From: a virus
Reading direction: 5' to 3' (one strand)
DNA: 64,000 nt
IMG/VR virus record: IMGVR_UViG_3300027782_005743
Coordinates: 1-64,000 of that record
A model generated the notes under the pieces. It had not been told where the DNA came from. It did no database searches and saw only the letters and a list, made by a program, of their open reading frames with translations. The position numbers were made by a program, and so were the translations under genes. Shown here piece by piece: positions 1 to 64,000 of the stretch; the stretch's first letter is position 1, and every line of letters starts with the position of its first letter.

Positions 1-24
1 CAAAGGATTTATCAGGAGCAATTT

Positions 25-97
25 AGTTAGGTAGCTTAAGTGGCCAGAGCAATACACTGATAAAGTAAAGATACCCGTTCAAATCGGGTCCTGACTA
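25..97 (+). tRNA. tRNA-Ile (GAT), weak anticodon stem
   Basis: The acceptor halves AGTTAGG (25-31) and CCTGACT (90-96) pair over seven positions with one T-G wobble. A normal D-arm (GCTT/GAGC) and a perfect five-pair T-arm with loop TTCAAAT follow. The anticodon loop CTGATAA (57-63) gives GAT. The anticodon stem has only three pairs, with A-A mismatches at both ends, so the gene may be diverged or decaying. No CCA is encoded. Its T-arm and 3' acceptor half are nearly identical to those of the element at 316-430. Confidence 0.6.
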
Positions 98-315
98 CAC
101 GTTCCGTAACAGACAACGGATAGTTCAGCTCTGAACGATGAGAAATGGTGTGATGACCATATGGGATTGCTAATAGGACAAAGTTCTATTCAGATTAACT
201 ATCTGCACCAAAAGAGCTTACTAGTTGTGATTAGCTCAGTAGTTTATTCCTAACCTAAGGTAATGCTTGGGGACAGCCACAACACCTGTAAGTTGGATAA
301 AGTAGGGTGTTACAT
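98..315 (+). other. Intergenic stretch with short inverted repeats, no gene seen
   Basis: Between two tRNA-like elements. It holds several small hairpins: TCCGT/ACGGA near 103-119, GTTCA/TGAAC near 123-136 and AACACC/GGTGTT near 282-310. A tRNA-like outline (GTTGTGA about 224, CACAAC about 283) has a D-arm-like core but no T-loop. I cannot name an RNA here; decayed tRNAs or a structured spacer are both possible. Confidence 0.35.
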
Positions 316-430
316 AGTCAGGTGGCGGAATTGGTAACGCACATTCAACGAGAGTTATGCAGACTCGCCTGTAAAATCAGTAAGTTGTATGGTGGTATAA
401 ATGCCCGTTCGAATCGGGTCCTGACTACCA
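316..430 (+). tRNA. tRNA-like element with oversized anticodon/variable region
   Basis: Acceptor halves AGTCAGG (316-322) and CCTGACT (420-426) pair fully. The D-arm closely matches that of the tRNA-Leu at 35614. The T-arm has the loop TTCGAAT, and an A plus an encoded CCA close the gene (427-430). At about 115 nt it is some 28 nt longer than a class II tRNA. The middle contains a hairpin with a GAGA loop and a CTGTAAA segment that would suit a Tyr anticodon, but no proper anticodon stem forms. It could be a tRNA with an insertion, a pseudogene, or another tRNA-mimicking RNA. Confidence 0.45.
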
Positions 431-442
431 AAAATAGAAATG

Positions 443-679
443 ATGAAAGCAATACTTGAATTTGACCTGGCTGAGCCTGCTGATGTTGAAGCCCACCTGC
501 GCTGTGTACAGTCCTTGGAGCTGGTGCTCTTTGTACTTAAAATAGAAGAGGAACTTAGGGCTAAACTAAAACACGGCGAGCTCAGTGAATGCGAATGGAA
601 AACCCTTGACCGCTTCAGGGAGTTCTTTTACTTAGAGCTTAATGCACGTGGCCTTAACATTGACAGCTTGGTTAGCTAG
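443..679 (+). CDS. Small conserved phage-type protein, function unknown
   Basis: About 78 residues with no signal or membrane segment. The opening MKAILEFDL resembles a widespread family of small phage proteins that begin the same way and are of unknown function, so I start at the second of two adjacent ATGs (443 rather than 440). The rest is acidic and probably helical. It follows directly after the CCA end of the tRNA-like element and may share its transcript. Confidence 0.6.
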   Translation: MKAILEFDLAEPADVEAHLRCVQSLELVLFVLKIEEELRAKLKHGELSECEWKTLDRFREFFYLELNARGLNIDSLVS

Positions 680-705
680 AGCCCGATTAGGCTATATTAA
701 CCTAG

Positions 706-713
706 ATAAATAA
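706..713 (+). promoter_or_regulatory. Late promoter box (ATAAATAA)
   Basis: ATAAATAA followed by CC, 23 nt before the ATG at 737. It matches the T4 late consensus TATAAATA except for the first base. Confidence 0.55.
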
Positions 714-736
714 CCTTACAAAAAAAAATTAAACTA

Positions 737-1120
737 ATGAAAACAATAATTAAAGGATTTGGACAATTCATAAACGAAAACCACATGGACGATATGAATG
801 ATATGAATGATATGGGTCGTGAAGCAGTTGCAACTGCCTATTCAGGTAACAGTAACGAAGAAATGCTTAGACTTACATTTAGTAATAAGCCAGGTAAAGA
901 AATACTAATCAGCCTTGACTCATTAGCTAATGTATTAGATGCAGCAGTACTTGACTCTAATTCAGATGAAGATCAAGAGGCAATCAATCAGGCACTATGG
1001 ACTAGAGCACAAGAAATTGCAAAACGTGCAGGCTGTTCTGTATTAATTGACAATGAATCTGACGAAGAAATTGACCTAACCGGTAGAGCTTCTAATCCAG
1101 GCTATTCTGATTTAAGGTAA
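737..1120 (+). CDS. Late protein with capsid-targeting-like N-terminus
   Basis: 127 residues, strongly acidic. The N-terminus MKTIIKGFGQFINE fits the motif shared by at least 14 proteins here and ends in hydrophobic-x-Glu, the form cut by T4-type prohead proteases. Next comes a short Met-Asp-Asn repeat (HMDDMNDMNDM), then a compact acidic domain I do not recognise. A late box lies just upstream and a terminator follows at 1142. I infer an internal head protein. Confidence 0.65.
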   Translation: MKTIIKGFGQFINENHMDDMNDMNDMGREAVATAYSGNSNEEMLRLTFSNKPGKEILISLDSLANVLDAAVLDSNSDEDQEAINQALWTRAQEIAKRAGCSVLIDNESDEEIDLTGRASNPGYSDLR

Positions 1121-1141
1121 TTACCAACACATAACTCTAAT

Positions 1142-1170
1142 AGGACCCTTAGCAATATCGGTCCTTTTTT
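1142..1170 (+). terminator. Rho-independent terminator
   Basis: AGGACC (1142-1147) pairs with GGTCCT (1160-1165), followed by a T run. A TATACT element and a late box follow immediately, so one unit ends where the next begins. Confidence 0.75.
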
Positions 1171-1187
1171 AGGGTATACTAACCTGA

Positions 1188-1195
1188 ATAAATAA
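1188..1195 (+). promoter_or_regulatory. Late promoter box at a start codon
   Basis: AATAAATA occupies 1187-1194. By T4 spacing (+1 six bases after the box) the start point is 1200, the A of the ATG, predicting a leaderless mRNA. Confidence 0.5.
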
Positions 1196-1199
1196 CCGT

Positions 1200-1706
1200 A
1201 TGAAAGCACTAGTTAAAGGGTTTAGGCAGTTTATAAACGAGGAGCTTGACTCATTAGAGTCAGACCGTATTGAAATTGACCTAATCGCAGAATTGCCTGA
1301 CCTATTTAGTCGAGCTGCACGAATTGGCAATGAAACTTCAGATGATGAGTATACTCATGATATTACAACTACCCTAACCGCAATTAAATACAATACACCT
1401 GATGATATTGACCAGCTCAGAGAGTTGGGCCTGGCTCAAGGTGCATGGGAAACTGATCCAGACTGGATAGAGGCACTGGATGTACTAAATTACATAACTG
1501 ATAAATTCATAGACGCTTCATTCTATACTGAGCCGGTCAAGATTAAAATTGTTTTTAAAGATCAAGAAAACGAATATGGCGGCTATAGTGCACACGGTGG
1601 AGGTATGGACCGTACGGCATTTTGTGGAGCTAAAGAATTTAGCAAAGCTGGGGTGCTTGATACGTTTACCAGTTTATTACGCTATACTGATATATTTGAA
1701 TATTAA
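1200..1706 (+). CDS. Late protein with capsid-targeting-like N-terminus
   Basis: 168 residues. It begins MKALVKGFRQFINEE, nearly the same tag as the protein at 737, so the two may be paralogous cargo. The mature part is acidic with no motif I can name and a Gly-rich patch (YGGYSAHGGGMD). The ATG lies four bases after a late box. I infer a packaged internal protein. Confidence 0.65.
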   Translation: MKALVKGFRQFINEELDSLESDRIEIDLIAELPDLFSRAARIGNETSDDEYTHDITTTLTAIKYNTPDDIDQLRELGLAQGAWETDPDWIEALDVLNYITDKFIDASFYTEPVKIKIVFKDQENEYGGYSAHGGGMDRTAFCGAKEFSKAGVLDTFTSLLRYTDIFEY

Positions 1707-1726
1707 TACCAAAATAAAAACAGAGA

Positions 1727-3343
1727 ATGACAAAGTATATTAAACTATTTGAAAATTTTATACCCGAAGCACGCGAATCTGATTTAGAAGGTTTGGCTGA
1801 TCTGGGACTTGGGCCAGCTCAGTTTGAATGGGAGGTAGAATACGATGAGGACATGCAAAATATTGAAAAGTCTGATAGGCAAGAAATTTATGATTATGAA
1901 TCCCCAACCGGTGCTCACATTACTAGGGTTAAAGGTGTAATTGAAGCATTTCAAACCCAATTAGACATTTACTTTAGCAATGAAGATAAAATTCAAATGC
2001 ATGTTAAATTCTCACAACACCCTGGAGACAAGGGTCGAGCCGCTTTTCAAGTTAAGCATAATAGTAAATGGCACTCAGTATTTAACCCAATAGTTAGTTA
2101 TGATAAAGCTGAAGAATGGTTACAGAAATGTGAAGACTCAGGCTCAAGCGTTCAGCCAATATTCTATTATTACGAAGAGTTTTTAAAAGCCTTATCTAAT
2201 GATGAAGATTACCAAATTTATTGGACAATGGAAAATCAAGGTTTAAATATTACAACCAATGAAATGATGAAGCCTGACTATACTCGACTACAGTTATTCA
2301 TTAGAGCTTTACGTGATTTACCAATTGACTCAAATATAATACTTAAAATACGCCAACTAATTAATAATCTGATAATTGATCCTTATCATAATAGGATTTC
2401 TATCTTAACTGAAGTAGACCGTGGCTTTTCGGATATTCCAGGTATTAGTGAATTGGTTGCAAAATTTAGCAGACCACTTACTGAAGCTCGTGAGATTGAG
2501 CCACATGAAGAAGCCGAGTTAGCCAATATGAAAGACACAGTTAATGACATCAATGGCTTAATTGAATTGGGGTTAATTGATGATTCAGGTTATCGAAAAG
2601 AGATGGTTGCTATCAGTAAAGCCTTTAATAAATTTGTTAAGGGTTTAAACTTAGATCTTAAAGATCAAGCTGATCTTGACTTGTTAAAATCGCTTGGCGA
2701 AAAAGCAGGCCAAGATTCATTAATGGGATTAAGTTTAGCTGGTGGAAAAGCACTCGCCACAAAAGGTTTACATCTGGTTTCAAGTCCAACTCAATTGGCT
2801 AATGGCTCATTGATATTTTCAGTTGATCCAAATTACAGACGTAGCGATGGCTGGGGTATTGGATTTTTTCCTGGCCCAAAGGTTATTCGGCGTATGACCC
2901 CAACACAAATTAATCTTGGGGTTTGGTCAAGAACTTTAGGCTCAATGGATATTGCAATAAAACATTTTAGAGACACCACTAGTAATCTGGATTTTTATAA
3001 TAAAGCCATGTTATGGGCAGCTGACAATATTGATTTTGACCATGCGGTAATGTATCCTGAAAAGCATGTGTGGAAATATTATAAAAAGAAAAAAGAAACC
3101 CGGGATAAACGAACTGAATCAGATGACTTACGTGTACAAGCAGACGCAATTATGTCAGAAGTTAAGTTTAGCCCGTGGCAATCACCAATCGGCCGGCTTG
3201 CTGCACTTGAAAAATATATTGAAGCTTGGAAATTAAGACTTAAAGCTGCTCAGCTTGATAATAACGAAAAAGCCATAATTGATGCAAAGGACCAAATTGC
3301 ACATATGGAACTTGATATTGCTAACTCAAAGAACCGCAATTAA
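1727..3343 (+). CDS. Large tagged late protein, function unknown
   Basis: 538 residues. The N-terminus MTKYIKLFENFIPEARE carries the targeting motif with I-P-E as the likely cleavage site. The rest is mixed alpha/beta with a Lys/Glu-rich helical C-terminus (about residues 445-538) that could be a coiled coil. No enzyme motif is evident. It lies 20 nt after the previous stop and ends before a strong terminator. Its size recalls injected proteins such as T4 Alt, but I see no ADP-ribosyltransferase motif. Confidence 0.6.
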   Translation: MTKYIKLFENFIPEARESDLEGLADLGLGPAQFEWEVEYDEDMQNIEKSDRQEIYDYESPTGAHITRVKGVIEAFQTQLDIYFSNEDKIQMHVKFSQHPGDKGRAAFQVKHNSKWHSVFNPIVSYDKAEEWLQKCEDSGSSVQPIFYYYEEFLKALSNDEDYQIYWTMENQGLNITTNEMMKPDYTRLQLFIRALRDLPIDSNIILKIRQLINNLIIDPYHNRISILTEVDRGFSDIPGISELVAKFSRPLTEAREIEPHEEAELANMKDTVNDINGLIELGLIDDSGYRKEMVAISKAFNKFVKGLNLDLKDQADLDLLKSLGEKAGQDSLMGLSLAGGKALATKGLHLVSSPTQLANGSLIFSVDPNYRRSDGWGIGFFPGPKVIRRMTPTQINLGVWSRTLGSMDIAIKHFRDTTSNLDFYNKAMLWAADNIDFDHAVMYPEKHVWKYYKKKKETRDKRTESDDLRVQADAIMSEVKFSPWQSPIGRLAALEKYIEAWKLRLKAAQLDNNEKAIIDAKDQIAHMELDIANSKNRN

Positions 3344-3353
3344 TTTTATATGT

Positions 3354-3380
3354 AAGGCTGGAAATTCCAGCCTTTTTTTA
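3354..3380 (+). terminator. Rho-independent terminator
   Basis: AAGGCTGG (3354-3361) pairs with CCAGCCTT around a five-base loop and is followed by a run of T. It closes the unit ending at 3343. Confidence 0.85.
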
Positions 3381-3410
3381 TGTGATGATAGTACATTAAT
3401 TTAAAAACAA

Positions 3411-3629
3411 ATGGAAGCACAAACCAAACCCACTAAAACTCAAATTGCAATTGATCAAGCCAGATTAATAATGGAAAGCTTTGATGCAGGTGGAGCGCTA
3501 ACCGTTGGTTATGACCAGTCTACTTATACCTTAACCTCTAATCAAATGTCAACCATTGCTGGAGCTCTGTATTTGGCAGATTGCGAAATTCAAGACATAT
3601 TAGACAGACTATCAGTATTAGAGGATTAA
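3411..3629 (+). CDS. Small hypothetical protein
   Basis: 72 residues, soluble, mostly helical by composition. No motif I recognise. It lies between a terminator and the SmpB-like gene, nine bases upstream of it, so the two are probably co-transcribed. Confidence 0.5.
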   Translation: MEAQTKPTKTQIAIDQARLIMESFDAGGALTVGYDQSTYTLTSNQMSTIAGALYLADCEIQDILDRLSVLED

Positions 3630-3638
3630 TAAACAGAT

Positions 3639-4061
3639 ATGATTGCTGAAAACCGAAAGGCCAAATACGAATATGAATTTATTGAGAGGTGGACCGCGGG
3701 TATTTCGCTAGTCGGGTCAGAGGTCAAGTCAGTTAAAGCCGGGCACCTTGATTTTACTGGGTCTTGGTGCGAATTACGAAATGGAGAATGCTGGATTAGG
3801 GAACTGTATATTAAAGAATCAGCTACTGCTTTTAGCCACCAGGATAAACGAGAGAGGCGCTTACTCTTAACTAAAAAGGAACTAAAGAAGCTGGATAAGC
3901 TGATGGACAAGGGCCTCACGATCGTTCCAGTATCAATTCAGGTTAATCCAAAAGGTTTAATTAAGGTATCGATTGCCTTAGCCAAAGGTAAAAAACTTTG
4001 GGACAAGCGCCAAGTTATAAAAAATAGAGATGCTGACCGAGCTTTATTAGTTTCAGGTTAA
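3639..4061 (+). CDS. smpB: SsrA-binding protein SmpB homologue
   Basis: 140 residues matching SmpB along its length: N-R-K-A near residue 5, A-G-I-x-L-x-G-[ST]-E-V-K-S near 20-31, a Leu/Lys-rich segment (LLLTKKELKKLDKL) near 75, the G-L-T-[IL]-V-P strand near 92, and A-x-A-K-G-K-K-x-x-D-K-R near 115-126. SmpB binds tmRNA and brings it to stalled ribosomes. The C-terminal tail after DKR is about five residues shorter than in E. coli and lacks its basic end, the part needed for tag translation. No tmRNA is obvious in the window. It may assist host trans-translation or compete with host SmpB. Confidence 0.88.
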   Translation: MIAENRKAKYEYEFIERWTAGISLVGSEVKSVKAGHLDFTGSWCELRNGECWIRELYIKESATAFSHQDKRERRLLLTKKELKKLDKLMDKGLTIVPVSIQVNPKGLIKVSIALAKGKKLWDKRQVIKNRDADRALLVSG

Positions 4062-4069
4062 ATAAATAA
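4062..4069 (+). promoter_or_regulatory. Late promoter box
   Basis: ATAAATAA 20 nt before the ATG at 4090, overlapping the end of the SmpB-like gene. Confidence 0.5.
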
Positions 4070-4089
4070 ACCTTGAAATAATAACAATT

Positions 4090-4938
4090 ATGAAATATAT
4101 TAAACTATTTGAATCATTTATTGCAGAAGTTGCAGGTTATAAACTGGTTCCTGGCTCGTCAAAAGTTAAAGGTTGGGTTGATCAGGGTGGTGGTAGTTGG
4201 ATGGTTAATTGCACATTAGGTAGAATTTATGTTGCAACAGTTGACACCCCAAATACTAGTAATGTTTCAGTATTTCTACCAGCAAATGATCCTGCAATTA
4301 TAACACAACTTAAAACAGCAGTGAAGGACCTTATTGTAACTGAACCGCCAATTGGCAAACCAAAGAGTATTACACTTGGTGGTACTACATGGAATTATGA
4401 AAAGATGCTTACGTGTATGCTAACTGATGTAACAACAGGCGATCCAATTCTATTATCAATTGCCAATGTATTAAATAAAGTGCAAACTGCAAATCCGGAT
4501 CAACCAGCAGAGGCTAATAAACCGGTTACTAACTATACTGGTCTTAAACGTTCAACTACTGTTGATCCTAAAGTTAAAGAACTACAAACTGCAATTATTA
4601 ATAGTGGAAATGCTAAGGCTGCTCTAGCACTCACTAAAGTGGGAGGAGCTACTGGAATTTTTGGTATTGAAACATCATCGGCCATTGTACTTTTAATAGG
4701 TGCTCCTATTGACACAGTTATTGAAGAAATTACACCCGAGATTAATAAAAAACTTGCAGATAAACTATCAGCTGGTAAAAAATATGCAGCTGATTTCTTT
4801 GGTACAGTAGTTGATCCAACTGATCCAACCAAAAGAATTAACATTGCAGATGTAATTTCAAAGCAAAAGACGGAGGATGATGCAAAGGCTCTTGCACCGG
4901 CTGGTATTACAACAACAACTACAACTAAAAAACCATAA
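4090..4938 (+). CDS. Tagged late protein, probable internal head protein
   Basis: 282 residues starting MKYIKLFESFIAEVAG, the closest copy here of the T4 internal-protein form (IPIII begins MKTYQEFIAEA). Cleavage is predicted after I-A-E. The mature protein is Thr/Ala/Pro-rich with strand-like stretches and ends in a run of Thr followed by KKP. No catalytic motif seen. A late box precedes it. Confidence 0.65.
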   Translation: MKYIKLFESFIAEVAGYKLVPGSSKVKGWVDQGGGSWMVNCTLGRIYVATVDTPNTSNVSVFLPANDPAIITQLKTAVKDLIVTEPPIGKPKSITLGGTTWNYEKMLTCMLTDVTTGDPILLSIANVLNKVQTANPDQPAEANKPVTNYTGLKRSTTVDPKVKELQTAIINSGNAKAALALTKVGGATGIFGIETSSAIVLLIGAPIDTVIEEITPEINKKLADKLSAGKKYAADFFGTVVDPTDPTKRINIADVISKQKTEDDAKALAPAGITTTTTTKKP

Positions 4939-4974
4939 GTATTTAATTAAATTAGCCAAATCCTTTAATTAATT

Positions 4975-4985
4975 GGTATTATTTA
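4975..4985 (+). promoter_or_regulatory. GGTATTATTTA promoter-like element
   Basis: Variant of the GGTATAATAAT element that precedes many genes here; it contains TATTAT and lies 18 nt before the ATG at 5003. Confidence 0.35.
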
Positions 4986-5002
4986 ATTTAATAAACAATG
5001 TT

Positions 5003-5200
5003 ATGGAACCTACTTTAAATAAGCGTGAAATTTTTGCAGTTGCTGCAATGCAAGGAATGCTAATGGACCACACCTATTCAGTTGAAATTATTCCTGAATT
5101 AGCAGTAAAAATTGCAGATAACCTAATTAATCAATTAGATCAAGCCAAGTCAGATACTGATCTTGAATCATTAACCAACACATCTCACAATGATGAATAG
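5003..5200 (+). CDS. Small hypothetical phage protein
   Basis: 65 residues from the ATG at 5003; an upstream in-frame TTG at 4973 overlaps the promoter-like element and is less likely. The segment NKREIFAVAAMQGML resembles the start of many small phage proteins of unknown function. The rest is helical and acidic. It overlaps the next gene by 11 bases. Confidence 0.6.
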   Translation: MEPTLNKREIFAVAAMQGMLMDHTYSVEIIPELAVKIADNLINQLDQAKSDTDLESLTNTSHNDE

Positions 5201-5396
5201 CCAAATAGTACATGGAATTCTAGAATATTTAATAATTGGAATTGGTTGGGCAATCTTAGTTGAATACTTAGATTCTCGACAGTCCTCTTCAAAACTAAAA
5301 AAGAGTATTACAACTCGGCTTATACTTGTATTGCTTTGGCCAGCTACTGTATTTATAGCAATAGTTAATGTATTAAGTAATCTAATAAAAAAGTAA
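5190..5396 (+). CDS. Small membrane protein, two helices
   Basis: 68 residues. Hydrophobic helices are seen at about 6-25 and 41-64, separated by a charged loop rich in Ser, Arg and Lys, so both ends are probably on the same side of the inner membrane. It overlaps the upstream gene. Function unknown; envelope modification or exclusion are possibilities only. Confidence 0.6.
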   Translation: MMNSQIVHGILEYLIIGIGWAILVEYLDSRQSSSKLKKSITTRLILVLLWPATVFIAIVNVLSNLIKK

Positions 5397-5397
5397 T

Positions 5398-5607
5398 ATG
5401 TCAAAATCAATATTAGTACACGATAGATTTAGAACTAATGAATTAAGTGTACAACCAGGCGGATCAACTGTAACTGTTGAATATGCAGATGGCTCTAATC
5501 GATCCTATAATAAAGTTAAAAATCCAAGAGCTTATATTAATTCAATAATTAAAGATGAGACTATCTCTTCAGTAAAAGTAGACGGTCAACCTTATTGGGC
5601 CAGATAA
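5398..5607 (+). CDS. Small hypothetical protein
   Basis: 69 residues, basic, mainly beta by pattern (VTVEYADGSNRSY). It resembles small phage proteins with a KTPR/KNPRAYI-like centre that I cannot assign. The start codon is one base after the previous stop, so they are translationally linked. Confidence 0.55.
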   Translation: MSKSILVHDRFRTNELSVQPGGSTVTVEYADGSNRSYNKVKNPRAYINSIIKDETISSVKVDGQPYWAR

Positions 5608-5611
5608 ATAA
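5604..5611 (+). promoter_or_regulatory. Late promoter box
   Basis: ATAAATAA overlapping the stop of the preceding gene, 18 nt before the ATG at 5630. Confidence 0.45.
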
Positions 5612-5629
5612 ACTAAAGTTTTTTAATAA

Positions 5630-6226
5630 ATGCAATATCAAATTTTACAAGAGATTTATAAACATAAACCTGACTCAATTCATACAGTTGTTAAGTCAGA
5701 ATTTTTTACAAAATATGATTCATATGACTATGTATGGTCAGGCAATTGTTTTGAATGGTACTATGCACTAGGTAAAGCACTCCAGCCCAAATCATTTTTA
5801 GAAATTGGAGTAAGATTTGGCTTTAGCTTCCTACCAACCATGCTTGGTTCCGATTCATTGGACTATGCATTAGGTTGGGACCTTGAAACCTATGGTAATA
5901 ACCAAATTGCACATACTAATATTAAAGAATATTATCCAGGTTCAGCAAACTGGGAAATTAAGCATATTGATTCTCAACTAGAGACTGAGTTACCCCAATT
6001 CTTTGACCTGATCTCAATTGACGGGTGTCATGATTATGATTGCAAAGTTCACGATCTTAAATTATGTATTGGCAAAACCAATTACGTAATATTAGATGAC
6101 TATGATTATCATAAAGACGTAAGAGACTCAACTGATTTCTTTTTAAAGGAATACGCTGAGCACATTGAGTGGAATGCATATATTCCAACATTCAGAGGAA
6201 GCCAATTAATTAAATTTAAAGTGTGA
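5630..6226 (+). CDS. Class I SAM-dependent methyltransferase-like protein
   Basis: 198 residues. FLEIGVRFGFSF (about 56-67) fits the Gly-containing motif I of Rossmann methyltransferases, followed by GWDLETYG as the acidic end of strand 2, DLISIDGCHDY (about 126) and VILDDYDYHKDV (about 150). The pattern is that of the Methyltransf_24 group, which often acts on sugars or glycans. Two glycosyltransferases follow, with overlapping start codons, so a surface-glycan role is likely. The acceptor is unknown. Confidence 0.7.
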   Translation: MQYQILQEIYKHKPDSIHTVVKSEFFTKYDSYDYVWSGNCFEWYYALGKALQPKSFLEIGVRFGFSFLPTMLGSDSLDYALGWDLETYGNNQIAHTNIKEYYPGSANWEIKHIDSQLETELPQFFDLISIDGCHDYDCKVHDLKLCIGKTNYVILDDYDYHKDVRDSTDFFLKEYAEHIEWNAYIPTFRGSQLIKFKV

Positions 6227-6897
6227 GATATTTAGATTTTTTTGAAGATGTATATTATATCAATTTAGATTATCGAACAGACCGCCGTCTTTTATTTGAA
6301 GATCGGTCACAAGTAGTTGGTATAGAAGCAGTTAGATTTTCAGCAGCTCAACCGGCTGAAGAAGATTGCCCATTACTACCTGGATCAGTTGGTGAAACTC
6401 GCCGTCGTTTTAAAGTTGGGTGTACAATGTCTCATCAAGGTGTTGTACAATTAGCAAAGTCTAGAGGGTTGGCTAATGTATTAATATTTGAAGATGATTG
6501 TATATTTGAACCAGAGTTCAAGGAAGAGGCACAAAAATGTGTTGACGAACTTCGGCAAATTGATTGGGATATTCTTTATTTTGGCGGAGAGGTTAACAAT
6601 TATTGTAAATCAATATCTAAAAATTTAGTTACAGTAAATAATGGTGGCGTTTATTGCTGTCATGCATATGCAGTTAACGCAAAGTTCTATGATAAGTTTT
6701 TAGCAATAAGCCCGCATCACACTGATATTATTGACATTTACTTATTAAATTATCCAGCAAACCAGCGTAACTACATCTTAAGTCGAAAACTATTAGCTTT
6801 GCAGGATCCAATTTTCTCAGATTTAAAAAATGGTCCTAGTGAATTGGCTAATGGCTATATGCTTAATAGCTGGAAAAAATTTATATCTAATGAATAA
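6223..6897 (+). CDS. Glycosyltransferase family 25 (LPS-type)
   Basis: 224 residues starting from GTG at 6223, which overlaps the previous stop. YYINLDYRTDRR near residue 11 is the family 25 N-terminal signature. CTMSHQGVVQLAKSRG and VLIFEDDCIF (about 67-95) supply the conserved S-H and E-D-D metal-binding motif. The family transfers galactose or similar sugars to LPS or proteins. It is in an overlapping operon with a methyltransferase and a family 2 glycosyltransferase. Confidence 0.82.
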   Translation: MRYLDFFEDVYYINLDYRTDRRLLFEDRSQVVGIEAVRFSAAQPAEEDCPLLPGSVGETRRRFKVGCTMSHQGVVQLAKSRGLANVLIFEDDCIFEPEFKEEAQKCVDELRQIDWDILYFGGEVNNYCKSISKNLVTVNNGGVYCCHAYAVNAKFYDKFLAISPHHTDIIDIYLLNYPANQRNYILSRKLLALQDPIFSDLKNGPSELANGYMLNSWKKFISNE

Positions 6898-7696
6898 ACT
6901 AAGTTTTGTTTGCACAACCTTTCGTCGATATCGTTGTGTTGAACGTATAATTGAACAATATCTACAACAGGATTATCGAAATTCAGAATTAATTATTTTT
7001 AATACTGACAAAGAAAATCCATTTAATTTGGACCCAAGTCTTGACTATTCAAATATTATTGTAGTTAACAATGAAATTGACTATGAGACTCAACTGCCTT
7101 ACACTAATCGTGGAGCTATTTGCAGAGATGCAGTGACTCATGCAACTGGAGACTATTTTATGCTAGCAGATGACGATGACATTTATTTGCCATGGCATTT
7201 TAGACAAGCAGTTGAAGGAATTTTAGCAAATGGTAAAGACTCATGGAAACCTGAACAAAGCTTCTTTGCAACTTCACATAAGCTTGAAATGGTTCGCAAT
7301 ACACTGGAGGCATCAGTAATTGTTAAGATGAGCCGAATCAGAGAAATTGGATTTAGAACTGATGCAACTGGGTATGAAGGTTTAAGTTGGTATACTAAGC
7401 TCAGAGATGAGGGCCAATTGGACGAGCATAACCCTGAATACGTTCCATCATACTGCTTTAATTGGTCTGATCCAGCTGAACTTGCTGGGCATAAGCAGAG
7501 CGGAGATATTAATAACCCTAATAATTTTGATAATCATAAGCACAGCTCAAATGATATTTCAAATAAGCCTTTAAATCGCTGCGGCCTTGCAATTATAACC
7601 GAATGTTATTCAAAGTATTATAATTACCTACAATTAAACTCAAAAAGGTTTAATCCTATTATCTGGGATAAATATGTAAAACAATATATCAGTTAA
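6890..7696 (+). CDS. Glycosyltransferase family 2 (GT-A)
   Basis: 268 residues from the ATG at 6890, which overlaps the previous gene; upstream in-frame codons lie inside that gene. LSFVCTTFRRYRCVERIIEQ is the nucleotide-sugar-binding beginning, and THATGDYFMLADDDDIYLP (about 86-104) carries the DxD metal motif. A W-rich C-terminal part follows. Probably the third step in decorating a glycan with the two genes upstream. Confidence 0.8.
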   Translation: MNKLSFVCTTFRRYRCVERIIEQYLQQDYRNSELIIFNTDKENPFNLDPSLDYSNIIVVNNEIDYETQLPYTNRGAICRDAVTHATGDYFMLADDDDIYLPWHFRQAVEGILANGKDSWKPEQSFFATSHKLEMVRNTLEASVIVKMSRIREIGFRTDATGYEGLSWYTKLRDEGQLDEHNPEYVPSYCFNWSDPAELAGHKQSGDINNPNNFDNHKHSSNDISNKPLNRCGLAIITECYSKYYNYLQLNSKRFNPIIWDKYVKQYIS

Positions 7697-7707
7697 ATAG
7701 TCGACTG

Positions 7708-7715
7708 ATAAATAA
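7708..7715 (+). promoter_or_regulatory. Late promoter box close to the start codon
   Basis: GATAAATA at 7707-7714; T4 spacing puts +1 at 7720, one base before the ATG at 7721. Confidence 0.5.
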
Positions 7716-7720
7716 CATAG

Positions 7721-8881
7721 ATGAAACACTTAAAACCATATATATCATTTATTAATGAGGGTCGATTTTATAACGAGGAACTAAATCCAATCTTTTGGCA
7801 AGATAATACATTTAATCCAGAGGTTAGAACTAAACTATTACAAATAGCCCATGACTTTTATGCAGATTTAAAAGTTACTGTCCCAATTGAAGATATTCAA
7901 TTGACTGGCTCTTTAGCAAATTATAACTGGACAGAACATTCTGATCTTGATGTCCATGTCATAATGGATTTATCTACAATTAATCCAGATCTTGAACTGG
8001 TTAAGACAGCAATGGAAGGTCTTAAAACTACCTGGAATCAAAGGCACCCAGTTACTATTCACGGATTTGATGTTGAACTCTATGCTCAAGATATTAATCA
8101 ATTACACTTGGCTTCTGGCTTATATTCATTAATGAAGAATGAATGGCTTAGAGAACCTGAGTTTAACCCACCAATTATTGATCCTAAAGACGTTGATGTA
8201 AAAGCTGATTCATATATTTTTGCAATCAAGCAAATAATCAATGACTTAAAAGAGTCTAGTCCACAAGAAGCTAGAGATATTATGGAAAGAGCGTCAGTTC
8301 TAAAGAAAAAGATTTCAAAATCAAGAGATGAACAGCTTGCAAATAAAGGCGGAGAATTCTCAATTGAAAATCTAGTATTTAAAAAACTTAGAAATGAAGG
8401 TTGGATTGGTAAACTAATTGATATTAAAGCGCAAGCCTATTCCCGTATTTATTCTGAACCAACTGGTGCAATTGATTCAGAATTATCAACTGAAGTAGAC
8501 GTGATTGATGAATCACTAGTTGGAAAAGGCAGTACAATATTGGTACTTGGGCCAGAGGTTGAAGGTGCTAAACGATTATTCCTATTTCATGCTGATTGGT
8601 CAAAGCAGGTAGAAAGAAACGGTTGGACTGTAAATATGGTTGGTCTTACTGCACCAGTTTATATCATTCAAGAACAAGAAGGCCGATTAGTTGCAAAGGT
8701 TATATCGATAAGTCCAGGTAATTTAAAGAAATATGTAGGCCTTACTGACTATAATGTAGTCCTAAATTCCAAAACAAAAACTCCGTTTTGGCATCAAACT
8801 GTTAACTATACAAATGCTGCTGCTTTATTAAAAGATCTATCAGCCAGCATTCGTTCAATACCGGAAGTTACCTTTAATTAA
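7721..8881 (+). CDS. Tagged nucleotidyltransferase-fold protein, candidate injected effector
   Basis: 386 residues. Residues 1-13 (MKHLKPYISFINE) form the capsid-targeting-like tag. Residues 61-80 carry the polymerase-beta-type nucleotidyltransferase signature: G63-S64 and the D75-x-D77 pair, with E119 in VEL as a plausible third carboxylate. The C-terminal half (about 250-386) is a separate mixed domain I do not recognise. The fold transfers nucleoside monophosphates to proteins, RNA or small molecules. With the tag I infer a head-packaged enzyme acting early in infection. The target is unknown. Confidence 0.72.
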   Translation: MKHLKPYISFINEGRFYNEELNPIFWQDNTFNPEVRTKLLQIAHDFYADLKVTVPIEDIQLTGSLANYNWTEHSDLDVHVIMDLSTINPDLELVKTAMEGLKTTWNQRHPVTIHGFDVELYAQDINQLHLASGLYSLMKNEWLREPEFNPPIIDPKDVDVKADSYIFAIKQIINDLKESSPQEARDIMERASVLKKKISKSRDEQLANKGGEFSIENLVFKKLRNEGWIGKLIDIKAQAYSRIYSEPTGAIDSELSTEVDVIDESLVGKGSTILVLGPEVEGAKRLFLFHADWSKQVERNGWTVNMVGLTAPVYIIQEQEGRLVAKVISISPGNLKKYVGLTDYNVVLNSKTKTPFWHQTVNYTNAAALLKDLSASIRSIPEVTFN

Positions 8882-8932
8882 ACCTATGAATTTGCAACTA
8901 TACCGAACCTCTTAACGTAAACGTATTTTACC

Positions 8933-8962
8933 GTGGGTCCTAGCAATAGAGACCCATTTTTT
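8933..8962 (+). terminator. Rho-independent terminator
   Basis: TGGGTC (8934-8939) pairs with GACCCA (8951-8956), followed by six T. The T run merges into a GGTATATTAG promoter-like element. Confidence 0.8.
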
Positions 8963-8972
8963 GGTATATTAG
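8963..8972 (+). promoter_or_regulatory. GGTATATTAG promoter-like element
   Basis: TATATT acts as a likely -10 hexamer, directly after a terminator and 24 nt before the ATG at 8997. Same element as upstream of several other units. Confidence 0.45.
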
Positions 8973-8996
8973 ATTAGACTCATTTAAAAAGACACT

Positions 8997-9359
8997 ATGA
9001 AACAATTCGTAACTGATAAGTATGACTTGTTGTTAAGTAAAAATCCTTGCGATATATTTACTTATTATAATGTTAATGAGATGCATGGCCTAAATTTAAA
9101 AGATTGTTTAAATTATAATAATACAACTCAAGATTCTTATATTACTGGATGGTGTAATTATATTCCAAACTCAGATAGACACTTTGTATTTATTAACCTT
9201 AGTCGATGCAATAATAATATTGAAATGTTTGGTATTATAATGCACGAGCTTATGCATCTTAGCTTTGACCTACACACTGACGAAGAGGCTATTATTACTT
9301 GGGCAGAACTTGAATCATATAAAGCTTATAAATTAATAAAGAATAATAAAAACTTTTAG
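8997..9359 (+). CDS. Small HExxH zinc-peptidase-like protein
   Basis: 120 residues. IIMHELMHLSFDLHTDEEA (about 81-99) contains the zincin motif H-E-L-M-H followed by an acidic helix that could supply the third ligand. The rest lacks a recognisable subdomain. It is short for a protease and may be a minimal zincin or an inactive relative. It is the first gene after a terminator-promoter junction and precedes the topoisomerase genes. Confidence 0.6.
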   Translation: MKQFVTDKYDLLLSKNPCDIFTYYNVNEMHGLNLKDCLNYNNTTQDSYITGWCNYIPNSDRHFVFINLSRCNNNIEMFGIIMHELMHLSFDLHTDEEAIITWAELESYKAYKLIKNNKNF

Positions 9360-9383
9360 TACTTTTACAAATACAATAAAAAT

Positions 9384-11219
9384 ATGGCATCTAATAAAGA
9401 CATAGGAAAGAAGTATCAATTGCTAGACGAGATTGAACACGTACTAAAAAGACCCGGCATGTATATTGGTTCTACTAAACCTCATACCGGAAATGAATGG
9501 ATCCTAGAAGATGGAGTCTATGAAAAATATGAACTCACATATAACCCAGGTTTTCTTAAGTTGTTTGATGAGATCATTTCAAATTCAGTTGATGAGCATA
9601 AGCGATCAGGTAAAATCAATACAATTAAAGTAACTACTACCCTAGACACTATTACCATTTGGGATAATGGCGGAATCCCAGTAGTTCAACATCCTGAACA
9701 TAAGGTTTGGATTCCTGAATTAATTTTTGCTAATCTTAGAGCTGGTTCAAATTTTAATGACGATGAAGGTCGTACTGTTGCAGGTACAAATGGAGTAGGT
9801 GCATCGCTGGTTAATATATTCTCAAAGAAGTTTGTTATTGATACAGCGGATGGTAAGAATCGTTTGCTACAAACATTTACCAATAACATGGCAAACCGAA
9901 CCCCTGCCAAAATTAGTCGCAGCAGCCAAGGTTTTACTGAGATTACGTATGTTCCAGATCTGGCCAGATTTGAAATGAAAGAGATTAATGCAAGCAATTG
10001 GAAGATGATGCGTAAACGTGTTATTGATATTGCTGCCGCAAATCCAGGTCTTAAATTAGAATTCAATGGGGAAAAGTTTAAGTTTAAAACATTTAAAGAA
10101 TACGTTGATCTTTATGTAAAGGATTCAATTTGGGAAAAGTCAAAAGACTGGGAATTTGCAATGGGAGTTTCAAAAGAAGGTTTTCAATCTATTTCATTTG
10201 TTAATTCAATTCAAACCAAAGACGGCGGAACTCATGAAGCTTATATCTTAAATCAAGTCATTGAGTACTTACGTATCATGATTAAGAAAAAACATAAGGT
10301 TGAAGTTAAACCTTCTGAAATAAAAAACCATCTATTTCTTTTTATAAATTGTACAGTCTTAAATCCAGCGTTCTCTTCCCAAACTAAAGAGAAGTTAATT
10401 ACTGAACCTAAAGATTTTGGTACAAAACATGATGTAACTGAAAAATTTGCAAAAGCGGTATTTACGTCAGAAGTAATTCAGTCTCTACTAGATTGGATTG
10501 AACAAAAGAAAAATGCAGATGAGAGAGCTGAACTTCGTAAATTAAATAAGTCTCTTGCAAATACTAAAGTCCTAAAGCTAATTGATGCAAAAGGTAAGGA
10601 CCGTAACAAATGTGTTCTTGGAATATTTGAAGGTATGTCTGCTCTATCAGCAGTTCGTAAATTTAGAGATCCTCAAAGCTTTGGAGCATTTCCATTAAAG
10701 GGTAAGTTCCTAAATGTAAGTGAGATGACAAACTCTGGAGTTATACAGAATGACGAGGTTGTTCAGTTGATGGCTTCATTAGGAATTAAGTTAGGCGAAG
10801 AACCCAAGGATCTTAGATACGGCAAGGTCTACATCTACACTGATGCAGACCCAGACGGAGACTCAATTGCTGCTCTCCTAATAAACTTCTTTAATAAGTA
10901 TTGGCCAGAACTATTTGATCAAGGTCGAATATTTAAAGTAATGACTCCACTTGTTGTTGCAAAGAAAGGTAAAGAAGTAAAGCCATTCTATTCAAATGAA
11001 GAATATTCTGCATGGGAAAAGAAAGCCGGCTCAAAGGGTTGGGATGTTGAATATAAGAAAGGACTTGCTGCTCTTGAAGATGTTGAGTACCGAGATATTA
11101 TACACAGCCCAGTTCTGGTTAAACTTCAAAATGATAAGTTATATAAAGACAGTCTTAGTGATTGGTTTGGTTCTGACTCTGAACCTCGTAAAGAAAAACT
11201 TCTTAAGCTTTCAATATAA
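9384..11219 (+). CDS. DNA topoisomerase II large subunit (T4 gp39/gp60-like)
   Basis: 611 residues. The GHKL ATPase part begins with HVLKRPGMYIGS (about 18-29), with EIISNSVDEH and DNGG-type ATP motifs and GTNGVGASLVN (about 135-145). The TOPRIM part has its Glu in IFEGMSALSAV and the metal motif YTDADPDGD near residue 487. T4 splits this subunit into gp39 and gp60; here both parts are in one gene. With the medium subunit at 11614 it forms the phage type II topoisomerase that supports replication. Confidence 0.93.
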   Translation: MASNKDIGKKYQLLDEIEHVLKRPGMYIGSTKPHTGNEWILEDGVYEKYELTYNPGFLKLFDEIISNSVDEHKRSGKINTIKVTTTLDTITIWDNGGIPVVQHPEHKVWIPELIFANLRAGSNFNDDEGRTVAGTNGVGASLVNIFSKKFVIDTADGKNRLLQTFTNNMANRTPAKISRSSQGFTEITYVPDLARFEMKEINASNWKMMRKRVIDIAAANPGLKLEFNGEKFKFKTFKEYVDLYVKDSIWEKSKDWEFAMGVSKEGFQSISFVNSIQTKDGGTHEAYILNQVIEYLRIMIKKKHKVEVKPSEIKNHLFLFINCTVLNPAFSSQTKEKLITEPKDFGTKHDVTEKFAKAVFTSEVIQSLLDWIEQKKNADERAELRKLNKSLANTKVLKLIDAKGKDRNKCVLGIFEGMSALSAVRKFRDPQSFGAFPLKGKFLNVSEMTNSGVIQNDEVVQLMASLGIKLGEEPKDLRYGKVYIYTDADPDGDSIAALLINFFNKYWPELFDQGRIFKVMTPLVVAKKGKEVKPFYSNEEYSAWEKKAGSKGWDVEYKKGLAALEDVEYRDIIHSPVLVKLQNDKLYKDSLSDWFGSDSEPRKEKLLKLSI

Positions 11220-11599
11220 TGACAGATAACAAAACCTTAATCCTTGCAGAGTTTGAACAGCTTAAAGGCCAATTCGTAATCAATGCCAGCTGGGAAATTG
11301 AAAGACTTGTAGCAGTTGGTGAAGACGATATGGACTACTACTGGATAACCTATAATGGCCGAAAACTAAAATGGAATACTTGTGTCGGGCGCATCATGCC
11401 GCTTAAAGGCCATTTACAAAATAAAGATTATTCAGAATTAATTAGAATAGCTAAGCTAAATCATTACGATCAGGTCACTCTTTGGGGTAATAAAGAACCT
11501 GAGAAATTTCAGACAGCCTGTGACGAACACATTAAAGAAGTTTTAACTTTACCAGAAGACCACCGTTTTTTAACTGAGGTCTATATGGAACTAAATTAG
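11219..11599 (+). CDS. Hypothetical protein between topoisomerase subunits
   Basis: 126 residues, soluble, with a beta-rich first half (YYWITYNGRKLKWNTCVGRI) and a helical second half. No motif I recognise. Its start overlaps the stop of the large subunit by one base, so it is translationally coupled. Its position suggests co-expression with replication genes only. Confidence 0.6.
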   Translation: MTDNKTLILAEFEQLKGQFVINASWEIERLVAVGEDDMDYYWITYNGRKLKWNTCVGRIMPLKGHLQNKDYSELIRIAKLNHYDQVTLWGNKEPEKFQTACDEHIKEVLTLPEDHRFLTEVYMELN

Positions 11600-11608
11600 T
11601 ATATTAAT
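11598..11608 (+). promoter_or_regulatory. AGTATATTAAT promoter-like element
   Basis: TATATT six bases before the ATG at 11614, overlapping the previous stop. It may give extra transcription of the medium subunit. Confidence 0.35.
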
Positions 11609-11613
11609 AAAGC

Positions 11614-12975
11614 ATGAATCAACTACAAAATAAAACAGTTACTGAGTATCTTGACCAGGACTATGCAATGTACGGCATGTACACGTTAGAGAGTAGAGCA
11701 ATTCCATCTGTGATTGATGGTTTTAAACCTACTGCTCGTAAAATTATCTACATTGCAGATAAAGTTTGGAAATCAGGTAATGAGAAACCCTTAAAGATAT
11801 TTCAATTAGGCGGACGTATTGCAGCTGATGCACATTACCACCATGGCGATGGATCCTTAAATGGTGCAATTATTGGAATGGCTCAATCATTTAAGAACTC
11901 GTTACCTCTACTTGAAGAACTTGGTCAATTTGGTTCGCTTCGATCTCCTGAAGCTGGAGCTGCTCGTTATATTTCAACCAAATTAACTTCAAACTTTAGA
12001 TTATTATATAAAGACTTTGAACTATTAGAAAATCAGGTTGAAGAAGGCAATACAATTGAACCTAAATATTTCTTACCAGTTATTCCAACTGTCCTATTAA
12101 ATGGAAGTTCAGGTATTGCTGTAGGTTTTGCAACCAATATTCTTAATCGTAATCCACTTGACCTAGTTGATGCTTGTGTTAAAGTGCTTGATGGTAAAAA
12201 GGTTGGCAAATTACTTCCATGGTGGAAAGAATATTCTGGCCCAGTTGAGTCGGTTGCTGGTACCAATCAATATGTAATGCGTGGAGTATACGAGATTCAA
12301 AATACAACTACGGTTAACATTACAGAGTTACCGCCATCAATGACCTTTCAAAAATACGAAGTATATCTTAACTCTTTAGTAGATAGAGGAATTGTTTATT
12401 CGTATGAAGACAATTCAACTAACGGCATTAATTATACAATTAAATTTGCACGAGCAACCCTAGCTGATCTTATTGCAAAGGGCAAGCTTGATCAAACCCT
12501 TAAAATGGTTGAGACTGAAACTGAGAACTTAACGTGTTTAAATGAACGAGGTAAATTAATAATCTTTGAAGAGGTTTCTCAAGTTGTAGAATACTTTGTA
12601 ACTTTCAGATTAAGTTTCTATTCAAAGCGAAAAGCTTTCCTAATTAATAAGTACACTGACGAACTTAAATATCTTTCAAACCGAGCACGCTTTGTAAAAC
12701 TTATAGTGGATGAAAAATTAAAGGTTAATAATGTTCCACGAAAAGAAATAGTAGAATACCTGCAAGCAAATGGATTTGACGAAGTGAATGGGTCTTACAG
12801 TTACTTACTAAACATGCCAATTCATTCCTTAACCAAAGAAACCTATGAGCAATTATTAAAAGAGGTTGCGGATAAGAAAATTGAATTGGCTGAAATTAAA
12901 AAATTAGAACCAATTGATATGTACAGAACAGATTTAACTGATCTTAAAAAGAATTTAAAAACAACACTAAAATAA
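11614..12975 (+). CDS. DNA topoisomerase II medium subunit (T4 gp52-like)
   Basis: 453 residues, GyrA/ParC N-terminal type. RAIPSVIDGFKPTARKIIY (about 28-46) is the conserved entry of the breakage-reunion domain. YHHGDGSLNGAIIGMAQ follows, and SPEAGAARYIS gives the catalytic tyrosine at Y119. The gyrase-type C-terminal DNA-wrapping blades are absent, as in T4 gp52. It acts with the large subunit as the DNA-cutting part of the enzyme. Confidence 0.93.
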   Translation: MNQLQNKTVTEYLDQDYAMYGMYTLESRAIPSVIDGFKPTARKIIYIADKVWKSGNEKPLKIFQLGGRIAADAHYHHGDGSLNGAIIGMAQSFKNSLPLLEELGQFGSLRSPEAGAARYISTKLTSNFRLLYKDFELLENQVEEGNTIEPKYFLPVIPTVLLNGSSGIAVGFATNILNRNPLDLVDACVKVLDGKKVGKLLPWWKEYSGPVESVAGTNQYVMRGVYEIQNTTTVNITELPPSMTFQKYEVYLNSLVDRGIVYSYEDNSTNGINYTIKFARATLADLIAKGKLDQTLKMVETETENLTCLNERGKLIIFEEVSQVVEYFVTFRLSFYSKRKAFLINKYTDELKYLSNRARFVKLIVDEKLKVNNVPRKEIVEYLQANGFDEVNGSYSYLLNMPIHSLTKETYEQLLKEVADKKIELAEIKKLEPIDMYRTDLTDLKKNLKTTLK

Positions 12976-12977
12976 AG

Positions 12978-13349
12978 ATGGAAAGACACGAAGTAATTTC
13001 GCAAACTTTAGGTTTTCCAGGAAGAATGATTTCTGGTTCAAAGAGCGGATATCGAGATAGATACCCAAACAATCTAGTAATATTCAATGCAAACGTATGC
13101 ACTGCTCAAAATAAAATATGGTATGGAGACTTAGACTTAGCACTAGATAAAGAAAAACTTTCCTTATTGGCAGTAGCATTAGGTCAAGATCTATATGTTC
13201 TATACGAAATGGATGGCCGATTTGAAAATGAAAAGTCTCCAATAATTAAATCAGCCCAAGTTGTTTTTAAAGCAGATGGAACTTGGGAACTTGGACAAAG
13301 ACCGAGCTATTCAAGTATTGATATTGAAACATTAACCATACAAAACTAA
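12978..13349 (+). CDS. Conserved-looking hypothetical protein
   Basis: 123 residues, two bases after the topoisomerase gene. The opening MERHEVISQTLGFPGRMISGSKSGYRDRYPN is Gly/Arg-rich; the middle alternates strand-like and helical segments (KIWYGDLDLALDKEKLSLLAVAL). It looks like a small folded domain, but I cannot assign it. Confidence 0.55.
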   Translation: MERHEVISQTLGFPGRMISGSKSGYRDRYPNNLVIFNANVCTAQNKIWYGDLDLALDKEKLSLLAVALGQDLYVLYEMDGRFENEKSPIIKSAQVVFKADGTWELGQRPSYSSIDIETLTIQN

Positions 13350-13353
13350 GTTA

Positions 13354-13818
13354 ATGGAATTAATTAGCACATACATTTGTAAAAAAGGAGATATTGGGGT
13401 CCATGATAATATGTTTGGCGGAACCATTCTTTCAATAATAGACGATGCATCAGCCAGCTATTCTTCTCAAGTTTGTGATACTCAACGTATTGTTACCCTA
13501 AAGATTGATGAACTTGTCTTTAAAAAACCAGTTAAGGTTGGCAATATCCTAAAAGTATATGCAAATGTAAAAGAGTTTGGTACAACATCAGTTACTTTGT
13601 ATATTGAAGTTCGCAAGCACAATGTCTATACTGGTTTACAAACAGTTGTAACCCATACCAATATTAAATTTGTTAGAATAGACGATGAAGGTAATTCACT
13701 TGCAATAAGTAATTTAGTTAAAGAGAGGTATGCTGATCGTATGAAAGAATTTGGCAGAGCTCTATTTACTCCAGAAGAAATGATACAGCTAACAAAGAAA
13801 TCTAAGAATAAGAATTAA
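13354..13818 (+). CDS. Hotdog-fold acyl-CoA thioesterase
   Basis: 154 residues. HDNMFGGTILSIIDDASA (about 17-34) matches the N-x-x-G-G-x-[IL]-[LM]-x-x-[IM]-D signature of YciA-type acyl-CoA thioesterases, followed by the strand pattern IDELVFKKPVKVGNILKVYANV and EVRKHN. The family hydrolyses acyl-CoA thioesters. It is unusual next to replication genes. It could adjust host lipid or CoA pools, or act on an acyl group used in surface sugars. Confidence 0.8.
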   Translation: MELISTYICKKGDIGVHDNMFGGTILSIIDDASASYSSQVCDTQRIVTLKIDELVFKKPVKVGNILKVYANVKEFGTTSVTLYIEVRKHNVYTGLQTVVTHTNIKFVRIDDEGNSLAISNLVKERYADRMKEFGRALFTPEEMIQLTKKSKNKN

Positions 13819-13819
13819 T

Positions 13820-14566
13820 TTATAGGGTAATACCTACAATAATTGAAGCGGTCTCCTGTAAAGGGCTGACCGCTTTATTTATGTAATATGGATAGCCTTG
13901 ATAGCTTAGTACATATAATAACCCAATCGAATATTTCTTGGTTAGGCTTAATGTAATTGAATTTGTACTACGAATATTTAAGTTGTTATTGAAACTAACT
14001 TGGCGATCTGAATAAATTGCTGGTTGAAATAGGGTAATTGATGATACTTTAACTAGCGAATGGATTGCATCAAACCTAAATCGGGTTGATGCTCTAACTG
14101 TAAAATTATTCATATCAGCATTTGAGCTTGATGAATAGTATTCTGGTAAAATTAATTCAGAAATATTAAGCGTACATTTTTTAGTCTTAATAAAGGTTAA
14201 CCCAAAACCCAAACCTATTGAGCTTCTAAGATTAATTTTACGTTGAAACGATTTTTCGTTCTCAGTAAAACCCATTAATTTCCAATTACCAGTTAGTGTC
14301 TTTGTTAAGTTGGCGGTTGTATAGAATTCGTTCTCATATAAATTCATATGTGCTGTACCATATGGAGACAGTTTACTCCATCTATAATTGGAATTGACCG
14401 ACCAGGTATATTTACCAGTATCCTTTTTGATTTCTAGCTTAACCGTAAGCCCAAGAGAACTAAAATTTCCCTTGGAACCATCAGCTCCAAGGGAAAGATT
14501 TTTAGCAATTTGGCCATTGCTTATTTGAGCCAATAATAGTACAGCTACTAATAATAAGTATCTCAT
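13820..14566 (-). CDS. Secreted outer-membrane beta-barrel (DUF481-like)
   Basis: 248 residues. A signal peptide at 1-18 (LLLVAVLLLAQISNGQ) is followed by repeated amphipathic strands (YTWSVNSNYRWSKLS, NFTVRASTRFRFDAI, NSITLSLTKKYSIGLLY) and a C-terminal strand ending in IIVGITL. The layout fits a 10-12 strand barrel of the YdiY/DUF481 kind. It would insert in the host outer membrane. Encoded beside a tail-collar protein and endolysin, it may alter the surface during infection or block superinfection. It could also be an acquired host gene. Confidence 0.65.
   Translation of the reverse strand: MRYLLLVAVLLLAQISNGQIAKNLSLGADGSKGNFSSLGLTVKLEIKKDTGKYTWSVNSNYRWSKLSPYGTAHMNLYENEFYTTANLTKTLTGNWKLMGFTENEKSFQRKINLRSSIGLGFGLTFIKTKKCTLNISELILPEYYSSSSNADMNNFTVRASTRFRFDAIHSLVKVSSITLFQPAIYSDRQVSFNNNLNIRSTNSITLSLTKKYSIGLLYVLSYQGYPYYINKAVSPLQETASIIVGITL
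13846..13878 (+). terminator. Hairpin at a convergent gene junction
   Basis: AAGCGGTC (13846-13853) pairs with GACCGCTT (13868-13875), then a broken T stretch. It lies inside the last codons of the minus-strand gene at 13820-14566 and probably ends plus-strand transcription. Confidence 0.55.
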
Positions 14567-14580
14567 TTAACTAATTGAGT

Positions 14581-14871
14581 TTATGGACGCATTGGATATT
14601 CGCCAGCGATTGCAATATAAAACGGAATATATTGTTTATCACGATAATGCGTTTGACCAGGAACATGATCTAAGATATTTCCTCTATCATCTCTAAGTCT
14701 TAGGTCAGGTAGTGCAAATGTATGTTGGCCGTCTCCGCCATACGCTCCACCGATTAAAGAGAATAGGGCAGGATTTTCTTCTGCTGATAAAATTTGACCT
14801 TCACATTTTGCCCAGCCTTCTGGTGCCCAATCCCATGAGAATTGTGCAATTGTTCCAATAAAAGTTTCCAT
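14581..14871 (-). CDS. Phage tail collar domain protein
   Basis: 96 residues. GTIAQFSWDWAPEGWAKCEGQILS at the start and FSLIGGAYGGDGQHTFALPDLR (about 37-58) match the tail-collar domain (MdpB-like, PF07484 type), common in short tail-fibre tip proteins and in secreted bacterial homologues. At this length it is essentially one domain. Probably part of the adsorption apparatus. Confidence 0.85.
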   Translation of the reverse strand: METFIGTIAQFSWDWAPEGWAKCEGQILSAEENPALFSLIGGAYGGDGQHTFALPDLRLRDDRGNILDHVPGQTHYRDKQYIPFYIAIAGEYPMRP

Positions 14872-14883
14872 TGTTTTATTTTA

Positions 14884-15702
14884 TTATTTTAATAACGCGT
14901 AATATTCGTTAAAGTGTTTTAGCCTATCGTCTAAACCTAACGTTCCACCATTTACTCTTTTAGTAACTGCAGTTACGGTTGCAGTATCTGCACCCTTATC
15001 GCAAATTGCCCAAAGATTATTTGATTGAAAAAAGAAAGCAGCTGATGCTAATGGGTATTTAGTAGCAACCAGATCTGGATTAGCTAAAATATCTTCACTA
15101 ACCGTTTTATCAAATCGGGTATAGTTTTCTTTACCGGTTAATTGAATATAACCGCGACCTCTAAATTTCCAACCGTCTCCGCTAGCTTCAGCACCATTGC
15201 CCATACGACTACTATAAACTCGGTTTGCAATTTTTTCAGGTTGTCTTTGATATGGTAAAGCAGCAGCTTCATTAACAAAATACTTACCAAATGTTCCAGT
15301 AAGACCCTTTGCTGAATAGTTTAAATTTTCTTGTACAGCTTTAAATCCGCCACTTTCGTGTCCACATTGAGAAAGAAAGTGTGCAAGTCTTAACGATGTA
15401 GTAATTCCAAATTTAGCAGCAGTATCTGGGATTTGAGCAATAACTGCATCTGGTACAAGCCCTTTAAGTGCAAAAAGTTTAAATTCACTAGTTGGAATTA
15501 CTGGTTGGGCAGGTGTAACCGGTCCCATTAATTTGTCCCAAGAAGATTGAACGATTGTGCCATCTGCGGTTAAACCATTAGCCAGTTGCCAGTCTTTCAC
15601 CTTTTTTTCAGTTACTGGCCCAAATTGGCCGTCTGCTGTTAATCCAAGCTTGGTTTGAAGTTGGCTAACATCTGGCCCGGTTGATCCATTTTTTAATAAC
15701 AT
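14884..15702 (-). CDS. Endolysin: peptidoglycan-binding plus GH19 hydrolase
   Basis: 272 residues. Residues 2-60 form a PG_binding_1 domain (STGPDVSQLQTKLGLTADGQFGP). Residues about 75-272 form a glycoside hydrolase 19 domain: CGHESGGF with catalytic-type E116, QENLNYS with E125, and GRGYIQLTGKENY near 185-197. There is no signal peptide, so export would need a holin. A late box on the minus strand precedes it. It cuts the glycan strands of peptidoglycan during lysis. Confidence 0.9.
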   Translation of the reverse strand: MLLKNGSTGPDVSQLQTKLGLTADGQFGPVTEKKVKDWQLANGLTADGTIVQSSWDKLMGPVTPAQPVIPTSEFKLFALKGLVPDAVIAQIPDTAAKFGITTSLRLAHFLSQCGHESGGFKAVQENLNYSAKGLTGTFGKYFVNEAAALPYQRQPEKIANRVYSSRMGNGAEASGDGWKFRGRGYIQLTGKENYTRFDKTVSEDILANPDLVATKYPLASAAFFFQSNNLWAICDKGADTATVTAVTKRVNGGTLGLDDRLKHFNEYYALLK

Positions 15703-15718
15703 AAATATGAGTTTCTTG

Positions 15719-15726
15719 TTATTTAT
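15719..15726 (-). promoter_or_regulatory. Minus-strand late promoter box
   Basis: TTATTTAT on the plus strand reads ATAAATAA on the minus strand, 16 nt before the endolysin start codon. Confidence 0.5.
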
Positions 15727-15756
15727 TCAGTGGGTTCATCCTATCTAAATAGAAGA

Positions 15757-15764
15757 ATAAATAA
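15757..15764 (+). promoter_or_regulatory. Late promoter box, divergent from the endolysin box
   Basis: ATAAATAA six bases before the ATG at 15771. With the minus-strand box at 15719 it makes a back-to-back late promoter pair. Confidence 0.5.
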
Positions 15765-15770
15765 TCAAGT

Positions 15771-16142
15771 ATGAGCCTATACATTAACAAACGAACTTCA
15801 AAATTAATATTAAATTGGTGTATTGAAAAATATGGACCAAGTGCATATGCTAATGTGAAAACGTTAACAATTAACTTAGATCCTAACCTGGGATGCTTTG
15901 GTCAATACTTTCCATACCCGAATACAATTATGATAAATCCCAAGAAGCACAGATCGCTTATTGCACTATGTTCAACTATCATACATGAGTATACACATTT
16001 TCAACAAGATATGGTAAAGTATTTGGAATACCGAACCAGCTATGAAAATCATCCATATGAGATAAGCTCAAATAATCGAGGTGATCGTGATAAGCTTGAG
16101 GCCAGGCGGTATGTTTTAGGGAAACTACGCAAGCGATTGTAG
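15771..16142 (+). CDS. Small HExxH metallopeptidase-like protein
   Basis: 123 residues. CSTIIHEYTHFQQDM (about 67-81) holds the zincin motif H-E-Y-T-H. ENHPYEISSN (about 92-101) holds a conserved His/Glu pair that probably gives the third ligand; this pair is frequent in small phage zincins. A basic C-terminus follows. The substrate is unknown; a virion or lysis role is possible from the late promoter. Confidence 0.65.
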   Translation: MSLYINKRTSKLILNWCIEKYGPSAYANVKTLTINLDPNLGCFGQYFPYPNTIMINPKKHRSLIALCSTIIHEYTHFQQDMVKYLEYRTSYENHPYEISSNNRGDRDKLEARRYVLGKLRKRL

Positions 16143-16150
16143 TATAATTA
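16141..16150 (+). promoter_or_regulatory. AGTATAATTA promoter-like element
   Basis: TATAAT hexamer just upstream of a late box, so the lipoprotein gene may have both host-type and late promoters. Confidence 0.35.
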
Positions 16151-16153
16151 CTC

Positions 16154-16162
16154 TATAAATAA
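16154..16162 (+). promoter_or_regulatory. Late promoter box (TATAAATAA)
   Basis: Full match to the T4 consensus TATAAATA, 20 nt before the ATG at 16183. Confidence 0.6.
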
Positions 16163-16182
16163 CAAAAATAAAACAAGAACAA

Positions 16183-16377
16183 ATGAGAAAGTCAATTTTC
16201 GCTATCGTTGCTATCACTGCAATGCTTGCTGTTGCTAGCTGTCAAAACGCAGCAACTGAGACGCCAGTTACAATTGGAGCTGATTCAACACTAGTTGATT
16301 CAACCGACTGTATTACTCCGGATTCATGTACTGTAGTTAATTTAACTTCAGCGACTGATACGATAGTGTCTAAGTAA
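16183..16377 (+). CDS. Small secreted lipoprotein
   Basis: 64 residues. A basic start, a hydrophobic stretch and a lipobox AVAS-C (Cys at about 20) give a lipoprotein signal peptide. The mature part is about 44 residues, Thr/Asp-rich with two further Cys. Near the endolysin and followed by two single-helix proteins, it is a candidate outer spanin, but that is inference from position only. Confidence 0.65.
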   Translation: MRKSIFAIVAITAMLAVASCQNAATETPVTIGADSTLVDSTDCITPDSCTVVNLTSATDTIVSK

Positions 16378-16400
16378 TTAGTTAACACTTTTTACTATCT

Positions 16401-16438
16401 AAATGCTCAAAGTGCAAACTTTGAGCATTTGTTTTTTG
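16401..16438 (+). terminator. Rho-independent terminator
   Basis: ATGCTCAAAG (16403-16412) pairs with CTTTGAGCAT (16419-16428), ten pairs, followed by a T run. The T run leads into the next late box. Confidence 0.88.
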
Positions 16439-16439
16439 T

Positions 16440-16447
16440 ATAAATAA
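16440..16447 (+). promoter_or_regulatory. Late promoter box
   Basis: TATAAATAA starting at 16439, directly after the terminator and 23 nt before the ATG at 16471. Confidence 0.6.
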
Positions 16448-16470
16448 CAAAAAATATCCTAGGCTTAATT

Positions 16471-16755
16471 ATGTCAGAAAATACAAACCCAATTACTGGA
16501 TTTGCAGATGTATTTCTTAGTAAATTAAAAGAACAATCATTTGTAATCATTCTTATGCTTGGTGTGATTTATTACCAACACCGGTTAATGGAAGAACGTG
16601 TTGCATTTTGGCAAAAGCAATACGAAGAGAAAGAATTGTATATTAAAGAAACTGCAGAGAATGATAAAGCAATTCTATTAGAAAGAATTAAGTATTTACA
16701 AGATCAACGTGATAAGTACGTAGATGAAGCACTTAATGAGGCAAGAACAAAATAG
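16471..16755 (+). CDS. Membrane protein with coiled coil (holin or inner-spanin candidate)
   Basis: 94 residues. One hydrophobic helix at about 23-40 (QSFVIILMLGVIYYQH) is followed by a long charged coiled coil to the end. The topology suits an inner spanin or small holin-like protein. It sits between a lipoprotein gene and another single-helix coiled-coil gene. Assignment to lysis is by topology and context. Confidence 0.5.
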   Translation: MSENTNPITGFADVFLSKLKEQSFVIILMLGVIYYQHRLMEERVAFWQKQYEEKELYIKETAENDKAILLERIKYLQDQRDKYVDEALNEARTK

Positions 16756-16772
16756 AAAAAAATATTATAAAA

Positions 16773-17030
16773 ATGAACGAAACATCAATAGTTGGTATAG
16801 TTTTAGCATTAATTGGTATTCTTAAAGGTAAAGATATTTGGGAATTCTTTAAGCACCGAGCGGATGTTAAAAGTAAATCAACTGATAAAGTTATTGAAGT
16901 ATATGAAAAGCAATTAAATAATTGCGAAACCAAGGTTCAGAATCTTGAAAGTAAAAATGAATTACTATCTAAAAGGTTTGAAGCTAAGTTAAAGAGTAGA
17001 GGAGCCAAAAAAACTGAAACTAAATCTTAG
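16773..17030 (+). CDS. Small membrane-anchored coiled-coil protein
   Basis: 85 residues. A short hydrophobic N-terminal helix (about 5-19, IVGIVLALIGILKG) is followed by a Lys/Glu-rich coiled coil. Its layout mirrors the upstream protein, suggesting that they act together in the envelope. No family recognised. Confidence 0.5.
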   Translation: MNETSIVGIVLALIGILKGKDIWEFFKHRADVKSKSTDKVIEVYEKQLNNCETKVQNLESKNELLSKRFEAKLKSRGAKKTETKS

Positions 17031-17083
17031 TTTAGTAGAACCAAATTTTAGAAATTGAGTATTATAATATAAAATAAAATTCA

Positions 17084-17329
17084 ATGGATCAAAATGTCAG
17101 AGTGGGCCTTGAAAACTCAAGCCCAATTATTTGCGAGTCGTGCGGTGGAGACACTTTTACTGAAGCAACCTATTTACGAAAAATTTCAAAATTATTAACT
17201 GGCTCACCGGAAGATATGATCGTACCGGTTCCAACCTTTATATGTACCAAATGCGGTCATGTGAATATTCAATTTCAGGTAAAAGATGCCAAGCCTCAGC
17301 CTACCGATACTCCCAAAATAATTTCATAA
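17084..17329 (+). CDS. Small zinc-ribbon protein
   Basis: 81 residues. CESCGG (about 18-23) and CTKCGH (about 53-58) make two CxxC knuckles about 35 residues apart, as in a zinc ribbon. Partner unknown. Its stop is two bases before the phosphoesterase start at 17331. Confidence 0.65.
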   Translation: MDQNVRVGLENSSPIICESCGGDTFTEATYLRKISKLLTGSPEDMIVPVPTFICTKCGHVNIQFQVKDAKPQPTDTPKIIS

Positions 17330-17330
17330 C

Positions 17331-18017
17331 ATGGAGATAACATTTATATCAGATACTCATTGGCTTGTTTCAGATGCCAGTGATCGAGCTGAATTAACTG
17401 AGCTTTTACCTGGTGGCCCAATCTTGGTACATGCAGGAGACGTAAGCGGTAGAGGTACTGAAAGAGAGATCCGGATTTTCTTGGACTGGTTTCATAAGCT
17501 ACCATACATGCATAAGATTTTAATCTCAGGTAATCATGACTTCTTTTTTGAAGTTGCAAAACCTGAAGAGGTTCAAGCATTACTTGCTGAATATCCTGGA
17601 ATTACCTACTTAAATGATAGTGGAGTTACAATTGAAGGTATAAAATTTTGGGGTAGCCCAATAACACCCGAGTTTCATAATTGGGCATTTAACCGTTTTG
17701 CAAATGAAATTGGTGCCCATTGGGATCTTATACCTGAAGACACCGATGTCTTAATAACACACGGTCCTCCTTATGGAGTACTCGATAAAACAATAAGAGA
17801 AGGTTGGAGTGTTGGTTGTAAACACCTATTAAAGAAGGTTGATCAAGTTAAACCGCAAGTTCATGTATTTGGTCATATTCATGAAGCCATGGGCCAAATT
17901 AAAATTGGCAAGACCCAGTTTATTAATGCATCAGTTGTTGATGCCAGATATTCGCTGTACTATGAGAACCCTCCAATTATTAATGTTGAACCAAACGCTA
18001 AATCGTTAGTACAATAA
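17331..18017 (+). CDS. Calcineurin-like metallophosphoesterase
   Basis: 228 residues. Metal-binding motifs occur in order: SDTHW (about 7), HAGDVSG (about 34), SGNHDFF (about 66), ITHGPPYG (about 142) and FGHIHEAMG (about 183). This is the MPPED-like subgroup of small phosphodiesterases. The substrate is unknown; nucleotide cleavage is typical. It precedes the glycosyl cassette. Confidence 0.85.
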   Translation: MEITFISDTHWLVSDASDRAELTELLPGGPILVHAGDVSGRGTEREIRIFLDWFHKLPYMHKILISGNHDFFFEVAKPEEVQALLAEYPGITYLNDSGVTIEGIKFWGSPITPEFHNWAFNRFANEIGAHWDLIPEDTDVLITHGPPYGVLDKTIREGWSVGCKHLLKKVDQVKPQVHVFGHIHEAMGQIKIGKTQFINASVVDARYSLYYENPPIINVEPNAKSLVQ

Positions 18018-18023
18018 TTGTAA

Positions 18024-18977
18024 ATGGCTGACCTAATTATAATTACCGCATTTTGTCCAACTGAAGAACAGGAAAGTGCACTAGACCGGTGTATTGAGTC
18101 AGTGCTAAAATGCGGATTCCATATTGCTTTAATATCACATACTCATATTCCAATTCACATACAAAAAAAATGTAATTATTATGTTTATGATTATTTGAAT
18201 GATGTTTCGGATGAGGTTGATTTGTTAGGCCATGAGTATTTTATATTTGACAATTCAAGAATTCAATCTAGATTTTTTAATAAAACTTTTTATGGATTTG
18301 CAATTTACCGAATGTTTTCAATTGCAAGTCAACTTGCAATAAACTTTGGATATGATAATATACATCATATTGAATATGATTGCGAACTATTAGATAAGTA
18401 TCTTATTCTTGAAAACTCTAAACTGCTTGAAACTTATGACTCGATTATTTATACTGATAGTGGAAATGAAGATGGAATGTTGTTTGGTTCTTTTAAGTCA
18501 TTTAAAGTAAAATCATTACCTGATAAATTTAAAAACTATGATCGTGATTTTATTGAAATAGAAATTAAAAAAGCGCAACCGTCTAGGCTTGAATATTTAA
18601 CAAAAGATCTTTTCATAAATTCAGGAAAGGTTTTATTTGGACCTGAACCGTCAGTCAATCGATTTAAAAGAGGTGCTACTTTCTATAATAGAAATTTACA
18701 TCATACTTTATATTACAGTGAACAGGATCAGAATTTACATTTATTTTATAAATCAGTAACTAATGTAAGTGAACTGATTTGCGTAATCATAAACAACAGT
18801 CAAGTAATAATGATTGAGGTTTTACCTAATACTTGGAGCATACGACATTTGGGCCTGTTCGATGAAATTAATCATGTTAGAATTGATAACTCTGCAAAAA
18901 TCATTTATCAAAAATCATTTGACTCACAAGACAAAGAACTTTTTAAAATTAAATCATATCTACTAGAAGTTAAATGA
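18024..18977 (+). CDS. Glycosyltransferase-like protein (GT-A type)
   Basis: 317 residues. LIIITAFCPTEEQESALDRCIESV is a typical nucleotide-sugar-binding start. YDNIHHIEYDCELL (about 112-125) resembles a DxD-type motif at the end of a strand. The family is not certain. It overlaps the BKACE-like gene by four bases (ATGA) and opens a four-gene cassette likely to build or attach a modified sugar. Confidence 0.6.
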   Translation: MADLIIITAFCPTEEQESALDRCIESVLKCGFHIALISHTHIPIHIQKKCNYYVYDYLNDVSDEVDLLGHEYFIFDNSRIQSRFFNKTFYGFAIYRMFSIASQLAINFGYDNIHHIEYDCELLDKYLILENSKLLETYDSIIYTDSGNEDGMLFGSFKSFKVKSLPDKFKNYDRDFIEIEIKKAQPSRLEYLTKDLFINSGKVLFGPEPSVNRFKRGATFYNRNLHHTLYYSEQDQNLHLFYKSVTNVSELICVIINNSQVIMIEVLPNTWSIRHLGLFDEINHVRIDNSAKIIYQKSFDSQDKELFKIKSYLLEVK

Positions 18978-19801
18978 AAAAAATAATTAATTTTACACCA
19001 ACTGGTACTCAAACAACCAGAACCAATTCATTAGCTCCATTAATACCAAATGAAATAATTGATTCCGTTCATGAAGCAAATGAGATTGGTATATCTATTG
19101 TTCATTTACATGCCAGGGATGAGGTTACATTAGAGAATACATACAAGAAAGAAATATATCAAAAGATTATAGAGGGGATAAAGAAATATTGTCCTGACCT
19201 ACTAATCTGTGTATCTCTTACGGGAAGAAACTTTCCTGAATTAGAGAAAAGATCTGAGGTATTACAGCTATTACCTGACATGGGTTCATTAACAATGTCA
19301 TCATTAAACTTTCCGTCTGGTGCATCAGTTAACCAACCTAATATGATTTTATCATTGATTGATGAGATGGATAAGTATGGGGTACAACCTGAGATAGAAT
19401 GTTTTGACGCAGGTATGTTAAACTATACAAATTACATTATTTCAAAGAACATATTAATGCCACCATATCATATAAACATCATACTAGGAAACATGTACAA
19501 TGGTCAATGTGATTTGGGTACCTTATCAACAATCAAAAACAATCTACCATCAAACTCATTCACCTGTTTGGGTGGAATAGGTTCACAACAACTAAAGAGT
19601 ACAACATACGGGTTATTAGATTTTGATGGTGTTAGAATCGGGTTGGAAGATAATCTATATTACAAAGGTAAGGAAAAAACGACAAACATGATGTTATTAA
19701 AACGTATTCATAGGATAATGAATGAGTTGGACATGAAACACTATACATCAAATGAATTAAAAGAAAAAGGATATGGCAACAAAGTTACTAATATTAGGTA
19801 A
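18974..19801 (+). CDS. BKACE-family (DUF849) beta-keto acid cleavage enzyme
   Basis: 275 residues, full family length. INFTPTGTQTTRTNS at the start is the family signature. VHLHARD gives zinc ligands H44 and H46, IECFDAG is conserved near 141, and VRIGLEDN supplies E225, matching the known Zn site of Kce (H46, H48, E230). The family condenses or cleaves beta-keto acids with acetyl-CoA. It overlaps an acyltransferase gene. I infer that it may make an acyl donor for a sugar, but the substrate cannot be told. Confidence 0.85.
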   Translation: MKKIINFTPTGTQTTRTNSLAPLIPNEIIDSVHEANEIGISIVHLHARDEVTLENTYKKEIYQKIIEGIKKYCPDLLICVSLTGRNFPELEKRSEVLQLLPDMGSLTMSSLNFPSGASVNQPNMILSLIDEMDKYGVQPEIECFDAGMLNYTNYIISKNILMPPYHINIILGNMYNGQCDLGTLSTIKNNLPSNSFTCLGGIGSQQLKSTTYGLLDFDGVRIGLEDNLYYKGKEKTTNMMLLKRIHRIMNELDMKHYTSNELKEKGYGNKVTNIR

Positions 19802-20414
19802 GGGGGATAATATCATAACAATGATATTGGATAACTTATACTCACACAATACAAGACAACCTGAGATTCATATATATAATAATTTGAATCTACCAATCCT
19901 AAACACATTCGAGCACGATAGATTTAATATTGAAGTATTAGATAATATCAATATGGATGATTACGACTTGATTACACTTGGGGTTTATCAACCATCACAT
20001 AAAAGAAAAATTGTGGAGACATTAAATCCTGACATCAATATGTTCATGAATATAATACATGATGGTTTGGATATTTCTTATATGAGTAAACTTGGACGTG
20101 GACTTCTTATTAACTCAAATGTATCAATAGCGGCGCACACAACAATTTGGAACTTTGTGTCGATCAACCGGCATGTATCGATCGGACATCATACAACAAT
20201 AGGTGATTACTGTTCAATCAATCCAGGAGTTAATATTGCAGGTAATGTAACCATAGGTGAGGGAACAACAATTGGTATGGGTGCAAACATATTAAACACG
20301 GTGAAGATAGGAAAGAATTGCATTATCGGTGCTGGTTCAGTTGTGACAAAGGATATTCCTGACAATGTTATAGCATACGGTTCACCTTGCAAAATTATTA
20401 AAGACAATGGCTAA
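19773..20414 (+). CDS. NeuD/PglD-like left-handed beta-helix acyltransferase
   Basis: 213 residues. The N-terminus KLLILGKGDN is the small Rossmann-like domain of NeuD/PglD proteins. From about residue 110 there are hexapeptide repeats (VSIAAHTTIWNFVSINRHVSIG and onward) ending in AGSVVTKDIPDNVIAYGSPCKII. H137-H138 and similar residues can serve as the general base. It transfers an acetyl or other acyl group to a sugar amine or hydroxyl. It overlaps genes on both sides. Confidence 0.85.
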   Translation: MATKLLILGKGDNIITMILDNLYSHNTRQPEIHIYNNLNLPILNTFEHDRFNIEVLDNINMDDYDLITLGVYQPSHKRKIVETLNPDINMFMNIIHDGLDISYMSKLGRGLLINSNVSIAAHTTIWNFVSINRHVSIGHHTTIGDYCSINPGVNIAGNVTIGEGTTIGMGANILNTVKIGKNCIIGAGSVVTKDIPDNVIAYGSPCKIIKDNG

Positions 20415-21036
20415 CGGAGCATATAAGATAACTGAAGATTTTGAAAAATTATTATGTGATTATACTGGAGCTCGATACGCTGTTGCCCTAGATAATCAGT
20501 CAAACGCTTTATTCTTGGCTCTATACTACGAAAATATTAAAGGGCAAGAAATAACAATACCGTCAAGAACTTATCCATCGGTACCATGTGAGATAATACA
20601 TGCAGGCGGCACCGTTAAGTTTGAACCAACAGGCAAGAAAACATTAACTGGAGCGTATCAACTAAAACCAACTAAGATATGGGACAGTGCACTAAGGTTT
20701 ACAGCAGACATGTTTATTCCAAATACACATATGTGCATATCTTTTACTGGACCATATAAACATCTTAAATTATCAAAGGGCGGCGCAATATTAACAGATG
20801 ATGAGGCGGCATATGCTTGGTTTAAAAGAGCTAGGTATAGCGGGCGAAGAGAGTGTTCATATCATGAAGATGACTTAGATATGTTGGGATGGAATTTTTA
20901 TATGATACCTGAACTAGCGACCAGAGGCGTATTATTAATGAATCAGTTTTATAATTATAATGGCAGTAAAAAGGCAAACCCTGATATTGAGCTTCCCTAT
21001 CCAGATCTTTCAAAGTTCCCAATATATCAAAAGTAA
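20407..21036 (+). CDS. Short DegT/DnrJ/StrS aminotransferase-like protein
   Basis: 209 residues against about 370-400 for the family. YTGARYAVALDNQSNALFLAL (about 19-39) is the cofactor-binding entry, WDSA has the Asp that contacts the pyridine ring, and GPYKHLKLSKGGAI puts the PLP lysine at K118. The C-terminal small domain is missing: the reading frame ends cleanly after PYPDLSKFPIYQ. It could be a truncated relative, a reduced enzyme or a decayed copy. Overlaps the acyltransferase by eight bases. Confidence 0.72.
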   Translation: MANGAYKITEDFEKLLCDYTGARYAVALDNQSNALFLALYYENIKGQEITIPSRTYPSVPCEIIHAGGTVKFEPTGKKTLTGAYQLKPTKIWDSALRFTADMFIPNTHMCISFTGPYKHLKLSKGGAILTDDEAAYAWFKRARYSGRRECSYHEDDLDMLGWNFYMIPELATRGVLLMNQFYNYNGSKKANPDIELPYPDLSKFPIYQK

Positions 21037-21055
21037 ATTGTTTTATCTTAATAAA

Positions 21056-21084
21056 AACAATTTTAAAATTGTTAGTATAATAAT
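21056..21084 (+). promoter_or_regulatory. Perfect palindrome next to a TATAAT element
   Basis: An 18-bp perfect palindrome (21056-21073) directly abuts AGTATAATAAT (21074-21084), seven bases before the ATG at 21091. It could be an operator or a short terminator fused to the next promoter. Confidence 0.5.
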
Positions 21085-21090
21085 ATAGAG

Positions 21091-21312
21091 ATGGATCAAT
21101 TAGAAAACAAAAGAACCTATTCATTTAAACTTGGTGGGTTATATCCAATCCTTGCCTTTTGTACTGCAATGATAGGTTACACAATTCATACCAGTATATT
21201 TTGGAGTATAATGGATTTCTTTTTTGCTCCATTTGCTTGGATGAAATGGTTAATCATGCATCAAGTAAATATTACAATCATTAAGGAAACGTTTTCCTTT
21301 TTTATACAATAG
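21091..21312 (+). CDS. Small membrane protein
   Basis: 73 residues with two hydrophobic stretches at about 14-33 and 38-57, the second rich in Phe and Trp (WSIMDFFFAPFAWMKWLI). Similar small aromatic membrane proteins are common in T4-like phages; function unknown. A palindrome-linked promoter precedes it and tRNA-Ser follows 12 bases after its stop. Confidence 0.6.
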   Translation: MDQLENKRTYSFKLGGLYPILAFCTAMIGYTIHTSIFWSIMDFFFAPFAWMKWLIMHQVNITIIKETFSFFIQ

Positions 21313-21324
21313 TTCTTTACACAT

Positions 21325-21412
21325 GGAGAAATGGCAGAGCGGTCGATTGCGGCAGTCTTGAAAACTGTTGTACCGAAAGGTACCTGGGGTTCGAATCCCT
21401 ATTTCTCCGCCA
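21325..21412 (+). tRNA. tRNA-Ser (TGA)
   Basis: Acceptor GGAGAAA/TTTCTCC (21325-21331, 21402-21408), D-arm, anticodon stem GCAGT/ACTGT with loop CTTGAAA (anticodon TGA at 21359-21361), a long variable arm (TACCGAAAGGTA) and T-loop TTCGAAT. G plus CCA are encoded at 21409-21412. All arms are canonical for a class II tRNA. Confidence 0.95.
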
Positions 21413-21426
21413 ATTTAATTAACAAA

Positions 21427-21687
21427 ATGAAGAAAGGTTCCCAAATTCGTGCTGAAATACTTGATAAGGACTTACGTAACTTGGCTGCAGAATTCGCAGA
21501 GAAATTAGAAACTGATCCATACCAGCCTGGCGTGGTCCACCCACAAATATACCCAGACGATTTACAAGAAGTAGTTGAAGACCTTTTCTATATTAGGGGT
21601 TATTCTGAGGCAACCATTAAAATATTTAGAAATAAGGACGGGGTTTCAATTAGGGTTGAAGTATTAGACCGAGCTGGGAATAAATAA
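21427..21687 (+). CDS. Small hypothetical protein after tRNA-Ser
   Basis: 86 residues from the ATG at 21427; an upstream in-frame ATG lies inside the tRNA and is rejected. Charged, helical first half and strand-like end (SIRVEVLDRAGNK). No family recognised. Its stop overlaps the late box of the next gene. Confidence 0.6.
   Translation: MKKGSQIRAEILDKDLRNLAAEFAEKLETDPYQPGVVHPQIYPDDLQEVVEDLFYIRGYSEATIKIFRNKDGVSIRVEVLDRAGNK
21680..21687 (+). promoter_or_regulatory. Late promoter box
   Basis: ATAAATAA overlapping the upstream stop codon, 19 nt before the GTG start at 21707. Confidence 0.5.
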
Positions 21688-21706
21688 CTAAAAGTTATTA
21701 CCCTAA

Positions 21707-22261
21707 GTGAAAGCTAAGAAATTCAAACAGTTTGTAACTGAAGCAATTAAGCACAGATCTGCTAGTATTAGTGTTGACGTAGAAGAGTGCGTATTTGTTA
21801 TTAATGATACCATTTATTTTATGACACTTACCCTTGATGCAACAGTTGACCATGAACCAGCAGATTCGTCAGTTGGGCTATCTGCTTCAACTTATGTAGA
21901 CGAATGGTGGGTAGCTAATATTCCCTTTTGTGAAAAATTCACAGATCCAGAAATTAACCAACAGGTATTTGCTGAAATCTCTAATATTATAAATGATACT
22001 ACTAGCCTTCGTGAATTAGACTTAGTTTCTGACTCGGTTGAAAAAGCAGTAAGTGACTATCTTTGGAAGGCATTAAACTTGTATCCAATGGAAGAGGTAC
22101 AGGCAACTGAATTATCTCAAGTAACCTCAATCCTAGCTAAACAAATTGATGACTCTAGTTATAAGAATTTGATATATCAAGATTTAACTGGAAACTTTGA
22201 CGAGCGAGCTACTAGGGAATTAGATAATGAAGTTGAACATTATGATAATGGTAGATGGTAA
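21707..22261 (+). CDS. Tagged late protein, GTG start
   Basis: 184 residues. The tag MKAKKFKQFVTEA ends in V-T-E before Ala, like T4 internal proteins; the alignment of the tag fixes the GTG at 21707 as start. The mature part has strand-rich (SISVDVEECVFVINDTIYFMTLTL) and helical acidic segments, with no enzyme motif seen. Inferred capsid cargo. Confidence 0.62.
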   Translation: MKAKKFKQFVTEAIKHRSASISVDVEECVFVINDTIYFMTLTLDATVDHEPADSSVGLSASTYVDEWWVANIPFCEKFTDPEINQQVFAEISNIINDTTSLRELDLVSDSVEKAVSDYLWKALNLYPMEEVQATELSQVTSILAKQIDDSSYKNLIYQDLTGNFDERATRELDNEVEHYDNGRW

Positions 22262-22307
22262 TGAAAGTGATGATTATCATTATGATCGTTAGTAGAAACT
22301 ATGCCTA

Positions 22308-22316
22308 TATAAATAA
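22308..22316 (+). promoter_or_regulatory. Late promoter box (TATAAATAA)
   Basis: Perfect T4-type box, 21 nt before the ATG at 22338. Confidence 0.6.
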
Positions 22317-22337
22317 CCTAAAATAGTTAAAACACTT

Positions 22338-22886
22338 ATGCAAATGCTGAAATTTACACAATTTATAAATGAAGCTAATTTAACAGATAAGACTCTTACT
22401 GTTAAATTAGCCAGAATCCATGAAATTAAAAAACGCCTTAAAGAGCTAACTGCTGAAACCAAGTCAATTGAAGGTGAGTTAAAAGACTTTGATGCTAGTA
22501 TTAAACCAGTATTTGATGCAATGAAAACCTTAAATGATAAGTTAGCCTTAACTGAGGAATATGTAATTAAGATTACCAAATATGGTGGAGAAGGTAGTGC
22601 AGTTTCTTATGGTAAAGCCGTTGAACAAGCTCTTACTCAAGTTGATGAAGCTGCTCAAGCAATTATTAACGAATGTGTTAGAGTAAATACTGCAGTAACT
22701 AGTGTAAAACACTCTTATGAAATTCAAAAAGTTAACGAATCTAAATTATCTGATAAAGTAAAGGCAGTAGTTGCTAAATTATCTAATAAAATAAAGTCAG
22801 CAGTTGCAAATTTTAAATCAATATTTGCAACTAAGACAGCTAAGATCGATCAAGCTAACCAAAAATTAGCAGATATTTTAAAGTAA
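22338..22886 (+). CDS. Tagged coiled-coil late protein
   Basis: 182 residues. The tag MQMLKFTQFINEA aligns residue for residue with MKLLKFTQFVNE at 24578, so I keep the first ATG. The rest is almost wholly Lys/Glu/Ala helical heptads, probably a long coiled coil, as in prohead core or internal proteins. Inferred head-packaged. Confidence 0.65.
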   Translation: MQMLKFTQFINEANLTDKTLTVKLARIHEIKKRLKELTAETKSIEGELKDFDASIKPVFDAMKTLNDKLALTEEYVIKITKYGGEGSAVSYGKAVEQALTQVDEAAQAIINECVRVNTAVTSVKHSYEIQKVNESKLSDKVKAVVAKLSNKIKSAVANFKSIFATKTAKIDQANQKLADILK

Positions 22887-22995
22887 TTAAAATTTTAGCA
22901 AGAAATAATGATCTAAGCAATGAAGCCGGTCTTACTTATTTTTATGGATCTAAAGACTAATTAAAACCTTTTTTTAAAAGGTTAATATAATAACC

Positions 22996-23038
22996 TAAGA
23001 AAACCTTGAACCTAAAAAATTCAAGGTTTTTTGGTATA
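22996..23038 (+). repeat. 43-bp direct repeat, left copy (terminator plus promoter)
   Basis: Identical over 43 bp to 24075-24117. Each copy contains a CCTTGAA/TTCAAGG hairpin, a T run and GGTATA. The two copies bracket tRNA-Met, a homing endonuclease gene and tRNA-Asp. Confidence 0.9.
23002..23032 (+). terminator. Rho-independent terminator
   Basis: AACCTTGAA (23002-23010) pairs with TTCAAGGTT (23020-23028), with six T from 23027. It ends transcription before the tRNA cassette. Confidence 0.85.
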
Positions 23039-23043
23039 TTAAT
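23033..23043 (+). promoter_or_regulatory. GGTATATTAAT promoter-like element for tRNA-Met
   Basis: TATATT hexamer 12 bases before the tRNA-Met 5' end, fused to the T run of the preceding terminator. Confidence 0.5.
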
Positions 23044-23054
23044 AATATAAACAT

Positions 23055-23126
23055 AGCGGGTTAGAGCAGTGGTAGCTCGCGAGCCTCATAAGCTCGAGGT
23101 CGGGGGTTCAAATCCCTCACCCGCAA
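23055..23126 (+). tRNA. tRNA-Met (CAT), with initiator-like features
   Basis: The D-stem GAGC/GCTC, anticodon stem CGAGC/GCTCG with loop CTCATAA (CAT at 23087-23089) and a T-arm with loop TTCAAAT are all canonical. The acceptor AGCGGGT/ACCCGCA leaves an unpaired first position (A1-A72), and the D-stem has A11-T24; both are hallmarks of initiator tRNA. The three G-C pairs of initiator anticodon stems are absent, so elongator use remains possible. Confidence 0.9.
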
Positions 23127-23154
23127 CCGTGACTATTTTGGCATTTGTACTTAG

Positions 23155-23162
23155 ATAAATAA
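23155..23162 (+). promoter_or_regulatory. Late promoter box
   Basis: ATAAATAA 20 nt before the endonuclease ATG at 23183. Confidence 0.5.
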
Positions 23163-23182
23163 ATTAAAAGTATAAATCTAAA

Positions 23183-23815
23183 ATGTCAAAACAGCATAAG
23201 TACAACTACATTTATAAGACAACTTGTAGTATGACTGGCAAATACTATATAGGAATGCACTCAACGTTCAACTTAGAAGATGGGTACATCGGAAGCGGAA
23301 GAAGATTATGGTTGTCTATTAATAAACATGGTAAGGAAAATCATTCTATCCAAATTTTAGAATGGTTACCTGATCGAAGTTCTTTGAAATTAAGAGAGCG
23401 AGAATTAGTTAATGAGGAATTATTAAATGATTCAATGTGCATGAATTTGCAACTAGGAGGCGGCGGAGGATTTACCGGAGGTGAGCATGCTCAAAAATTC
23501 CATAAAGCCGGTAGGCTTGCTACAAATAAGGTCCTTCATGATAGACTTCAGAATGATGTTGATTATCGAAAAAGATTTTGTGAGTCAGTTAGCAACTCGA
23601 AGAAAGGAAATCAATTTTGGCTAAATAAAAAACACACTAAAGAGACTAAGCTGAAAATTGGAGAAGCTAATTCAATAAAACAATTGGGAATTGCTAATTC
23701 TCAATACGGAACATGTTGGATAACTGACGGTTTCGAAAACAAAAAAATAAAGAAAACCGAAGATCTTCCACAAGGTTGGTCTTACGGTAGAAAGACCCGG
23801 ATCCATGCAAGTTGA
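23183..23815 (+). CDS. GIY-YIG homing endonuclease (Seg-like)
   Basis: 210 residues. YIYKTTCSMTGKYYIGMHST (about 10-29) is the GIY-YIG core, with DGYIGSGRRL next and a conserved Glu in the LRERELVNEELL helix (about 74). The middle and C-terminal part hold DNA-binding repeats of the NUMOD3 kind (KKGNQFWLNKKHTKETKLKIGEA). Free-standing between two tRNA genes, it resembles T4 Seg endonucleases, which spread by cutting related genomes lacking them. Confidence 0.88.
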   Translation: MSKQHKYNYIYKTTCSMTGKYYIGMHSTFNLEDGYIGSGRRLWLSINKHGKENHSIQILEWLPDRSSLKLRERELVNEELLNDSMCMNLQLGGGGGFTGGEHAQKFHKAGRLATNKVLHDRLQNDVDYRKRFCESVSNSKKGNQFWLNKKHTKETKLKIGEANSIKQLGIANSQYGTCWITDGFENKKIKKTEDLPQGWSYGRKTRIHAS

Positions 23816-23907
23816 GCGCAACCCAAATTGCTCTTCAGGTAGATTTGTATGGATTAAACACCCCGTCACGGTATGCTCTAAGTGGCAGGAGTGAACTGAA
23901 GAGAAAC
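23816..23907 (+). other. Spacer with an 8-bp inverted repeat 73 nt across
   Basis: CTCTTCAG (23831-23838) pairs with CTGAAGAG (23896-23903). The span equals a tRNA length, but no T-arm or anticodon arm can be drawn on either strand. It may be a processing stem for the tRNA-Asp precursor. Confidence 0.4.
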
Positions 23908-23981
23908 GGACTGGTAGTTCAGCTGGTTAGAATGCCGCCCTGTCACGGCGGAGGTCACGGGTTCGAGTCCCGTCCAGTCCG
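23908..23981 (+). tRNA. tRNA-Asp (GTC)
   Basis: Acceptor GGACTGG/CCAGTCC, D-arm TAGTTCAGCTGGTTAGAAT, anticodon stem CCGCC/GGCGG with loop CTGTCAC (GTC at 23942-23944), T-loop TTCGAGT and G discriminator. No CCA encoded. Fully canonical. Confidence 0.95.
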
Positions 23982-24074
23982 CACATCATATTAGGGTCGA
24001 GCCGTATTGTGCCATGATATGAAATAGACTTGAGAGGATTAGAGACGGCCGTGACTACCTCAAGTCAAATTATT
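23982..24074 (+). other. Structured spacer after tRNA-Asp
   Basis: ACTTGAG (24028-24034) pairs with CTCAAGT (24059-24065) and encloses the palindrome ACGGCCGT. The stem lies just before a terminator, so this may be a small RNA or a 3' trailer. No gene seen. Confidence 0.4.
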
Positions 24075-24117
24075 TAAGAAAACCTTGAACCTAAAAAATT
24101 CAAGGTTTTTTGGTATA
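24075..24117 (+). repeat. 43-bp direct repeat, right copy (terminator plus promoter)
   Basis: Exact copy of 22996-23038. It includes the terminator hairpin 24081-24107 (AACCTTGAA/TTCAAGGTT), T run 24106-24111 and the GGTATAATAAC element (24112-24122) for the gene at 24137. Confidence 0.9.
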
Positions 24118-24136
24118 ATAACCCTAAAATAAAAAA

Positions 24137-24526
24137 ATGACACATACAACATTATCAAACACAGCAGAGCGGTTAATGCAACTGCCAAAGGAAATTGAAA
24201 GCTTGCAGTATTCTATCCTAAAAAAGATGACATCATCTACTATAATTGCAGCAAGTGCTTCAAGTATTGAATCAAAGATTAGACTTGAAATTAATTCAGA
24301 AGTAGATGCAAACGGTAAAAAAGTTTACTCAAATGCTGAAACTCGTGGAGCTGAATTTGAAGAAAGAGCTCAATTTAATTCCGAGTTATTGGCAATTCGA
24401 GAAGACTATGACTCAATGCAAAGAGAGATTCAGGAAATGAAAATTCAGGTAGAGACCCTAAATAATGAACAGCGCAATATCCGTTCAATTCTGCACTTCT
24501 TTGCCGGCAGTAATGACCAGCTATAA
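24137..24526 (+). CDS. Helical phage protein, function unknown
   Basis: 129 residues, almost entirely helical and charged. KVYSNAETRGAEFEERAQ (about 62-79) resembles a motif in small phage proteins found near recombination or replication genes, but I cannot name the family. The C-terminal half is a likely coiled coil. It is driven from the promoter in the right direct repeat. Confidence 0.55.
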   Translation: MTHTTLSNTAERLMQLPKEIESLQYSILKKMTSSTIIAASASSIESKIRLEINSEVDANGKKVYSNAETRGAEFEERAQFNSELLAIREDYDSMQREIQEMKIQVETLNNEQRNIRSILHFFAGSNDQL

Positions 24527-24546
24527 TTAAAAGGACCTGGTCTTTA

Positions 24547-24555
24547 TATAAATAA
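24547..24555 (+). promoter_or_regulatory. Late promoter box (TATAAATAA)
   Basis: Perfect T4-type box, 22 nt before the ATG at 24578. Confidence 0.6.
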
Positions 24556-24577
24556 CCTAAAATAATTACTCAATAAT

Positions 24578-25078
24578 ATGAAACTATTAAAATTTACACA
24601 ATTTGTAAATGAAGAACATTCATCAATGAATGAAAATGAACCGCCAAGACGCCAATATGGTACTATTGATAAATTAAGATCAATTTTGAAAGGTAAGAAA
24701 GTCAAAATGATTGGGAGCTCAACTAAATTAAATCCAATGCTAAAGATAGAAAATGTGGAGGCAATAAGTTCGACTGGAGGTAATGTCAATGCTCCAGGCT
24801 TTACGAGAGATGTTGTTTACTTGGATTGTTCAATAGTAAATGATTACGGTGAAGAACTGGGTGGAATAGCTGATTCGGGTATTGGAGGTAATGTTGATGT
24901 ATTTTATAATTGTACTAATAATCCTACAAAAATGTTTAAAATTGACACTGAAATTATGGGTATAGCAAATCGTGAAATTGGGGGTGAAACCTATGTTAAT
25001 CCAAATTTGGCAAAGGAAATTGACACCTATTATGGTTCTTTATGGAAACTAACCCCAACTGTAAAAACGGATTATTAA
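24578..25078 (+). CDS. Tagged late protein
   Basis: 166 residues starting MKLLKFTQFVNEEHSS, nearly identical at DNA level in its first 36 bases to the next gene at 25096, so the tag-coding segment appears to have been duplicated or exchanged. The mature part is mixed and Gly/Asn-rich with no motif I recognise. Inferred packaged protein. Confidence 0.62.
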   Translation: MKLLKFTQFVNEEHSSMNENEPPRRQYGTIDKLRSILKGKKVKMIGSSTKLNPMLKIENVEAISSTGGNVNAPGFTRDVVYLDCSIVNDYGEELGGIADSGIGGNVDVFYNCTNNPTKMFKIDTEIMGIANREIGGETYVNPNLAKEIDTYYGSLWKLTPTVKTDY

Positions 25079-25095
25079 AATAATTAGGATATATT

Positions 25096-26010
25096 ATGAA
25101 ATTATTAAACTTTACACAATTTGTAAATGAAAATATATTAGAGGCAGTAGCTGGTCTAGAGCCAGTATTTACTCCACGAAACGACTCTAAGCCTATGAAT
25201 TTTCAATTTGAAGAAGGCCAGTTTAAATTAAATGCAGAGCAGTCAGCCAAGGCCATTGCGTTCATAAAAGATCATATTAAATCGTCAATTCCAACAATTG
25301 AAAAATTTATTTCTACCAGTGGACCAATTTCAAAATCACAAACTGAACTTTCAATTTCAAAATCTACACTACCATCAATCATTCAGTTTTACGTTGGAAC
25401 ATCATCAACTGGTACTCAAACTGTCAATTCAAACATTGCACAAAAACGAATGGACTACTTAACAGGTCTTTATCTTGAGGTTATGAATAGTTTTGGAATT
25501 AAGGACAGTATTTCCCGTAAATTAATGATTCAAGCCCCTAAGGACTATCAACCCGCCCCAGTTAATAACAATTTCTATGACTCAACTAAACTTGCACCAG
25601 TTGCAAAAGATAGATTGTGCCAAATAATTATTAATCCAATTACTACAATGGGTAATACGCCTGGCCAAATTGGTAATATACAAGGTAAGTTAATTGATGC
25701 AAGTTCAATTATTAATACTTGGCATGGTGATTTTGTTGATGAAGATGCAATTGTTAGCGGAATAGCAAAGTTACAAACCTATTCTGATATTACCGACTTA
25801 AATACTGCTTTGAAAAATGCTCGTATGGGTACGTTAGAAGAATTTCTAAATAAACAATTAGCTCACAATGATGCTCTTGAACTTAATAAAATTGTAAAAA
25901 TGTTAAATGATGCAGCAACCCGTAGTTTAGATAAAAACGGCAACCCTATAGGATATATTGCAAAAAAGGTTGATAGTGATACTATCTCAATCATGCTTGC
26001 TACCGTTTAA
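25096..26010 (+). CDS. Tagged late protein
   Basis: 304 residues starting MKLLNFTQFVNENILEA. The middle holds Ser/Thr-rich strands and VNSNIAQKRMDYLTGLY, faintly OmpA-like. VDEDAIVSGIAKLQTYSDITDLNTAL near 215-240 resembles a helical repeat seen in other phage internal proteins. No catalytic residues evident. It lies 18 bases after its tagged neighbour, with no late box of its own. Confidence 0.6.
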   Translation: MKLLNFTQFVNENILEAVAGLEPVFTPRNDSKPMNFQFEEGQFKLNAEQSAKAIAFIKDHIKSSIPTIEKFISTSGPISKSQTELSISKSTLPSIIQFYVGTSSTGTQTVNSNIAQKRMDYLTGLYLEVMNSFGIKDSISRKLMIQAPKDYQPAPVNNNFYDSTKLAPVAKDRLCQIIINPITTMGNTPGQIGNIQGKLIDASSIINTWHGDFVDEDAIVSGIAKLQTYSDITDLNTALKNARMGTLEEFLNKQLAHNDALELNKIVKMLNDAATRSLDKNGNPIGYIAKKVDSDTISIMLATV

Positions 26011-26013
26011 TTT

Positions 26014-26022
26014 TATAAATAA
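26014..26022 (+). promoter_or_regulatory. Late promoter box upstream of a terminator
   Basis: TATAAATAA just after the stop at 26010, but followed by a terminator at 26047. It is either inactive, gives a very short RNA, or is partly read through. Confidence 0.35.
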
Positions 26023-26046
26023 CCAACTTAATTAATACTAATAATT

Positions 26047-26074
26047 AAACCGGTCTAATTAGGCCGGTTTTTTT
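26047..26074 (+). terminator. Rho-independent terminator
   Basis: AAACCGG (26047-26053) pairs with CCGGTTT (26064-26070), then a T run. Confidence 0.85.
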
Positions 26075-26081
26075 ATGTGAG

Positions 26082-26089
26082 ATAAATAA
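26082..26089 (+). promoter_or_regulatory. Late promoter box
   Basis: ATAAATAA 19 nt before the ATG at 26109. Confidence 0.5.
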
Positions 26090-26108
26090 AATAAAGTAAC
26101 TAAACTAA

Positions 26109-26705
26109 ATGAATTATACAAGGGAACAAGTTGAATCGGCAGTAAAAGCTAAGGGTTATACCTGGTTTGATGATATCGCAAATAAGGGTTATGACTTAAA
26201 TATTGTAGGAATTAGAAATGCTGGTACAGGCCAAACGGTTACAAATATATTTGATGATTTATTAACAGTTTCATATAAAGTGGATGGTGCTTGGCAGTTT
26301 AATAGTTGGCAAGCTACTACTGATCCAGGTAAAAAAGGTGTTATGGAGTATCATAATGCGGCTGGGGTTGCACGACTAGTTGAAGGTCAATATAGAGGGT
26401 CTCATACAATTAGACTTCATCAAGGTAAATACGAAGCATTAGGTCAGGCAAAAAATGTAAAGGTTTACCGAGACGCAGACCGTAACCTTATCTATAGCGA
26501 GGATAAAATTCAGGAAGGTATATTTGGTATTAATATCCATAAAGCTGGAGCTGACTCTACTTATGTAGAGAACTGGTCAGAAGGCTGTCAAGTATTTAAG
26601 CGATCCGCTGACTTTGACAAGTTTATGGCAATTTGTCGACTTGCGGTACCTATCCATAAAAACTCATTTAGTTATACCCTAATCAAGTCAACCGATATAA
26701 AATAA
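26109..26705 (+). CDS. YkuD-like (L,D-transpeptidase fold) protein
   Basis: 198 residues. INIHKAGADS (about 141-150) and NWSEGCQVF (about 155-163) carry the His and the Ser-x-Gly-Cys catalytic pattern of L,D-transpeptidase-like domains, a common type in phage tail or lysis modules. There is no signal peptide. It may cleave or crosslink peptidoglycan peptides during entry. It lies upstream of two adhesin genes. Confidence 0.68.
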   Translation: MNYTREQVESAVKAKGYTWFDDIANKGYDLNIVGIRNAGTGQTVTNIFDDLLTVSYKVDGAWQFNSWQATTDPGKKGVMEYHNAAGVARLVEGQYRGSHTIRLHQGKYEALGQAKNVKVYRDADRNLIYSEDKIQEGIFGINIHKAGADSTYVENWSEGCQVFKRSADFDKFMAICRLAVPIHKNSFSYTLIKSTDIK

Positions 26706-26715
26706 TTAAGACTAG

Positions 26716-27585
26716 ATGAGTACTACTCCATTTGCATATAATCCTGGACATTCTACTATTGCTGGAACAACCAATTTAGTTGATTTAGCAATAGGCACAA
26801 CCGCTCAACACTATGGAGCTAATCCTGGAGGTTTGACTTGGTGGATGGGACCTGAAGATATAACTGGTTATCTAATTTGCAGGCCAGTACCTGCTGGAAA
26901 TCAGCCAACTCAAATGGGTGCAATTGGAACAGTCAGATTTGCTAGAAGCACAGCTAAAACTGATCAATCATTTTTGGAACTAGCCAATTATATCAAAAGA
27001 GATTTAGGCGGATCCCCTAACCTGGCTAGTGCATCAGCTGCTCTTACGTGGTTAACCGATAATGGCTATTGGACTTCATGGGTTCAACCATATATTGCAG
27101 GTTTATATAAAACAACATACAATGGATATTTTGCCGATTCGGTTAGTTTCTTTGCAACTGCAACTCCACAAGCTTTTTTAAACAATCCAATAACTGAAGT
27201 CCAAACAACATCTATTTTTGAACCAGCAACGGATGATGGGTCAGATTTTAGTTGCCAATGGTTGGGGTATTTTAAACCAGCTACTTCTGAAACTTATACA
27301 TTTTATACATCAAGTGATGATGCATCGTATATGTGGATCGGTGCAAATGCTCAAACTGGTTTTACGACAGCCAATGCAACGGTTAACAATGGTGGATTGC
27401 ATGGAACAACTGAAAAATCGGGATCAATTACATTAACTGCCGGCGTTTATTATCCAGTTAGAATTCAATTTGGCGAACGCGGTGGTGGAGATGTGTTAAC
27501 CTTTAATTACTCAACTCCGACTATCTCTAAAACGACTAATGTTACTGGATTAGTTTTCTATAATTCAACAACTAATAATTTTTAA
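26716..27585 (+). CDS. Adhesin with PA14-like carbohydrate-binding domain
   Basis: 289 residues. Residues 1-120 (Gly/Trp-rich, NPGGLTWWMGP) are shared with the next protein and probably anchor it to the tail fibre. Residues about 150-289 (QWLGYFKPATSETYTFYTSSDDASYMWIG, AGVYYPVRIQFGERGGGDVL) match a PA14/GLEYA beta-sandwich that binds glycans. Probably a receptor-binding protein. Tandem duplicate with domain swap. Confidence 0.75.
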   Translation: MSTTPFAYNPGHSTIAGTTNLVDLAIGTTAQHYGANPGGLTWWMGPEDITGYLICRPVPAGNQPTQMGAIGTVRFARSTAKTDQSFLELANYIKRDLGGSPNLASASAALTWLTDNGYWTSWVQPYIAGLYKTTYNGYFADSVSFFATATPQAFLNNPITEVQTTSIFEPATDDGSDFSCQWLGYFKPATSETYTFYTSSDDASYMWIGANAQTGFTTANATVNNGGLHGTTEKSGSITLTAGVYYPVRIQFGERGGGDVLTFNYSTPTISKTTNVTGLVFYNSTTNNF

Positions 27586-27600
27586 AAATAAAATATTATA

Positions 27601-28761
27601 ATGGCTAGTACAAAACCATTTTCTAGAAATCCATCACATACTGCAATTTCAGGGGTAACCAATCTTGGAGATATTGCAATAGGAACCTCTGCTCAAAACT
27701 ATTCAGCTAATCCAGGCGGATTAACTTGGTGGATGGGGCCAGACGAATCAACTGGCTATGTGATTGGTGCACCAGTTGCTCTAGAAAATCAATCAACTCC
27801 AATTGGATCAGTAGGAAATGTTCAATTTTGGAGAACCAATTCCTTAAGCGATTCTGAATTTCTTTCATTAGCCAATTATGTTAAACGGACATTCGGTGGA
27901 GCTGCTGATTTAGCAACTGCAACAGATGCTAATGTATGGTTAGCTGCAAACAATTACTATACAAACTGGACTTTGCCAGCAACTACAACTACTACGACGG
28001 CCGCGCCAACTACAACTACAACAACGGCAGAGCCAACTACAACTACAACAACGGCAGCGCCGACTATAATAACCTCTGGCCTTATTTTAAATTATGATAT
28101 TAGTAAGCCGGCCTCATACTCAGGCAGTGGAACTACTATAACTGACTTACAGGGAAATTCCAATGCAACAACCGTTAATAGCCCAACGTATACTTCTTCT
28201 GGAGGTGGCTACTTAACATTTAACGGAAGCAATCAATACTTTGTTACTAACACCTCATTAAATTCTAAATTATCACCAGCCAATACGTCAACCGTATTAT
28301 CAATATTTGTTTGGGTATATCCTATGGATAATGGTGTTATAGTAGCAGAATTAGGACAGGCAACGGCAAATACCTTATGGCATGATTCTCAAATCGAAAT
28401 GGTTGCTGGAACAATTAAATTTTCTGTTTGGAGCGGTGTTGTACAAAACTTATCATCATCTATTTCAACGCCTTTAAATAACTGGTATTATGTTGGGTTC
28501 ACTTATGACGGAACAAATTTAAGAGGATATGTTAATGGTTCATTGGCTGTAACTTCCGGTACAATAACCAGACAAACTCCTTATAACAACGGAGGCGGCG
28601 TAGGACTGCACTATGCAGTAGCTTCAGAGGATCTTACAAAGCTTGGAGATGGCTCGTATGCTAACATGAGATTTGGTGGAATGCAAATCTACAATACGGC
28701 ATTAACTGGCAACAACGTGTTGACTAATTTTAACGCAACTAAATCAACCTACGGTCTGTAA
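27601..28761 (+). CDS. Adhesin with Thr-rich linker and LamG/ConA-like domain
   Basis: 386 residues. Residues 1-122 repeat the N-terminal domain of the upstream adhesin (NPGGLTWWMGPDESTGYVIG). A threonine-rich linker of three nine-residue units follows (about 128-154). From about 160 comes a ConA-like LamG domain (LTFNGSNQYFV, FVWVYPMDNG, WYYVGFTYDGTNLRGYVNG). Probably a surface glycan-binding tail protein. Confidence 0.78.
   Translation: MASTKPFSRNPSHTAISGVTNLGDIAIGTSAQNYSANPGGLTWWMGPDESTGYVIGAPVALENQSTPIGSVGNVQFWRTNSLSDSEFLSLANYVKRTFGGAADLATATDANVWLAANNYYTNWTLPATTTTTTAAPTTTTTTAEPTTTTTTAAPTIITSGLILNYDISKPASYSGSGTTITDLQGNSNATTVNSPTYTSSGGGYLTFNGSNQYFVTNTSLNSKLSPANTSTVLSIFVWVYPMDNGVIVAELGQATANTLWHDSQIEMVAGTIKFSVWSGVVQNLSSSISTPLNNWYYVGFTYDGTNLRGYVNGSLAVTSGTITRQTPYNNGGGVGLHYAVASEDLTKLGDGSYANMRFGGMQIYNTALTGNNVLTNFNATKSTYGL
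27982..28062 (+). repeat. Three 27-bp tandem repeats coding a Thr linker
   Basis: Three in-frame units encode TTTTTTA[AE]P. Copies two and three are nearly identical, so the number could vary by slippage, changing linker length. Confidence 0.85.
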
Positions 28762-28766
28762 TTCTT

Positions 28767-28777
28767 GGTATATTAAT
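28767..28777 (+). promoter_or_regulatory. GGTATATTAAT promoter-like element
   Basis: TATATT hexamer directly before the ATG at 28781; the element extends into a short palindrome (TGGTATATTAATACCA). Confidence 0.45.
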
Positions 28778-28780
28778 ACC

Positions 28781-29452
28781 ATGATGAATGAATTCCAAAA
28801 GTATGCAATGAGCGAGCACGGGGTGTCCTCATTGAAATTAGATTATTACGGTAAACAAGTTGAGTCATCAATGACTCCTTATATCTTAGAAGAACGCGAG
28901 TTACGTGTTACTCAAATGGATATTTTTTCCAGATTAATGAGAGACCGTATTCTTTGGGTTGCTGGTCCAGTAAATGATTATATGTCAACAATTGTGCAGG
29001 CTCAGTTAATGTTCCTAGATTCAGTTGATGGTACGGATATTACAATGCATATTGATTCTCCAGGCGGATCAGTTAAGTCTGGACTTTCAATGGTAGACGT
29101 AATGGATTATATTAAAGCCGATATCCGAACAGTAAATACTGGAATGGCTGCATCAATGGGATCAGTTCTCTTAGGTGCTGGCACAAAGGGTAAGCGTAGT
29201 TCCCTAAAGCACTCAACCACAATGTTACATCAATCTTCTGGAGGTTTTAGTGGAAATATTCAAGATGCTGAAGTTGACTGGGCTGAATGGCAAAAAGTTA
29301 ATCATGAACTATTTGTATTATTAGGTAAATACTGCGGTAAAAAACCTGATCAGGTAAAGAAGGATGCAACTAGAGACTTTTGGTTAAGTGCAGAAGAAGC
29401 CGTAAAATACGGAATCATTGATGAGATTGTAAAATCTAAAAAATCTAAATAA
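28781..29452 (+). CDS. clpP: ClpP-type serine protease
   Basis: 223 residues. MHIDSPGGSV (about 89-98) is the ClpP oxyanion-strand motif, GMAASMGS has the catalytic S125, TMLHQSSGG has H150, and TRDFWLSAEEAVKYGIID has D199: the full triad. ClpP forms a barrel that degrades proteins fed by an AAA+ partner. A ClpC-like partner with an IGF loop is encoded at 54729. The gene starts at the promoter element 28767. An alternative role as a prohead protease is possible, since some phages use ClpP-fold enzymes for this. Confidence 0.88.
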   Translation: MMNEFQKYAMSEHGVSSLKLDYYGKQVESSMTPYILEERELRVTQMDIFSRLMRDRILWVAGPVNDYMSTIVQAQLMFLDSVDGTDITMHIDSPGGSVKSGLSMVDVMDYIKADIRTVNTGMAASMGSVLLGAGTKGKRSSLKHSTTMLHQSSGGFSGNIQDAEVDWAEWQKVNHELFVLLGKYCGKKPDQVKKDATRDFWLSAEEAVKYGIIDEIVKSKKSK

Positions 29453-29458
29453 TAATAT

Positions 29459-29878
29459 ATGCATGGTAAAGTATTAGTACTCCTACGTGGAGTTCCTGGA
29501 GCAGGCAAAAGCTCGTTCGCAAATTTTGTATGGAATAGCGGTGTAATTTTTGAAGCTGATAAATTCTTTGATACACCGGATGGAGGTTATAAGTTTGATG
29601 GAGCTAAATTAAAAGAAGCCCATGAATGGTGTAGGCTTGGTGTACAAACTGCAATGGAAGAAAATATTCAAACCAACGGTCAGTATTATCCAGAAATAAT
29701 TGTATCAAATACATTTACTCGTGAATGGGAAATGCAAGCTTACGTAGACCTAGCCAAAGAATTTGGGTATACAGTAGTCTCCCTAATTGTTGAGAACCGT
29801 CATGGCGGAGTTAATCAACATGGAGTACCTGAGGAAAAGGTGCAAGAAATGCGAGACCGGTTTGAAGTAAAATTATGA
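29459..29878 (+). CDS. P-loop kinase-like ATPase (AAA_33/N4BP2L type)
   Basis: 139 residues. LLRGVPGAGKSSFAN (about 8-22) is Walker A. FEADKFFDTPDGGYKFDGAKLKEAHEWC (about 31-58) matches the family in which polynucleotide-kinase-like domains occur. IVSNTFTREWEM supplies the mobile-lid region. It may phosphorylate RNA or DNA 5' ends, which would fit the RNA ligase at 33619. Overlaps the next gene by four bases. Confidence 0.75.
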   Translation: MHGKVLVLLRGVPGAGKSSFANFVWNSGVIFEADKFFDTPDGGYKFDGAKLKEAHEWCRLGVQTAMEENIQTNGQYYPEIIVSNTFTREWEMQAYVDLAKEFGYTVVSLIVENRHGGVNQHGVPEEKVQEMRDRFEVKL

Positions 29879-30195
29879 AGCGTCACAGAGCTCAATTTAC
29901 TAAAATAGTAAAAGAATGGAATGAAGCAACCACATTTGAAGTATGGGAAGGAGTTAGGGATAATTTTACTTTTGGGTTTATTGGAGCTACTCTAGTCGTA
30001 TTCATTTCAACTAAAACTGATATTGCTGTATTGATTGGGTATTTGGCATACTATTTCTTTATGGGTAAAATAGTTAATAGACCGAAATATGTTACTGATC
30101 TTGGAAAATTAGTAGTATTTCCTATTCCTTCTGCACTTGGTGCATTTGCTGGTTATAAGTTATCATATATACTAATTCAATTAATATCAACATGA
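29875..30195 (+). CDS. Small membrane protein
   Basis: 106 residues with hydrophobic helices at about 32-46, 49-63 and 80-100. The amphipathic start contains WNEATTFEVWEGVRDNF. ATGA overlaps link it to both neighbours. No family recognised. Confidence 0.55.
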   Translation: MKRHRAQFTKIVKEWNEATTFEVWEGVRDNFTFGFIGATLVVFISTKTDIAVLIGYLAYYFFMGKIVNRPKYVTDLGKLVVFPIPSALGAFAGYKLSYILIQLIST

Positions 30196-30368
30196 TTAAA
30201 GAATTTACTGGGTATCGAGCCGTTTATAAAATTAATGGTACCAATGAAAATGGTGTAGCATTTGCTAAAACCCTTAAGCAATTAAAATCATCAATTGATT
30301 TGTTTAATGTAAATAAAGATTATCGGATTGAAGGTTTTGATGGAACCGTTTGGCATTTAATAAATTAA
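30192..30368 (+). CDS. Short hypothetical protein (58 aa)
   Basis: Starts with ATG overlapping the previous stop (ATGA at 30192) and reads MIKEFTGYRAVYKINGTNENG onward to GFDGTVWHLIN. Mainly beta by pattern. Coupled position and codon use like its neighbours argue that it is real. Confidence 0.55.
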   Translation: MIKEFTGYRAVYKINGTNENGVAFAKTLKQLKSSIDLFNVNKDYRIEGFDGTVWHLIN

Positions 30369-30371
30369 AGT

Positions 30372-30382
30372 GGTATATTATT
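30372..30382 (+). promoter_or_regulatory. GGTATATTATT promoter-like element
   Basis: TATATT hexamer 22 nt before the ATG at 30405. Confidence 0.4.
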
Positions 30383-30404
30383 TAAAATCAAAAACAAATA
30401 AGCT

Positions 30405-30740
30405 ATGAATAAAAAAGAATTAATTGATGCACTTCTACAGAAGTTTGGAGTGTTTATCAAAAAACTTGGTAATCTAATTATTGTTGCCATTGCAATGTTG
30501 GCAGGTTTCTTTATTGGCTATTACTATTGGGTAATGACAAATAAGGTTGGAAAATCTCAATGGGATAGTATTAAACCGCTAACCACAACATCTGTTGCAA
30601 TTAACGAACGTAATGAATTATTGGTAATTGACCGAAAGACTGGAATCTATTCGATTTATCAAGATTCAGTAGGGATTGTTATTTTTAATCTCTATGCAAA
30701 TCGTATTTATAAACAAGCAGTTCCAGTAACTACTAAATAA
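30405..30740 (+). CDS. Single-pass membrane protein
   Basis: 111 residues. One strong helix at about 24-44 (LIIVAIAMLAGFFIGYYYW) after a basic amphipathic N-terminus, then a soluble strand-rich part (ELLVIDRKTGIYSIYQDSVGIVIF). The stop overlaps the start of the transglycosylase gene (TAATGA), suggesting linked expression in the envelope. Confidence 0.55.
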   Translation: MNKKELIDALLQKFGVFIKKLGNLIIVAIAMLAGFFIGYYYWVMTNKVGKSQWDSIKPLTTTSVAINERNELLVIDRKTGIYSIYQDSVGIVIFNLYANRIYKQAVPVTTK

Positions 30741-31255
30741 TGACCTCATTAAAAACCATATTAATCTTAAGCAGTCTAATCTTATTTGGAGCAATATGGA
30801 CGTATGAGATTAATAAAACAGCAGTTGGACTACCGGATGGAGCACGAACACTAGAAAGTGCTCCACCTTGTGTTCAAATGTATGATCACCTTAAGGAATA
30901 CGCAGATAAGTATAGAGTTCCATTTCATATTGCATATGGAGTAGCTCATAAAGAAACTGGATATAATGGTGCATTTCATTGGGCTTATAAGCCAGCCCTA
31001 ACATCAGCGGCTGCAGCATATGGAGCAATGCAAATACAGGTCCCTACTGCAAACTTTATTTGGCGGTCAGGCAAAAAGATTACCGCAAAAAGATTATTAA
31101 CGGATCTAAAATTTAATGTTGAGACCTCAATGAAACTGCTTGCATATTTAAAAAAACGATATGGAAGTTGGGAACTTGCACTTGGCTGTTATAATACAGG
31201 CCGGCCGTTGGTAAATTCCTATGCCCTAGAAATTGTACACTCAAAATATAAATAA
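30740..31255 (+). CDS. Membrane-anchored lytic transglycosylase (SLT)
   Basis: 171 residues. An N-terminal signal anchor (about 5-22) is followed by an SLT domain: GVAHKETGYN with catalytic E72, AAYGAMQIQVPTA (about 92-104) and ALGCYNTGRP (about 146-155). It cleaves peptidoglycan glycan strands from the periplasmic side. It may act in DNA entry or lysis, beside the GH19 endolysin. Confidence 0.85.
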   Translation: MTSLKTILILSSLILFGAIWTYEINKTAVGLPDGARTLESAPPCVQMYDHLKEYADKYRVPFHIAYGVAHKETGYNGAFHWAYKPALTSAAAAYGAMQIQVPTANFIWRSGKKITAKRLLTDLKFNVETSMKLLAYLKKRYGSWELALGCYNTGRPLVNSYALEIVHSKYK

Positions 31256-31270
31256 AAAAAATTAAATAAA

Positions 31271-31531
31271 ATGGCAGACTTTTGTAATAAATGCGCACAT
31301 GAATTATGGGGAGAAGATTTTGAACCGGAAATTGATGTTCCTAAAATTGCTAATCAACTTCCAACCGGTCATTATATTTCGGTACTTTGTGAAGGTTGTA
31401 TAATGGTTGCAGTTTCAAAGGACGAAACTGGTAAAGTTAATATTGCCTATGGTAATATCGGAGGAGATGACTTAACTTGGGGGTCTTTTGAAGACTGGGA
31501 AGCCAAAGACTCAAGTTTAAAAATTAAATAA
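31271..31531 (+). CDS. Small protein with two CxxC pairs
   Basis: 86 residues. CNKCAHELWG near the start and LCEGCIM near 42-48 could bind zinc. The C-terminus is acidic with Trp residues. Unknown role. Confidence 0.55.
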   Translation: MADFCNKCAHELWGEDFEPEIDVPKIANQLPTGHYISVLCEGCIMVAVSKDETGKVNIAYGNIGGDDLTWGSFEDWEAKDSSLKIK

Positions 31532-31532
31532 T

Positions 31533-31787
31533 ATGACACACTTAGATAAATTTGAAATGGTTAATTTGTGCGAGACTGCTGAAGAATTAACTAATGCACT
31601 AAGAGCAATTGCTGATCAGGAAACCGGTATGATTAAAGGTCGATTACGCGAATTTGATTCACAGCGGATGTCAGGATATGTTTCACTAGTTATAAATGAA
31701 GGAGCTCCAGCAAATTTATTAACCAGAGAATTTGGAATTCGGCAACAAGCTCTATATTTAAGGTACTGTATACAAAACGGAATTTAA
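31533..31787 (+). CDS. Small hypothetical protein
   Basis: 84 residues, helical, with MVNLCETAEELTNALRAI and a C-terminal REFGIRQQALYLRYCI segment that could be a helix-turn-helix, though weakly. One base after the upstream stop, three before the phosphoesterase start. Confidence 0.5.
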   Translation: MTHLDKFEMVNLCETAEELTNALRAIADQETGMIKGRLREFDSQRMSGYVSLVINEGAPANLLTREFGIRQQALYLRYCIQNGI

Positions 31788-31789
31788 TA

Positions 31790-32443
31790 ATGAAATTAAC
31801 AATTGAACCTCATCAGCGTGTTTGGTTTACTTCAGACACCCACTATATGCACTCTAATATTTGTAGAGGTACGTCTAATTGGGTAGAGGGCAGTAAGACT
31901 CGTGATTTTGACGAGCTTGAACAAATGAATGAGGTTATTATTGATAATATTAATAATTCAGTTAGGGAAGACGATATTCTATTTCATCTAGGCGATTGGT
32001 CATTTGGAGGATACGAGAATATTGAAGGGTTTAGGCAAAAGATTACGTGTAAGAATATTCATTTACTACTTGGAAATCACGACCATCACATTGAGAATGA
32101 TAAGGGCGGCATTCAAAAACTGTTTAAGTCAGTTAATAATTATCTTAGACTTGAACTTAATATTTTAAAGCCGGAAGATAAAGAAACCATTCGTAAAACT
32201 TTTGTACTGTGCCATTACCCAATTGCAAGTTGGCATGATATGAACCGTGGAGTTATTCAATTGCATGGACATGTGCATTTACCGCCAGAGCTAAAGTTAC
32301 ATGAAGGTAAAGCAATGGATGTTGGAATGGATGGTAATTTATTGGAGCCCTATTCTTTACAAGAAATTTTACAAATAATGAGGGACCGCCCAATTAGGTG
32401 CCTTGAATTACCAAACGATCATCATGAGGATGGTGATCAATAA
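31790..32443 (+). CDS. Calcineurin-like metallophosphoesterase
   Basis: 217 residues. VWFTSDTHYMHSNI (about 11-24), LFHLGDWSFGG (about 63-73), LLLGNHDHHIE (about 91-101), LCHYPIASWHDM (about 136) and LHGHVHLP give the complete dinuclear metal site. It resembles the phosphoesterases common in T4-like phages. Substrate unknown. The C-terminus is rich in His and Asp. Confidence 0.85.
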   Translation: MKLTIEPHQRVWFTSDTHYMHSNICRGTSNWVEGSKTRDFDELEQMNEVIIDNINNSVREDDILFHLGDWSFGGYENIEGFRQKITCKNIHLLLGNHDHHIENDKGGIQKLFKSVNNYLRLELNILKPEDKETIRKTFVLCHYPIASWHDMNRGVIQLHGHVHLPPELKLHEGKAMDVGMDGNLLEPYSLQEILQIMRDRPIRCLELPNDHHEDGDQ

Positions 32444-32461
32444 TTTTAATTAAATTAAATA

Positions 32462-32941
32462 ATGATTCAACACATTGACGTCTTAATCAAGGACATAAAT
32501 ACAAAACCCAACTGGAGTGCAAAAGAACTTGCACCAAAATTACAGTCGCTATCTCATCAATTGGAGAATCAATTACAGACAGAAGGTAAGGTTGTAAATT
32601 TTACTGGCGCTAGTAAAAAATCAAAAGTCAAAGTAATCCGAAAATACGATCTTCTCTATTTAGCAATAGTTGGAGTTCCGCATTATTTCCTAATCCATAA
32701 GATAGACAGAGACACGGTCTTTGGAATTATTTTTACCTCAACCAATAAACCCGAACACTGCATTCATGAAGTTATGGAGGACCGAATTCTTGAAGGATCC
32801 TTTGCTACTTGCACCTATTTTACAGTTTCATTAGCTGAAGCAATGGACTCTTTTATCCGAGTTTACGAAAGCAAAAAGGAAGCTGACGATATTTTTGTAA
32901 AGGTAAAAGCTCATTATAAAACAGTCTTTAATTTTAAATAA
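32462..32941 (+). CDS. Hypothetical protein, PemK-like pattern weak
   Basis: 159 residues. The N-terminal half is helical. KVKVIRKYDLLYLAIVGVPHYFLIHKI and TVFGIIFTS give a beta-rich core that slightly recalls PemK/MazF-type barrels, and ATCTYFTVSLAEAMDSFIRVYE follows. The similarity is too weak to assign a function. Confidence 0.45.
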   Translation: MIQHIDVLIKDINTKPNWSAKELAPKLQSLSHQLENQLQTEGKVVNFTGASKKSKVKVIRKYDLLYLAIVGVPHYFLIHKIDRDTVFGIIFTSTNKPEHCIHEVMEDRILEGSFATCTYFTVSLAEAMDSFIRVYESKKEADDIFVKVKAHYKTVFNFK

Positions 32942-32965
32942 TTAGTTCAGTATTATGTACCTTTG

Positions 32966-32976
32966 GGTATATTAAT
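32966..32976 (+). promoter_or_regulatory. GGTATATTAAT promoter-like element
   Basis: TATATT hexamer 14 nt before the ATG at 32991. Confidence 0.45.
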
Positions 32977-32990
32977 ATAAAGAATTAATT

Positions 32991-33533
32991 ATGAAAGCTC
33001 AAGATAATCCAAAAATTGATTGGATCATCTCTCAACACAGAGATACTAATCACATGTACGATACGTACTTACCTTACGAATTCCATTTAAGAATGGCTGT
33101 AGAGGTTGCAACAAAATTCCAACACTTAATTACATATAAGCAAGATTTACCTAGTGTAATTCTTGGAGCATGGGGACATGATTTAATTGAAGATACTCGC
33201 GTTTCATATAACGATGTTAAACAAGAACTTGGAGAAATGGCAGCTGACATTATTTATGCATGCTCAAATGAAAAGGGTAAAAACCGAGAAGACCGAGCAA
33301 ATCATAATTACTATAGAGTAATCCGATCAACTCCATATGCAGTATTTGTAAAGTTATGCGATCGTATTGCCAATGTGCAATATTCAAAAATGTCAGGCAG
33401 TCGTATGTTTGAAATGTACAATAAGGAAAATAAAGACTTTATGAATCAATTAGGCTGGACCTCTGAAGACATTCTTCATGAATACTCTGATATGTATTGG
33501 TATTTAAGTCAGTTATTCAAAGCTGAAAATTAA
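32991..33533 (+). CDS. Small HD hydrolase, SpoT/MESH1-like
   Basis: 180 residues. H32, H63-D64 in WGHDLIEDT with E67-D68, and D124 plus N128 in VKLCDRIANV reproduce the order and spacing of the (p)ppGpp hydrolase active site (MESH1: H35, H61-D62, E65-D66, D122, N126). No synthetase domain is present. It may remove host alarmone during infection. Other nucleotide pyrophosphates are possible substrates. It has its own promoter-like element. Confidence 0.78.
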   Translation: MKAQDNPKIDWIISQHRDTNHMYDTYLPYEFHLRMAVEVATKFQHLITYKQDLPSVILGAWGHDLIEDTRVSYNDVKQELGEMAADIIYACSNEKGKNREDRANHNYYRVIRSTPYAVFVKLCDRIANVQYSKMSGSRMFEMYNKENKDFMNQLGWTSEDILHEYSDMYWYLSQLFKAEN

Positions 33534-33618
33534 AAAAATTAAAAAATTATAAAACCGGTTTATTAAAATCAAGTAGAACAGTAATCAATTTGAATTTTTA
33601 ATAAAACGATATAACATA

Positions 33619-34764
33619 ATGGAAAACAACGACTCAGTTTGCTATGTAGCAAGAATTAACGAAATTAGGCCCATTGATGGTGCAGACAACATTGAATTAG
33701 CAATTGTTGGAGGATGGAATTGTATTACTAAAAAAGGAGAGTATAATGCTGGCGATTTAATTGTAGTTGCTACAACTGATGCAGTCATTCCACAAGAATT
33801 ATCAGACGTAATGAACGTGACCAATTACCTACGCAAAGGTCAACGAGTACGTACTGTAAAATTACGTGGAGTTTACTCTGAATGTTTAATTATTCCTTTT
33901 GCTTATTGTAAAGATGGTGCTAAATTAGCCAATACCAAATGGAACGAAGGAGAAGATATGATGTTGTTCTTGGGTATTTTTAAGTACGAACCTCCAATTA
34001 AACAGATAAGACTATCTTCTGGTAAAAAGATTCGCTATCAAGATAACCCTAATTTCCATGTTTACTACAAGTTTCCTAACTTGAAGAATGTAGCTGGGAT
34101 GTTTACTGAAGAGGATATGGTAGAAATTACTCGTAAAATCCACGGAACAAATGCTCGTTATGGTATTGTAAAGAAAACTAAATTAGCAGTTTGGGACAAA
34201 GTTAAAAAATTCTTTGGATTGGCTGATAAATGGATTGATTATGAATTTGTAGTTGGGTCTCATAATGTTGAAAAGGGTTCTGACTCTCAAGGTTTTTACG
34301 ATACAAATGTTTGGTACCAAATTTCGGACAAATATGAAATCAAAAAGAAGTTATGGGAATATGTTAAGAGCGTTGCAATGGAACCTGAAATTGGAGCTGG
34401 TATTACAATCTATGGAGAAATTTATGGAGTCGGAATTCAAAAAAATTATGAATATGGGCTAAAGGAAATTGAATTTGTTGGCTTTGATGTCAAAGAGAAT
34501 GGCGAATACTTAAGTCCAATCAATTCTAAACTTTTAATAAAGCATATTTTAGACTTACCATACGTTGAGATCCTATATTCAGGTAATTGGTCTCAGGCAG
34601 TTCAAGATAAATTTGTATTTAATAATTTTATTGCAGGCACTAAAGTACCAGAAGAAGGAATTGTAATTAAGTACCATACTGGAGAAAGAAGTAAAGTTGC
34701 AAAAGTAATCAACCCTGACTATTTGATCTATGGCGAGAAACACGATATTGGAGACTCACACTAA
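33619..34764 (+). CDS. RNA ligase (DRB0094/Rnl5-like)
   Basis: 381 residues. The N-terminal 120 residues look like the OB-type domain of this family. EITRKIHGTNARYG holds nucleotidylation motif I, K173-x-H/D-G. YEFVVGSHN, IYGEIYGVGIQ and FVGFDVKENG are later motifs, EEGIVIKY is motif IV and KVAKVINPDYL motif V. The enzyme seals RNA nicks or breaks using ATP. Near a P-loop kinase, a cREC protein and tRNA-Leu, it probably repairs tRNA cut by host defences. Confidence 0.88.
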   Translation: MENNDSVCYVARINEIRPIDGADNIELAIVGGWNCITKKGEYNAGDLIVVATTDAVIPQELSDVMNVTNYLRKGQRVRTVKLRGVYSECLIIPFAYCKDGAKLANTKWNEGEDMMLFLGIFKYEPPIKQIRLSSGKKIRYQDNPNFHVYYKFPNLKNVAGMFTEEDMVEITRKIHGTNARYGIVKKTKLAVWDKVKKFFGLADKWIDYEFVVGSHNVEKGSDSQGFYDTNVWYQISDKYEIKKKLWEYVKSVAMEPEIGAGITIYGEIYGVGIQKNYEYGLKEIEFVGFDVKENGEYLSPINSKLLIKHILDLPYVEILYSGNWSQAVQDKFVFNNFIAGTKVPEEGIVIKYHTGERSKVAKVINPDYLIYGEKHDIGDSH

Positions 34765-34770
34765 CCTCTA

Positions 34771-35121
34771 ATGATAAATCTCAAGACACTAATAATAGGA
34801 ATGTTATTTGGGCTTATAGCTCAAGTGCTAACCTTCTTTCAGCTACAAGGACAAATGCGATATGAGTGGTTTAAAAACCACTATTGGGCAATAGTGTTAA
34901 TGGGTATTCCAATATCAATGACGTTTATGTATTCGGTAAAGAATATGATAATAGCATTTGACGGTCAAATGTGGCCATCTCGATTAATTGGTTTTAGCAT
35001 AGGAGCAATCTCATTTACCTACCTAAGCTATGTTATATTTAATGAGCCTATTACCGCAAAGACATTAGTGTGCTTGGCATTAGCCGTTGCAATATTATTA
35101 ATACAATTATTTTGGAAATAA
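34771..35121 (+). CDS. Small multi-pass membrane protein (DMT/EamA-like half)
   Basis: 116 residues with four hydrophobic helices (about 5-23, 38-58, 70-88, 95-114). FGLIAQVLTFFQLQGQ and SYVIFNEPITAKTLVCLALAVAILL resemble single-domain drug/metabolite transporter units. Two-base gap to the cREC gene. Substrate unknown. Confidence 0.55.
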   Translation: MINLKTLIIGMLFGLIAQVLTFFQLQGQMRYEWFKNHYWAIVLMGIPISMTFMYSVKNMIIAFDGQMWPSRLIGFSIGAISFTYLSYVIFNEPITAKTLVCLALAVAILLIQLFWK

Positions 35122-35122
35122 A

Positions 35123-35590
35123 ATGGAAGAAAATAAATTAGTTAGAATTTACCTAGACGATGTTAGAACACCAATTGAAAAGGATTGGATAGTTGTTAGA
35201 AATTATCAGGAGTTCAAGGATAGAGTCAATGAAATTGGAATAACGAATATTCATATTATCTCGTTAGATCACGACTTGGGTGACTCAGCAATGTCGGAGT
35301 ATTTTACAAATGTAAGTCCAAATTATAAATTAGACTATAATAATATTACAGAAAAAACTGGAATGGACTGTACCAAATGGTTAGTTAATAAGTTCTATGA
35401 CGAAAATCCAAAACGGCTTGATATGAGTCGTCAAGATAAACGCAATGTGCCTATTAAGTTTCCAGAAGTTTACGTACACTCAGCAAATCCAATTGGGTCA
35501 GCTAATATGATGGGGTATTTTAATAATTTCTTTATGAATGAAGGCGAGCCTCAAAATTGTGTACGCGTTCAGATACCTCATACAGTTTAA
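35123..35590 (+). CDS. cREC-type receiver-like protein
   Basis: 155 residues. RIYLDDVRTP (about 8-17), IISLDHDLGD (about 44-53) and VYVHSANPIGSANMMGYF match the cyclic-phosphate-processing receiver family. These differ from two-component receivers and are linked in comparative genomics to RNA end processing. It lies one gene after the RNA ligase and just before tRNA-Leu. Likely role: handling 2',3'-cyclic phosphate ends before ligation. Confidence 0.75.
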   Translation: MEENKLVRIYLDDVRTPIEKDWIVVRNYQEFKDRVNEIGITNIHIISLDHDLGDSAMSEYFTNVSPNYKLDYNNITEKTGMDCTKWLVNKFYDENPKRLDMSRQDKRNVPIKFPEVYVHSANPIGSANMMGYFNNFFMNEGEPQNCVRVQIPHTV

Positions 35591-35593
35591 GTT

Positions 35594-35604
35594 GGTATAA
35601 TAAT
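35594..35604 (+). promoter_or_regulatory. GGTATAATAAT promoter-like element for tRNA-Leu
   Basis: TATAAT hexamer ten bases before the tRNA 5' end. Confidence 0.5.
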
Positions 35605-35613
35605 TATAAGATT

Positions 35614-35691
35614 GCCCTCTTGGCGGAATTGGTAGACGCGCTAGACTTAGGATCTAGTCTTCGGGTAAGAGTTCGAGTCTCTTAGAGGGTA
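35614..35691 (+). tRNA. tRNA-Leu (TAG)
   Basis: Acceptor GCCCTCT/AGAGGGT, D-arm with AATTGGTAGAC, anticodon stem CTAGA/TCTAG with loop CTTAGGA (TAG at 35648-35650), a short variable arm (CTTCGGG) and T-loop TTCGAGT. No CCA encoded. Confidence 0.95.
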
Positions 35692-35697
35692 CAAATT

Positions 35698-35708
35698 GGT
35701 ATAATATA
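35698..35708 (+). promoter_or_regulatory. GGTATAATATA promoter-like element
   Basis: TATAAT hexamer six bases after the tRNA-Leu and a few bases before the ATG at 35712. Confidence 0.4.
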
Positions 35709-35711
35709 ATT

Positions 35712-36419
35712 ATGAAATTAGTAGAATATAACGAAGATAACCTCATCACCTATACCCTATATGAAGTTGCTCCAAAAATCTATGTAGTAGAAGCAGCCGA
35801 TGATTATGCTAGAGCAATGCTATTTGTTAGAGCTCAAGAATATTACGAATCATCTTATCCTGAATTTAGAAAAAAGAACTTTTGTATTTTTGAATATATG
35901 AATAAGTACCGTAAAGAAAGAGGCACTAAATATTTTGGATATACTAAAGATTGGAGTGGCTATAATATTCCAAGTGATTCTCTTGAATCATGCCTTAATG
36001 GACTAGATGCTAGTAAAGTTTTAACTACTCCATATGATATTCTTATGCATGCAATATATGCAACAATTCGTAAGCACCAACCTCGTGGAAAGTTTTATAT
36101 ATTGGGAGTAGATGATATTAAGTCGCAAGTAATGGATCATGAACTTTCACATGCACTATTCTATACAAATAAAGAATACAAGGCTGAAATGATGGAGTTA
36201 ATTTTATTGTTAAAATCAAATGTATATAATCAATTAGAAGCATACTTATCTCAAATGGGTTATGTTAGGCAAGTTATGGTTGACGAAATCCATGCATATC
36301 TTTCAACTGGCTTGATTAAGCCAATGGACCGAGCTAGAGGTTCAATTGCCGCATCAAAGAAATTTAAAAAAGTTTTTAAAGAATACAGGAAAAAATTTAA
36401 TTTAAAACTTGATGTATAA
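35712..36419 (+). CDS. HExxH metalloprotein, conserved phage type
   Basis: 235 residues. VMDHELSHALFYTNKEYKAEM (about 145-165) carries H-E-L-S-H, and MVDEIHAYLSTGL (about 195-207) a second Glu/His pair that probably completes a zinc site. The N-terminal half is mixed. The protein resembles an uncharacterised family in large phages. Function unknown; protease activity is possible. Confidence 0.62.
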   Translation: MKLVEYNEDNLITYTLYEVAPKIYVVEAADDYARAMLFVRAQEYYESSYPEFRKKNFCIFEYMNKYRKERGTKYFGYTKDWSGYNIPSDSLESCLNGLDASKVLTTPYDILMHAIYATIRKHQPRGKFYILGVDDIKSQVMDHELSHALFYTNKEYKAEMMELILLLKSNVYNQLEAYLSQMGYVRQVMVDEIHAYLSTGLIKPMDRARGSIAASKKFKKVFKEYRKKFNLKLDV

Positions 36420-36615
36420 ATTTGAATTAGTTGATTCCGAAATTAAAAAATTCGAGAAGTGGAAAAAGAAACAAAAAAAGAAGAACCAATTCATGCCAAC
36501 TGCTGGTGAAAGATGGACTTTTATGTTTACTCCAACTGGAATTGGTACAGTAGTTGAAGTAAAAGACCAAACTACTGGAGACGTACTTGACTTAACTGAT
36601 TGGGACTTATGGTAA
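36412..36615 (+). CDS. Small hypothetical protein
   Basis: 67 residues from the ATG at 36412, which overlaps the previous stop; the TTG one codon earlier is less likely. A Lys-rich start (KKFEKWKKKQKKKNQ) is followed by a beta-strand domain (RWTFMFTPTGIGTVVEVKDQTTGDVLDL). The basic part could bind nucleic acid. Confidence 0.55.
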   Translation: MYKFELVDSEIKKFEKWKKKQKKKNQFMPTAGERWTFMFTPTGIGTVVEVKDQTTGDVLDLTDWDLW

Positions 36616-36926
36616 ATTATGAAACTTGTAACTGTGGTAAAAAAGCAACCTGGCTATATGCGCCTTCAACGGATTCTACAGAGAATCCTTTTCACTGTGA
36701 TGATTGCGTTCCTCGCGGTTGTTCTTGTAATAGCTACCATACTGACCCAAACGCTTATCATCCTCCTCTCGAAAATCCTGAATTACCGGAAGGCATTGAA
36801 AACAAAGATTGGCACTGGAAGAATAAAGAAAAAACTGAATGGTGCCGATTAGATGATGAGGGCCGAGAATATCCATGTTGTGAATTTTGGTATGACGAAA
36901 ATGGCTATGAAATTGAAGAAAAATAA
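36609..36926 (+). CDS. Cys-rich small protein, probable zinc binding
   Basis: 105 residues from the ATG at 36609. CNCGKKATWLY, FHCDDCVPRGCSC and EYPCCEFWYDENG provide at least seven Cys in pairs. Small Cys-rich proteins of this shape are frequent in large phages. It overlaps the previous gene by seven bases. Confidence 0.6.
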   Translation: MVNYETCNCGKKATWLYAPSTDSTENPFHCDDCVPRGCSCNSYHTDPNAYHPPLENPELPEGIENKDWHWKNKEKTEWCRLDDEGREYPCCEFWYDENGYEIEEK

Positions 36927-36936
36927 ATTATAGATT

Positions 36937-37623
36937 ATGAGAACTTTAGTAATATCAGATATACACATTGGATCTAAAGGTTGCAATACTGAAGCAATTA
37001 CAATGTTATTAAAAACAGAAACATTTGATCGACTGATTTTAGTTGGCGATATTATTGATGGATGGCTCTTTACTAAATATAAAAAGTTTTCTCAAGACCA
37101 TACTAACTTAATAAGAAAATTTCTAAAGATTTCAAAGAGAATGGAAGTTATTTGGATAGCTGGCAATCATGATGAGTTCCTAAGAAAATATTTGCCAGTT
37201 GATATTGGTAATATTATAGTAGTTGATGAATGGACTGAAGATGGAATATGGTTTTGTCATGGAGACAAATACGATGGAATTGTTAAGATGCGCTGGTTGG
37301 GAATGTTAGGTTCAATTGGCTATGACTTGGCAATTGAACTAGACCGATTTATAAAAAGATTTGGTAAAAAAACAAGTTTGTCAAAATACTTAAAGGATAA
37401 TGTAAAGGCCGCTGTTTCATTTATGGTTGATTTTGAAAATGAAATGGTTCGTCAAGCAAAAAAGAGAAACTGTCATACTGTTGTATGCGGCCACATTCAT
37501 ACTCCAGCAGACAAAGAAATAGACGGAGTTCGCTACTTAAATACTGGCGACTGGATTGAAAATACTTCATATGTTATATATGAGTCAACTAAAAACACTA
37601 ACTGGCTAACCTTATTTAGATAA
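36937..37623 (+). CDS. LpxH-like metallophosphoesterase
   Basis: 228 residues. SDIHIGSKGC (about 7-16), LVGDIIDGWLF (about 35), IWIAGNHDEFLRKY (about 71-84), WFCHGDKYDG (about 103) and VVCGHIHTPA (about 181) follow the order of UDP-2,3-diacylglucosamine diphosphatase-like enzymes. The one-base overlap with a glycosyltransferase suggests a cell-envelope or glycan role rather than nucleotide cleavage. Confidence 0.8.
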   Translation: MRTLVISDIHIGSKGCNTEAITMLLKTETFDRLILVGDIIDGWLFTKYKKFSQDHTNLIRKFLKISKRMEVIWIAGNHDEFLRKYLPVDIGNIIVVDEWTEDGIWFCHGDKYDGIVKMRWLGMLGSIGYDLAIELDRFIKRFGKKTSLSKYLKDNVKAAVSFMVDFENEMVRQAKKRNCHTVVCGHIHTPADKEIDGVRYLNTGDWIENTSYVIYESTKNTNWLTLFR

Positions 37624-38339
37624 TGATTAATGATTTAACTATTATAATTCCATGCTATAATGAAGAGGCATATATTGGTAGAACTCTTAGAGCTATATTA
37701 AGACAGAAAGAATGTGCTGGTGTTAAAATAATTATAGCAGATGCTGGATCAACCGATCAAACCGTTAATATAATTAATTCAATAGCTCTAAAATTTAATC
37801 TAAATGTTGAAATAATTAAAGGAGGGTTGCCTGCAATTGGCCGAAACGCTGGTGCTCAAATATCAACTACTTCATTATTGCTATTTCTAGATGCTGATAT
37901 TACATTTACACATAAAAGAGTTATTATTGAATCGGTTAATACGCTCATTGCTGGTAATTATGCAGTACTTGGAACAAACCCTAAATATAAAGGAGAATTT
38001 GATTTACGAGCAAATTTTATATTTTGGATAAATGGATTAACTACTTGGTATCTTTCTAAAACTAAACCATTTGCAATTGGCGGATTTATGTTGATACGTA
38101 GATTTATTTTTAATAACCTTGGCGGATTTGACGAGCTTGCACATCAAAGTGAAGACTGGTTATTAAGCAGAAAAATAAAGCCTACTAAATTTAAACTTAT
38201 ACCTAACCTGATTACACAGGACAATCGCCGATTTAAAAAATATGGATACCTTAATATGATTTGGCTAGTTATTAAAAATTGGCTGAATCGTAATAATGAA
38301 TTGCATTTTTATAAAGACCAAAAATATTGGCATAACTAA
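37623..38339 (+). CDS. Glycosyltransferase family 2
   Basis: 238 residues. LTIIIPCYNEEAYIGRTL (about 5-22), IIIADAGSTDQTV (about 37-49) and LLFLDADITF (about 86-95, DxD) are classic GT-A motifs; LGGFDELAHQSEDWLLSRKI (about 163-182) holds the ED catalytic region. Near the end a hydrophobic stretch may touch the membrane. It pairs with the LpxH-like gene. Confidence 0.88.
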   Translation: MINDLTIIIPCYNEEAYIGRTLRAILRQKECAGVKIIIADAGSTDQTVNIINSIALKFNLNVEIIKGGLPAIGRNAGAQISTTSLLLFLDADITFTHKRVIIESVNTLIAGNYAVLGTNPKYKGEFDLRANFIFWINGLTTWYLSKTKPFAIGGFMLIRRFIFNNLGGFDELAHQSEDWLLSRKIKPTKFKLIPNLITQDNRRFKKYGYLNMIWLVIKNWLNRNNELHFYKDQKYWHN

Positions 38340-38341
38340 CT

Positions 38342-40078
38342 ATGACTAAACTCCAAGAGGAATTTGAACAATTTGTAAAAGGAAAACACCCAGGACTGGA
38401 GTTTCGGCCTCAACAAAAAGAGGCAATACTTGATATAATCTCTGCATATAACAATGATCCTAATGGTATCTACTTATTAGATGCCCCAACTGGTTCAGGT
38501 AAATCAGTAATTGCAATGGTGTTTGCAGACTTTCTTGCATTTAAAGGCAACCGTGGTTATATTCTTGCATCTGATCTTTCGCTACATGAACAATACGTAA
38601 AGGACTTTCGTAAACTACAGTTATGGAATTGGGGTAATATCAAGGGTGTTGATAATTATAAGTGCGTAGTTAATGACGAAAAATTTTCAATAGGCGAATG
38701 TAAAAGTAAAGGAACTTCATATGAAGCTGCTGAATCATTACCATGTTTTAAACAATGTGGGTATTTAACATCACGTAAAAAATCAATTAAATCTCCAATT
38801 GCACTACTTACTTATCCATATGCCTTAATTCAAAGAAATTATGTTGAGGATAAGCAGCAAGGCAAAGGTAAAGGCTCTCCATTTCCACAAAGAGATTTTG
38901 TAGTTTGCGATGAGGCTCATAAATTATTAGATATTGTACAGAGCCACTTTAGTCCAATAGTATCAAAGGAAATTGTAAAGAAGGCTGAAAAATTATTGGA
39001 GGGACTTGGCGATATTGGTCAAGCTGTACCAAAAATAAATCTTGAAAGACTTGAGAAAATAATAGACCGCATTTATGCAGATGATGATCAAGCAAATTTA
39101 CTTAAGCTATTAAGAGAAGTTACTAAAGTACTTGGCGAAGTTATGAAAGCAACTGGCCCTCTTAGAGAAAATGCCTCAGCTGACTTTATTGAAGGTAGCG
39201 TTCCACTTGAATGGCTTGCGGTTTTTAACCTAGCCGACTGGTGTAAAGACGTGCACTGTAAACTTGAAGACTATTGCGAAATTGTTGGAAAGGTTGGCGT
39301 TGAAAAGCTAATTAAAAACCCTGGAGAAAAAGCCTTGGTTTTTAACTGTATTGACGAGTACTACTTATTAAAAAAGCACTTCTATACTAAATTTGGGTTT
39401 AAGTTGTTAATGACGGCTACTATGGGTAACCCTAGTGACTTCATGAGAAATCACGGTATCAAGTCAGCCAAGTACTTTAAAATAGAGAGCCATTTTAATT
39501 GGGAAAAGTCGCCAATCATTTTTTATCCAGGTAAAAAAATGTCAACCCGATTTCTGGTTGATAATATGCAATGGGCGATTGATACGGTAACCCGAATTGT
39601 CCGAGAGCATTCTGAGGACTCTGGGATCATTCATTCCGGTTCATATGAATTGAATACTAAGATTTGGACAGGGCTTCCTAAAGACGTTAAGAAACGCATT
39701 TTACTCTATAAAGGTTCTGAAGAAAAGGACCAGGCTCTAAAGAAAATGAGCAAAAAGAAAGGGCTTGTATTAATGGGGCCTTCTATTTTAGAAGGTTTAA
39801 ATATGGTAGACGACCAGAGCAGATTTCAAATTTTTTTAAAGGTTCCGTATCCACATCTTGGCGATAAGTATGTTGCTGCTAAACTGGAATATTCGCAAGC
39901 TTGGTATAACTGGAAGACTGCAATTGGGGTATTGCAAGGAGTCGGTCGATCAATCCGTACGCCAGATGATTGGGCTATTACTTATTTACTAGATGGGTGC
40001 TTTGCTGATCTTATGAAGTCAGCTGGCGATCAATTTCCACCAGAATTTAAAGCCAGACTGAAAGTAGAGTATAAATAA
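38342..40078 (+). CDS. DinG/XPD-like Fe-S helicase (superfamily 2)
   Basis: 578 residues. LLDAPTGSGKS (Walker A, about 45-55), four Cys at 108, 120, 135 and 139 suited to an Fe-S cluster, and VVCDEAHKLLD (DEAH at 190-193). LLMTATMGNPSD and GVGRSIRTPDDWA (about 530) are helicase motifs III and VI. These enzymes unwind DNA 5' to 3'. Probably involved in replication or repair. Confidence 0.85.
   Translation: MTKLQEEFEQFVKGKHPGLEFRPQQKEAILDIISAYNNDPNGIYLLDAPTGSGKSVIAMVFADFLAFKGNRGYILASDLSLHEQYVKDFRKLQLWNWGNIKGVDNYKCVVNDEKFSIGECKSKGTSYEAAESLPCFKQCGYLTSRKKSIKSPIALLTYPYALIQRNYVEDKQQGKGKGSPFPQRDFVVCDEAHKLLDIVQSHFSPIVSKEIVKKAEKLLEGLGDIGQAVPKINLERLEKIIDRIYADDDQANLLKLLREVTKVLGEVMKATGPLRENASADFIEGSVPLEWLAVFNLADWCKDVHCKLEDYCEIVGKVGVEKLIKNPGEKALVFNCIDEYYLLKKHFYTKFGFKLLMTATMGNPSDFMRNHGIKSAKYFKIESHFNWEKSPIIFYPGKKMSTRFLVDNMQWAIDTVTRIVREHSEDSGIIHSGSYELNTKIWTGLPKDVKKRILLYKGSEEKDQALKKMSKKKGLVLMGPSILEGLNMVDDQSRFQIFLKVPYPHLGDKYVAAKLEYSQAWYNWKTAIGVLQGVGRSIRTPDDWAITYLLDGCFADLMKSAGDQFPPEFKARLKVEYK
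40070..40078 (+). promoter_or_regulatory. Late promoter box (TATAAATAA)
   Basis: Perfect box at the helicase stop codon, 22 nt before the ATG at 40101. It separates early-type from late-type genes. Confidence 0.55.
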
Positions 40079-40100
40079 CCCTAAATACTAGGTAACTTTA

Positions 40101-40496
40101 ATGTCTATACTTAACTGGGAATTATATCACCAAACTAAAGAAGTTAGTAAAATCTATACTACTTCAATATTTGAAGCAAAGAAACCTGAAACCTTTGAAC
40201 AATTTGCAAGTAATCGACTTGCTGGAGCAATTAAGATTGCTGAAACTACCAAAGCAAAAGGCGGAGACTCTCTATTAACATATCAACACTATAAAGTTAA
40301 GTTACCGTATTATAAAAAGGCGGCAGCTGGTAAATTTAATATCCAAGAAGCTAAAGCTGAACTAAAAAAATTACACACCTACCTTCATGCAATCATTGAT
40401 AAATTTGAGGCAAAGGGTCAAACTCCATTTCAACAAGTAATGGGAAAGATTGAAGTAGTTGGTGAATTAATAATTAAATACAATGAAACACATTAA
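40101..40496 (+). CDS. Late helical protein with tag-like start
   Basis: 131 residues, helical. MSILNWELYHQTKE resembles the start of the metallopeptidase at 46781 (MKKLLDWNDYHKYAD), a looser variant of the tag, with IFEAK later as possible cut site. Lys-rich middle. It overlaps the next tagged gene by 14 bases. Probably a prohead or internal component. Confidence 0.5.
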   Translation: MSILNWELYHQTKEVSKIYTTSIFEAKKPETFEQFASNRLAGAIKIAETTKAKGGDSLLTYQHYKVKLPYYKKAAAGKFNIQEAKAELKKLHTYLHAIIDKFEAKGQTPFQQVMGKIEVVGELIIKYNETH

Positions 40497-41298
40497 ATTA
40501 TTTAGCGGTTGGATAAATGAGGCATTAACCGCTGATCAAATAGCTAATCAAATTCAAGCCGCAATTTCTGGCAATGGAACAGAAGAATTTGATTTAAGTA
40601 CTGCAATTAAGTTAATTCCAGATGCAGAAACAATGGTTAAAGTAAATCAAGCTTTAAAATTGGGAATGCAAACTAAGAGTTGGGAATATGGTAGTATAGG
40701 TGATGCAGTTAATGGCGAACTTGGTATATTTGATCAAACTTATAAAGATCAAATATCTGCACATATTAAGAATATAAGCGCAAAAAAATACTCAGGATCA
40801 GTTAGTAATACTCAGTCAACCATTGCTGCTAATAAAGCAGTATTAGTTGGTGGACTAAATGATCGGCCCGGAGATAAACCAACTGCTGAACAAACCTCTA
40901 TATTAAGTAAATCAACCGGTCTTCCATTAATGAAAGGGTTTGATTATGATGAAAGTGATGATACCATATTGAGGTATTTAAAATCTAACCCAGGTATTCC
41001 AGTGTTTTTATTTAGTGCCGGCTGTAAAAAAGCAGAAGTTTTAAGTAACTCAGCTTATGTTAATAAAAACCAGTTATATATTATTGAACCATTTGCCTCA
41101 AGTAAAACTACAAAAGACATTATTAATAAGGCCGTTAATAATGGAGTTCCTGCAAAGAATGTGTATGTTGGGAAAAACTCATCAAGAGGGTACGGTGTGG
41201 TTAGCGGAACCTCTGATTCCAAAGCAAAACTTCATTGGGACGCACTTGTATCCGTTGGTAATATGGTATCTACTGAGTTAAATAAAAGTACTATTTAA
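40483..41298 (+). CDS. Tagged late protein
   Basis: 271 residues starting MKHIKLFSGWINEALTAD, cleavage expected after I-N-E. Residues about 15-70 are helical (ADQIANQIQAAISGNGTEEFDLSTA) and about 95-271 form an alpha/beta domain (VLVGGLNDRPGD, PVFLFSAGCKKAEVL, QLYIIEPFA). I do not recognise the fold. Inferred packaged protein. Confidence 0.6.
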   Translation: MKHIKLFSGWINEALTADQIANQIQAAISGNGTEEFDLSTAIKLIPDAETMVKVNQALKLGMQTKSWEYGSIGDAVNGELGIFDQTYKDQISAHIKNISAKKYSGSVSNTQSTIAANKAVLVGGLNDRPGDKPTAEQTSILSKSTGLPLMKGFDYDESDDTILRYLKSNPGIPVFLFSAGCKKAEVLSNSAYVNKNQLYIIEPFASSKTTKDIINKAVNNGVPAKNVYVGKNSSRGYGVVSGTSDSKAKLHWDALVSVGNMVSTELNKSTI

Positions 41299-41309
41299 AA
41301 AACCAAAAT

Positions 41310-41882
41310 ATGAAACACATTAAATTATTTGAAGATTTTGATCTAGATAAATTTCTAGAAAATCCTGATAAAGAATTATCAAATGATGATTCTCCTGAAA
41401 TTAATATTGGCAGTTATGTTGACTCGTATAGAGGTAAGGGTCGAGTTGTTGATATGGACGATAGTTTTGCAACAGTTGAATTACATAATTCAAAAGGAAA
41501 CCGGGTAAAGGTTCCACTATTTGCTCTAACTAAAATTTCAAGTAATACAATTGAAACAGCTAAAGTAGGAGATTCTAAAGCAGAACTTGCTGAGCTTGTT
41601 AAACAAGGTACCGAATATTTAGATTATCTTAAATCAGTTGAAGACTATTCAGATGATGAAGACTCTTTTAGTGGTCAGATTAATTTTGATACTCTATTAA
41701 GTTTTATTCAAGATACAGTAGTTGAGGTAATTTCAATTAAGAATAATGATACGGCATACGATTCATATAATGAATATCATCATTTAATTAATATTGTTGC
41801 ATCACTAGCTGATGTAATTCAAACAGTAAGACCTGATTTAACTGATGAAGTTGATGCAGCTCTTGAAAATTTTCCAAGCTAA
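41310..41882 (+). CDS. Late protein with partial tag
   Basis: 190 residues. MKHIKLFEDFDLDKFLE matches the first nine positions of the tag, then diverges; F-L-E may be the cleavage point. GSYVDSYRGKGRVVDMDDSFATVEL (about 32-56) looks like a small SH3/KOW-type strand unit. The rest is acidic helical. Twelve bases after its tagged neighbour. Confidence 0.55.
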   Translation: MKHIKLFEDFDLDKFLENPDKELSNDDSPEINIGSYVDSYRGKGRVVDMDDSFATVELHNSKGNRVKVPLFALTKISSNTIETAKVGDSKAELAELVKQGTEYLDYLKSVEDYSDDEDSFSGQINFDTLLSFIQDTVVEVISIKNNDTAYDSYNEYHHLINIVASLADVIQTVRPDLTDEVDAALENFPS

Positions 41883-41883
41883 T

Positions 41884-42498
41884 ATGAAAGCCTTAAGTTT
41901 TAATCAATTCATAAATGAAAATCAAGATAACGATGATTTAAAACAGTTAGCTGATCTTGGACTGTATACTCCAATTGCTGAAATTGTATATCAAACATTA
42001 ATAGAAAAAACAGACTTAGCCGATTTTATGACACTAGAAGGGGATTCTATTCTGTTTAGATATGATTGGATTATGGAGCCAGCAGACTCATTAGCAGTAA
42101 TGGGTTTTGATGAAGCAGAAAGTCGCGACATCATTCGTAAATTAGGTATGGGCCCAAACGACTTTTTTGGACTAATTGATATAGTTTTAGATTTTAATAA
42201 AATGACAATTAGTGTTCACTCTGATATTAATCAAAGACCTCTTAATTTTGAAGATGAGTATTCGCATGAAGGCCCAATGTCTAACTATGTAACCGTATTA
42301 GATGACTATTATGGAAAAGCGTCAACTGGCCGCCCAGCCGGTCCAAAAGAGATAGCAGATGAACTCGTAAGGATGTTTTTGGTATGGAGTTATCAAGAAG
42401 ACCCATTTGGAATTTGGATAAATATTAATACAATTATTGAAAAAGAGATTAAGAATAGGCTTGAAAGAGCAAATCATGAATCTAGTGAAGATTCTTAG
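41884..42498 (+). CDS. Tagged late protein
   Basis: 204 residues from the ATG at 41884, where the tag MKALSFNQFINEN begins; upstream in-frame codons lie inside the previous gene. QLADLGLYTP near the start recalls EGLADLGLGPAQ in the tagged protein at 1727, so the two may share a short domain. The rest is acidic mixed sequence. Confidence 0.6.
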   Translation: MKALSFNQFINENQDNDDLKQLADLGLYTPIAEIVYQTLIEKTDLADFMTLEGDSILFRYDWIMEPADSLAVMGFDEAESRDIIRKLGMGPNDFFGLIDIVLDFNKMTISVHSDINQRPLNFEDEYSHEGPMSNYVTVLDDYYGKASTGRPAGPKEIADELVRMFLVWSYQEDPFGIWININTIIEKEIKNRLERANHESSEDS

Positions 42499-42503
42499 TA
42501 TTT

Positions 42504-42530
42504 AAGGTTTCACCCCAAAGTGGTGACCTT
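42504..42530 (+). terminator. Hairpin after tagged gene cluster
   Basis: AAGGT and CACC (42504-42514) pair with GGTG and ACCTT (42522-42530). There is no T run, so it may be a weak terminator or an mRNA 3' stabiliser. A late box follows directly. Confidence 0.45.
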
Positions 42531-42536
42531 TGCCTG

Positions 42537-42544
42537 ATAAATAA
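42537..42544 (+). promoter_or_regulatory. Late promoter box
   Basis: ATAAATAA 17 nt before the ATG at 42562. Confidence 0.5.
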
Positions 42545-42561
42545 TAAAAAAATCAAGAATA

Positions 42562-43161
42562 ATGGCAGACATCGCACAACAATTTGCTGGATTACCTATT
42601 GAAGATCTTATTGTATCTCCAATCATTGGTATGGCAAAAGGACAAGCAAAATTAAACGACGTAACCTGGAAATATATTTCAGAAGTTGCATTCGTAACGG
42701 ACAAAGACGGCAAAACTTCAGCTCGCTCTTTAGACGTTGAAATGAACCGAGTAGTAACAGACGGTACTACTGGCGAACAAACAGTTCAAACACTTTATTC
42801 AAAAGTTCCAATGTTACCATTGGTTCCACTTCCTTCATTGGCTATTACCTCAGCTGATATTGAATTTACAATGGAAGTTAAAACGTCTGAAGTAGACAAA
42901 TCAAGTACTGATACTGAAGCATCTATTTCGGCTTCAGCTTCTGGCGGATTTTGGGGTATGAAATATTCAGTTAGCATGGCAGGTAAAGTGTCAACTCATA
43001 AAGAGAACACACGTAGCACTGATAATTCAGCAAAATACAATGTAAAAGTACATGCTGAACAATTACCAGCAACTGAAGGTATGTTGAAATTATCTGATTA
43101 CCTAACTCAAATGTTAGAGCCATCATTAATTCCACTTACTGCTGATCCACAGTCTAAGTAA
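42562..43161 (+). CDS. DUF2589 family protein
   Basis: 199 residues. AQQFAGLPIEDLIVSPIIGMAKGQAKL at the start and VPMLPLVPLPSLAITSADIEFTMEV (about 82-106) fit DUF2589, a family of unknown function found in bacteria and in some phages. The centre (STDTEASISASASGGFWGMKYSVSM) is Ser-rich. Late-promoted and ended by a strong terminator, so likely abundant. A related protein is at 43271. Confidence 0.75.
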   Translation: MADIAQQFAGLPIEDLIVSPIIGMAKGQAKLNDVTWKYISEVAFVTDKDGKTSARSLDVEMNRVVTDGTTGEQTVQTLYSKVPMLPLVPLPSLAITSADIEFTMEVKTSEVDKSSTDTEASISASASGGFWGMKYSVSMAGKVSTHKENTRSTDNSAKYNVKVHAEQLPATEGMLKLSDYLTQMLEPSLIPLTADPQSK

Positions 43162-43182
43162 TTAGAATAAGTAGATTTAACC

Positions 43183-43215
43183 AAAGAGGCTAGCTAAACA
43201 CTAGCCTCTTTTTTT
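43183..43215 (+). terminator. Rho-independent terminator
   Basis: AAAGAGGCTAG (43183-43193) pairs with CTAGCCTCTTT (43201-43211), eleven pairs, then a T run. Confidence 0.9.
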
Positions 43216-43236
43216 ATAAACTAATTATTTTAAGTT

Positions 43237-43246
43237 AGTATAATAG
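43237..43246 (+). promoter_or_regulatory. AGTATAATAG promoter-like element
   Basis: TATAAT hexamer 24 nt before the ATG at 43271. Confidence 0.45.
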
Positions 43247-43270
43247 AAAAGGAGTTTAACCCAAATAAGT

Positions 43271-43753
43271 ATGGCAAGATTAAATATTGAAGAGCTAGTT
43301 GGAGGTTTATTAGAAGCCGCAATGGTAGCTCAAGGAATAAGCGAAAGGCAACATATTAATGCCCTTGCAAACTATTTTAATGAAGACGGTACACCTAAAG
43401 TTAAAACTTTTAAAATTGGGGAACGTGAATTGATTGTGCCTTTGTATATTATGGCAGACCATTCATCAATTGGACTTGACGAGTTGGATATTGAATTTGA
43501 AGCCAGATTAATATTTGGAAATAGTGATAAAGAAGTGTCTGATCTTAAACGATCCCTACTTGGACTATTTAGGAAAAAGGGTTATGAGCATAATATTAAC
43601 GGCATTGAAGTAGATTCAGGTAAAAATACAGATGGTTCCGGAATGTCAAAAATTCGGGTTAAATTCAAATCAGATACTAAACCTGAAATGATTGCTAGAC
43701 TAGTTGATGCCTATATTCAAAAACTTGAGGATTCCTCAAATCAAACCCCATAA
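43271..43753 (+). CDS. DUF2589-related protein
   Basis: 160 residues. IEELVGGLLEAAMVAQG near the start and LIVPLYIMADHSSIGLDELDIEFEARL (about 53-79) follow the same helix-then-strand plan as the DUF2589 protein upstream. The end is Lys/Asp-rich. It has a separate promoter-like element and is two bases from a zinc-ribbon gene. Confidence 0.6.
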   Translation: MARLNIEELVGGLLEAAMVAQGISERQHINALANYFNEDGTPKVKTFKIGERELIVPLYIMADHSSIGLDELDIEFEARLIFGNSDKEVSDLKRSLLGLFRKKGYEHNINGIEVDSGKNTDGSGMSKIRVKFKSDTKPEMIARLVDAYIQKLEDSSNQTP

Positions 43754-43755
43754 GT

Positions 43756-43959
43756 ATGGCTTTACCTTGTCCAGCATGTAGAACTCCACTTGGCATTGAT
43801 TTGGCTTTTATAATGAAGCACCCAGTCTCAGTTTGTCCAAACTGTCAAGTAATTTTAGACTTTTCAGTAAATGATGAAATCAAGAAGAAATTTAGTGCAG
43901 CCATGTCTGAGATTGATGATATTAAAAAGAAATACAAGAGTATTGCAAAATTCGGATAA
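43756..43959 (+). CDS. Small zinc-ribbon protein
   Basis: 67 residues. CPACRTPLG (about 5) and CPNCQVILDF (about 31) give two CxxC knuckles, followed by a charged helix (DEIKKKFSAAMSEIDDIKKKY). It probably partners the DUF2589-like protein just upstream. Confidence 0.65.
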   Translation: MALPCPACRTPLGIDLAFIMKHPVSVCPNCQVILDFSVNDEIKKKFSAAMSEIDDIKKKYKSIAKFG

Positions 43960-43974
43960 ATTAACAAATAAATT

Positions 43975-44151
43975 ATGACTACTAAAGTAACAGTTACAAT
44001 TGAAAAAATCCGTGAATTAGTAGCGGAGTTCCCAAATGATATGCAATTAGGAGAAGCTGTCCGTAAGCTAATTGTTCATGGAATTGATTCAATTGTATCA
44101 ACTAAGTCAACAATAGTTACTAAAACTTTTGACCATAGTAAAAGTAATTAG
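43975..44151 (+). CDS. Short hypothetical protein (58 aa)
   Basis: ATG at 43975 and TAG at 44149. It reads MTTKVTVTIEKIRELVAEFP onward to TKTFDHSKSN. The beta-helix-helix pattern could be a small ribbon-helix-helix-like DNA-binding protein, but this is a guess from pattern. It fills the gap between the zinc-ribbon gene and the next late box. Confidence 0.5.
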   Translation: MTTKVTVTIEKIRELVAEFPNDMQLGEAVRKLIVHGIDSIVSTKSTIVTKTFDHSKSN

Positions 44152-44167
44152 GTTTAGTATAGAGTTG

Positions 44168-44175
44168 ATAAATAA
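44168..44175 (+). promoter_or_regulatory. Late promoter box
   Basis: ATAAATAA 20 nt before the TTG start at 44196. Confidence 0.5.
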
Positions 44176-44195
44176 CCTAAAATTATCAAGCTATT

Positions 44196-45173
44196 TTGAA
44201 TATTCTTAAGTTTAATGACTTTTTGCTGCTTGAGGCCAGTTTATCCAAACATGCAGATAAACGAATAACCGAACGTATTAAAGAAAGTCTAAAGGATGGA
44301 ACTTCCATTGACTTTCCAATTGAAGCACGCAGGAAAATTGCACTAACTGGCAGATCTCTTGCAGATGTGTCAAATGAGGCAACTCTGCTAATCAAAGACG
44401 AGTTTATGCGTCGTCTTACTAATAGAATAGAGCGCCCAGATTTTCCAGACGGTAACCGAATTGTTGTATTATTAGATCCACAATTAAAATACGGTCGTGA
44501 TACTTTTCCAATATCAGTATCAGTTACCTCAGAAACAGAAATAATCAATAAGAAAACTGGTAAAAAGGAAATAATTAAACGCACATATACTGGAGAAAGA
44601 TTGTGTATCTATATTGCAGATAATGTAATGACCACAGTTAAAGTGTTACCTGCAAATTATACGGATATTGAAATTGAAAAGGATTCACGAAATCATTTTG
44701 ATAATAAAAATATTGAAGCGGGTAATATTACAGTATTATCAGGCGACGCTGAATATATTATTGAATTGGATAAAACTGGAGAAATTAAGCATCGCACAGG
44801 TCAAGTATATTCAGGTCATGGTATTGTTACTGAAAAAGAATTTGCATTAACAACCGGTCGTAATATTAAAGTAAGCCTAGCATTTAGAAAAGATGAAAAT
44901 TTAACAGAAGTTGAAGTACGTTCAATACTTAACCGGGAATCTGCTAGAACTGATAAATTTATTAAAATTGAAGTAGTAATATTTGACATAGTAATATTAC
45001 CAGATGGAAAAAAAGAGATTAAAAGTACAAAAGTTCCAAAAACCCTAAGGGCTGGTGACCTAATTTCACTACCAATTGGCCCAGGTGGTAATTGGCAAAA
45101 CTGTCAAGTGGCAGATAGTCTTTTTGTAGACTATGCAAATCGCGGAGGAGCATTTTCACTTAAATATAAATAA
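44196..45173 (+). CDS. Tagged late protein, TTG start
   Basis: 325 residues. MNILKFNDFLLLEASL aligns with MKLLKFTQFVNE, which supports TTG at 44196; the next in-frame ATG would remove the tag. SLSKHADKRITERI follows, then strand-rich sequence (RIVVLLDPQLKYGRDTFPISVSVTS, RTYTGERLCIYIAD). No catalytic motif recognised. Inferred packaged protein. Confidence 0.6.
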   Translation: MNILKFNDFLLLEASLSKHADKRITERIKESLKDGTSIDFPIEARRKIALTGRSLADVSNEATLLIKDEFMRRLTNRIERPDFPDGNRIVVLLDPQLKYGRDTFPISVSVTSETEIINKKTGKKEIIKRTYTGERLCIYIADNVMTTVKVLPANYTDIEIEKDSRNHFDNKNIEAGNITVLSGDAEYIIELDKTGEIKHRTGQVYSGHGIVTEKEFALTTGRNIKVSLAFRKDENLTEVEVRSILNRESARTDKFIKIEVVIFDIVILPDGKKEIKSTKVPKTLRAGDLISLPIGPGGNWQNCQVADSLFVDYANRGGAFSLKYK

Positions 45174-45188
45174 CTGGTCGCTGCCCAA

Positions 45189-45196
45189 ATAAATAA
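45189..45196 (+). promoter_or_regulatory. Late promoter box
   Basis: ATAAATAA 20 nt before the ATG at 45217; heads the MoxR/metallopeptidase/VWA operon. Confidence 0.55.
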
Positions 45197-45216
45197 CTAA
45201 AAAATATACGCAAGTA

Positions 45217-46779
45217 ATGAGTAAAATTATTAAATCATATCCAGAGTTTTTAGCTGAAAACTTAAACCAAAATGAAGGATTTAGGGATATTGCAAAAAAG
45301 GCAGTAGGCTCAATTAAAAAATTCTTTGGAAATGGCGCAAACTATTTAACCGCACTAGCTGCCCAAATTAGTGGAAAGCAGTCAAATGATGGTGCTGATG
45401 ATACAATTCCATATGGTGTAACAATTTACCCAGCAGCATCTGATTTACAAGAAATTGGAGCAGATAATAATTACTCGCCGGAAGGGCTTGATGAAAATTT
45501 AATAGATGAAGAAGCTGTTCCATTAGAAGCTGGCGAAAGTATTGGTGGAGTTAGAAATGTTGACTATGATGGTTTAATGAGAATTGTTAAACGAATTGCA
45601 AATAATCCAGATAAAGGAGAAGAAGCACCACTTATGATTTGGGGAGCTCCCGGTATTGGTAAAACTGCAATTGTTAAACAGGTTCAAAAAATGCTAGGCG
45701 GTAGAATGATTGATGTTCAATTAACTACGTATGCACCAGAAGATTTCTTTTTACCAGTAGTTGATCCAGCAACTAATGACAATATAATGAGTCGTAGAGC
45801 TTCAAGGGTTCCACAAAAATGGTTACCTGTATATAATGAAAGTGAAGGAGACGAAGGTAATACAAAAGCAAATGGCCCAGACGGAATGGGTGGAATGATA
45901 TTTATGGATGAGTTATCCAGAGCATCTGAAGCAATTAGAAATATTGCCCTAAAATTTGTATTAGACAGAGAATTAGACGGAGGTTGGAAATTAGGAAGCA
46001 AATGGACAATATTTGCAGCGTCTAACCGTCAAGAAGATGATTTAACAAATTCTCAAGATTTTGGTACCGCATTAGGTAATCGTTTTCAACAGGTAAATTA
46101 CGTGCCAGATACTAAGACTTATGGAAAATATGCATCAGCTCAAACTGATTCAAGTGGAGTTGATACATTTGACCCACTTATTATATCATTCTTACAATGG
46201 TCTAAAGGTAAAGAATTTTTTCATAAAATGGATGCAAGAGCGGTTGCCTTTCCTAGTCCAAGATCTTGGGAAAAAGCTGCAATTGCTTGGAAAAATTTGA
46301 AAAAAGAAGCAGAGGCAGAAGGTTATCAATTAAGTGATAAAATGATTGAAGATGAAGCTCTAGCTCCAAATGTTGGAACTGAAGCAGCTACTGCATTTAT
46401 TGCATACTATCTTTTATCTAAGAAAATTGACTTAAAGAATCTTTATAAAGTTTATACTGAGCCAGATAATGCACCACTTCCATCAAAAACCAGAAATGAT
46501 GATTATGAATTGGACGTTGCATACATCTTAGCTTCAGCAATTGCATATGAGCATAGAGGTAAAAAATTAGATAATACTGAAATTGAAAATGTAGCTAAAT
46601 ATGCAATTCGAATTAATAATCCAACTGTTGCAATGCAAATAATGGGTGCACTAATTGAAATTCACCCATACTTAAAGACTTCCGGTACTCCAGAATTTGA
46701 AGCTTATCGTATTGCAATGAGACCGTTTTTAGCAGCATATCCGGGTTCAGCAAAGGATATTCAAAATTTAGAAAACTAA
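45217..46779 (+). CDS. MoxR-like AAA+ ATPase with tag-like N-terminus
   Basis: 520 residues. MSKIIKSYPEFLAEN fits the tag with L-A-E. After an acidic linker (to about 115) comes a MoxR/CobS-type AAA+ domain: IWGAPGIGKT (Walker A 143-150), MIFMDELSRAS (Walker B 227-237), ASNRQEDD (sensor 1) and ALGNRFQQV (arginine finger). A helical lid and C-terminal domain follow. MoxR ATPases act with VWA proteins as chaperones or remodellers. Two bases before its metallopeptidase partner. Confidence 0.85.
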   Translation: MSKIIKSYPEFLAENLNQNEGFRDIAKKAVGSIKKFFGNGANYLTALAAQISGKQSNDGADDTIPYGVTIYPAASDLQEIGADNNYSPEGLDENLIDEEAVPLEAGESIGGVRNVDYDGLMRIVKRIANNPDKGEEAPLMIWGAPGIGKTAIVKQVQKMLGGRMIDVQLTTYAPEDFFLPVVDPATNDNIMSRRASRVPQKWLPVYNESEGDEGNTKANGPDGMGGMIFMDELSRASEAIRNIALKFVLDRELDGGWKLGSKWTIFAASNRQEDDLTNSQDFGTALGNRFQQVNYVPDTKTYGKYASAQTDSSGVDTFDPLIISFLQWSKGKEFFHKMDARAVAFPSPRSWEKAAIAWKNLKKEAEAEGYQLSDKMIEDEALAPNVGTEAATAFIAYYLLSKKIDLKNLYKVYTEPDNAPLPSKTRNDDYELDVAYILASAIAYEHRGKKLDNTEIENVAKYAIRINNPTVAMQIMGALIEIHPYLKTSGTPEFEAYRIAMRPFLAAYPGSAKDIQNLEN

Positions 46780-46780
46780 A

Positions 46781-47536
46781 ATGAAGAAATTATTGGATTG
46801 GAATGATTATCATAAGTATGCAGATTTTACAAAGTCTGACTTGATACTTGAGGCAGAAGAGTCTGATCCAGTGTTAAAGAAGGTAAAAATAAAAGTAGAT
46901 TATGCAATTAGAAAAGTTGCAGTTAAATATAAATTTTTTGCCGATCTTACTTATAAGTTAAGAATTATCTACACTAGACAGATTAAAACCGCAGCCGTTG
47001 ATGGAACAAATATGTTTATTAATCCAGACTTTTTTGAACCGCTAACTGAAGATCAAATTGTATTTATTGTATGTCATGAAGTTATGCACTGTGCACTATT
47101 TCATTTTGCACGTATTCAAGGTAGAGATGGATATCGCTGGAATATTGCTGGCGACTATGAAATAAACTGGTTATTATCAGAAGATGGAATTCTATCATAT
47201 GACGAGATTAAGAATACTTTACGCGGTATGATTGAAAAATCCTATGCTGGTAAAAATGCTGAACAGTTATACGAAGATCCGGAAATGATAGTTCCACCAA
47301 AGGAAGAAGATCAAGAACAAGACACTACTGCTGGAGGTCAACAAGACGGAGATCCTCCTCCGGGTGGTGGAGGTAAAAAACCCAAAGAGGGCTTATTTCC
47401 TGGCAATATTATATACGACAAATCTAGCGGATCTTATGGTAAAGTTAATTCAATTGATAAAACAACTGGTGAAGTTGATTTTTCACCATTAAGCAAACAA
47501 GAAGCTGAAATTGAATTGAAAAAACTTAAAGCTTAA
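46781..47536 (+). CDS. Putative metallopeptidase (DUF2201_N-like), MoxR/VWA partner
   Basis: 251 residues. The start MKKLLDWNDYHKYADF is a loose tag variant with LILEAEE as possible cut site. QIVFIVCHEVMHCALFHFARIQGRD (about 92-116) has zinc motif H99-E100-V-M-H103, and WNIAGDYEINWLL follows, as in DUF2201_N. The C-terminus is Pro/Gly-rich and then a short strand domain. In bacteria this domain is usually fused to the VWA part; here they are split over two adjacent genes. Confidence 0.8.
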   Translation: MKKLLDWNDYHKYADFTKSDLILEAEESDPVLKKVKIKVDYAIRKVAVKYKFFADLTYKLRIIYTRQIKTAAVDGTNMFINPDFFEPLTEDQIVFIVCHEVMHCALFHFARIQGRDGYRWNIAGDYEINWLLSEDGILSYDEIKNTLRGMIEKSYAGKNAEQLYEDPEMIVPPKEEDQEQDTTAGGQQDGDPPPGGGGKKPKEGLFPGNIIYDKSSGSYGKVNSIDKTTGEVDFSPLSKQEAEIELKKLKA

Positions 47537-47540
47537 TAAT

Positions 47541-48692
47541 ATGAAAACAAACTTATCTAATATAGTTAAATTAGTAAATCCGAATGGTGCAAAAGGCGGA
47601 GGCAAAGGAGAAAGTGGAGAAGAATCAACTGATAATGGTATTGAAACTAAGACCTTAGAGAAACCTGAAGAATTAGGCGGTGGTACTGGAGAAGAAGAAG
47701 AAGAAGGTAAAGAAGAAGAAGGTAAAGAAGAAGAAGAAAAAGAAGGTTCTGGAAAAGGTAAAGGTAAACCTGGAAAAGAAAAAGGCAAAGGCTCAGGTGA
47801 AGGCGAATCTGAAGGAGATGGGCCAATGGTAGATGCAGATGATATTAATAATATTGAATCAAATAAAAATGTTGTTGTTCGAAATGATGTCCGTGCAGGA
47901 AAAGGCCAAGGTAAAGTAGTTGGACGAGGCACAGGCGAAGTTATTTCACCAGCTGAAGGTAATCGTATTGCTAAATCAGAAGGATATGATGAGCGTAGCC
48001 CACGTACAGAAGAGGAATGGAAGAAGGATGCAAGAACATCGGCTCAAACAAATCTTTCTAAACGAACCAAAAACATTGGTAGCGGAGCAGGAGCAATATA
48101 TCAAAGGATTATGGAGCTTACTGATCCAATTGTAGATTGGCGAGCTGAATTACGTAGATTTATAGGTAAACTTGCAAGTTCATCAGATTTTAAATTTCCA
48201 GCACGAAGATCAATTGGGTCAGGTGATTATCGCTATGGTATTAAATCCAAAAATAATGCTCTGGAAAATGGAATAATTGCAATTGACGTAAGTGGATCAA
48301 TTGCATCGGCTTTTCCAGAACTATTAGCTGAGGTTGTTGGAATTGCAAGCGCAAAGAAAATAAAGGAAATATCAGTTTTACCATGGAATGATAGAGTAGT
48401 TACTCCAGTAATATTTAAAAATTTTAAAAAACCAACCCCAGTTGATTTTGAAAAGGTTTCAACTGGTGGAGGTTCAAATGGAATGCCGGATGTTATGCGC
48501 TGGATTCAGAATAATGTAAAAGATCGCCCAGACTTTGTAGTTATTATAACGGATGGATTTATTCCAACTCTACCTACTGCTCCTAAATGGGGTAGGAAAA
48601 CCATTTGGCTAATATTTGATAATAACTCATTTGATGTACCTGCCGGTTGGGGTCAAGTTATTCATGCAAAAGGCGATGAACGCTATAAATAA
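47541..48692 (+). CDS. VWA-domain protein (DUF2201-like)
   Basis: 383 residues. The first 130 residues are a low-complexity Glu/Lys/Gly linker. From about 195 comes VDWRAELRRFIGKLASS, then a VWA fold with MIDAS residues in IAIDVSGSIAS (D249, S251, S253), the T/S-G loop in STGGGSNGMPD and VVIITDGFIP. This is the C-terminal half of DUF2201. It binds a metal and a partner, probably the MoxR ATPase two genes upstream. Confidence 0.85.
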   Translation: MKTNLSNIVKLVNPNGAKGGGKGESGEESTDNGIETKTLEKPEELGGGTGEEEEEGKEEEGKEEEEKEGSGKGKGKPGKEKGKGSGEGESEGDGPMVDADDINNIESNKNVVVRNDVRAGKGQGKVVGRGTGEVISPAEGNRIAKSEGYDERSPRTEEEWKKDARTSAQTNLSKRTKNIGSGAGAIYQRIMELTDPIVDWRAELRRFIGKLASSSDFKFPARRSIGSGDYRYGIKSKNNALENGIIAIDVSGSIASAFPELLAEVVGIASAKKIKEISVLPWNDRVVTPVIFKNFKKPTPVDFEKVSTGGGSNGMPDVMRWIQNNVKDRPDFVVIITDGFIPTLPTAPKWGRKTIWLIFDNNSFDVPAGWGQVIHAKGDERYK

Positions 48693-48722
48693 AAACTTTT
48701 TAACTAATTAGAGTTAAATAAT

Positions 48723-48744
48723 ACTGGAAACATAGAGCCTCGCT
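48723..48744 (+). repeat. Inverted repeat, left arm
   Basis: Reverse complement of 49583-49605 over 13 bp without mismatch plus 7 bp after a 2/3-base bulge. The two arms bracket the single gene at 48824-49570. Confidence 0.8.
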
Positions 48745-48823
48745 CTGTTTGTCTCGGGTTTACGAGCCCTTGAGTAATCAATAGAAGGTTACAATGAGAT
48801 AAGCATAAAATAACACAACTCTT

Positions 48824-49570
48824 ATGTACCAACAAAACATCACAACTAGTGGGTCTACTGCAGTTTACACAAGCTTCAGTAATCCACAACCATCTGCAAC
48901 AATCACAAAAGGCAGAGGAAGACTAAAAACCTACGGGTCAAATGTCTATTTAAAAGACGGTTCAAATTTCGAAATTGAACTCTACAATCCAAAAACAACA
49001 TCAGTATTAGCAAAAATCTGGGTCAATGGTCAAGTACTATCGGCTGCCGGTATTGTGATAAGACCTGGGCAAAGGGTCTATCTGGAAAGATTCATTGATG
49101 TTGCTAAAAAATTCAAGTTTACAACATATGAGGTTGATGACTCTAGCCAAACCAAATTAGCAATTGCAAATAATGGTAAGGTTGAAGTTCTGTTCTATGA
49201 TGAATCTATTTCATATCAACCTCCGGTAATGCTTTATGGTAATACAATTACAACCAATTACTATAATCAACCTAGCACGTTAACTGTTGGCGGAAGCGCT
49301 GGCGTCTTTACCTGCAGCTCAAGCATTTCAGCTAACTCAGTTGAGACGGGTATTGTTGAAAAAGGCGGAAGTTCTAAACAGCAATTTTCTAATACCTATG
49401 GTAATTTTAACTCATGGACTTGTGCAACCAGTACCTGGCAAATTTTACCAGAAAGTAAAAAACCCGTTGAAATGGGAGAAATTCGCTCCTATTGCACAGG
49501 CTGTGGAACCCGCCATAAAAAAGCAACTTGGAAATTCTGCCCTAATTGTGGAATTCCAGTAACTGAATAA
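48824..49570 (+). CDS. Zinc-ribbon-ended beta protein, possibly virion
   Basis: 248 residues. The first 110 residues are strand-rich (VYTSFSNPQPSATITKGRGRLK, FEIELYNPKTTSVLAKIWVNG). A Ser/Asn-rich middle follows. The C-terminus has CTGCGTRHKKATWKFCPNCG, a four-Cys zinc ribbon. The gene stands between two halves of an inverted repeat, unlike any other gene here. It could be structural, or an insertion unit. Confidence 0.6.
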   Translation: MYQQNITTSGSTAVYTSFSNPQPSATITKGRGRLKTYGSNVYLKDGSNFEIELYNPKTTSVLAKIWVNGQVLSAAGIVIRPGQRVYLERFIDVAKKFKFTTYEVDDSSQTKLAIANNGKVEVLFYDESISYQPPVMLYGNTITTNYYNQPSTLTVGGSAGVFTCSSSISANSVETGIVEKGGSSKQQFSNTYGNFNSWTCATSTWQILPESKKPVEMGEIRSYCTGCGTRHKKATWKFCPNCGIPVTE

Positions 49571-49582
49571 CAATTAGTCCTA

Positions 49583-49605
49583 AGCGAGGCTCTATTTGTT
49601 CCAGT
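49583..49605 (+). repeat. Inverted repeat, right arm
   Basis: Partner of 48723-48744, starting 12 bases after the stop of the enclosed gene. Confidence 0.8.
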
Positions 49606-49612
49606 TTGCAAG

Positions 49613-49620
49613 ATAAATAA
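49613..49620 (+). promoter_or_regulatory. Late promoter box
   Basis: ATAAATAA 19 nt before the ATG at 49640. Confidence 0.5.
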
Positions 49621-49639
49621 ACTTAAATTATTTAATAAA

Positions 49640-49924
49640 ATGGAAACAAGTCATAGTAAAATTTTAAGCTTTGAAGAATTTACTCAATCAAATACTAATC
49701 AAGAAATGGAAATGCCTATGGGTATGGGCAATGGATCACAAGATTCACAAGAAATGACTGCTGAATTACCGCTAGGTAACAATAATGAACCAGTACCAGC
49801 TAAATCTCCTGAAAATGGAGAAACTGATCATGCTCTTTCTATGAATATGATGACTGATACTGAGCCTAAGATTGAAGTTGAGCCAAGTGAAAAAGAAGCT
49901 GGCGCAGAAGACTCTACTCTTTAA
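49640..49924 (+). CDS. Acidic late protein with tag-like motif
   Basis: 94 residues, very acidic and Met-rich, predicted disordered. SKILSFEEFTQS near residue 6 resembles the tag shifted inward, as in the protein at 60394. Probably a prohead core or scaffold component. Confidence 0.5.
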   Translation: METSHSKILSFEEFTQSNTNQEMEMPMGMGNGSQDSQEMTAELPLGNNNEPVPAKSPENGETDHALSMNMMTDTEPKIEVEPSEKEAGAEDSTL

Positions 49925-49948
49925 TTAAAAAAAGCAAGTTCACAAATA

Positions 49949-50344
49949 ATGAGTACTTCCAGAAATAGAGGCACGCAAGAGGTTGATTCAATGATGAATG
50001 ATATTCTTGATGCCCTAGACATTATTAAAGCCAAGTTGCCAAATGGTGAACTTAAAGTAATACAAGAAAGGATCGAAAATATCGAATCGTCTCAGGGCGA
50101 TATGAAAGAAGATCTACGTAATATCCGAAAGCAATTACTTGATCCAGAAGATGGAATTATTGTTCGAGTAAATAAAAACACAGAATTTCGTAAACGAAAA
50201 GAAGAAGATGCTCGAGAGTTTGCTAAAATATTAGACGAACATAAAGAGCTTATGTCATGGAAGGGCACAGTAACCAAATTACTTTGGATTATTGTTACCG
50301 CAGTTGTTGGGATAGCCGTTGGTTTAATATTTAGATTAGGATAA
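49949..50344 (+). CDS. Coiled-coil protein with C-terminal membrane helix
   Basis: 131 residues. A long charged coiled coil (about 10-100) is followed by one hydrophobic helix at about 107-128 (LLWIIVTAVVGIAVGLIF) and a three-residue tail. The shape fits XhlA-like or other phage membrane-tethered lysis proteins. It ends before a strong terminator. Confidence 0.5.
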   Translation: MSTSRNRGTQEVDSMMNDILDALDIIKAKLPNGELKVIQERIENIESSQGDMKEDLRNIRKQLLDPEDGIIVRVNKNTEFRKRKEEDAREFAKILDEHKELMSWKGTVTKLLWIIVTAVVGIAVGLIFRLG

Positions 50345-50365
50345 CGGTTCTTTATTTTTTTTTTG

Positions 50366-50394
50366 AAAAGTCCCAATTTGTTGGGACTTTTTTT
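50366..50394 (+). terminator. Rho-independent terminator
   Basis: AAAGTCCCAA (50367-50376) pairs with TTGGGACTTT (50381-50390), followed by seven T. Confidence 0.92.
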
Positions 50395-50403
50395 GTTTTA
50401 TGT

Positions 50404-50414
50404 AGTATAATAAT
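50404..50414 (+). promoter_or_regulatory. AGTATAATAAT promoter-like element
   Basis: TATAAT hexamer 11 nt before the lipoprotein ATG at 50426, right after a terminator. Confidence 0.5.
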
Positions 50415-50425
50415 ACAAATCAAAC

Positions 50426-50683
50426 ATGAAACATTATTTTAAAATATTAGCACTGGCCCTAATTATGGCAGGCTGTAGTCAACCAAAGGTTGAAAAGGTT
50501 ACACTTGAAAAGCACGCAATTGTTGAAGTATTTAAACAGGCTCCAATTAGTGTACATGATTATCTTTCACCGAGATATTATGCAATTCTTGAAAATGGAG
50601 ATACCGTACCAGTAAGATCAAGAACCCAAAAAGGCGATACTATTACATACAAATATATTAAATATGCTAAAGCCTCGAATTAG
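50426..50683 (+). CDS. Small lipoprotein
   Basis: 85 residues. A signal peptide with lipobox LIMAG-C puts the lipidated Cys at about 17. The mature part is a short strand-rich domain (YYAILENGDTVPVRSRTQKGDTITY). Probably outer-membrane anchored. First gene after a terminator-promoter junction. Overlaps the next gene by 20 bases. Confidence 0.7.
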   Translation: MKHYFKILALALIMAGCSQPKVEKVTLEKHAIVEVFKQAPISVHDYLSPRYYAILENGDTVPVRSRTQKGDTITYKYIKYAKASN

Positions 50684-50873
50684 TGAAGATGCCATATATA
50701 AAGAGGCAATCAAAGAGAGAGCACTACACTATCTTGAGAATTATCAAGGGTTAGATATTGTGAAGTATTTAGAATTTTATGGAACTGGCCTAATCTTATC
50801 AGATATGGTACGTTTATATGGAGTCAAACACGTAGTTAACCATTTGACTATTATGATTAATGAATTAAAATAA
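50664..50873 (+). CDS. Small hypothetical protein
   Basis: 69 residues, helical, with ATG at 50664 inside the end of the lipoprotein gene. KERALHYLENYQGLDIVKYLEFYG and LILSDMVRLYGVKHVVNHL suggest two helical hairpins. No family recognised. Confidence 0.5.
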   Translation: MLKPRISEDAIYKEAIKERALHYLENYQGLDIVKYLEFYGTGLILSDMVRLYGVKHVVNHLTIMINELK

Positions 50874-50890
50874 AAAACAAATAAAAAACA

Positions 50891-51211
50891 ATGAAAAAAC
50901 TAATTTTTATATTAGCGATTGTATTATCGAATACAGTAAACGCGCAAACTAAGTTTTCTGACCATGCCCAGCCTACTTTTAAAAAAGACACTCTATATCT
51001 TTTATGTGATGATCCTATGTCAATTCAAACCTATAAAATTTGGTTACAGGATACAACCTGGAAAGGCGTCAACCCAGTAATAAATTGGGTAGATCCAAAA
51101 CAAATGAAATTAATTAAAGTTATGTATGCAACTACCCGTAAACGTAGAGATAATTCAAGTTTAGATAATAGCTATACACCAATTAATGTAAATGACTATG
51201 GCCGCAACTAG
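50891..51211 (+). CDS. Secreted small protein
   Basis: 106 residues. A signal peptide (LIFILAIVLSNTVNAQ) ends in the NAQ typical of Bacteroidetes. The mature part is basic with CDDPMSIQTYKIWLQD and KVMYATTRKRRDN. Periplasmic. Role unknown. Confidence 0.6.
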   Translation: MKKLIFILAIVLSNTVNAQTKFSDHAQPTFKKDTLYLLCDDPMSIQTYKIWLQDTTWKGVNPVINWVDPKQMKLIKVMYATTRKRRDNSSLDNSYTPINVNDYGRN

Positions 51212-51425
51212 TAAACATTACGGAGATGTAGCTCTTTGGATTAAAAAGGTAATTGACTCATGCGAGACTCAGGAACAAGACCTAGCTGCTAGAAAATTAA
51301 TAGCACAATTCATGGTAGTCCATCATGATTTAGAATTTGTGGTATTAAACAAATTAACTAGGGACCTTAGTATGAGGCTTGATGATAGAACAATGGACCG
51401 ATTGGAAAATATTCAATTTCACTAA
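51192..51425 (+). CDS. Small helical protein
   Basis: 77 residues, helical (KHYGDVALWIKKVIDSCETQEQDLAARKLIAQF). The ATG overlaps the previous gene by 20 bases; a second ATG two codons later is equally possible. Unknown function. Confidence 0.5.
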   Translation: MTMAATSKHYGDVALWIKKVIDSCETQEQDLAARKLIAQFMVVHHDLEFVVLNKLTRDLSMRLDDRTMDRLENIQFH

Positions 51426-51428
51426 AGC

Positions 51429-51767
51429 ATGCCAATATTAATTAAATTACACGAGGACGGTGGAGAAGAGGTCAAAGAACAAGGTGCTCGAGTTGAAGCC
51501 ATTGCCTGGAATGAGGACCGCACTTATAAAGAAGTGGTTGGTAGTGAGCCGGTTATCGGATGTTCTATGCTAGTTGGATCAGTTACAGCACGGTCATACT
51601 CAAATCAAGATTATTGGCTGACAACTAAAGTAACTGAAATACTTGAAAAACAGCTAGACTCAGCAGGTCATATTGACTTTGTAAAGTTTAGGACTGAAAA
51701 GTCAGTATATGTACTGGTTGGAGATCTAGAAGAATGGAAAAAATATAAAAATAATATCTCTAAATAA
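51429..51767 (+). CDS. Hypothetical protein
   Basis: 112 residues, mixed alpha/beta, acidic start (LHEDGGEEVKEQGARVEAIAWNE). A strand-rich middle with VIGCSMLVGSVTARSYSNQDYWLTTKVTEIL resembles small nucleic-acid-related phage proteins but cannot be assigned. Confidence 0.5.
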   Translation: MPILIKLHEDGGEEVKEQGARVEAIAWNEDRTYKEVVGSEPVIGCSMLVGSVTARSYSNQDYWLTTKVTEILEKQLDSAGHIDFVKFRTEKSVYVLVGDLEEWKKYKNNISK

Positions 51768-51768
51768 T

Positions 51769-52020
51769 ATGAACACTGAAAAACAAGTAGGCGACATTAC
51801 TCATGGAATTGCAGCAGTTACCAAAGATGAAAAGGATGGCTCAATTTTTGTTTACCACTTTTGCGGCTATTTTGAAGAACCTAGTTTAGCTGATTTTGAA
51901 GCATTAAGAAAAGAATTAGAAACTGATGCTGAGTTTGGATTGGTTGGCATGGACTTTGAGTTAATTGCAGCAACTGAAGACATGATAAATCACGTGAAGA
52001 ATGAAAGTAATATTTCTTGA
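51769..52020 (+). CDS. Hypothetical protein
   Basis: 83 residues. KDEKDGSIFVYHFCGYFEEPS and DFEALRKELETDAEFGL make a small strand-helix domain of the kind often seen in phage accessory genes. Overlaps the next gene by 20 bases. Confidence 0.5.
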   Translation: MNTEKQVGDITHGIAAVTKDEKDGSIFVYHFCGYFEEPSLADFEALRKELETDAEFGLVGMDFELIAATEDMINHVKNESNIS

Positions 52021-52588
52021 TCATGATGGCGTTATTTGCTTAGCAACTGAATGGGGCGGCAGACTTAAGAAGCGACATAAAGCTGGATATAAGAGAAATA
52101 ATAATGCTAAAGATATGCCACTTGATTTTCGTTTTGATAATTTTAATCAAAAGGCTATTGATATTCTTAATGATATTATCGATCAAACTGGAGCAGAGAT
52201 TGTTGTAAGTTCAGATTGGACACGTTGGGCAACCGTAGAAGAAATGGGAGAGTATTATGAATCTAAAGGTATTTGTAAAAAACCTATTGCATTTACTCCA
52301 ACCTTAAGTAATTGTACTTGGCATAATGAATCAGTATTTGTATGGAGTCCAAAATGGGATCTTGAACAAACTCGAGCAGTTGAAATTAGGCAATATTTAA
52401 TAGACCATCCAGAGATTACTAATTGGGTTGCAGTTGACGATCTTAATATGGGAGCTCCGTATACTGACTTAACTTGGGGAGATACTGATAGAGAATGGGG
52501 GCTTAAAAATTTCGTATTGACTCCAAAATCTAAAGAAGGTATTAAACAGTCTGGCATTAAAGAAAAAATCTTAACATTTTTATTATGA
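52001..52588 (+). CDS. HAD phosphatase, SAK RNA-repair type
   Basis: 195 residues. IFLDHDGVICL gives nucleophile D7 and D9; IVVSSDWTRWATVEEM (about 67-82) is motif II; WVAVDDLNMG (about 147) is the acidic motif IV. The arrangement fits the HAD domain of Swiss-army-knife RNA repair proteins. Such domains remove phosphates at RNA ends. With the RNA ligase, cREC protein and kinase-like ATPase it suggests a tRNA repair set. Confidence 0.75.
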   Translation: MKVIFLDHDGVICLATEWGGRLKKRHKAGYKRNNNAKDMPLDFRFDNFNQKAIDILNDIIDQTGAEIVVSSDWTRWATVEEMGEYYESKGICKKPIAFTPTLSNCTWHNESVFVWSPKWDLEQTRAVEIRQYLIDHPEITNWVAVDDLNMGAPYTDLTWGDTDREWGLKNFVLTPKSKEGIKQSGIKEKILTFLL

Positions 52589-52764
52589 GCACCGAAACAA
52601 TTGTTACTAAGCAAGATGCAAAATACAGCAGAAATGCTTATCTTAAAATAGTAGATGATAAAGTTGTATTTGACTGTTCAGATACTGAGTATGGGCCAAT
52701 CGAATTTGACTTAGCCTTATTAGAAGAAAAAATTAAACAACACAAATCACAATATGGAAAATAA
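52585..52764 (+). CDS. Short hypothetical protein (59 aa)
   Basis: The ATG at 52585 overlaps the previous stop (ATGA). It reads MSTETIVTKQDAKYSRNAYL onward to KQHKSQYGK and ends with TAA at 52762. Acidic, strand-helix. It overlaps the next gene by 11 bases, continuing a coupled chain. Confidence 0.55.
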   Translation: MSTETIVTKQDAKYSRNAYLKIVDDKVVFDCSDTEYGPIEFDLALLEEKIKQHKSQYGK

Positions 52765-52993
52765 TGAACTTGGCTTAATTGAACAAATTGCAAAAGAAGG
52801 TGCAATTCAAACAGTTCAAGCATTAGCATCAGCTCAACAAATGGGCATGGTTACTTCGCAAGAAGACTTAACTCGACTACTTCAATCTGGCATGGAAGTT
52901 GTAATTGAAGAGTATATTCAAAGAATCGAAAATCAATCTAAAATTATTCTAAATGAAGCTGGAAGTATTCGAAAAGATAGTAACTCAAATTAA
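52754..52993 (+). CDS. Small helical protein
   Basis: 79 residues, wholly helical and Gln/Glu-rich (LIEQIAKEGAIQTVQALASAQQMG). Probably a coiled coil. Overlaps genes on both sides. Confidence 0.5.
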   Translation: MENNELGLIEQIAKEGAIQTVQALASAQQMGMVTSQEDLTRLLQSGMEVVIEEYIQRIENQSKIILNEAGSIRKDSNSN

Positions 52994-53324
52994 GGACCAA
53001 CAAGAAAAAAGTAGAACTCTTTATCGATTAGGAGTTGACTTGATGGACTATGAGGAGTCTTATAGTGCTACTATTACTTTATTACTTAGAGCGTATTATG
53101 GAAAGGAGGCAGAGGATTGGATTTCTTGGTTTATTTATGAGAGGGATGATTTATCTGAAGAGCCAAATCAAGCTTGGGATAAAGACGGTACTCCAATTTG
53201 TTATGATATTCCAAGTCTTTGGAAATGTGTTGAGGAAATGAGATGCTCAACTGATTTTGTTGAATACGGTCTTGAAAAAACTAATCTTGACCTATTTGAA
53301 TCTATTTTTGGCAGGCCTCATTAA
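52953..53324 (+). CDS. Conserved phage protein, function unknown
   Basis: 123 residues. YEESYSATITLLLRAYYGKEAEDWISWFIYERDD and IPSLWKCVEEM recall a helical family common in large phages, without known role. Overlaps the previous gene by 41 bases, a long overlap suggesting that the real start may be later. Confidence 0.55.
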   Translation: MKLEVFEKIVTQIKDQQEKSRTLYRLGVDLMDYEESYSATITLLLRAYYGKEAEDWISWFIYERDDLSEEPNQAWDKDGTPICYDIPSLWKCVEEMRCSTDFVEYGLEKTNLDLFESIFGRPH

Positions 53325-53329
53325 TATTT

Positions 53330-53340
53330 AGTATAATAGT
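53330..53340 (+). promoter_or_regulatory. AGTATAATAGT promoter-like element
   Basis: TATAAT hexamer three bases before the ATG at 53344. Confidence 0.4.
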
Positions 53341-53343
53341 CAT

Positions 53344-53802
53344 ATGATACAATTAAATCAAAATAAACAGGTTGATACGGTTAGTCGAATGCATAGATTT
53401 AAACGGCTATCTCAATTATTGGCACTTCGCATAACTAAAGCACTTGATCCAACTACGATTAAATCAGCTAACTTTGATAATAGCGAACGTGAAGCTTCTA
53501 GTGTTTTTAAAAAAATGATTAAATTATCAACTAGTGAATTATTAATTAGTCCATTACTTAATAAACAATATGTTAAAAATGAAGATAATCGTATTTTAAT
53601 AATAATGGATCAAACTGAACTTACGGTTATTAATCACGTATTTGGTTATAATATTAACCTTTCACCAAAAACTTACAAAACTTTGTATAATGCTTTTATT
53701 AGAGAAGTTGAAATCAGGCGAAATGAAATGGAAGCTAGTTTTAGAAATAATATCAAACATTCATTAAAAACCTTAATTACTAAAATCGATGAACAAGTTT
53801 AA
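53344..53802 (+). CDS. Hypothetical protein
   Basis: 152 residues, basic and helical. TELLISPLLNKQYVKNEDNRILIIMDQTELTVINHVFGYNI holds a short strand pair in a helical frame. Role unknown. Overlaps the next gene. Confidence 0.5.
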   Translation: MIQLNQNKQVDTVSRMHRFKRLSQLLALRITKALDPTTIKSANFDNSEREASSVFKKMIKLSTSELLISPLLNKQYVKNEDNRILIIMDQTELTVINHVFGYNINLSPKTYKTLYNAFIREVEIRRNEMEASFRNNIKHSLKTLITKIDEQV

Positions 53803-54070
53803 TAAGTTATTCATAATTGGTGCAAGTATTATTATAATAGTAACGGCACTAGTACTTACAGGTACAGTATTTGCAATATTTAAACCTCAATCTAATAAAG
53901 TTATATTAGGAGTAGACCAGATCCAGCATGATACACTTAGAATTCAAACTAAGATTATTATTCATGATACGCTAAGGATCCCAGTTTCATGTAAAAAACA
54001 GCATTGTGAAGTACCTGTAACTAACCCAAGTTCAAGTACTCCAGATACAATTAAAAAACAAATAGATTAA
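53789..54070 (+). CDS. Single-pass membrane protein
   Basis: 93 residues. An N-terminal anchor (about 8-32, LFIIGASIIIIVTALVLTGTVFAIF) is followed by a Thr/Asp-rich soluble part with repeated HDTLRI units (about 49 and 60) and CKKQHC. Unknown. Confidence 0.5.
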   Translation: MNKFNKLFIIGASIIIIVTALVLTGTVFAIFKPQSNKVILGVDQIQHDTLRIQTKIIIHDTLRIPVSCKKQHCEVPVTNPSSSTPDTIKKQID

Positions 54071-54072
54071 TT

Positions 54073-54705
54073 ATGGAAGTAGGATTTGCAGATACATTCT
54101 TTGATAGTTTCAAAAGAATGATTAATAGAGAACGTTGGTATTGGAAAACCTGGGATTTTCTTAGATATGATTTACCTAGAGGTTTAAAAAATATGCGGAT
54201 GTTTCATAAAGCTATCTGGAATTATACATGGTGGAGTGGTCAACATGCAGTATTACCATTACTACAAGTTGCGCTTGATAATATAGCAATCCGAATTGAA
54301 AGAGACGGAATTGAAGAAGAAACCAGCTCAGGTAAAAAGGTTAAAGCTATGAAACGTGCATCAGAACTTATGCAACACTTTATTGCTGATGATTTTATCC
54401 AAATGGCTGAGGCTGAATTAGGCGAAATCATACATCATCCTTGGGAATTTGAAGAAGTTCCAGATAAACCTGGATATTCTCAATTAGTAGATCACAATAC
54501 GGCAGAAGAAAGTGAGCACAATAGTAAAGTATTTGCAAGATCCCGTGAAATTGAAGAACAGGAATGGGCCGAATTATGGCACTTAATAAAAGGTCAAGAT
54601 TATTCAAAATTTGAAAGGACTTTAGAAGATAGTGATCATCAAACGGTATCTGATACTTGGCAAAAACAATTTGACGGCAGCGGATTACGAGGCTGGTGGG
54701 ACTAA
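54073..54705 (+). CDS. Conserved large-phage protein, function unknown
   Basis: 210 residues, helical and acidic, Trp-rich (RERWYWKTWDFLRYDLPRGLKNMR; WNYTWWSGQH). The C-terminus contains EEQEWAELWHLIKGQDYSKF. The same composition appears in large-phage proteins of unknown function. It sits just upstream of the ClpC-like gene. Confidence 0.55.
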   Translation: MEVGFADTFFDSFKRMINRERWYWKTWDFLRYDLPRGLKNMRMFHKAIWNYTWWSGQHAVLPLLQVALDNIAIRIERDGIEEETSSGKKVKAMKRASELMQHFIADDFIQMAEAELGEIIHHPWEFEEVPDKPGYSQLVDHNTAEESEHNSKVFARSREIEEQEWAELWHLIKGQDYSKFERTLEDSDHQTVSDTWQKQFDGSGLRGWWD

Positions 54706-54728
54706 TAAAATAACTACAATACATATAC

Positions 54729-56708
54729 ATGGCAAAACAGAATAGCAAAACCGGCAAAACACCAATGCTTGATTCATTTGGTAAAGATCTTACTCAACTT
54801 GCCTTAGAGGGTAAATTAGATCCAGTAGTTGGCAGAGAGAAAGAAATACGTAGATGCAGTCAAATATTGGCTAGGCGAAAGAAAAATAATCCTCTCTTAA
54901 TTGGAGAACCTGGAGTAGGTAAAACTGCAATTGTTGAAGGTCTTGCTACCATGATTATTGATAAAACCTGTCCAAGAGTTCTATTTGATAAAAAAATAGT
55001 AACACTTGAATTAGCAAATTTGGTAGCAGGTACCAAATATAGAGGTCAGTTTGAAGAGCGCATGGAACAAATAATAGAAGAGGTTCAGGTAAATCCAAAC
55101 GTTATTCTATTTATTGATGAAATTCATACCTTAATTGGAGCAGGTTCAGCAAGTGGATCACTAGATGCAGCAAATATCCTAAAGCCAGCTTTGAGTCGTG
55201 GAGAAATTCAGTGTATTGGTGCAACAACAATAGATGAGTTTAGAGGATCAATTGAAAAAGATGGTGCTCTTAGCCGCCGATTTCAACAGGTTATAGTAAA
55301 TCCATCTACACTAGAACAGTCACGTCAGATCATTGAAAATATCCGATCTAAATACGAAGATCATCATTCAGTTAAGTATACTGATGAGGCCTTAGATGCA
55401 TGTGTTGCATATAGTGACCGATATTTACAGGACAGATTTTTACCAGATAAAGCAATTGACTTAATGGACGAAGCTGGGGCAGCAGTCCATATCAATGGAG
55501 TAGTTGTGCCAGACGCAATTAAGAAATTAGAAGAGAAATTTGTTGAGGTAAGTGCTAAAAAACAAAAAGCAGTTGAGGCACAACAATACGAAGCGGCAGC
55601 AAAACTTAGAGATGATGCTCTTAAAGTAATGAAAGATATTGATGATGAAAAGATTCAATGGGAAGAGTCATTAAAAATTAATAGGTTAACTGTATCAGAA
55701 GAAGATATTGCAAATGTTGTTGCAATTATGACAGGCATACCAGTTACCCGACTAAAGGGCTCTGAACTTGAAAGATTAGCAACAATGGCTAAATGGTTAA
55801 AGGAAAGAGTTATTGGGCAGTCTGAAGCAGTTTCTAAATTAACTAAAGCAATTCAGCGCTCAAGAGCAGGTCTTAAAGCTAAAAATCGCCCAATTGGTAC
55901 ATTCATGTTTCTAGGTCCAACTGGAGTTGGTAAAACTGAATTAGCTAAACAGTTAGCAAAATTTCTGTTTGATACAGAAGACTCCCTAATCAGAATTGAT
56001 ATGACTGAATTTGGAGAAAAATTTACAGCATCAAAATTAATAGGAGCTCCTCCAGGCTATGTTGGATATGAAGAAGGCGGGCAGTTAACCGAAAAAGTAA
56101 AACGTAAACCTTATTCAGTTATCCTACTAGATGAAGTTGAGAAAGCCCATCCAGATATTTTCCATACCTTATTACAAGTGTTAGACGAAGGCCATATGAC
56201 TGATGGTCTTGGCCGAAAAATAGATTTTAAGAATACTGTAATTATTATGACTTCAAATTTGGGAGTTAAGGAATTACAAGATTTCGGTGGAGGTATTGGA
56301 TTCTCATCGTCAACTCCATTTGAACAACAAAAAGAATTGGCGTCAGGTATTTTAAGAAAAGCGGTTAGTAAACAGTTTGCACCAGAATTTATTAATCGAC
56401 TAGATGATATTATTATATTTGAGTCCCTAAAGAAAGAGGATGTTGCTCAAATAATCGAAGTTGAATTGTTAGATCTTTATTCAAGAGTAAAAGAAAATGG
56501 TTATACTGTTGAATTAACAAAGTCCGCAAAAGAATTCTTAATTGAAGCAGGTTATGATCATAAATTTGGAGCTCGTCCATTAAAAAGAGCTATTCAAACT
56601 CATGTTGAAGATCTTATAGCTGAAGCATATATTGACGGTAAAATTAAAGATGGAGATCACTTAGTGATTAACCATAAGGCTAAAGATACAAAGTTAACTA
56701 TTAAATAA
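54729..56708 (+). CDS. clpC: ClpC-like AAA+ unfoldase lacking the N-domain
   Basis: 659 residues against about 810 for ClpC. The N-terminal substrate domain is absent; the protein begins near LTQLALEGKLDPVVGRE. AAA-1 has Walker A at 59-66 (GEPGVGKT) and IDEIHTLIGAG. A UVR/M-domain (about 264-310) includes EAQQYEAAAKLRDD. AAA-2 has Walker A at 396-403 and LLDEVEKAHP. GGGIGFSSS puts an IGF ClpP-docking tripeptide at 523-525, where ClpC has VGF. Likely feeds the phage or host ClpP. Confidence 0.9.
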   Translation: MAKQNSKTGKTPMLDSFGKDLTQLALEGKLDPVVGREKEIRRCSQILARRKKNNPLLIGEPGVGKTAIVEGLATMIIDKTCPRVLFDKKIVTLELANLVAGTKYRGQFEERMEQIIEEVQVNPNVILFIDEIHTLIGAGSASGSLDAANILKPALSRGEIQCIGATTIDEFRGSIEKDGALSRRFQQVIVNPSTLEQSRQIIENIRSKYEDHHSVKYTDEALDACVAYSDRYLQDRFLPDKAIDLMDEAGAAVHINGVVVPDAIKKLEEKFVEVSAKKQKAVEAQQYEAAAKLRDDALKVMKDIDDEKIQWEESLKINRLTVSEEDIANVVAIMTGIPVTRLKGSELERLATMAKWLKERVIGQSEAVSKLTKAIQRSRAGLKAKNRPIGTFMFLGPTGVGKTELAKQLAKFLFDTEDSLIRIDMTEFGEKFTASKLIGAPPGYVGYEEGGQLTEKVKRKPYSVILLDEVEKAHPDIFHTLLQVLDEGHMTDGLGRKIDFKNTVIIMTSNLGVKELQDFGGGIGFSSSTPFEQQKELASGILRKAVSKQFAPEFINRLDDIIIFESLKKEDVAQIIEVELLDLYSRVKENGYTVELTKSAKEFLIEAGYDHKFGARPLKRAIQTHVEDLIAEAYIDGKIKDGDHLVINHKAKDTKLTIK

Positions 56709-57544
56709 TGAAGATACTTGTAACTGGCGATCAGGGATTTATCGCAAAAAATCTAATAGGTAAATTAGATAAAAACTTGACGGTTTATGGAATAGACGTT
56801 AATGATTTTATGGTGGTTGACGATTGGCAAAGCCAATTAATTGATATTGTTGCAAGCTTATCGCCTGACGTAATATTTCATGTTGGAGCATGTTCTGATA
56901 CGCTAGAACAGAATGTAAATTACATGATGAATCTTAATTATGAAGCCACTAAAATATTATCTGAATATTGTTATATGGCAAATTGTAAAATGATCTATTC
57001 ATCATCTGCTGCAAACTATGGGGTTAATGGAAAGAACCCATCTAACCTATATGGCTGGAGCAAATATGCAGCTGAAGATATAGTAAAAGCAAAGGGCGGA
57101 ATTGCACTTAGATATTTTAATGTGTATGGACCTGGTGAAGAACATAAAGGCAAAATGGCATCAGTTGCATATCAATCATGGTTAAAAAGTCAAGCTGAAG
57201 AAAGGGTAATATTGTTTCCAAAGAAACCAACTAGAGATTTTGTTTATGTTGATGATATTGTTTCTGCAAACTTACATGCACTTGAGAATTACGAGCAATT
57301 TGCAGGCAATCATTTTGATGTAGGCAGCGGAGAGTCAAGATCTTTTGAAGAAGTTATGCAATTGATGCAAATACCATTTGAATACACTGAGGACTTAATA
57401 ATTCCTAGCGGATATCAATTTTTTACAATAAGTAACAAAAATGAATGGTTACCTGGCTGGACACCTTTATGGACAATTGATACTGGAGTTCCAGCATATT
57501 TAGAATACTTAAAAAAATCAAAAGAAAATGGGTCATCAAATTAA
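56708..57544 (+). CDS. NAD-dependent sugar epimerase (HldD-like)
   Basis: 278 residues. ILVTGDQGFIAKNLIG (about 3-18) is the dinucleotide-binding loop; YSSSAANYG and LYGWSKYAAED supply the Ser and the Tyr-x-x-x-Lys pair. RYFNVYGPGEEHKGKMASVA is like ADP-L-glycero-D-manno-heptose epimerase, with which the next sugar kinase agrees. One-base overlap with the ClpC-like gene. Other extended SDR epimerases are possible. Confidence 0.78.
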   Translation: MKILVTGDQGFIAKNLIGKLDKNLTVYGIDVNDFMVVDDWQSQLIDIVASLSPDVIFHVGACSDTLEQNVNYMMNLNYEATKILSEYCYMANCKMIYSSSAANYGVNGKNPSNLYGWSKYAAEDIVKAKGGIALRYFNVYGPGEEHKGKMASVAYQSWLKSQAEERVILFPKKPTRDFVYVDDIVSANLHALENYEQFAGNHFDVGSGESRSFEEVMQLMQIPFEYTEDLIIPSGYQFFTISNKNEWLPGWTPLWTIDTGVPAYLEYLKKSKENGSSN

Positions 57545-57908
57545 ACCAACCGTTTGTAAAGGTTGTGAAGTTCCAAAAGGTTGGGGCAAAGAAATTATAA
57601 TTGAAAATAACGATAAGTACTGTGGCAAGATTCTACAATTTAACGAGGGTTGTAAATTCTCAATGCACTATCATTTGCTTAAGGATGAAACTTGGTATGT
57701 TAACTCTGGCATATTCATATACAGATGGATTGATACTGAAACGGCAGAAGTTCATGAGCAGCAACTTACGGCAGGTGATGTTGTTCGGCAGTTACCCGGA
57801 CAACCTCATCAACTTGAAGCAGTGTTTGAAGGAGAAATATTTGAAGTTTCAACCACTCATATGGATGAAGATTCGTATCGAGTGTGGAAAGGTAATAGCC
57901 AAAAATAA
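57528..57908 (+). CDS. Cupin sugar isomerase/epimerase-like protein
   Basis: 126 residues. VPKGWGKEIIIEN, HYHLLKDETWYV (about 45-56) and PGQPHQLEAVFEGEIFEVS (about 87-105) give the two cupin motifs with His ligands, like the C-terminal half of mannose-6-phosphate isomerase. It overlaps the epimerase gene and probably handles a phosphosugar of the same pathway. Confidence 0.75.
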   Translation: MGHQIKPTVCKGCEVPKGWGKEIIIENNDKYCGKILQFNEGCKFSMHYHLLKDETWYVNSGIFIYRWIDTETAEVHEQQLTAGDVVRQLPGQPHQLEAVFEGEIFEVSTTHMDEDSYRVWKGNSQK

Positions 57909-57917
57909 TTTAATAGC

Positions 57918-58700
57918 ATGAAAAAAATTCTTGTAATAGGCGAAGCCTGTATTGATATATTTGAATACGGCAAATGTACTCGACTTAATCCAGAAGCACC
58001 AACTCCAATCTTTCAGTCAAACCATATTGAAACAAATGGTGGAATGGCAAGTAATGTATATGAAAATATCAGAAGCATTTCTGGAAATTGGGAAATTGAT
58101 GTTGATTTTATAGGTCAAGCAAATGGAAAAATTACCAAACACCGATTTGTTGATATTAATTCAAACTATATTCTATTACGGGTAGATAATGATGGTCCAG
58201 TTGAACCACTTACAATTGGTTCACTTGATTCGGAAATTCTATATCAAATTACATCAGCCGATATTGTGGTAGTTTCTGACTATAATAAAGGCTTCCTAAC
58301 TGAAGCCATTTTGGAAAGGATTGCACTACATTCCAAATTAAGTTTCATTGATACTAAAAAACCTCTTGGCTGGTGGGCTCATGATTTTAACTTTATTAAA
58401 ATTAATAAAAAAGAATTTGAAAACCCAGCACATGACAAAGACTTTATTGACAGTAGTCTAGATAAGCTAATTATCACGCTTGGAGCAGAAGGCGCCAAAT
58501 GGAACGGAACTCAAATATATCCACTTAACCCAACTGAAGTAAAGGATGTATCTGGTGCTGGTGATAGCTTTATTGCTGGTCTAGTGGTTGAATACCTAAA
58601 AAGTAATGATATTATTCAAGCTATTCAATTTGCTAATGTCTGTGCAGGTATAGCAGTTTCACAAAAGGGCGTAGTTTCAGTAGAGTGTCCAGATAAATAA
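57918..58700 (+). CDS. PfkB-type sugar kinase (HldE kinase-like)
   Basis: 260 residues. CIDIFEYGKCTRLNPEAPTPIF matches the RfaE/HldE start (R-L-x-P-E-A-P), GGMASNVYENI follows, VVSDYNKGFL is conserved and DVSGAGDSFIAGL is the PfkB catalytic signature. The HldE adenylyltransferase domain is missing. With the HldD-like and cupin genes this suggests heptose-type sugar synthesis for phage or host surface glycans. Confidence 0.82.
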   Translation: MKKILVIGEACIDIFEYGKCTRLNPEAPTPIFQSNHIETNGGMASNVYENIRSISGNWEIDVDFIGQANGKITKHRFVDINSNYILLRVDNDGPVEPLTIGSLDSEILYQITSADIVVVSDYNKGFLTEAILERIALHSKLSFIDTKKPLGWWAHDFNFIKINKKEFENPAHDKDFIDSSLDKLIITLGAEGAKWNGTQIYPLNPTEVKDVSGAGDSFIAGLVVEYLKSNDIIQAIQFANVCAGIAVSQKGVVSVECPDK

Positions 58701-58719
58701 TTAAAAATATCCATATACA

Positions 58720-59601
58720 ATGGGAAAATTTGGTAAAAATAAACTACCTAAGTTCATGAATACAGCTGACAATAGAATGGGTTCAAACCCTCACATCCAA
58801 GAGGACAACCAGGATGATGAAATGCAACCAGTAATAGTATCTATGGCTGGCCACGGAGATGACCATGCAATGATTGTAATTAAAACTAAAAGCGGCGAAG
58901 AATTAGAGCTTAGATTTGACTATGACGGTAATGGTATGCTAACGGCAACTCACAATGATCATGAGTATTCTATTCCAGTAGAAATTGAAGTAGTATCTGA
59001 CGAAGATCACGAAGAGGAAGAGGTGCACATGAGCCCAAGCGGTAGAATGACAAATATGAGTCCAGCGGACGATGATTACGAAATTAATTACGGAAGAGCT
59101 GAAGAAGTTGATGAAGCCGCTAAAAAACTTAGTGCTAAACAGAAAAAGTTTCTAGATAAAGACGGAAATGGCGAATTAAACAAAAAAGATTTTCTATTAC
59201 TAAATAAAAATAAGAAAAAGGATACTGAAGGTAAAGTTGCTGAAACTTTTGAAAGTTTTGTAAATGAATGCTGGACTCCTATTGAAGAAAGTTACAATCT
59301 AGCAATGTCAGAAGAGGCAAAGCGCGCAATTAAAGCATTATGTGAAGAAATGTTAATTCAAGAAGCTCAAAGATGTGATGAAGATGCTGACCCAATGCAT
59401 ACTTACGAAAATTACTTAAACGAATGCGGTTCATATATGACAGAGTGTATGATGGAATCAGCAGCTAGTCTACCTATAACCGAATCTACTTCATATAGTT
59501 GTGATACTTGTGGAGAACGTGCAGAACATGAAGAAATTGACGAGAATCCTAATATGAAATGCTCTAATTGTGGACATCGTAATTGGAGTCCAGAACAATA
59601 A
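58720..59601 (+). CDS. Acidic prohead-core-like protein with zinc ribbon
   Basis: 293 residues. Acidic first half; KFLDKDGNGELNKKDFLLL (about 144-162) is an EF-hand-like loop. ETFESFVNEC (about 175-184) and ENYLNECG (about 225-232) resemble internal copies of the cleavage tag. C-terminal CDTCGERAEHEEIDENPNMKCSNCGH forms a zinc ribbon. Terminated strongly. Likely a head core or packaged protein, with the internal cleavage motifs as support. Confidence 0.55.
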   Translation: MGKFGKNKLPKFMNTADNRMGSNPHIQEDNQDDEMQPVIVSMAGHGDDHAMIVIKTKSGEELELRFDYDGNGMLTATHNDHEYSIPVEIEVVSDEDHEEEEVHMSPSGRMTNMSPADDDYEINYGRAEEVDEAAKKLSAKQKKFLDKDGNGELNKKDFLLLNKNKKKDTEGKVAETFESFVNECWTPIEESYNLAMSEEAKRAIKALCEEMLIQEAQRCDEDADPMHTYENYLNECGSYMTECMMESAASLPITESTSYSCDTCGERAEHEEIDENPNMKCSNCGHRNWSPEQ

Positions 59602-59622
59602 TCTTAATTAGTTAAATTAATA

Positions 59623-59650
59623 AAAAAGCTCGAGTAATCGGGCTTTTTTT
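59623..59650 (+). terminator. Rho-independent terminator
   Basis: AAAGCTCGA (59625-59633) pairs with TCGGGCTTT (59638-59646) with one T-G wobble, then a T run. Confidence 0.88.
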
Positions 59651-59668
59651 ATTTAGTCTGAACCTAGA

Positions 59669-59676
59669 ATAAATAA
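59669..59676 (+). promoter_or_regulatory. Late promoter box at a start codon
   Basis: AATAAATA at 59668-59675; T4 spacing gives +1 at 59681, the A of the ATG, so a leaderless mRNA is predicted. Confidence 0.5.
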
Positions 59677-59680
59677 CCAT

Positions 59681-60103
59681 ATGAAATATTTAAAGATATA
59701 TGAACATTTTATAGAAGAAACAACACTGCCGGGTGATGATATTCCTTCTGATGACTATGCAAAATCTGGAGCAGAAACCTATTGGCAGCTAGAAGATGGA
59801 ACAATCGTACAGATTAATCAAATTATGAAGTTTTTAGATGATGAAAACATTCCAGTCGTTGAAATACCAACTGCAAAATTAAAACATCTATTAATAGACG
59901 TAGAAAGAAATCCATCCAGAGTTGAGGCCGCTAACCTTGATTTTCCAATTATAGTATCTACGTATAAAAATGAATATTATAGTATTTTAGATGGTCAACA
60001 TAGATTAGTAAAATCTGTAAAAAACAAGATTAAAAAAATTAAATGTCGAGTTTTAGATTTAGAAAATTGCCCTGAAGAATTCAAAAAAGTATTTATTAGA
60101 TAA
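59681..60103 (+). CDS. Tagged ParB/Srx-like protein
   Basis: 140 residues. The tag MKYLKIYEHFIEET fits, cleavage after I-E-E. The C-terminal half has IVSTYKNEYYSILDGQHRLVKSVKNKIKKIKCRVLD, matching the ParB/sulfiredoxin-type core with D-G-Q-H-R. Such domains act on nucleotides or DNA. If packaged it could act on host or phage DNA soon after injection. Activity is unknown. Confidence 0.7.
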   Translation: MKYLKIYEHFIEETTLPGDDIPSDDYAKSGAETYWQLEDGTIVQINQIMKFLDDENIPVVEIPTAKLKHLLIDVERNPSRVEAANLDFPIIVSTYKNEYYSILDGQHRLVKSVKNKIKKIKCRVLDLENCPEEFKKVFIR

Positions 60104-60107
60104 ATAA
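60100..60107 (+). promoter_or_regulatory. Late promoter box at a start codon
   Basis: GATAAATA at 60099-60106; T4 spacing gives +1 at 60112, the A of the next ATG. Confidence 0.5.
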
Positions 60108-60111
60108 CCAT

Positions 60112-60378
60112 ATGGATAGTTCAAAAATGTCATCTGGTGAAGTTACTGTTCCTGCAAGTTCGTTTAATCAACAAACTGACCGGAATATTCAACCGAGCCT
60201 AACTGGAATGAGCATTGGTGGAATACCAACTCACTGGTTATCAAGTCAACCTATTTCCAGACGTGATATGACAGCTAATACAACGCCACTTGGCTCAAAT
60301 CCAAGAAGTTATAAGGTTATTAGATTTGAAGAATTCCATTCTGGTAAATACCAAGGTGATCCAGAAATTGATAAATAA
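60112..60378 (+). CDS. Small late protein with internal tag-like motif
   Basis: 88 residues, Ser/Pro/Asn-rich and probably disordered. SYKVIRFEEFHSGK near residue 67 resembles the tag core. It lies with head genes and may be scaffold-related. No other feature. Confidence 0.5.
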   Translation: MDSSKMSSGEVTVPASSFNQQTDRNIQPSLTGMSIGGIPTHWLSSQPISRRDMTANTTPLGSNPRSYKVIRFEEFHSGKYQGDPEIDK

Positions 60379-60393
60379 TAAAAAACAATTACT

Positions 60394-60753
60394 ATGAGTA
60401 ACAAAATTTTAAATTTCAAAGACTTTAAAACTGGTGGAAAACTTAGTGACCCAAAAACTGCAACTAGTGTAAAAGCAGCAGATCCAGTTAAAAAGGAAAA
60501 GTCAATAGACCAAGTAAAAAGAGCTGACTTAACTCACCCTAAGATTACTTTACCAGATTACACAAAAGTATCTAAAAACCCTATTCAAGAGAGCTCTGCT
60601 GATACTCAAGCACAGATTGATGTACTTAATCAGACAAAAGCACTTAGGGCTAAGGTGGCAGCTGCTGCAACGGAAGAAGAAAAGATTAAGTTATTGGCTC
60701 AAATCAAGCAAATTGAACTACAGGCTGAACAAAAGGCAGCTAAGGCTGTATAA
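60394..60753 (+). CDS. Scaffold-like late protein
   Basis: 119 residues. MSNKILNFKDFKTGG is a loose tag. A Lys/Ala-rich disordered part is followed by a helical C-terminus (AAATEEEKIKLLAQIKQIELQAEQKAAK). The composition suits a prohead core protein. It is upstream of the neck-like gene. Confidence 0.5.
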   Translation: MSNKILNFKDFKTGGKLSDPKTATSVKAADPVKKEKSIDQVKRADLTHPKITLPDYTKVSKNPIQESSADTQAQIDVLNQTKALRAKVAAAATEEEKIKLLAQIKQIELQAEQKAAKAV

Positions 60754-60767
60754 AATTACTTAACTAA

Positions 60768-61508
60768 ATGACTTTAGACGAATTAATATTAGATGTACAG
60801 AATGAATTGACATTTGCTAAAGCATTGCCGTATTCTATTCCTGAACAAGAGATTAAGCGTATTATTACAATTGCTGAAAGATATTTTTATGATAATTGGA
60901 AACACGCAGTTGAGCCAAGATATTTACTAATACCTAATACCGTATTTACAAATCCAGCATTTAAAGTTGACCGTTCAATTCTATTACCTGATTGTGTAGG
61001 ATTTGTCCATAATGTAATCGAAGCAAAGGGTGGAGCATCATTGTTTGGAACAATGGATTTAGACTTTGCTGATAATAAATTTATTGGATCAGAAATGTTC
61101 TTAACTCCATTTATTGGAGAGTCAATCATGTATCGTACTGTTATATTTTCTTTTCTAGACCTAGTTAAAGGTTTTACAATTGATACATTTGCATATGACT
61201 ATAATAAAAATACCAGAAAATTAGCAATTCTTGGAAGAACGCCAAAGGGTTCTCAAATGGTAGTTCATATTGCTAAAAAGATTCCAGCGGATGATCTATA
61301 CAATGATGAAGTATTTCAAAGATACGTTAGAGCAAAAGCTAAATTAAGACTTGGTGATCTACTTACAACATTTGACTATAATTTACCAGGTGGAATAAAA
61401 CCAAATTATGCAAATCTAGTAACCAAAGCTGAAGCTGAATTAGCTGGAGTTATGGATATGATGAAAACTGAAAATACTGCCGACTTCTTGTATTTTGCAA
61501 GATGGTAA
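60768..61508 (+). CDS. Probable neck/head-completion protein
   Basis: 246 residues. LDELILDVQNELTFAKALPYSIPEQEIKRIITIAERYFYD is a helical start like that of neck proteins in T4-like Bacteroidetes phages. The rest is mixed with IDTFAYDYNKNTRKLAILG. Between scaffold-like and baseplate genes, a neck role is likely, but I cannot prove the family. Confidence 0.55.
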   Translation: MTLDELILDVQNELTFAKALPYSIPEQEIKRIITIAERYFYDNWKHAVEPRYLLIPNTVFTNPAFKVDRSILLPDCVGFVHNVIEAKGGASLFGTMDLDFADNKFIGSEMFLTPFIGESIMYRTVIFSFLDLVKGFTIDTFAYDYNKNTRKLAILGRTPKGSQMVVHIAKKIPADDLYNDEVFQRYVRAKAKLRLGDLLTTFDYNLPGGIKPNYANLVTKAEAELAGVMDMMKTENTADFLYFARW

Positions 61509-61515
61509 TTAATAT

Positions 61516-61902
61516 ATGATTCAACCAGTAGGAATAGACCTTTATTTAAGAGCACCAGGCGATCCAAATTATCAAGAAGGGGTATTTGAATCAAATGACT
61601 CAATTGAAAATGCGCTTCAACAAATACGGATGGTATTACTAACTCGCCCTGGAGAAGTATTAGGTGAAGATATTGGATTTAATGCTGAGAAATATCTTTT
61701 TGAATTTGAATTTTCAAGTCTTGCTCCTATGGAAAAAGATGCAAATGACCAAATTAATGAGTATGTACTTTTTTCTAAACCATATAAAATATCAGCTGAA
61801 GGATTTACAATGGAAGATATTGGCGATCCATATAAAGTTGGATTAGGCCTAGATATTAAAGTAGATGGTAAATCTGCATTTGCTACAATGTTTGATCTTT
61901 AA
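61516..61902 (+). CDS. Baseplate wedge protein, T4 gp25-like
   Basis: 128 residues. SIENALQQIRMVLLTRPGEVLGEDIGFNAEKYLFEF (about 35-70) matches the GpW/Gp25 core: R-x-x-L-x-T-x-P-G-E and G-F. The family is the conserved wedge/lysozyme-like part of contractile tails. The terminal 20 bases overlap the end of the convergent epimerase gene. Confidence 0.85.
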   Translation: MIQPVGIDLYLRAPGDPNYQEGVFESNDSIENALQQIRMVLLTRPGEVLGEDIGFNAEKYLFEFEFSSLAPMEKDANDQINEYVLFSKPYKISAEGFTMEDIGDPYKVGLGLDIKVDGKSAFATMFDL

Positions 61903-62776
61903 TCCAAGTTTCAAAATCAATCTCAGGTTTCCAAGATAATATTAAATTGGCTCTATCAATATTAGCAAGACTAGCATGTGGTTCAAGCCTAAACCCAATT
62001 GATTCAGTTTTTCCTCCTAATATGGCCGCAATTTGATTAACGCTAAGAGATTTTCCCGAACCTATATTAATAACTGAGTGTAAAAATTTAGATGACATTG
62101 CTAAGAAGTTGGCTCGGGCAACGTCCTTAACATTGATAAAATCTCGGGTTTGATTACCGTTATTTACAATTGGTAATTTTTTACCGAGTTTAAAATTTTC
62201 CAAAAAGATTGGAATAACCGATCTGTATGAACTTTTTGGATTGGTTCTTTCCCCAAATACATTAAAATACCGTAAGCAAGTTGTAACTATTCCATAATTG
62301 TGAGAATATAGCTTACAGTATTGTTCACCAACTTGTTTACTTAAAGCATATGGTGAAATTGGATCGGGTTCAACTTGTTCAGAAGTTGGAGTGCTTACTG
62401 TATTTCCATATACTGAGCTTGATGAACTAAATACGAATTTTTTAACCTCAGCTAGTCTACACGCTTCAAGCATATTAACTGTACCAGTAATATTAACTTG
62501 ATTATACGGCTTAGGATCCTCTAATGATCCCTGTACTGAGGTTAATGCTGCTAAATGGAATACACATTCAGAACCTTTAATGATGGTAGCAATCTTCTTG
62601 GGATCATCTGCAATATCATAGACTCTAAGATCAACTTTGCCCTTAGGTAAATTTGAACGTTTTCCACTAGACAAATCGTCTATTACAGTTACTGAATAAC
62701 CTTTGCGTAAGAGAAGATCAACTAGGTGAGAGCCTATAAAACCAGCTCCACCGGTTACTGTTACTTTTTGAGTCAT
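61883..62776 (-). CDS. NAD-dependent nucleotide-sugar epimerase (GalE-like)
   Basis: 297 residues. VTVTGGAGFIGSHLVDLL (about 5-22) is the Rossmann loop; SSSSSVYGN and PISPYALSKQVGEQ provide Ser and Tyr-x-x-x-Lys; YFNVFGERTNPKSSYRSVIP is typical of UDP-glucose 4-epimerase-like SDRs. It lies between baseplate and portal genes, transcribed opposite to the gp25-like gene. Provides a nucleotide sugar. Confidence 0.88.
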   Translation of the reverse strand: MTQKVTVTGGAGFIGSHLVDLLLRKGYSVTVIDDLSSGKRSNLPKGKVDLRVYDIADDPKKIATIIKGSECVFHLAALTSVQGSLEDPKPYNQVNITGTVNMLEACRLAEVKKFVFSSSSSVYGNTVSTPTSEQVEPDPISPYALSKQVGEQYCKLYSHNYGIVTTCLRYFNVFGERTNPKSSYRSVIPIFLENFKLGKKLPIVNNGNQTRDFINVKDVARANFLAMSSKFLHSVINIGSGKSLSVNQIAAILGGKTESIGFRLEPHASLANIDRANLILSWKPEIDFETWIKDQTL

Positions 62777-62787
62777 CTATATTAAAA

Positions 62788-64000
62788 TTAAAGTTGTCCT
62801 TTAGTTCCAACTTCTGAAGAAGTTTCACCAGTTGGCGGAGTTTCTCCAGCTGGAGCAGCCGGTGCTCCACCTGCTCCAGCAGCAGCTCCACCTGCTCCAG
62901 CAGCAGCTTCTGCTGCTTGACCAAATGCAGCTAAGTAATTACGATTCTTTTCAATATCTTCATCACTTAGTTTTAAGTATTCTTTAATTAGGTACTCAGT
63001 TGAGAAATACGGTTTGTTTTCATCATCAACAACCGCTTTCATTGAATTTAGGGTTGCAAGACGCTTATTCAATAATTCCTGATTCTTGATTTCTTCAAAT
63101 ACGTTATCGTCATGAAATGTTAAACCAACTGCATTTGCAAATTTGTGATCAGCTTTAAGATCCTTAACATCTAAACACATTTGTAAATAAAGAGGTTTTG
63201 TAATAAGCTCTTTATATGCAGAACGTAAACGTTTTACAAATTTATTGTATCTAATCTCTTCGCGTGAAATACCTTCAGCATTCATAGTATATGCGCCTTG
63301 ACCTTCAGACCAACGTGAATAAGGTAATTTAGAATCAAGTTTTAATTTATCATGGAAGTATTTTAATAATTCTGAACCTGATAAATTTGGTCCTGGATAT
63401 TCAAGAGCTTCAATATCAATTTTCTCTCCACGATCATTTACTGGAAGTACATAATTCTTATAGAATAGAATATTAGGTTTTCCATCAACACTTAATTCTC
63501 CAGTAGAACCATTAAATGAAATATCTTCTTTTAGGGTATTTGTAAATTCCCTAACGTCTTCTTTTGCTTTTTGCATTGATTTAGTTCCAACTGGCACAGT
63601 CGTCTTTAACCTAATTGGCGCATTCATTGTATGCCAAATAACCTTAGAGTGTTCAATTAAACGAAGTAGATTAAATGATCTAACTAGCCGTTCAACAAAA
63701 CTTACGCGCTTTGTTCTAAATTCATTTGAGTATGAAATATAAATTATTTGAGAGTCAGTTAATGTGCGATTCATTTTATTTAATGGATCACGCTGTGCCC
63801 ACTGTAGATAAATTAAACCAGCTGCATCCTTTTTAACTTCAGGATAGAGAGTAGATGGATCTAATTCTTTAAAGCCAATAATATCTTTTGGATTTGTTAA
63901 ATTATCATAAATAATCTCAAAAGCCAAATGGCCCTCAATTAACCATTGATAAAAATATTGCCATGCAGAAATACCTCGATCAAAACTCCAAGCACTATAA
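62788..64000 (-). CDS. Portal vertex protein (T4 gp20-like), 5' end outside the window
   Basis: The open frame runs to the right edge without a stop, so the TTG near 63927 is not the start. The visible part begins SAWSFDRGISAWQYFYQWLIEGHLAFEI. IGFKELDPSTLYP, LVRSFNLLRLIEHSKVIWHTMNAPIRL and LFYKNYVLPVNDRGEKIDIEALEYPG match gp20 portals. The C-terminal 50 residues are an Ala/Gly/Pro-rich tail. It forms the dodecameric DNA channel. Confidence 0.85.
   Translation of the reverse strand, partial: YSAWSFDRGISAWQYFYQWLIEGHLAFEIIYDNLTNPKDIIGFKELDPSTLYPEVKKDAAGLIYLQWAQRDPLNKMNRTLTDSQIIYISYSNEFRTKRVSFVERLVRSFNLLRLIEHSKVIWHTMNAPIRLKTTVPVGTKSMQKAKEDVREFTNTLKEDISFNGSTGELSVDGKPNILFYKNYVLPVNDRGEKIDIEALEYPGPNLSGSELLKYFHDKLKLDSKLPYSRWSEGQGAYTMNAEGISREEIRYNKFVKRLRSAYKELITKPLYLQMCLDVKDLKADHKFANAVGLTFHDDNVFEEIKNQELLNKRLATLNSMKAVVDDENKPYFSTEYLIKEYLKLSDEDIEKNRNYLAAFGQAAEAAAGAGGAAAGAGGAPAAPAGETPPTGETSSEVGTKGQL

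Follow-up and report, generated by a model that had tools for sequence, protein, structure and literature searches.

Evidence for a SegB-family homing gene in an eroded phage tRNA array and for attenuator-like leaders ahead of such arrays

Leader-peptide transcription attenuators of the trp and his type regulate amino-acid operons. In phage T4 the tRNA cluster has the order tRNA-Ile, segB, tRNA-Arg, RNA D, RNA C; the segB gene lies 41 nt behind a tRNA, and RNA C and RNA D are small structured RNAs. A hairpin and a late promoter stand ahead of both I-TevI and T4 segB (PMC2988022), the same arrangement as predicted at the locus described here. Published work links SegB to tRNAs of many isotypes, and T6 SegB amplifies a tRNA-Tyr segment via recombination at microhomology (PMC13096335). 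PeSLs are described as mobile promoter-terminator regulatory cassettes of T4-like phages (Arbiol 2010 and Comeau 2014, as cited in PMC4503421).

The window is the whole 64,000-nt stretch of viral DNA that was analyzed, positions 1 to 64,000 of IMG/VR record IMGVR_UViG_3300027782_005743. The original prediction placed a tRNA-Met, a GIY-YIG endonuclease and a tRNA-Asp between two copies of a 43-bp repeat, and all three were confirmed. Contigs compared with the window are designated by L numbers. The features of the locus are as follows.

22966–22995 (+), hairpin and promoter-like stretch AACCTTTTTTTAAAAGGTTAATATAATAACC; by-eye comparison with L005, L006 and L011 suggests that its position matches the promoter preceding the leader ORF in relatives
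22996–23038 (+), repeat copy 1; terminator hairpin 23000–23030, then promoter motif TTGGTATATTAA to about 23041
23055–23128 (+), tRNA-Met (CAT); tRNA call, Rfam tRNA 64 bits
23129–23797 (+), insertion of 669 nt carrying the homing endonuclease gene; missing in L001
23129–23182 (+), leader of the endonuclease gene; hairpin predicted over the ATG, with late-promoter-like GATAAATAA within it at about 23154–23162
23183–23815 (+), homing endonuclease of 210 aa, GIY-YIG type, SegB family; the final codons and the stop fall inside element X
23797–23907 (+), element X, a conserved structured RNA with five helices including a pseudoknot; no Rfam match
23908–23982 (+), tRNA-Asp (GTC); tRNA call, Rfam tRNA 69.9 bits
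23983–24068 (+), element Y, a conserved structured RNA with two hairpins; no Rfam match
24075–24117 (+), repeat copy 2; terminator hairpin 24079–24109, then promoter motif TTGGTATAATAA to about 24121
24137–24526 (+), adjacent 129-aa gene, function unassigned; the anchor for finding relatives

The homing endonuclease gene behind tRNA-Met

The ORF at 23183–23815 was identified as a homing endonuclease by its match to PHROG 314 (E 3e-33). Its best named-phage matches are T-even SegB-like endonucleases, and the alignment with T4 SegB (39% identity, 222 columns, 124 bits) indicates full-length homology. The score against the Pfam GIY-YIG domain model is below the cut-off. Residues Y11, Y22, E72 and N88 are invariant in 38/38 aligned relatives, T4 SegB included, and the catalytic residues are intact. 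Matches to Pizza6 PDB entries were dismissed as a repeat artefact.

A search of IMG/VR for the same hairpins returned one contig, L001, the closest relative of the locus, which has both repeats, tRNA-Met and tRNA-Asp, with 411 nt between the hairpins compared to 1079 in the window. The extra 669 nt of the window fill exactly the interval from the tRNA-Met 3' end to the sequence CGGATCC; ACC precedes both junctions, and the flanks of the insertion are 97–98% identical to L001. The endonuclease frame has lost its own stop and terminates within the flanking element X. Because L001 keeps both repeats and both tRNAs without the endonuclease, the sequence comparison points to a SegB-type homing gene of 669 nt, inserted at the tRNA-Met 3' end, as the mobile unit, and not to a repeat-bounded cassette.

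The relatives of the gene were examined for their position with respect to tRNAs; 58 were retrieved, and 41 distinct genes were used for the distance count. The endonuclease start lies within 100 nt of a tRNA 3' end in 29 of the 41 (7.2 expected; median 52 nt). Many tRNA isotypes have such a gene behind their 3' end, at a spacing that hardly varies; close endonuclease relatives are often behind different tRNAs, and the host isotype switches 23 times across 31 labelled leaves. There are up to seven endonuclease matches per contig, some of them decayed, and leader-like stretches without an endonuclease persist in L019 and L094. The proposal that the endonuclease could drive spread is supported and sharpened by the empty site in L001, which lacks exactly 669 nt, and by the location of most relatives behind tRNA 3' ends. 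In the proposed mechanism, the enzyme would cut tRNA-array alleles that lack the gene, and repair of the break would copy the gene in. A different, unclassified nuclease-like gene lies between tRNA-Trp and tRNA-Gln in L019 (reverse strand, about 1809–2580), so that the arrays may serve mobile genes of more than one kind.

Predicted folds show that the leader hairpin fully pairs the start codon in 30/37 endonuclease genes versus 11/48 control genes, and the mean folding z of the leaders is −4.4 versus −0.1 in controls. The late-promoter-like motif in the leader hairpin belongs to the endonuclease subgroup of the window gene. The endonuclease would be made late because its ATG would be masked in the hairpin on read-through transcripts and exposed on transcripts from the late promoter inside the hairpin. 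The window gene thus resembles T4 segB in protein family, in its place behind a tRNA in a cluster with small RNAs, and in the hairpin and late promoter predicted before it. It differs from T4 and T6 SegB in phage group, in the identical terminator-promoter repeats on its flanks, and in having relatives that sit at the 3' ends of many isotypes, occur several times per genome, and leave leader scars.

The T6 precedent of tRNA-Tyr segment amplification (PMC13096335) suggests another role, in which a domesticated endonuclease would amplify the repeat-bounded tRNA segment when a tRNA-cleaving defence attacks. The gene does lie between 43-bp direct repeats, and its intact catalytic residues agree with such a role, but there is no tandem amplification in the window, and copies elsewhere number up to seven per contig with some decayed. 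The endonuclease looks like a selfish element in turnover because the sister L001 lacks it, its tRNA partner changes often, some of its copies are decayed, and leader-like scars mark places where it seems to have been lost. We consider domestication unlikely.

The repeats, the eroded array, and two structured RNAs

The copies at 22996 and 24075 are identical, as originally reported; they form a maximal direct repeat of 43 nt, 1079 nt from start to start, with exactly two copies within the window and 0 in 100 shuffles. Each copy contains a perfect 11-bp stem, a 9-nt loop (CCTAAAAAA), and a T-run. Chance or convergent terminators as the source of the two copies are excluded by the 43/43 identity, which includes the loop and flanks. 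The claim that each copy holds a terminator and a promoter stands for the terminator; the promoter motif is present, but it runs past the repeat end, with TTGGTATA inside the repeat continuing as TATATTAA at copy 1 and TATAATAA at copy 2. The window has eight occurrences of the motif GGTATA[A/T]TA and its shuffles none; the sites are 5' of genes or tRNAs. Another terminator hairpin, at 8935–8971 of the window, is fused to a TTTTTTGGTATATTA promoter motif and has a stem unlike that of the 43-bp repeats.

Relatives of the locus were found via the adjacent 129-aa gene (L005, L006, L011, L014, and L001) and via element X (L017, L019, and the MAG contig L094). The first group has 11–18 tRNAs at the same place in L005, L006 and L011, five in L014, and two in L001; the second has 17 in L017, at least 15 in L019, and two in L094. 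Conserved structured RNAs lie in the spacers between these tRNAs, and their neighbours differ from array to array. One hairpin precedes the array in six relatives, where the stem is CTCGAA/TTCGAG (CTTGAA/TTCAAG in the window) and the loop is unchanged; L094 has a variant. Because most relatives carry the hairpin once, before arrays of up to 18 tRNAs, these comparisons indicate that a phage tRNA array has eroded at the window locus to the present remnant, and they identify the 43-bp repeat with the hairpin at the front of the arrays. The stretch at 22889–22961 of the window looks like what is left of the 3' end of a gene; L001 and L094 have that gene intact 5' of the array. In the window, the gene at 22338–22886 now adjoins the stretch.

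The original prediction treated the repeats as the bounds of a cassette that may be cleanly gained and lost. If the repeats were recombination sites, exchange between them would delete or move the tRNA-endonuclease cassette in its entirety, a behaviour proposed for PeSL promoter-terminator cassettes; PeSL-mediated shuffling is cited for T4-like phages (PMC4503421). The deletion of 1079 bp between two identical terminator-promoter copies is physically possible, and a T4-like phage could recombine such repeats. The relatives argue against this history. L001 has both copies and is missing the endonuclease alone. Single-copy relatives, which were expected as deletion forms, do exist, but their hairpin precedes 2–18 tRNAs in larger or different arrays, and they are not deletion products. 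No tRNA-free locus was found among the relatives of the adjacent gene, and no variant with a repeat-to-repeat deletion or exchange was found among the relatives compared. We regard recombination at the repeats as quite improbable. The repeats are like PeSLs in that a terminator hairpin is fused to a promoter and repeated around variable genes, except that the window promoter extends past the repeat. They are different in having two copies only, which trace to the terminator before a tRNA array, and in that no module exchange was observed.

The eroded array retains two structured RNAs, elements X and Y, that were overlooked in the earlier prediction. Nine sequences support the five helices of X, with four compensatory pairs; the pseudoknotted fold replaced an RNAalifold structure and accounts for the changes in L019 at columns 69 and 73. 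Element X is present in 5/5 distinct relatives found independently of X, and its model, run over the full length of seven records, matches each of them once. It precedes tRNA-Asp in most relatives and tRNA-Glu in L005 and L094, and it is kept even in two-tRNA remnants that have no isotype in common (Met/Asp in the window, Gln/Glu in L094). Element Y follows tRNA-Thr in large arrays and tRNA-Asp in the window. A group I intron or known ribozyme was rejected for these spacers, X and Y having no Rfam match. Both elements abut tRNA ends and would therefore be released by tRNA processing, and a function is proposed to that extent only. They are like T4 RNA C and RNA D in being small structured RNAs inside a phage tRNA cluster, and they differ from these and from freshwater-1 (RF02979) in that they match no Rfam family and their models have no match in the T4 tRNA region (L085).

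The arrays of the relatives contain several further elements. The tRNA-Asp/tRNA-Glu spacer of L006 (3072–3133) matches Rfam freshwater-1, RF02979, at 67.3 bits (gathering score 72), which puts this orphan RNA in a phage tRNA array. A tRNA-like element with T-arm and acceptor-like ends, uncalled by ARAGORN, lies before X in L006 (2679–2789), L011 (2678–2762) and L014 (4665–4775), with equivalents in L017 and L019; it is possibly a divergent tRNA or a tRNA mimic. Stop-reading anticodons occur in L019 (reverse strand, 3098–3175) and in the arrays of L039, L083 and L111 (tta called as 'Stop', cta as Pyl), and these are possible suppressor tRNAs. The motif GTTCTTTGACATATTGG, which resembles the boxA of rRNA antitermination, is mostly 11–18 nt before tRNAs (spacers of L005, L017, L019, L104, L107, L109, L112, L121, L128, and others). 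Of its 44 occurrences, 28 are within 60 nt 5' of a tRNA, and such zones make up 2.7% of bases.

Leader ORFs ahead of phage tRNA arrays

The hairpin follows a conserved, GTG-started ORF of 42–43 codons in five of the six single-hairpin relatives. This ORF was taken as the leader of the clade; automatic ORF picking took internal ATGs instead. The end of the leader ORF (CGAGGTTC, as in L006) is complementary to the 5' arm of the terminator (GAACCTCG), and the corresponding pair in L011 is CGAGGTTT/AAACCTCG. Folding predicts an antiterminator before the terminator 3' arm is made in 5/5 clade leaders, one pair of it, the eighth, covaries, and synonymous changes in the ORF are in excess (0.41 versus 0.23 expected). 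The ancestral hairpin would thus serve a leader-peptide attenuator as its terminator. With a ribosome that finishes the short ORF, the terminator would form and the array would remain off, and a ribosome stalled for a missing tRNA would allow the antiterminator to form so that the tRNAs are made. No leader ORF was found before repeat copy 1 in the window or at the corresponding place in L001 and L094, and these three have a promoter motif between the terminator and the first tRNA. The window lineage appears to have lost the leader and attenuation and has a promoter motif behind the terminator; the repeats would now insulate a two-tRNA unit with a terminator-promoter at either end.

Regions around endonuclease-bearing contigs were used as the set for assessing how general such leaders are. 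A terminator lies within 45 nt of the first tRNA in 19/50 arrays, compared to 6/191 interior tRNAs and 10/1410 random positions. Outside the clade, in unrelated contigs, each of the 12 terminators at an array start has a short ORF ahead of it that ends 15–40 nt before (0.5 expected), and a comparable ORF precedes 26/76 other terminators (Fisher p 1e-5); a control in which ATGs inside longer genes also counted (10/26) was dropped as too loose. Antiterminator complementarity in the non-clade arrays has a combined p of 1e-8, with 6/12 significant and 6/12 individually at p > 0.05. Sequences of the Bacteroidota-type consensus TAnnTTTG were seen by eye 5' of the ORF in several arrays.

The amino-acid diversity of the clade leader alone is mildly unusual only, so each leader was tested against its own array. 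Leaders were mostly picked by fixed rules; where two to three arrays offered several ORFs, length decided between them. Over 15 leader-array pairs, amino-acid coverage is 0.96 versus 0.73 for swapped pairs, and the enrichment z is 2.57 versus 0.01 for permuted pairs, with P about 5e-5, a value that is optimistic because some arrays share a contig or ancestry. The match persists without two clear homologues. Examples are the leaders MRTFGKYYYGKKSYKKQFIRIGNTMSKTQS for the Tyr/Lys array of L127, MFTTITILVLCLLSSVVLLRQESYDVIYCKA for the Cys/Val/Leu array of L143, and MKNFTHTQPQPQQHPQEVEWGKYV for the Pro/His/Gln/Asp/Glu/Val/Leu/Ala/Trp array of L137. Because one contig (L127 and L128) has three arrays with three different matching leaders, the match cannot be put down to genome composition. 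The combination of short ORF, terminator and matching leader was found in the following records.

L127 and L128, IMGVR_UViG_3300050015_000530
L143 and L124, 3300033049_000020
L137, 3300031578_000005
L138, 3300042261_001312
L140, 3300001335_000322
L122, 3300005613_000002
L107, 3300043568_002650
L110, 3300016484_000638

These leaders share with trp- and his-type attenuators a promoter, a short ORF, a predicted antiterminator arm in or near the ORF end, and a terminator ahead of the structural genes, and their sensor codons correspond to what the controlled genes produce. They differ in that they would control tRNA arrays and in that the leader carries the amino acids of all the tRNAs of the array, where the known leaders repeat a single one. 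No leader was found before the tRNA clusters of T4, Vibrio phage Bennett, Aeromonas phage 65.2, or Pectobacterium phage CBB, and Tenacibaculum phage PTm1 has no tRNAs; the leader system may therefore be confined to some, probably Bacteroidota, phages. No relevant paper on attenuators of phage tRNA arrays was found in the literature searched, in which subscription journals and preprints were thinly covered, and we know of no earlier report of leader peptides that match the tRNAs of their own array.

Another view is that the terminators at the front of arrays merely end the upstream transcript, that the arrays use their own promoters in the gap, and that the short ORFs are ordinary small genes. 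In favour of this view, the window, L001 and L094 have a promoter motif between terminator and first tRNA, some arrays have 27–57 nt of room, and short ORFs are frequent before terminators in general (26/76). However, the gap is only 7–17 nt in large arrays, antiterminator complementarity is enriched and the eighth clade pair covaries, and leader composition fits the leader's own array, which is unexpected for ordinary small genes. We give this explanation little weight. The attenuator reading is the probable one: many phage tRNA arrays would be gated by attenuators whose leaders are built from the amino acids of the array, stalling for those tRNAs would release the array, and the 43-bp repeat of the window would be a relic of such a terminator. 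The combined account, an eroded array with a SegB-family insertion at the 3' end of tRNA-Met, a homing gene expressed late, and an ancestral hairpin that served as an attenuator terminator, is one we hold with good confidence.

Implications for phage tRNA arrays

SegB-like genes show how arrays are remodelled, as a homing gene with a constant leader takes many tRNA 3' ends and leaves scars when it is lost. Elements X and Y are new candidates for conserved RNAs. The tRNA arrays of large phages are debated in terms of codon usage, translation after loss of host tRNAs, and counter-defence. Stalling at the leaders, if it occurs, could be triggered by a host tRNA-cleaving defence or by codon mismatch, for example. 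If the leaders work as proposed, the phages record which tRNAs they expect to run short, and the arrays would be induced on demand instead of being constitutive, which would tie them to tRNA-cleaving defences.

Follow-up and report, generated by a model that had tools for sequence, protein, structure and literature searches.

A predicted capsid-targeting propeptide on the MoxR-type ATPase of a phage metallopeptidase-VWA operon

Three neighbouring open reading frames, at 45217-46779 (520 aa), 46781-47536 (251 aa) and 47541-48692 (383 aa), encode a MoxR-type AAA+ ATPase, a DUF2201_N metallopeptidase and a VWA protein, with gaps of 1 base and then 4 bases between them. The DNA analysed (the window, 64,000 nucleotides) is part of a virus record of 66,573 bases, IMGVR_UViG_3300027782_005743, a fragment that contains neither a protease nor a capsid gene of its own. 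Its genes include T4-type topoisomerase II subunits, an RNA ligase and a gp13-like neck protein. A second AAA+ machine, a Clp-type ATPase (PHROG 4871, ATP-dependent protease, E 4e-247), lies at 54729-56708, and the neighbours at 26716-27585 and 27601-28761 have alike starts (NPxHxxIxGxTNLxDxAIGT...NPGGLTWWM) and are apparently tandem paralogues. The features of the locus are as follows.

45165-45174, + strand: distal late-type box TATAAATAAC, which shares bases with the stop codon of the ORF before it
45188-45197, + strand: proximal late-type box AATAAATAAC; its distance of 20 bases to the ATPase ATG is the commonest one in this phage
45217-46779, + strand: MoxR-type AAA+ ATPase, 520 aa (Pfam, PHROG, alignment and structure comparison)
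45217-45258, + strand: predicted capsid-targeting propeptide MSKIIKSYPEFLAE, with a predicted prohead-protease cut after E14 (between LAE and N)
45268-45354, + strand: second N-terminal element, QNEGF plus an amphipathic helix (xNE before G; possible second cut after E20)
45631-46086, + strand: AAA_5 domain with Walker A GAPGIGKT and Walker B IFMDE (Pfam, alignment)
46781-47536, + strand: DUF2201_N metallopeptidase, 251 aa, possibly with a degenerate tag at its N-terminus (not significant)
47075-47089, + strand: HEVMH zinc-binding motif, residues 99-103
47541-48692, + strand: VWA protein, consisting of an E/K/G-rich linker, a DUF2201_N C-terminal remnant and the DUF2201 VWA domain
48276-48665, + strand: DUF2201 VWA-like domain with DxSxS and TD of the MIDAS

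The Pfam comparison assigned the ATPase to AAA_5 (E 6e-7), the middle protein to DUF2201_N (E 2.8e-25) and the third protein to the DUF2201 VWA-like family (E 2.4e-10; IDVSGS with D249, S251 and S253, and TD at 337-338), and the ATPase also matched PHROG 1297 (E 5.7e-51). When compared with solved structures, the ATPase profile matched Midasin (E 4.9e-19), and the MoxR structures closest to its structure model were CbbQ2 and NorQ, including NorQ-NorD VWA complexes; FtsH chains also ranked high against this model. The ATPase thus has an AAA+ core carrying Walker A and B and its nearest solved relatives in the MoxR/midasin group, and the neighbouring VWA gene carries the MIDAS residues, as in MoxR-VWA pairs. 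The middle protein combines HExxH with the profile of the minigluzincin-like DUF2201_N family, and its model gave a weak fold match to M. jannaschii selecase (E 0.02). Ro60 was the sole match of the VWA profile among solved structures (E 0.003).

The residues expected to be catalytic are conserved in all three proteins. Walker A G146, G148 and K149, Walker B F229, D231 and E232, as well as N270 and R289, are invariant in 20 ATPases; H99, E100, H103, H108 and D125 are invariant in 12 peptidases, and D249, S251, S253, T337 and D338 in 12 VWA proteins. Given this invariance across relatives, the machine is probably active. The arrangement described in an earlier note made from the sequence alone, namely a MoxR-like ATPase, a DUF2201_N protein with HEVMH and a VWA protein with an intact MIDAS lying 1-4 bases apart, is present in full, and the proposed protein-remodelling function is backed by family, fold and conserved catalytic residues. 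The same note had remarked that the usually fused DUF2201 halves are split here. This is real, since positions 9-162 of PHROG 1314 map to the middle protein and positions 161-391 to the third, so that one usual gene is cut within its linker, but it is not unique. Splits recur in the window group, L018 and L021-L029, while the genes are fused in L014-L017, L020 and the N4-type phages. PHROG 1314, the DUF2201 metallopeptidase-VWA family, is named HNH endonuclease, and many RefSeq phages have this name in their annotation. The suggested relation to a CobS-like cyanophage protein is weak (PHROG 249, E 7e-6); N4 gp24/gp25 and the MoxR-VWA pairs of jumbo and huge phages are functionally closer.

A late-type box, ATAAATAAC, sits 20 bases 5' of the ATPase and a second one at 43 bases. 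In the literature, cyanomyoviruses have NATAAATA as their late box and T4 has TATAAATA (PMC2984593), and the window has the NATAAATA box shortly 5' of genes, as expected of T4-type late promoters. The exact TATAAATA is not enriched in the window (12 copies versus 12.6 expected), and as a candidate late box it was replaced by ATAAATAA(C) with position. This word occurs 27 times on the + (coding) strand versus 11.5 expected and 5 times on the - strand, and 16 of the 27 + strand copies stand 15-23 bases before an ATG. The earlier claim of a late promoter box holds for this enriched and positioned form, two copies of which precede the ATPase, but not for the exact TATAAATA, which occurs at chance number. 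Judging from the box before it, the ATPase would be expressed late. Just before the ATPase, a TTG-start ORF at 44196-45173 begins with the near-tag MNILKFNDFLLLEAS and has a late-type box 20 bases 5' (44167); it has no Pfam or PHROG match.

The ATPase N-terminus MSKIIKSYPEFLAE, with N as the next residue, corresponds to the T4-type capsid-targeting sequence pattern, [FYW]xx[FWY][ILV]xE within the first 30 residues, which ends in a gp21-type cut site. Because this pattern was first drawn from these N-termini, independent checks were used, with T4 and with scaffold repeats. The tag-like start noticed earlier on the ATPase clearly exceeds chance, as the pattern is present in 13 of the 105 window ORFs versus 0.58 expected, as judged from the remaining parts of these proteins (p 1.8e-8). 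The 12 loci of tagged relatives gave 26 matches versus 0.61 expected, and the 21 loci from N4-type or other phages gave 4 versus 4.27. In the T4 control (46 kb of T4), the pattern matches only ipII and ipIII, the two T4 proteins known to have a conserved capsid-targeting sequence (PMC9958956). The maturation site of T4 gp23 (FGSFLTE followed by A) also fits the pattern, at the end of a propeptide of 65 residues.

The twelve further tagged proteins of the window (at 737, 1200, 1727, 4090, 7721, 21707, 22338, 24578, 25096, 40483, 41845 and 59681) are candidate head-internal or injected proteins, and those scanned with Pfam have no family above the cut-off. Within the window, a late-type box accompanies 9/13 tagged genes versus 15/88 (p 2.4e-4), but this association is absent in the near relative G003 and in distant relatives, where GATATATA instead of ATAAATAA(C) is the common upstream word. 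As the association fails outside the window, it was not relied upon.

The near relative G003, a contig of 116 kb whose ATPase is 96% identical to that of the window, carries a gp23-type capsid protein (E 3.3e-42), and directly before the capsid gene it encodes a protein of 662 residues. The N-terminal half of this protein is a gp21-type S77 protease in which the histidine, serine and aspartate columns are conserved with T4 gp21, and its second half is a run of repeats, e.g. YSNYLAENLDAA and YSEYIAETLNEK. The combination of gp21-type protease and gp23-type capsid is thus present in G003, not in the window's own fragment. The prohead protease and scaffold of T4 are separate genes (21 and 22). 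The same protease-scaffold fusion occurs in G006, G007 and G009, the G007 copy being broken by masked bases. S77 protease-scaffold fusions with repeats of about 14 residues (YSxYLAENLDxxI) lie at L007:15410-17398, L099:6349-8223, L100:4802-6043 and L101:5223-7121. No S77 protease was found in the tagged contigs G010, G012, G013, G015 and G016, all of which are linear and probably incomplete, and an S77 search with a custom-built profile added no contigs.

A profile was built from 37 repeats of the protease-scaffold fusions of four relatives, with no tag included. It ranked the ATPase N-terminus YPEFLAENLNQN 1st among 18,437 window positions, with 22.3 bits versus 5.6 for the next, and the ATPase N-terminus was also 1st in L020 and L014. 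Since the propeptide mimics the scaffold repeat, the ATPase is expected in the prohead core. A second profile, built from 33 tagged proteins outside the operon and compared with an internal null, placed the ATPase N-termini of nine contigs beyond the null (empirical p 0.0009). With this profile, metallopeptidases are significant in some relatives (L014, L021, L023 and L024) and the VWA proteins never are. A tag on the window metallopeptidase was tested in the same way and rejected, as its N-terminus was not significantly tag-like (p 0.13). The second N-terminal element, xNEG[FIL] plus an amphipathic helix, is shared by most tagged ATPases, the ATPase of the Lak-B1 megaphage and a head-module gene of G007.

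In a tree of 38 ATPases, a split with 100/100 support separates a clade holding every tag from the N4-type and other ATPases. The tagged clade also holds every contig with a gp23-type capsid or an S77 protease above the cut-off, and the tag is also seen on the ATPase in distant phages that have a T4-type head. In N4-type and other phages the ATPases are short, and 20/20 of them lack the tag. L022, which lies inside the tagged clade, has neither tag nor extension.

Several known systems share parts of this arrangement. Coliphage N4 and other Schitoviridae likewise have a MoxR-type ATPase beside a DUF2201_N-VWA protein (gp24/gp25; PHROG 1297 / 1314), and about 440 phage records match this type of pair; however, gp25 is fused, the ATPase has no N-terminal extension or tag, and there is no gp21-type protease or gp23-type capsid. 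By description, the jumbo-phage MoxR protein (ASV44729.1) and its metallopeptidase-VWA partner (ASV44728.2) have the same three activities, but the VWA is fused to the peptidase and no tag is described (PMC7824862). In the huge phage LR756500 and the Prevotella Lak megaphages, an ATPase accompanies a fused metallopeptidase-VWA protein; the LR756500 peptidase starts with MKYIKSYENFIFEN, and the Lak ATPase has the INEGF element, but with a different first domain before it. In Prevotella phage Lak-B1 (L129:4266-9733), with TAG read as Q, the ATPase has 930 aa including INEGF, and the fused metallopeptidase-VWA 854 aa. T4 IPII/IPIII and Alt are alike in their short N-terminal propeptide cut by gp21 and in their packing into the head, but they are small proteins or an ADP-ribosyltransferase rather than an AAA+ machine. 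The MoxR ATPase p618 of ATV is a virion component which binds the VWA protein p892 (PMC4124505); ATV, however, is an archaeal spindle virus with no capsid tag described and no metallopeptidase.

T4 proteins that bear a capsid-targeting sequence are taken into the core, have their propeptide removed by gp21 and remain in the head; IPI then leaves together with the DNA and inactivates a nuclease of the host (PMC9958956, PMC3012670, PMC5694885). For MoxR-VWA pairs, the VWA domain is thought to bind the substrate peptide, which the ATPase ring remodels (PMC7159879). Our best reading, to which we give a probability of roughly 0.58, is that the ATPase becomes part of the prohead core, loses its propeptide to the gp21-type protease, travels in the virion and probably acts early in the next infection. 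Here, the MoxR-type ring ATPase would work with a VWA adaptor capturing the substrate peptide and a minigluzincin-like metallopeptidase, which is fused to the VWA half in most phages and is a separate protein in this large T4-like one. The ATPase would be made late, bearing an N-terminal propeptide that mimics the scaffold repeat of the protease-scaffold fusion. It would enter the prohead core, where the gp21-type protease would cut behind E14 of LAE and might also cut behind E20 of QNE, and the cleaved ATPase would stay in the mature head. Bound to the ATPase, the VWA protein would enter as well, and so, probably, would the metallopeptidase; in some relatives the partners may instead have tags of their own. 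Finally, the ATPase would most likely be ejected with the DNA and, as infection begins, act on a target in the host, like T4 Alt and the internal proteins.

The sequences themselves show the families, the intact catalytic motifs, the tag, the protease and capsid type of the relatives and the late-type promoter; packaging, cleavage, ejection and complex formation we infer. The proposal of the earlier note that the machine is assembled in or delivered with the virion fares differently for each protein. For the ATPase it is strongly favoured by the tag, the scaffold mimicry and the relatives' gp21-type protease and gp23-type capsid, and packaging of the ATPase in the head is highly probable. For the metallopeptidase the case is weak (p 0.13) and its packaging uncertain; for the VWA protein the indication is indirect, coming from its presumed binding to the ATPase. 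Ejection with action on the host is only slightly favoured.

Capsid targeting by itself does not separate ejection from a role in prohead assembly, which is the main rival. The tag would then bring the MoxR-VWA-peptidase complex to the prohead core to remodel or clear the scaffold or to process head or tail proteins before DNA packaging, with no delivery. The resemblance of the tag to the scaffold repeat itself and the late-type promoter suit such a role, which was also proposed for the jumbo-phage pairs by their authors (PMC7824862), and ATV p618, a major protein of the virion, has been linked to the development of the tail (PMC4124505). However, head processing in these phages is already the work of the gp21-type protease, and N4-type phages, which lack this protease and the gp23-type capsid, have the same conserved machine. 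There, gp24/gp25 sit between the RNA polymerase and DNA-metabolism genes, away from the structural genes, a position which favours a function in the cell over head processing and was counted for ejection over assembly. The fate of the T4 internal proteins, which remain in the head once such a propeptide is lost, with IPI later ejected, was counted on the same side. Moreover, AAA+ work needs ATP, the supply of which inside a phage head is doubtful. We consider the assembly role rather unlikely.

The N4 proteins also bear on another possibility, that the tag is real but serves otherwise, as in membrane or portal recruitment or as a degradation signal, and that the machine is purely cytoplasmic in the producing cell, as presumably N4 gp24/gp25 are. 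Although untagged homologues are numerous among N4-type and other phages and L022 lacks the tag, this is improbable, as the pattern is the same as in T4 IPII/IPIII, is enriched only in contigs of T4-head phages, and combines the scaffold-repeat likeness with an [ILV]xE cut site. Least probable by far is that the phage carries the genes as an accessory module for conflict or defence, of the MoxR-VWA ternary type. Such systems are described (PMC7159879), and a bpMoxR Pfam match falls just below the cut-off, but there is no VMAP, iSTAND, FtsH or beta-propeller partner, the third gene being DUF2201_N; the PADLOC matches are weak and at the level of the ATPase only, and the nearest families are phage families. 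The missing defining third components largely refute it.

The machine in phages, its families and the principle of capsid targeting are already known. In the literature searched, we found no description of the tag on such a machine or of its scaffold-repeat mimicry, no paper combining MoxR, phage N4 and VWA, and no tested function for the phage MoxR-VWA-metallopeptidase pairs, N4 being one of hundreds of phages that have them. With the tag, what was a loose guess at a part in assembly becomes a claim of place and time that can be tested: the head, a named cut residue and the start of infection. The tag also provides a reading rule: in uncultured large phages, proteins that start with a scaffold-repeat mimic ending in [ILV]xE can be listed, by sequence alone, as candidates for a place inside the head or for injection; in the window, this rule covers 13 proteins, mostly without a known family. 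More tentatively, and with somewhat less than even odds, large and huge T4-like phages may pack a whole AAA+ remodelling and peptidase machine into the head, addressed by a scaffold mimic and ejected into the cell, so that a host complex is taken apart or reprogrammed as infection begins. If the tag is an address label for packing into the head, the next host of this virus may receive the machine ready-made.
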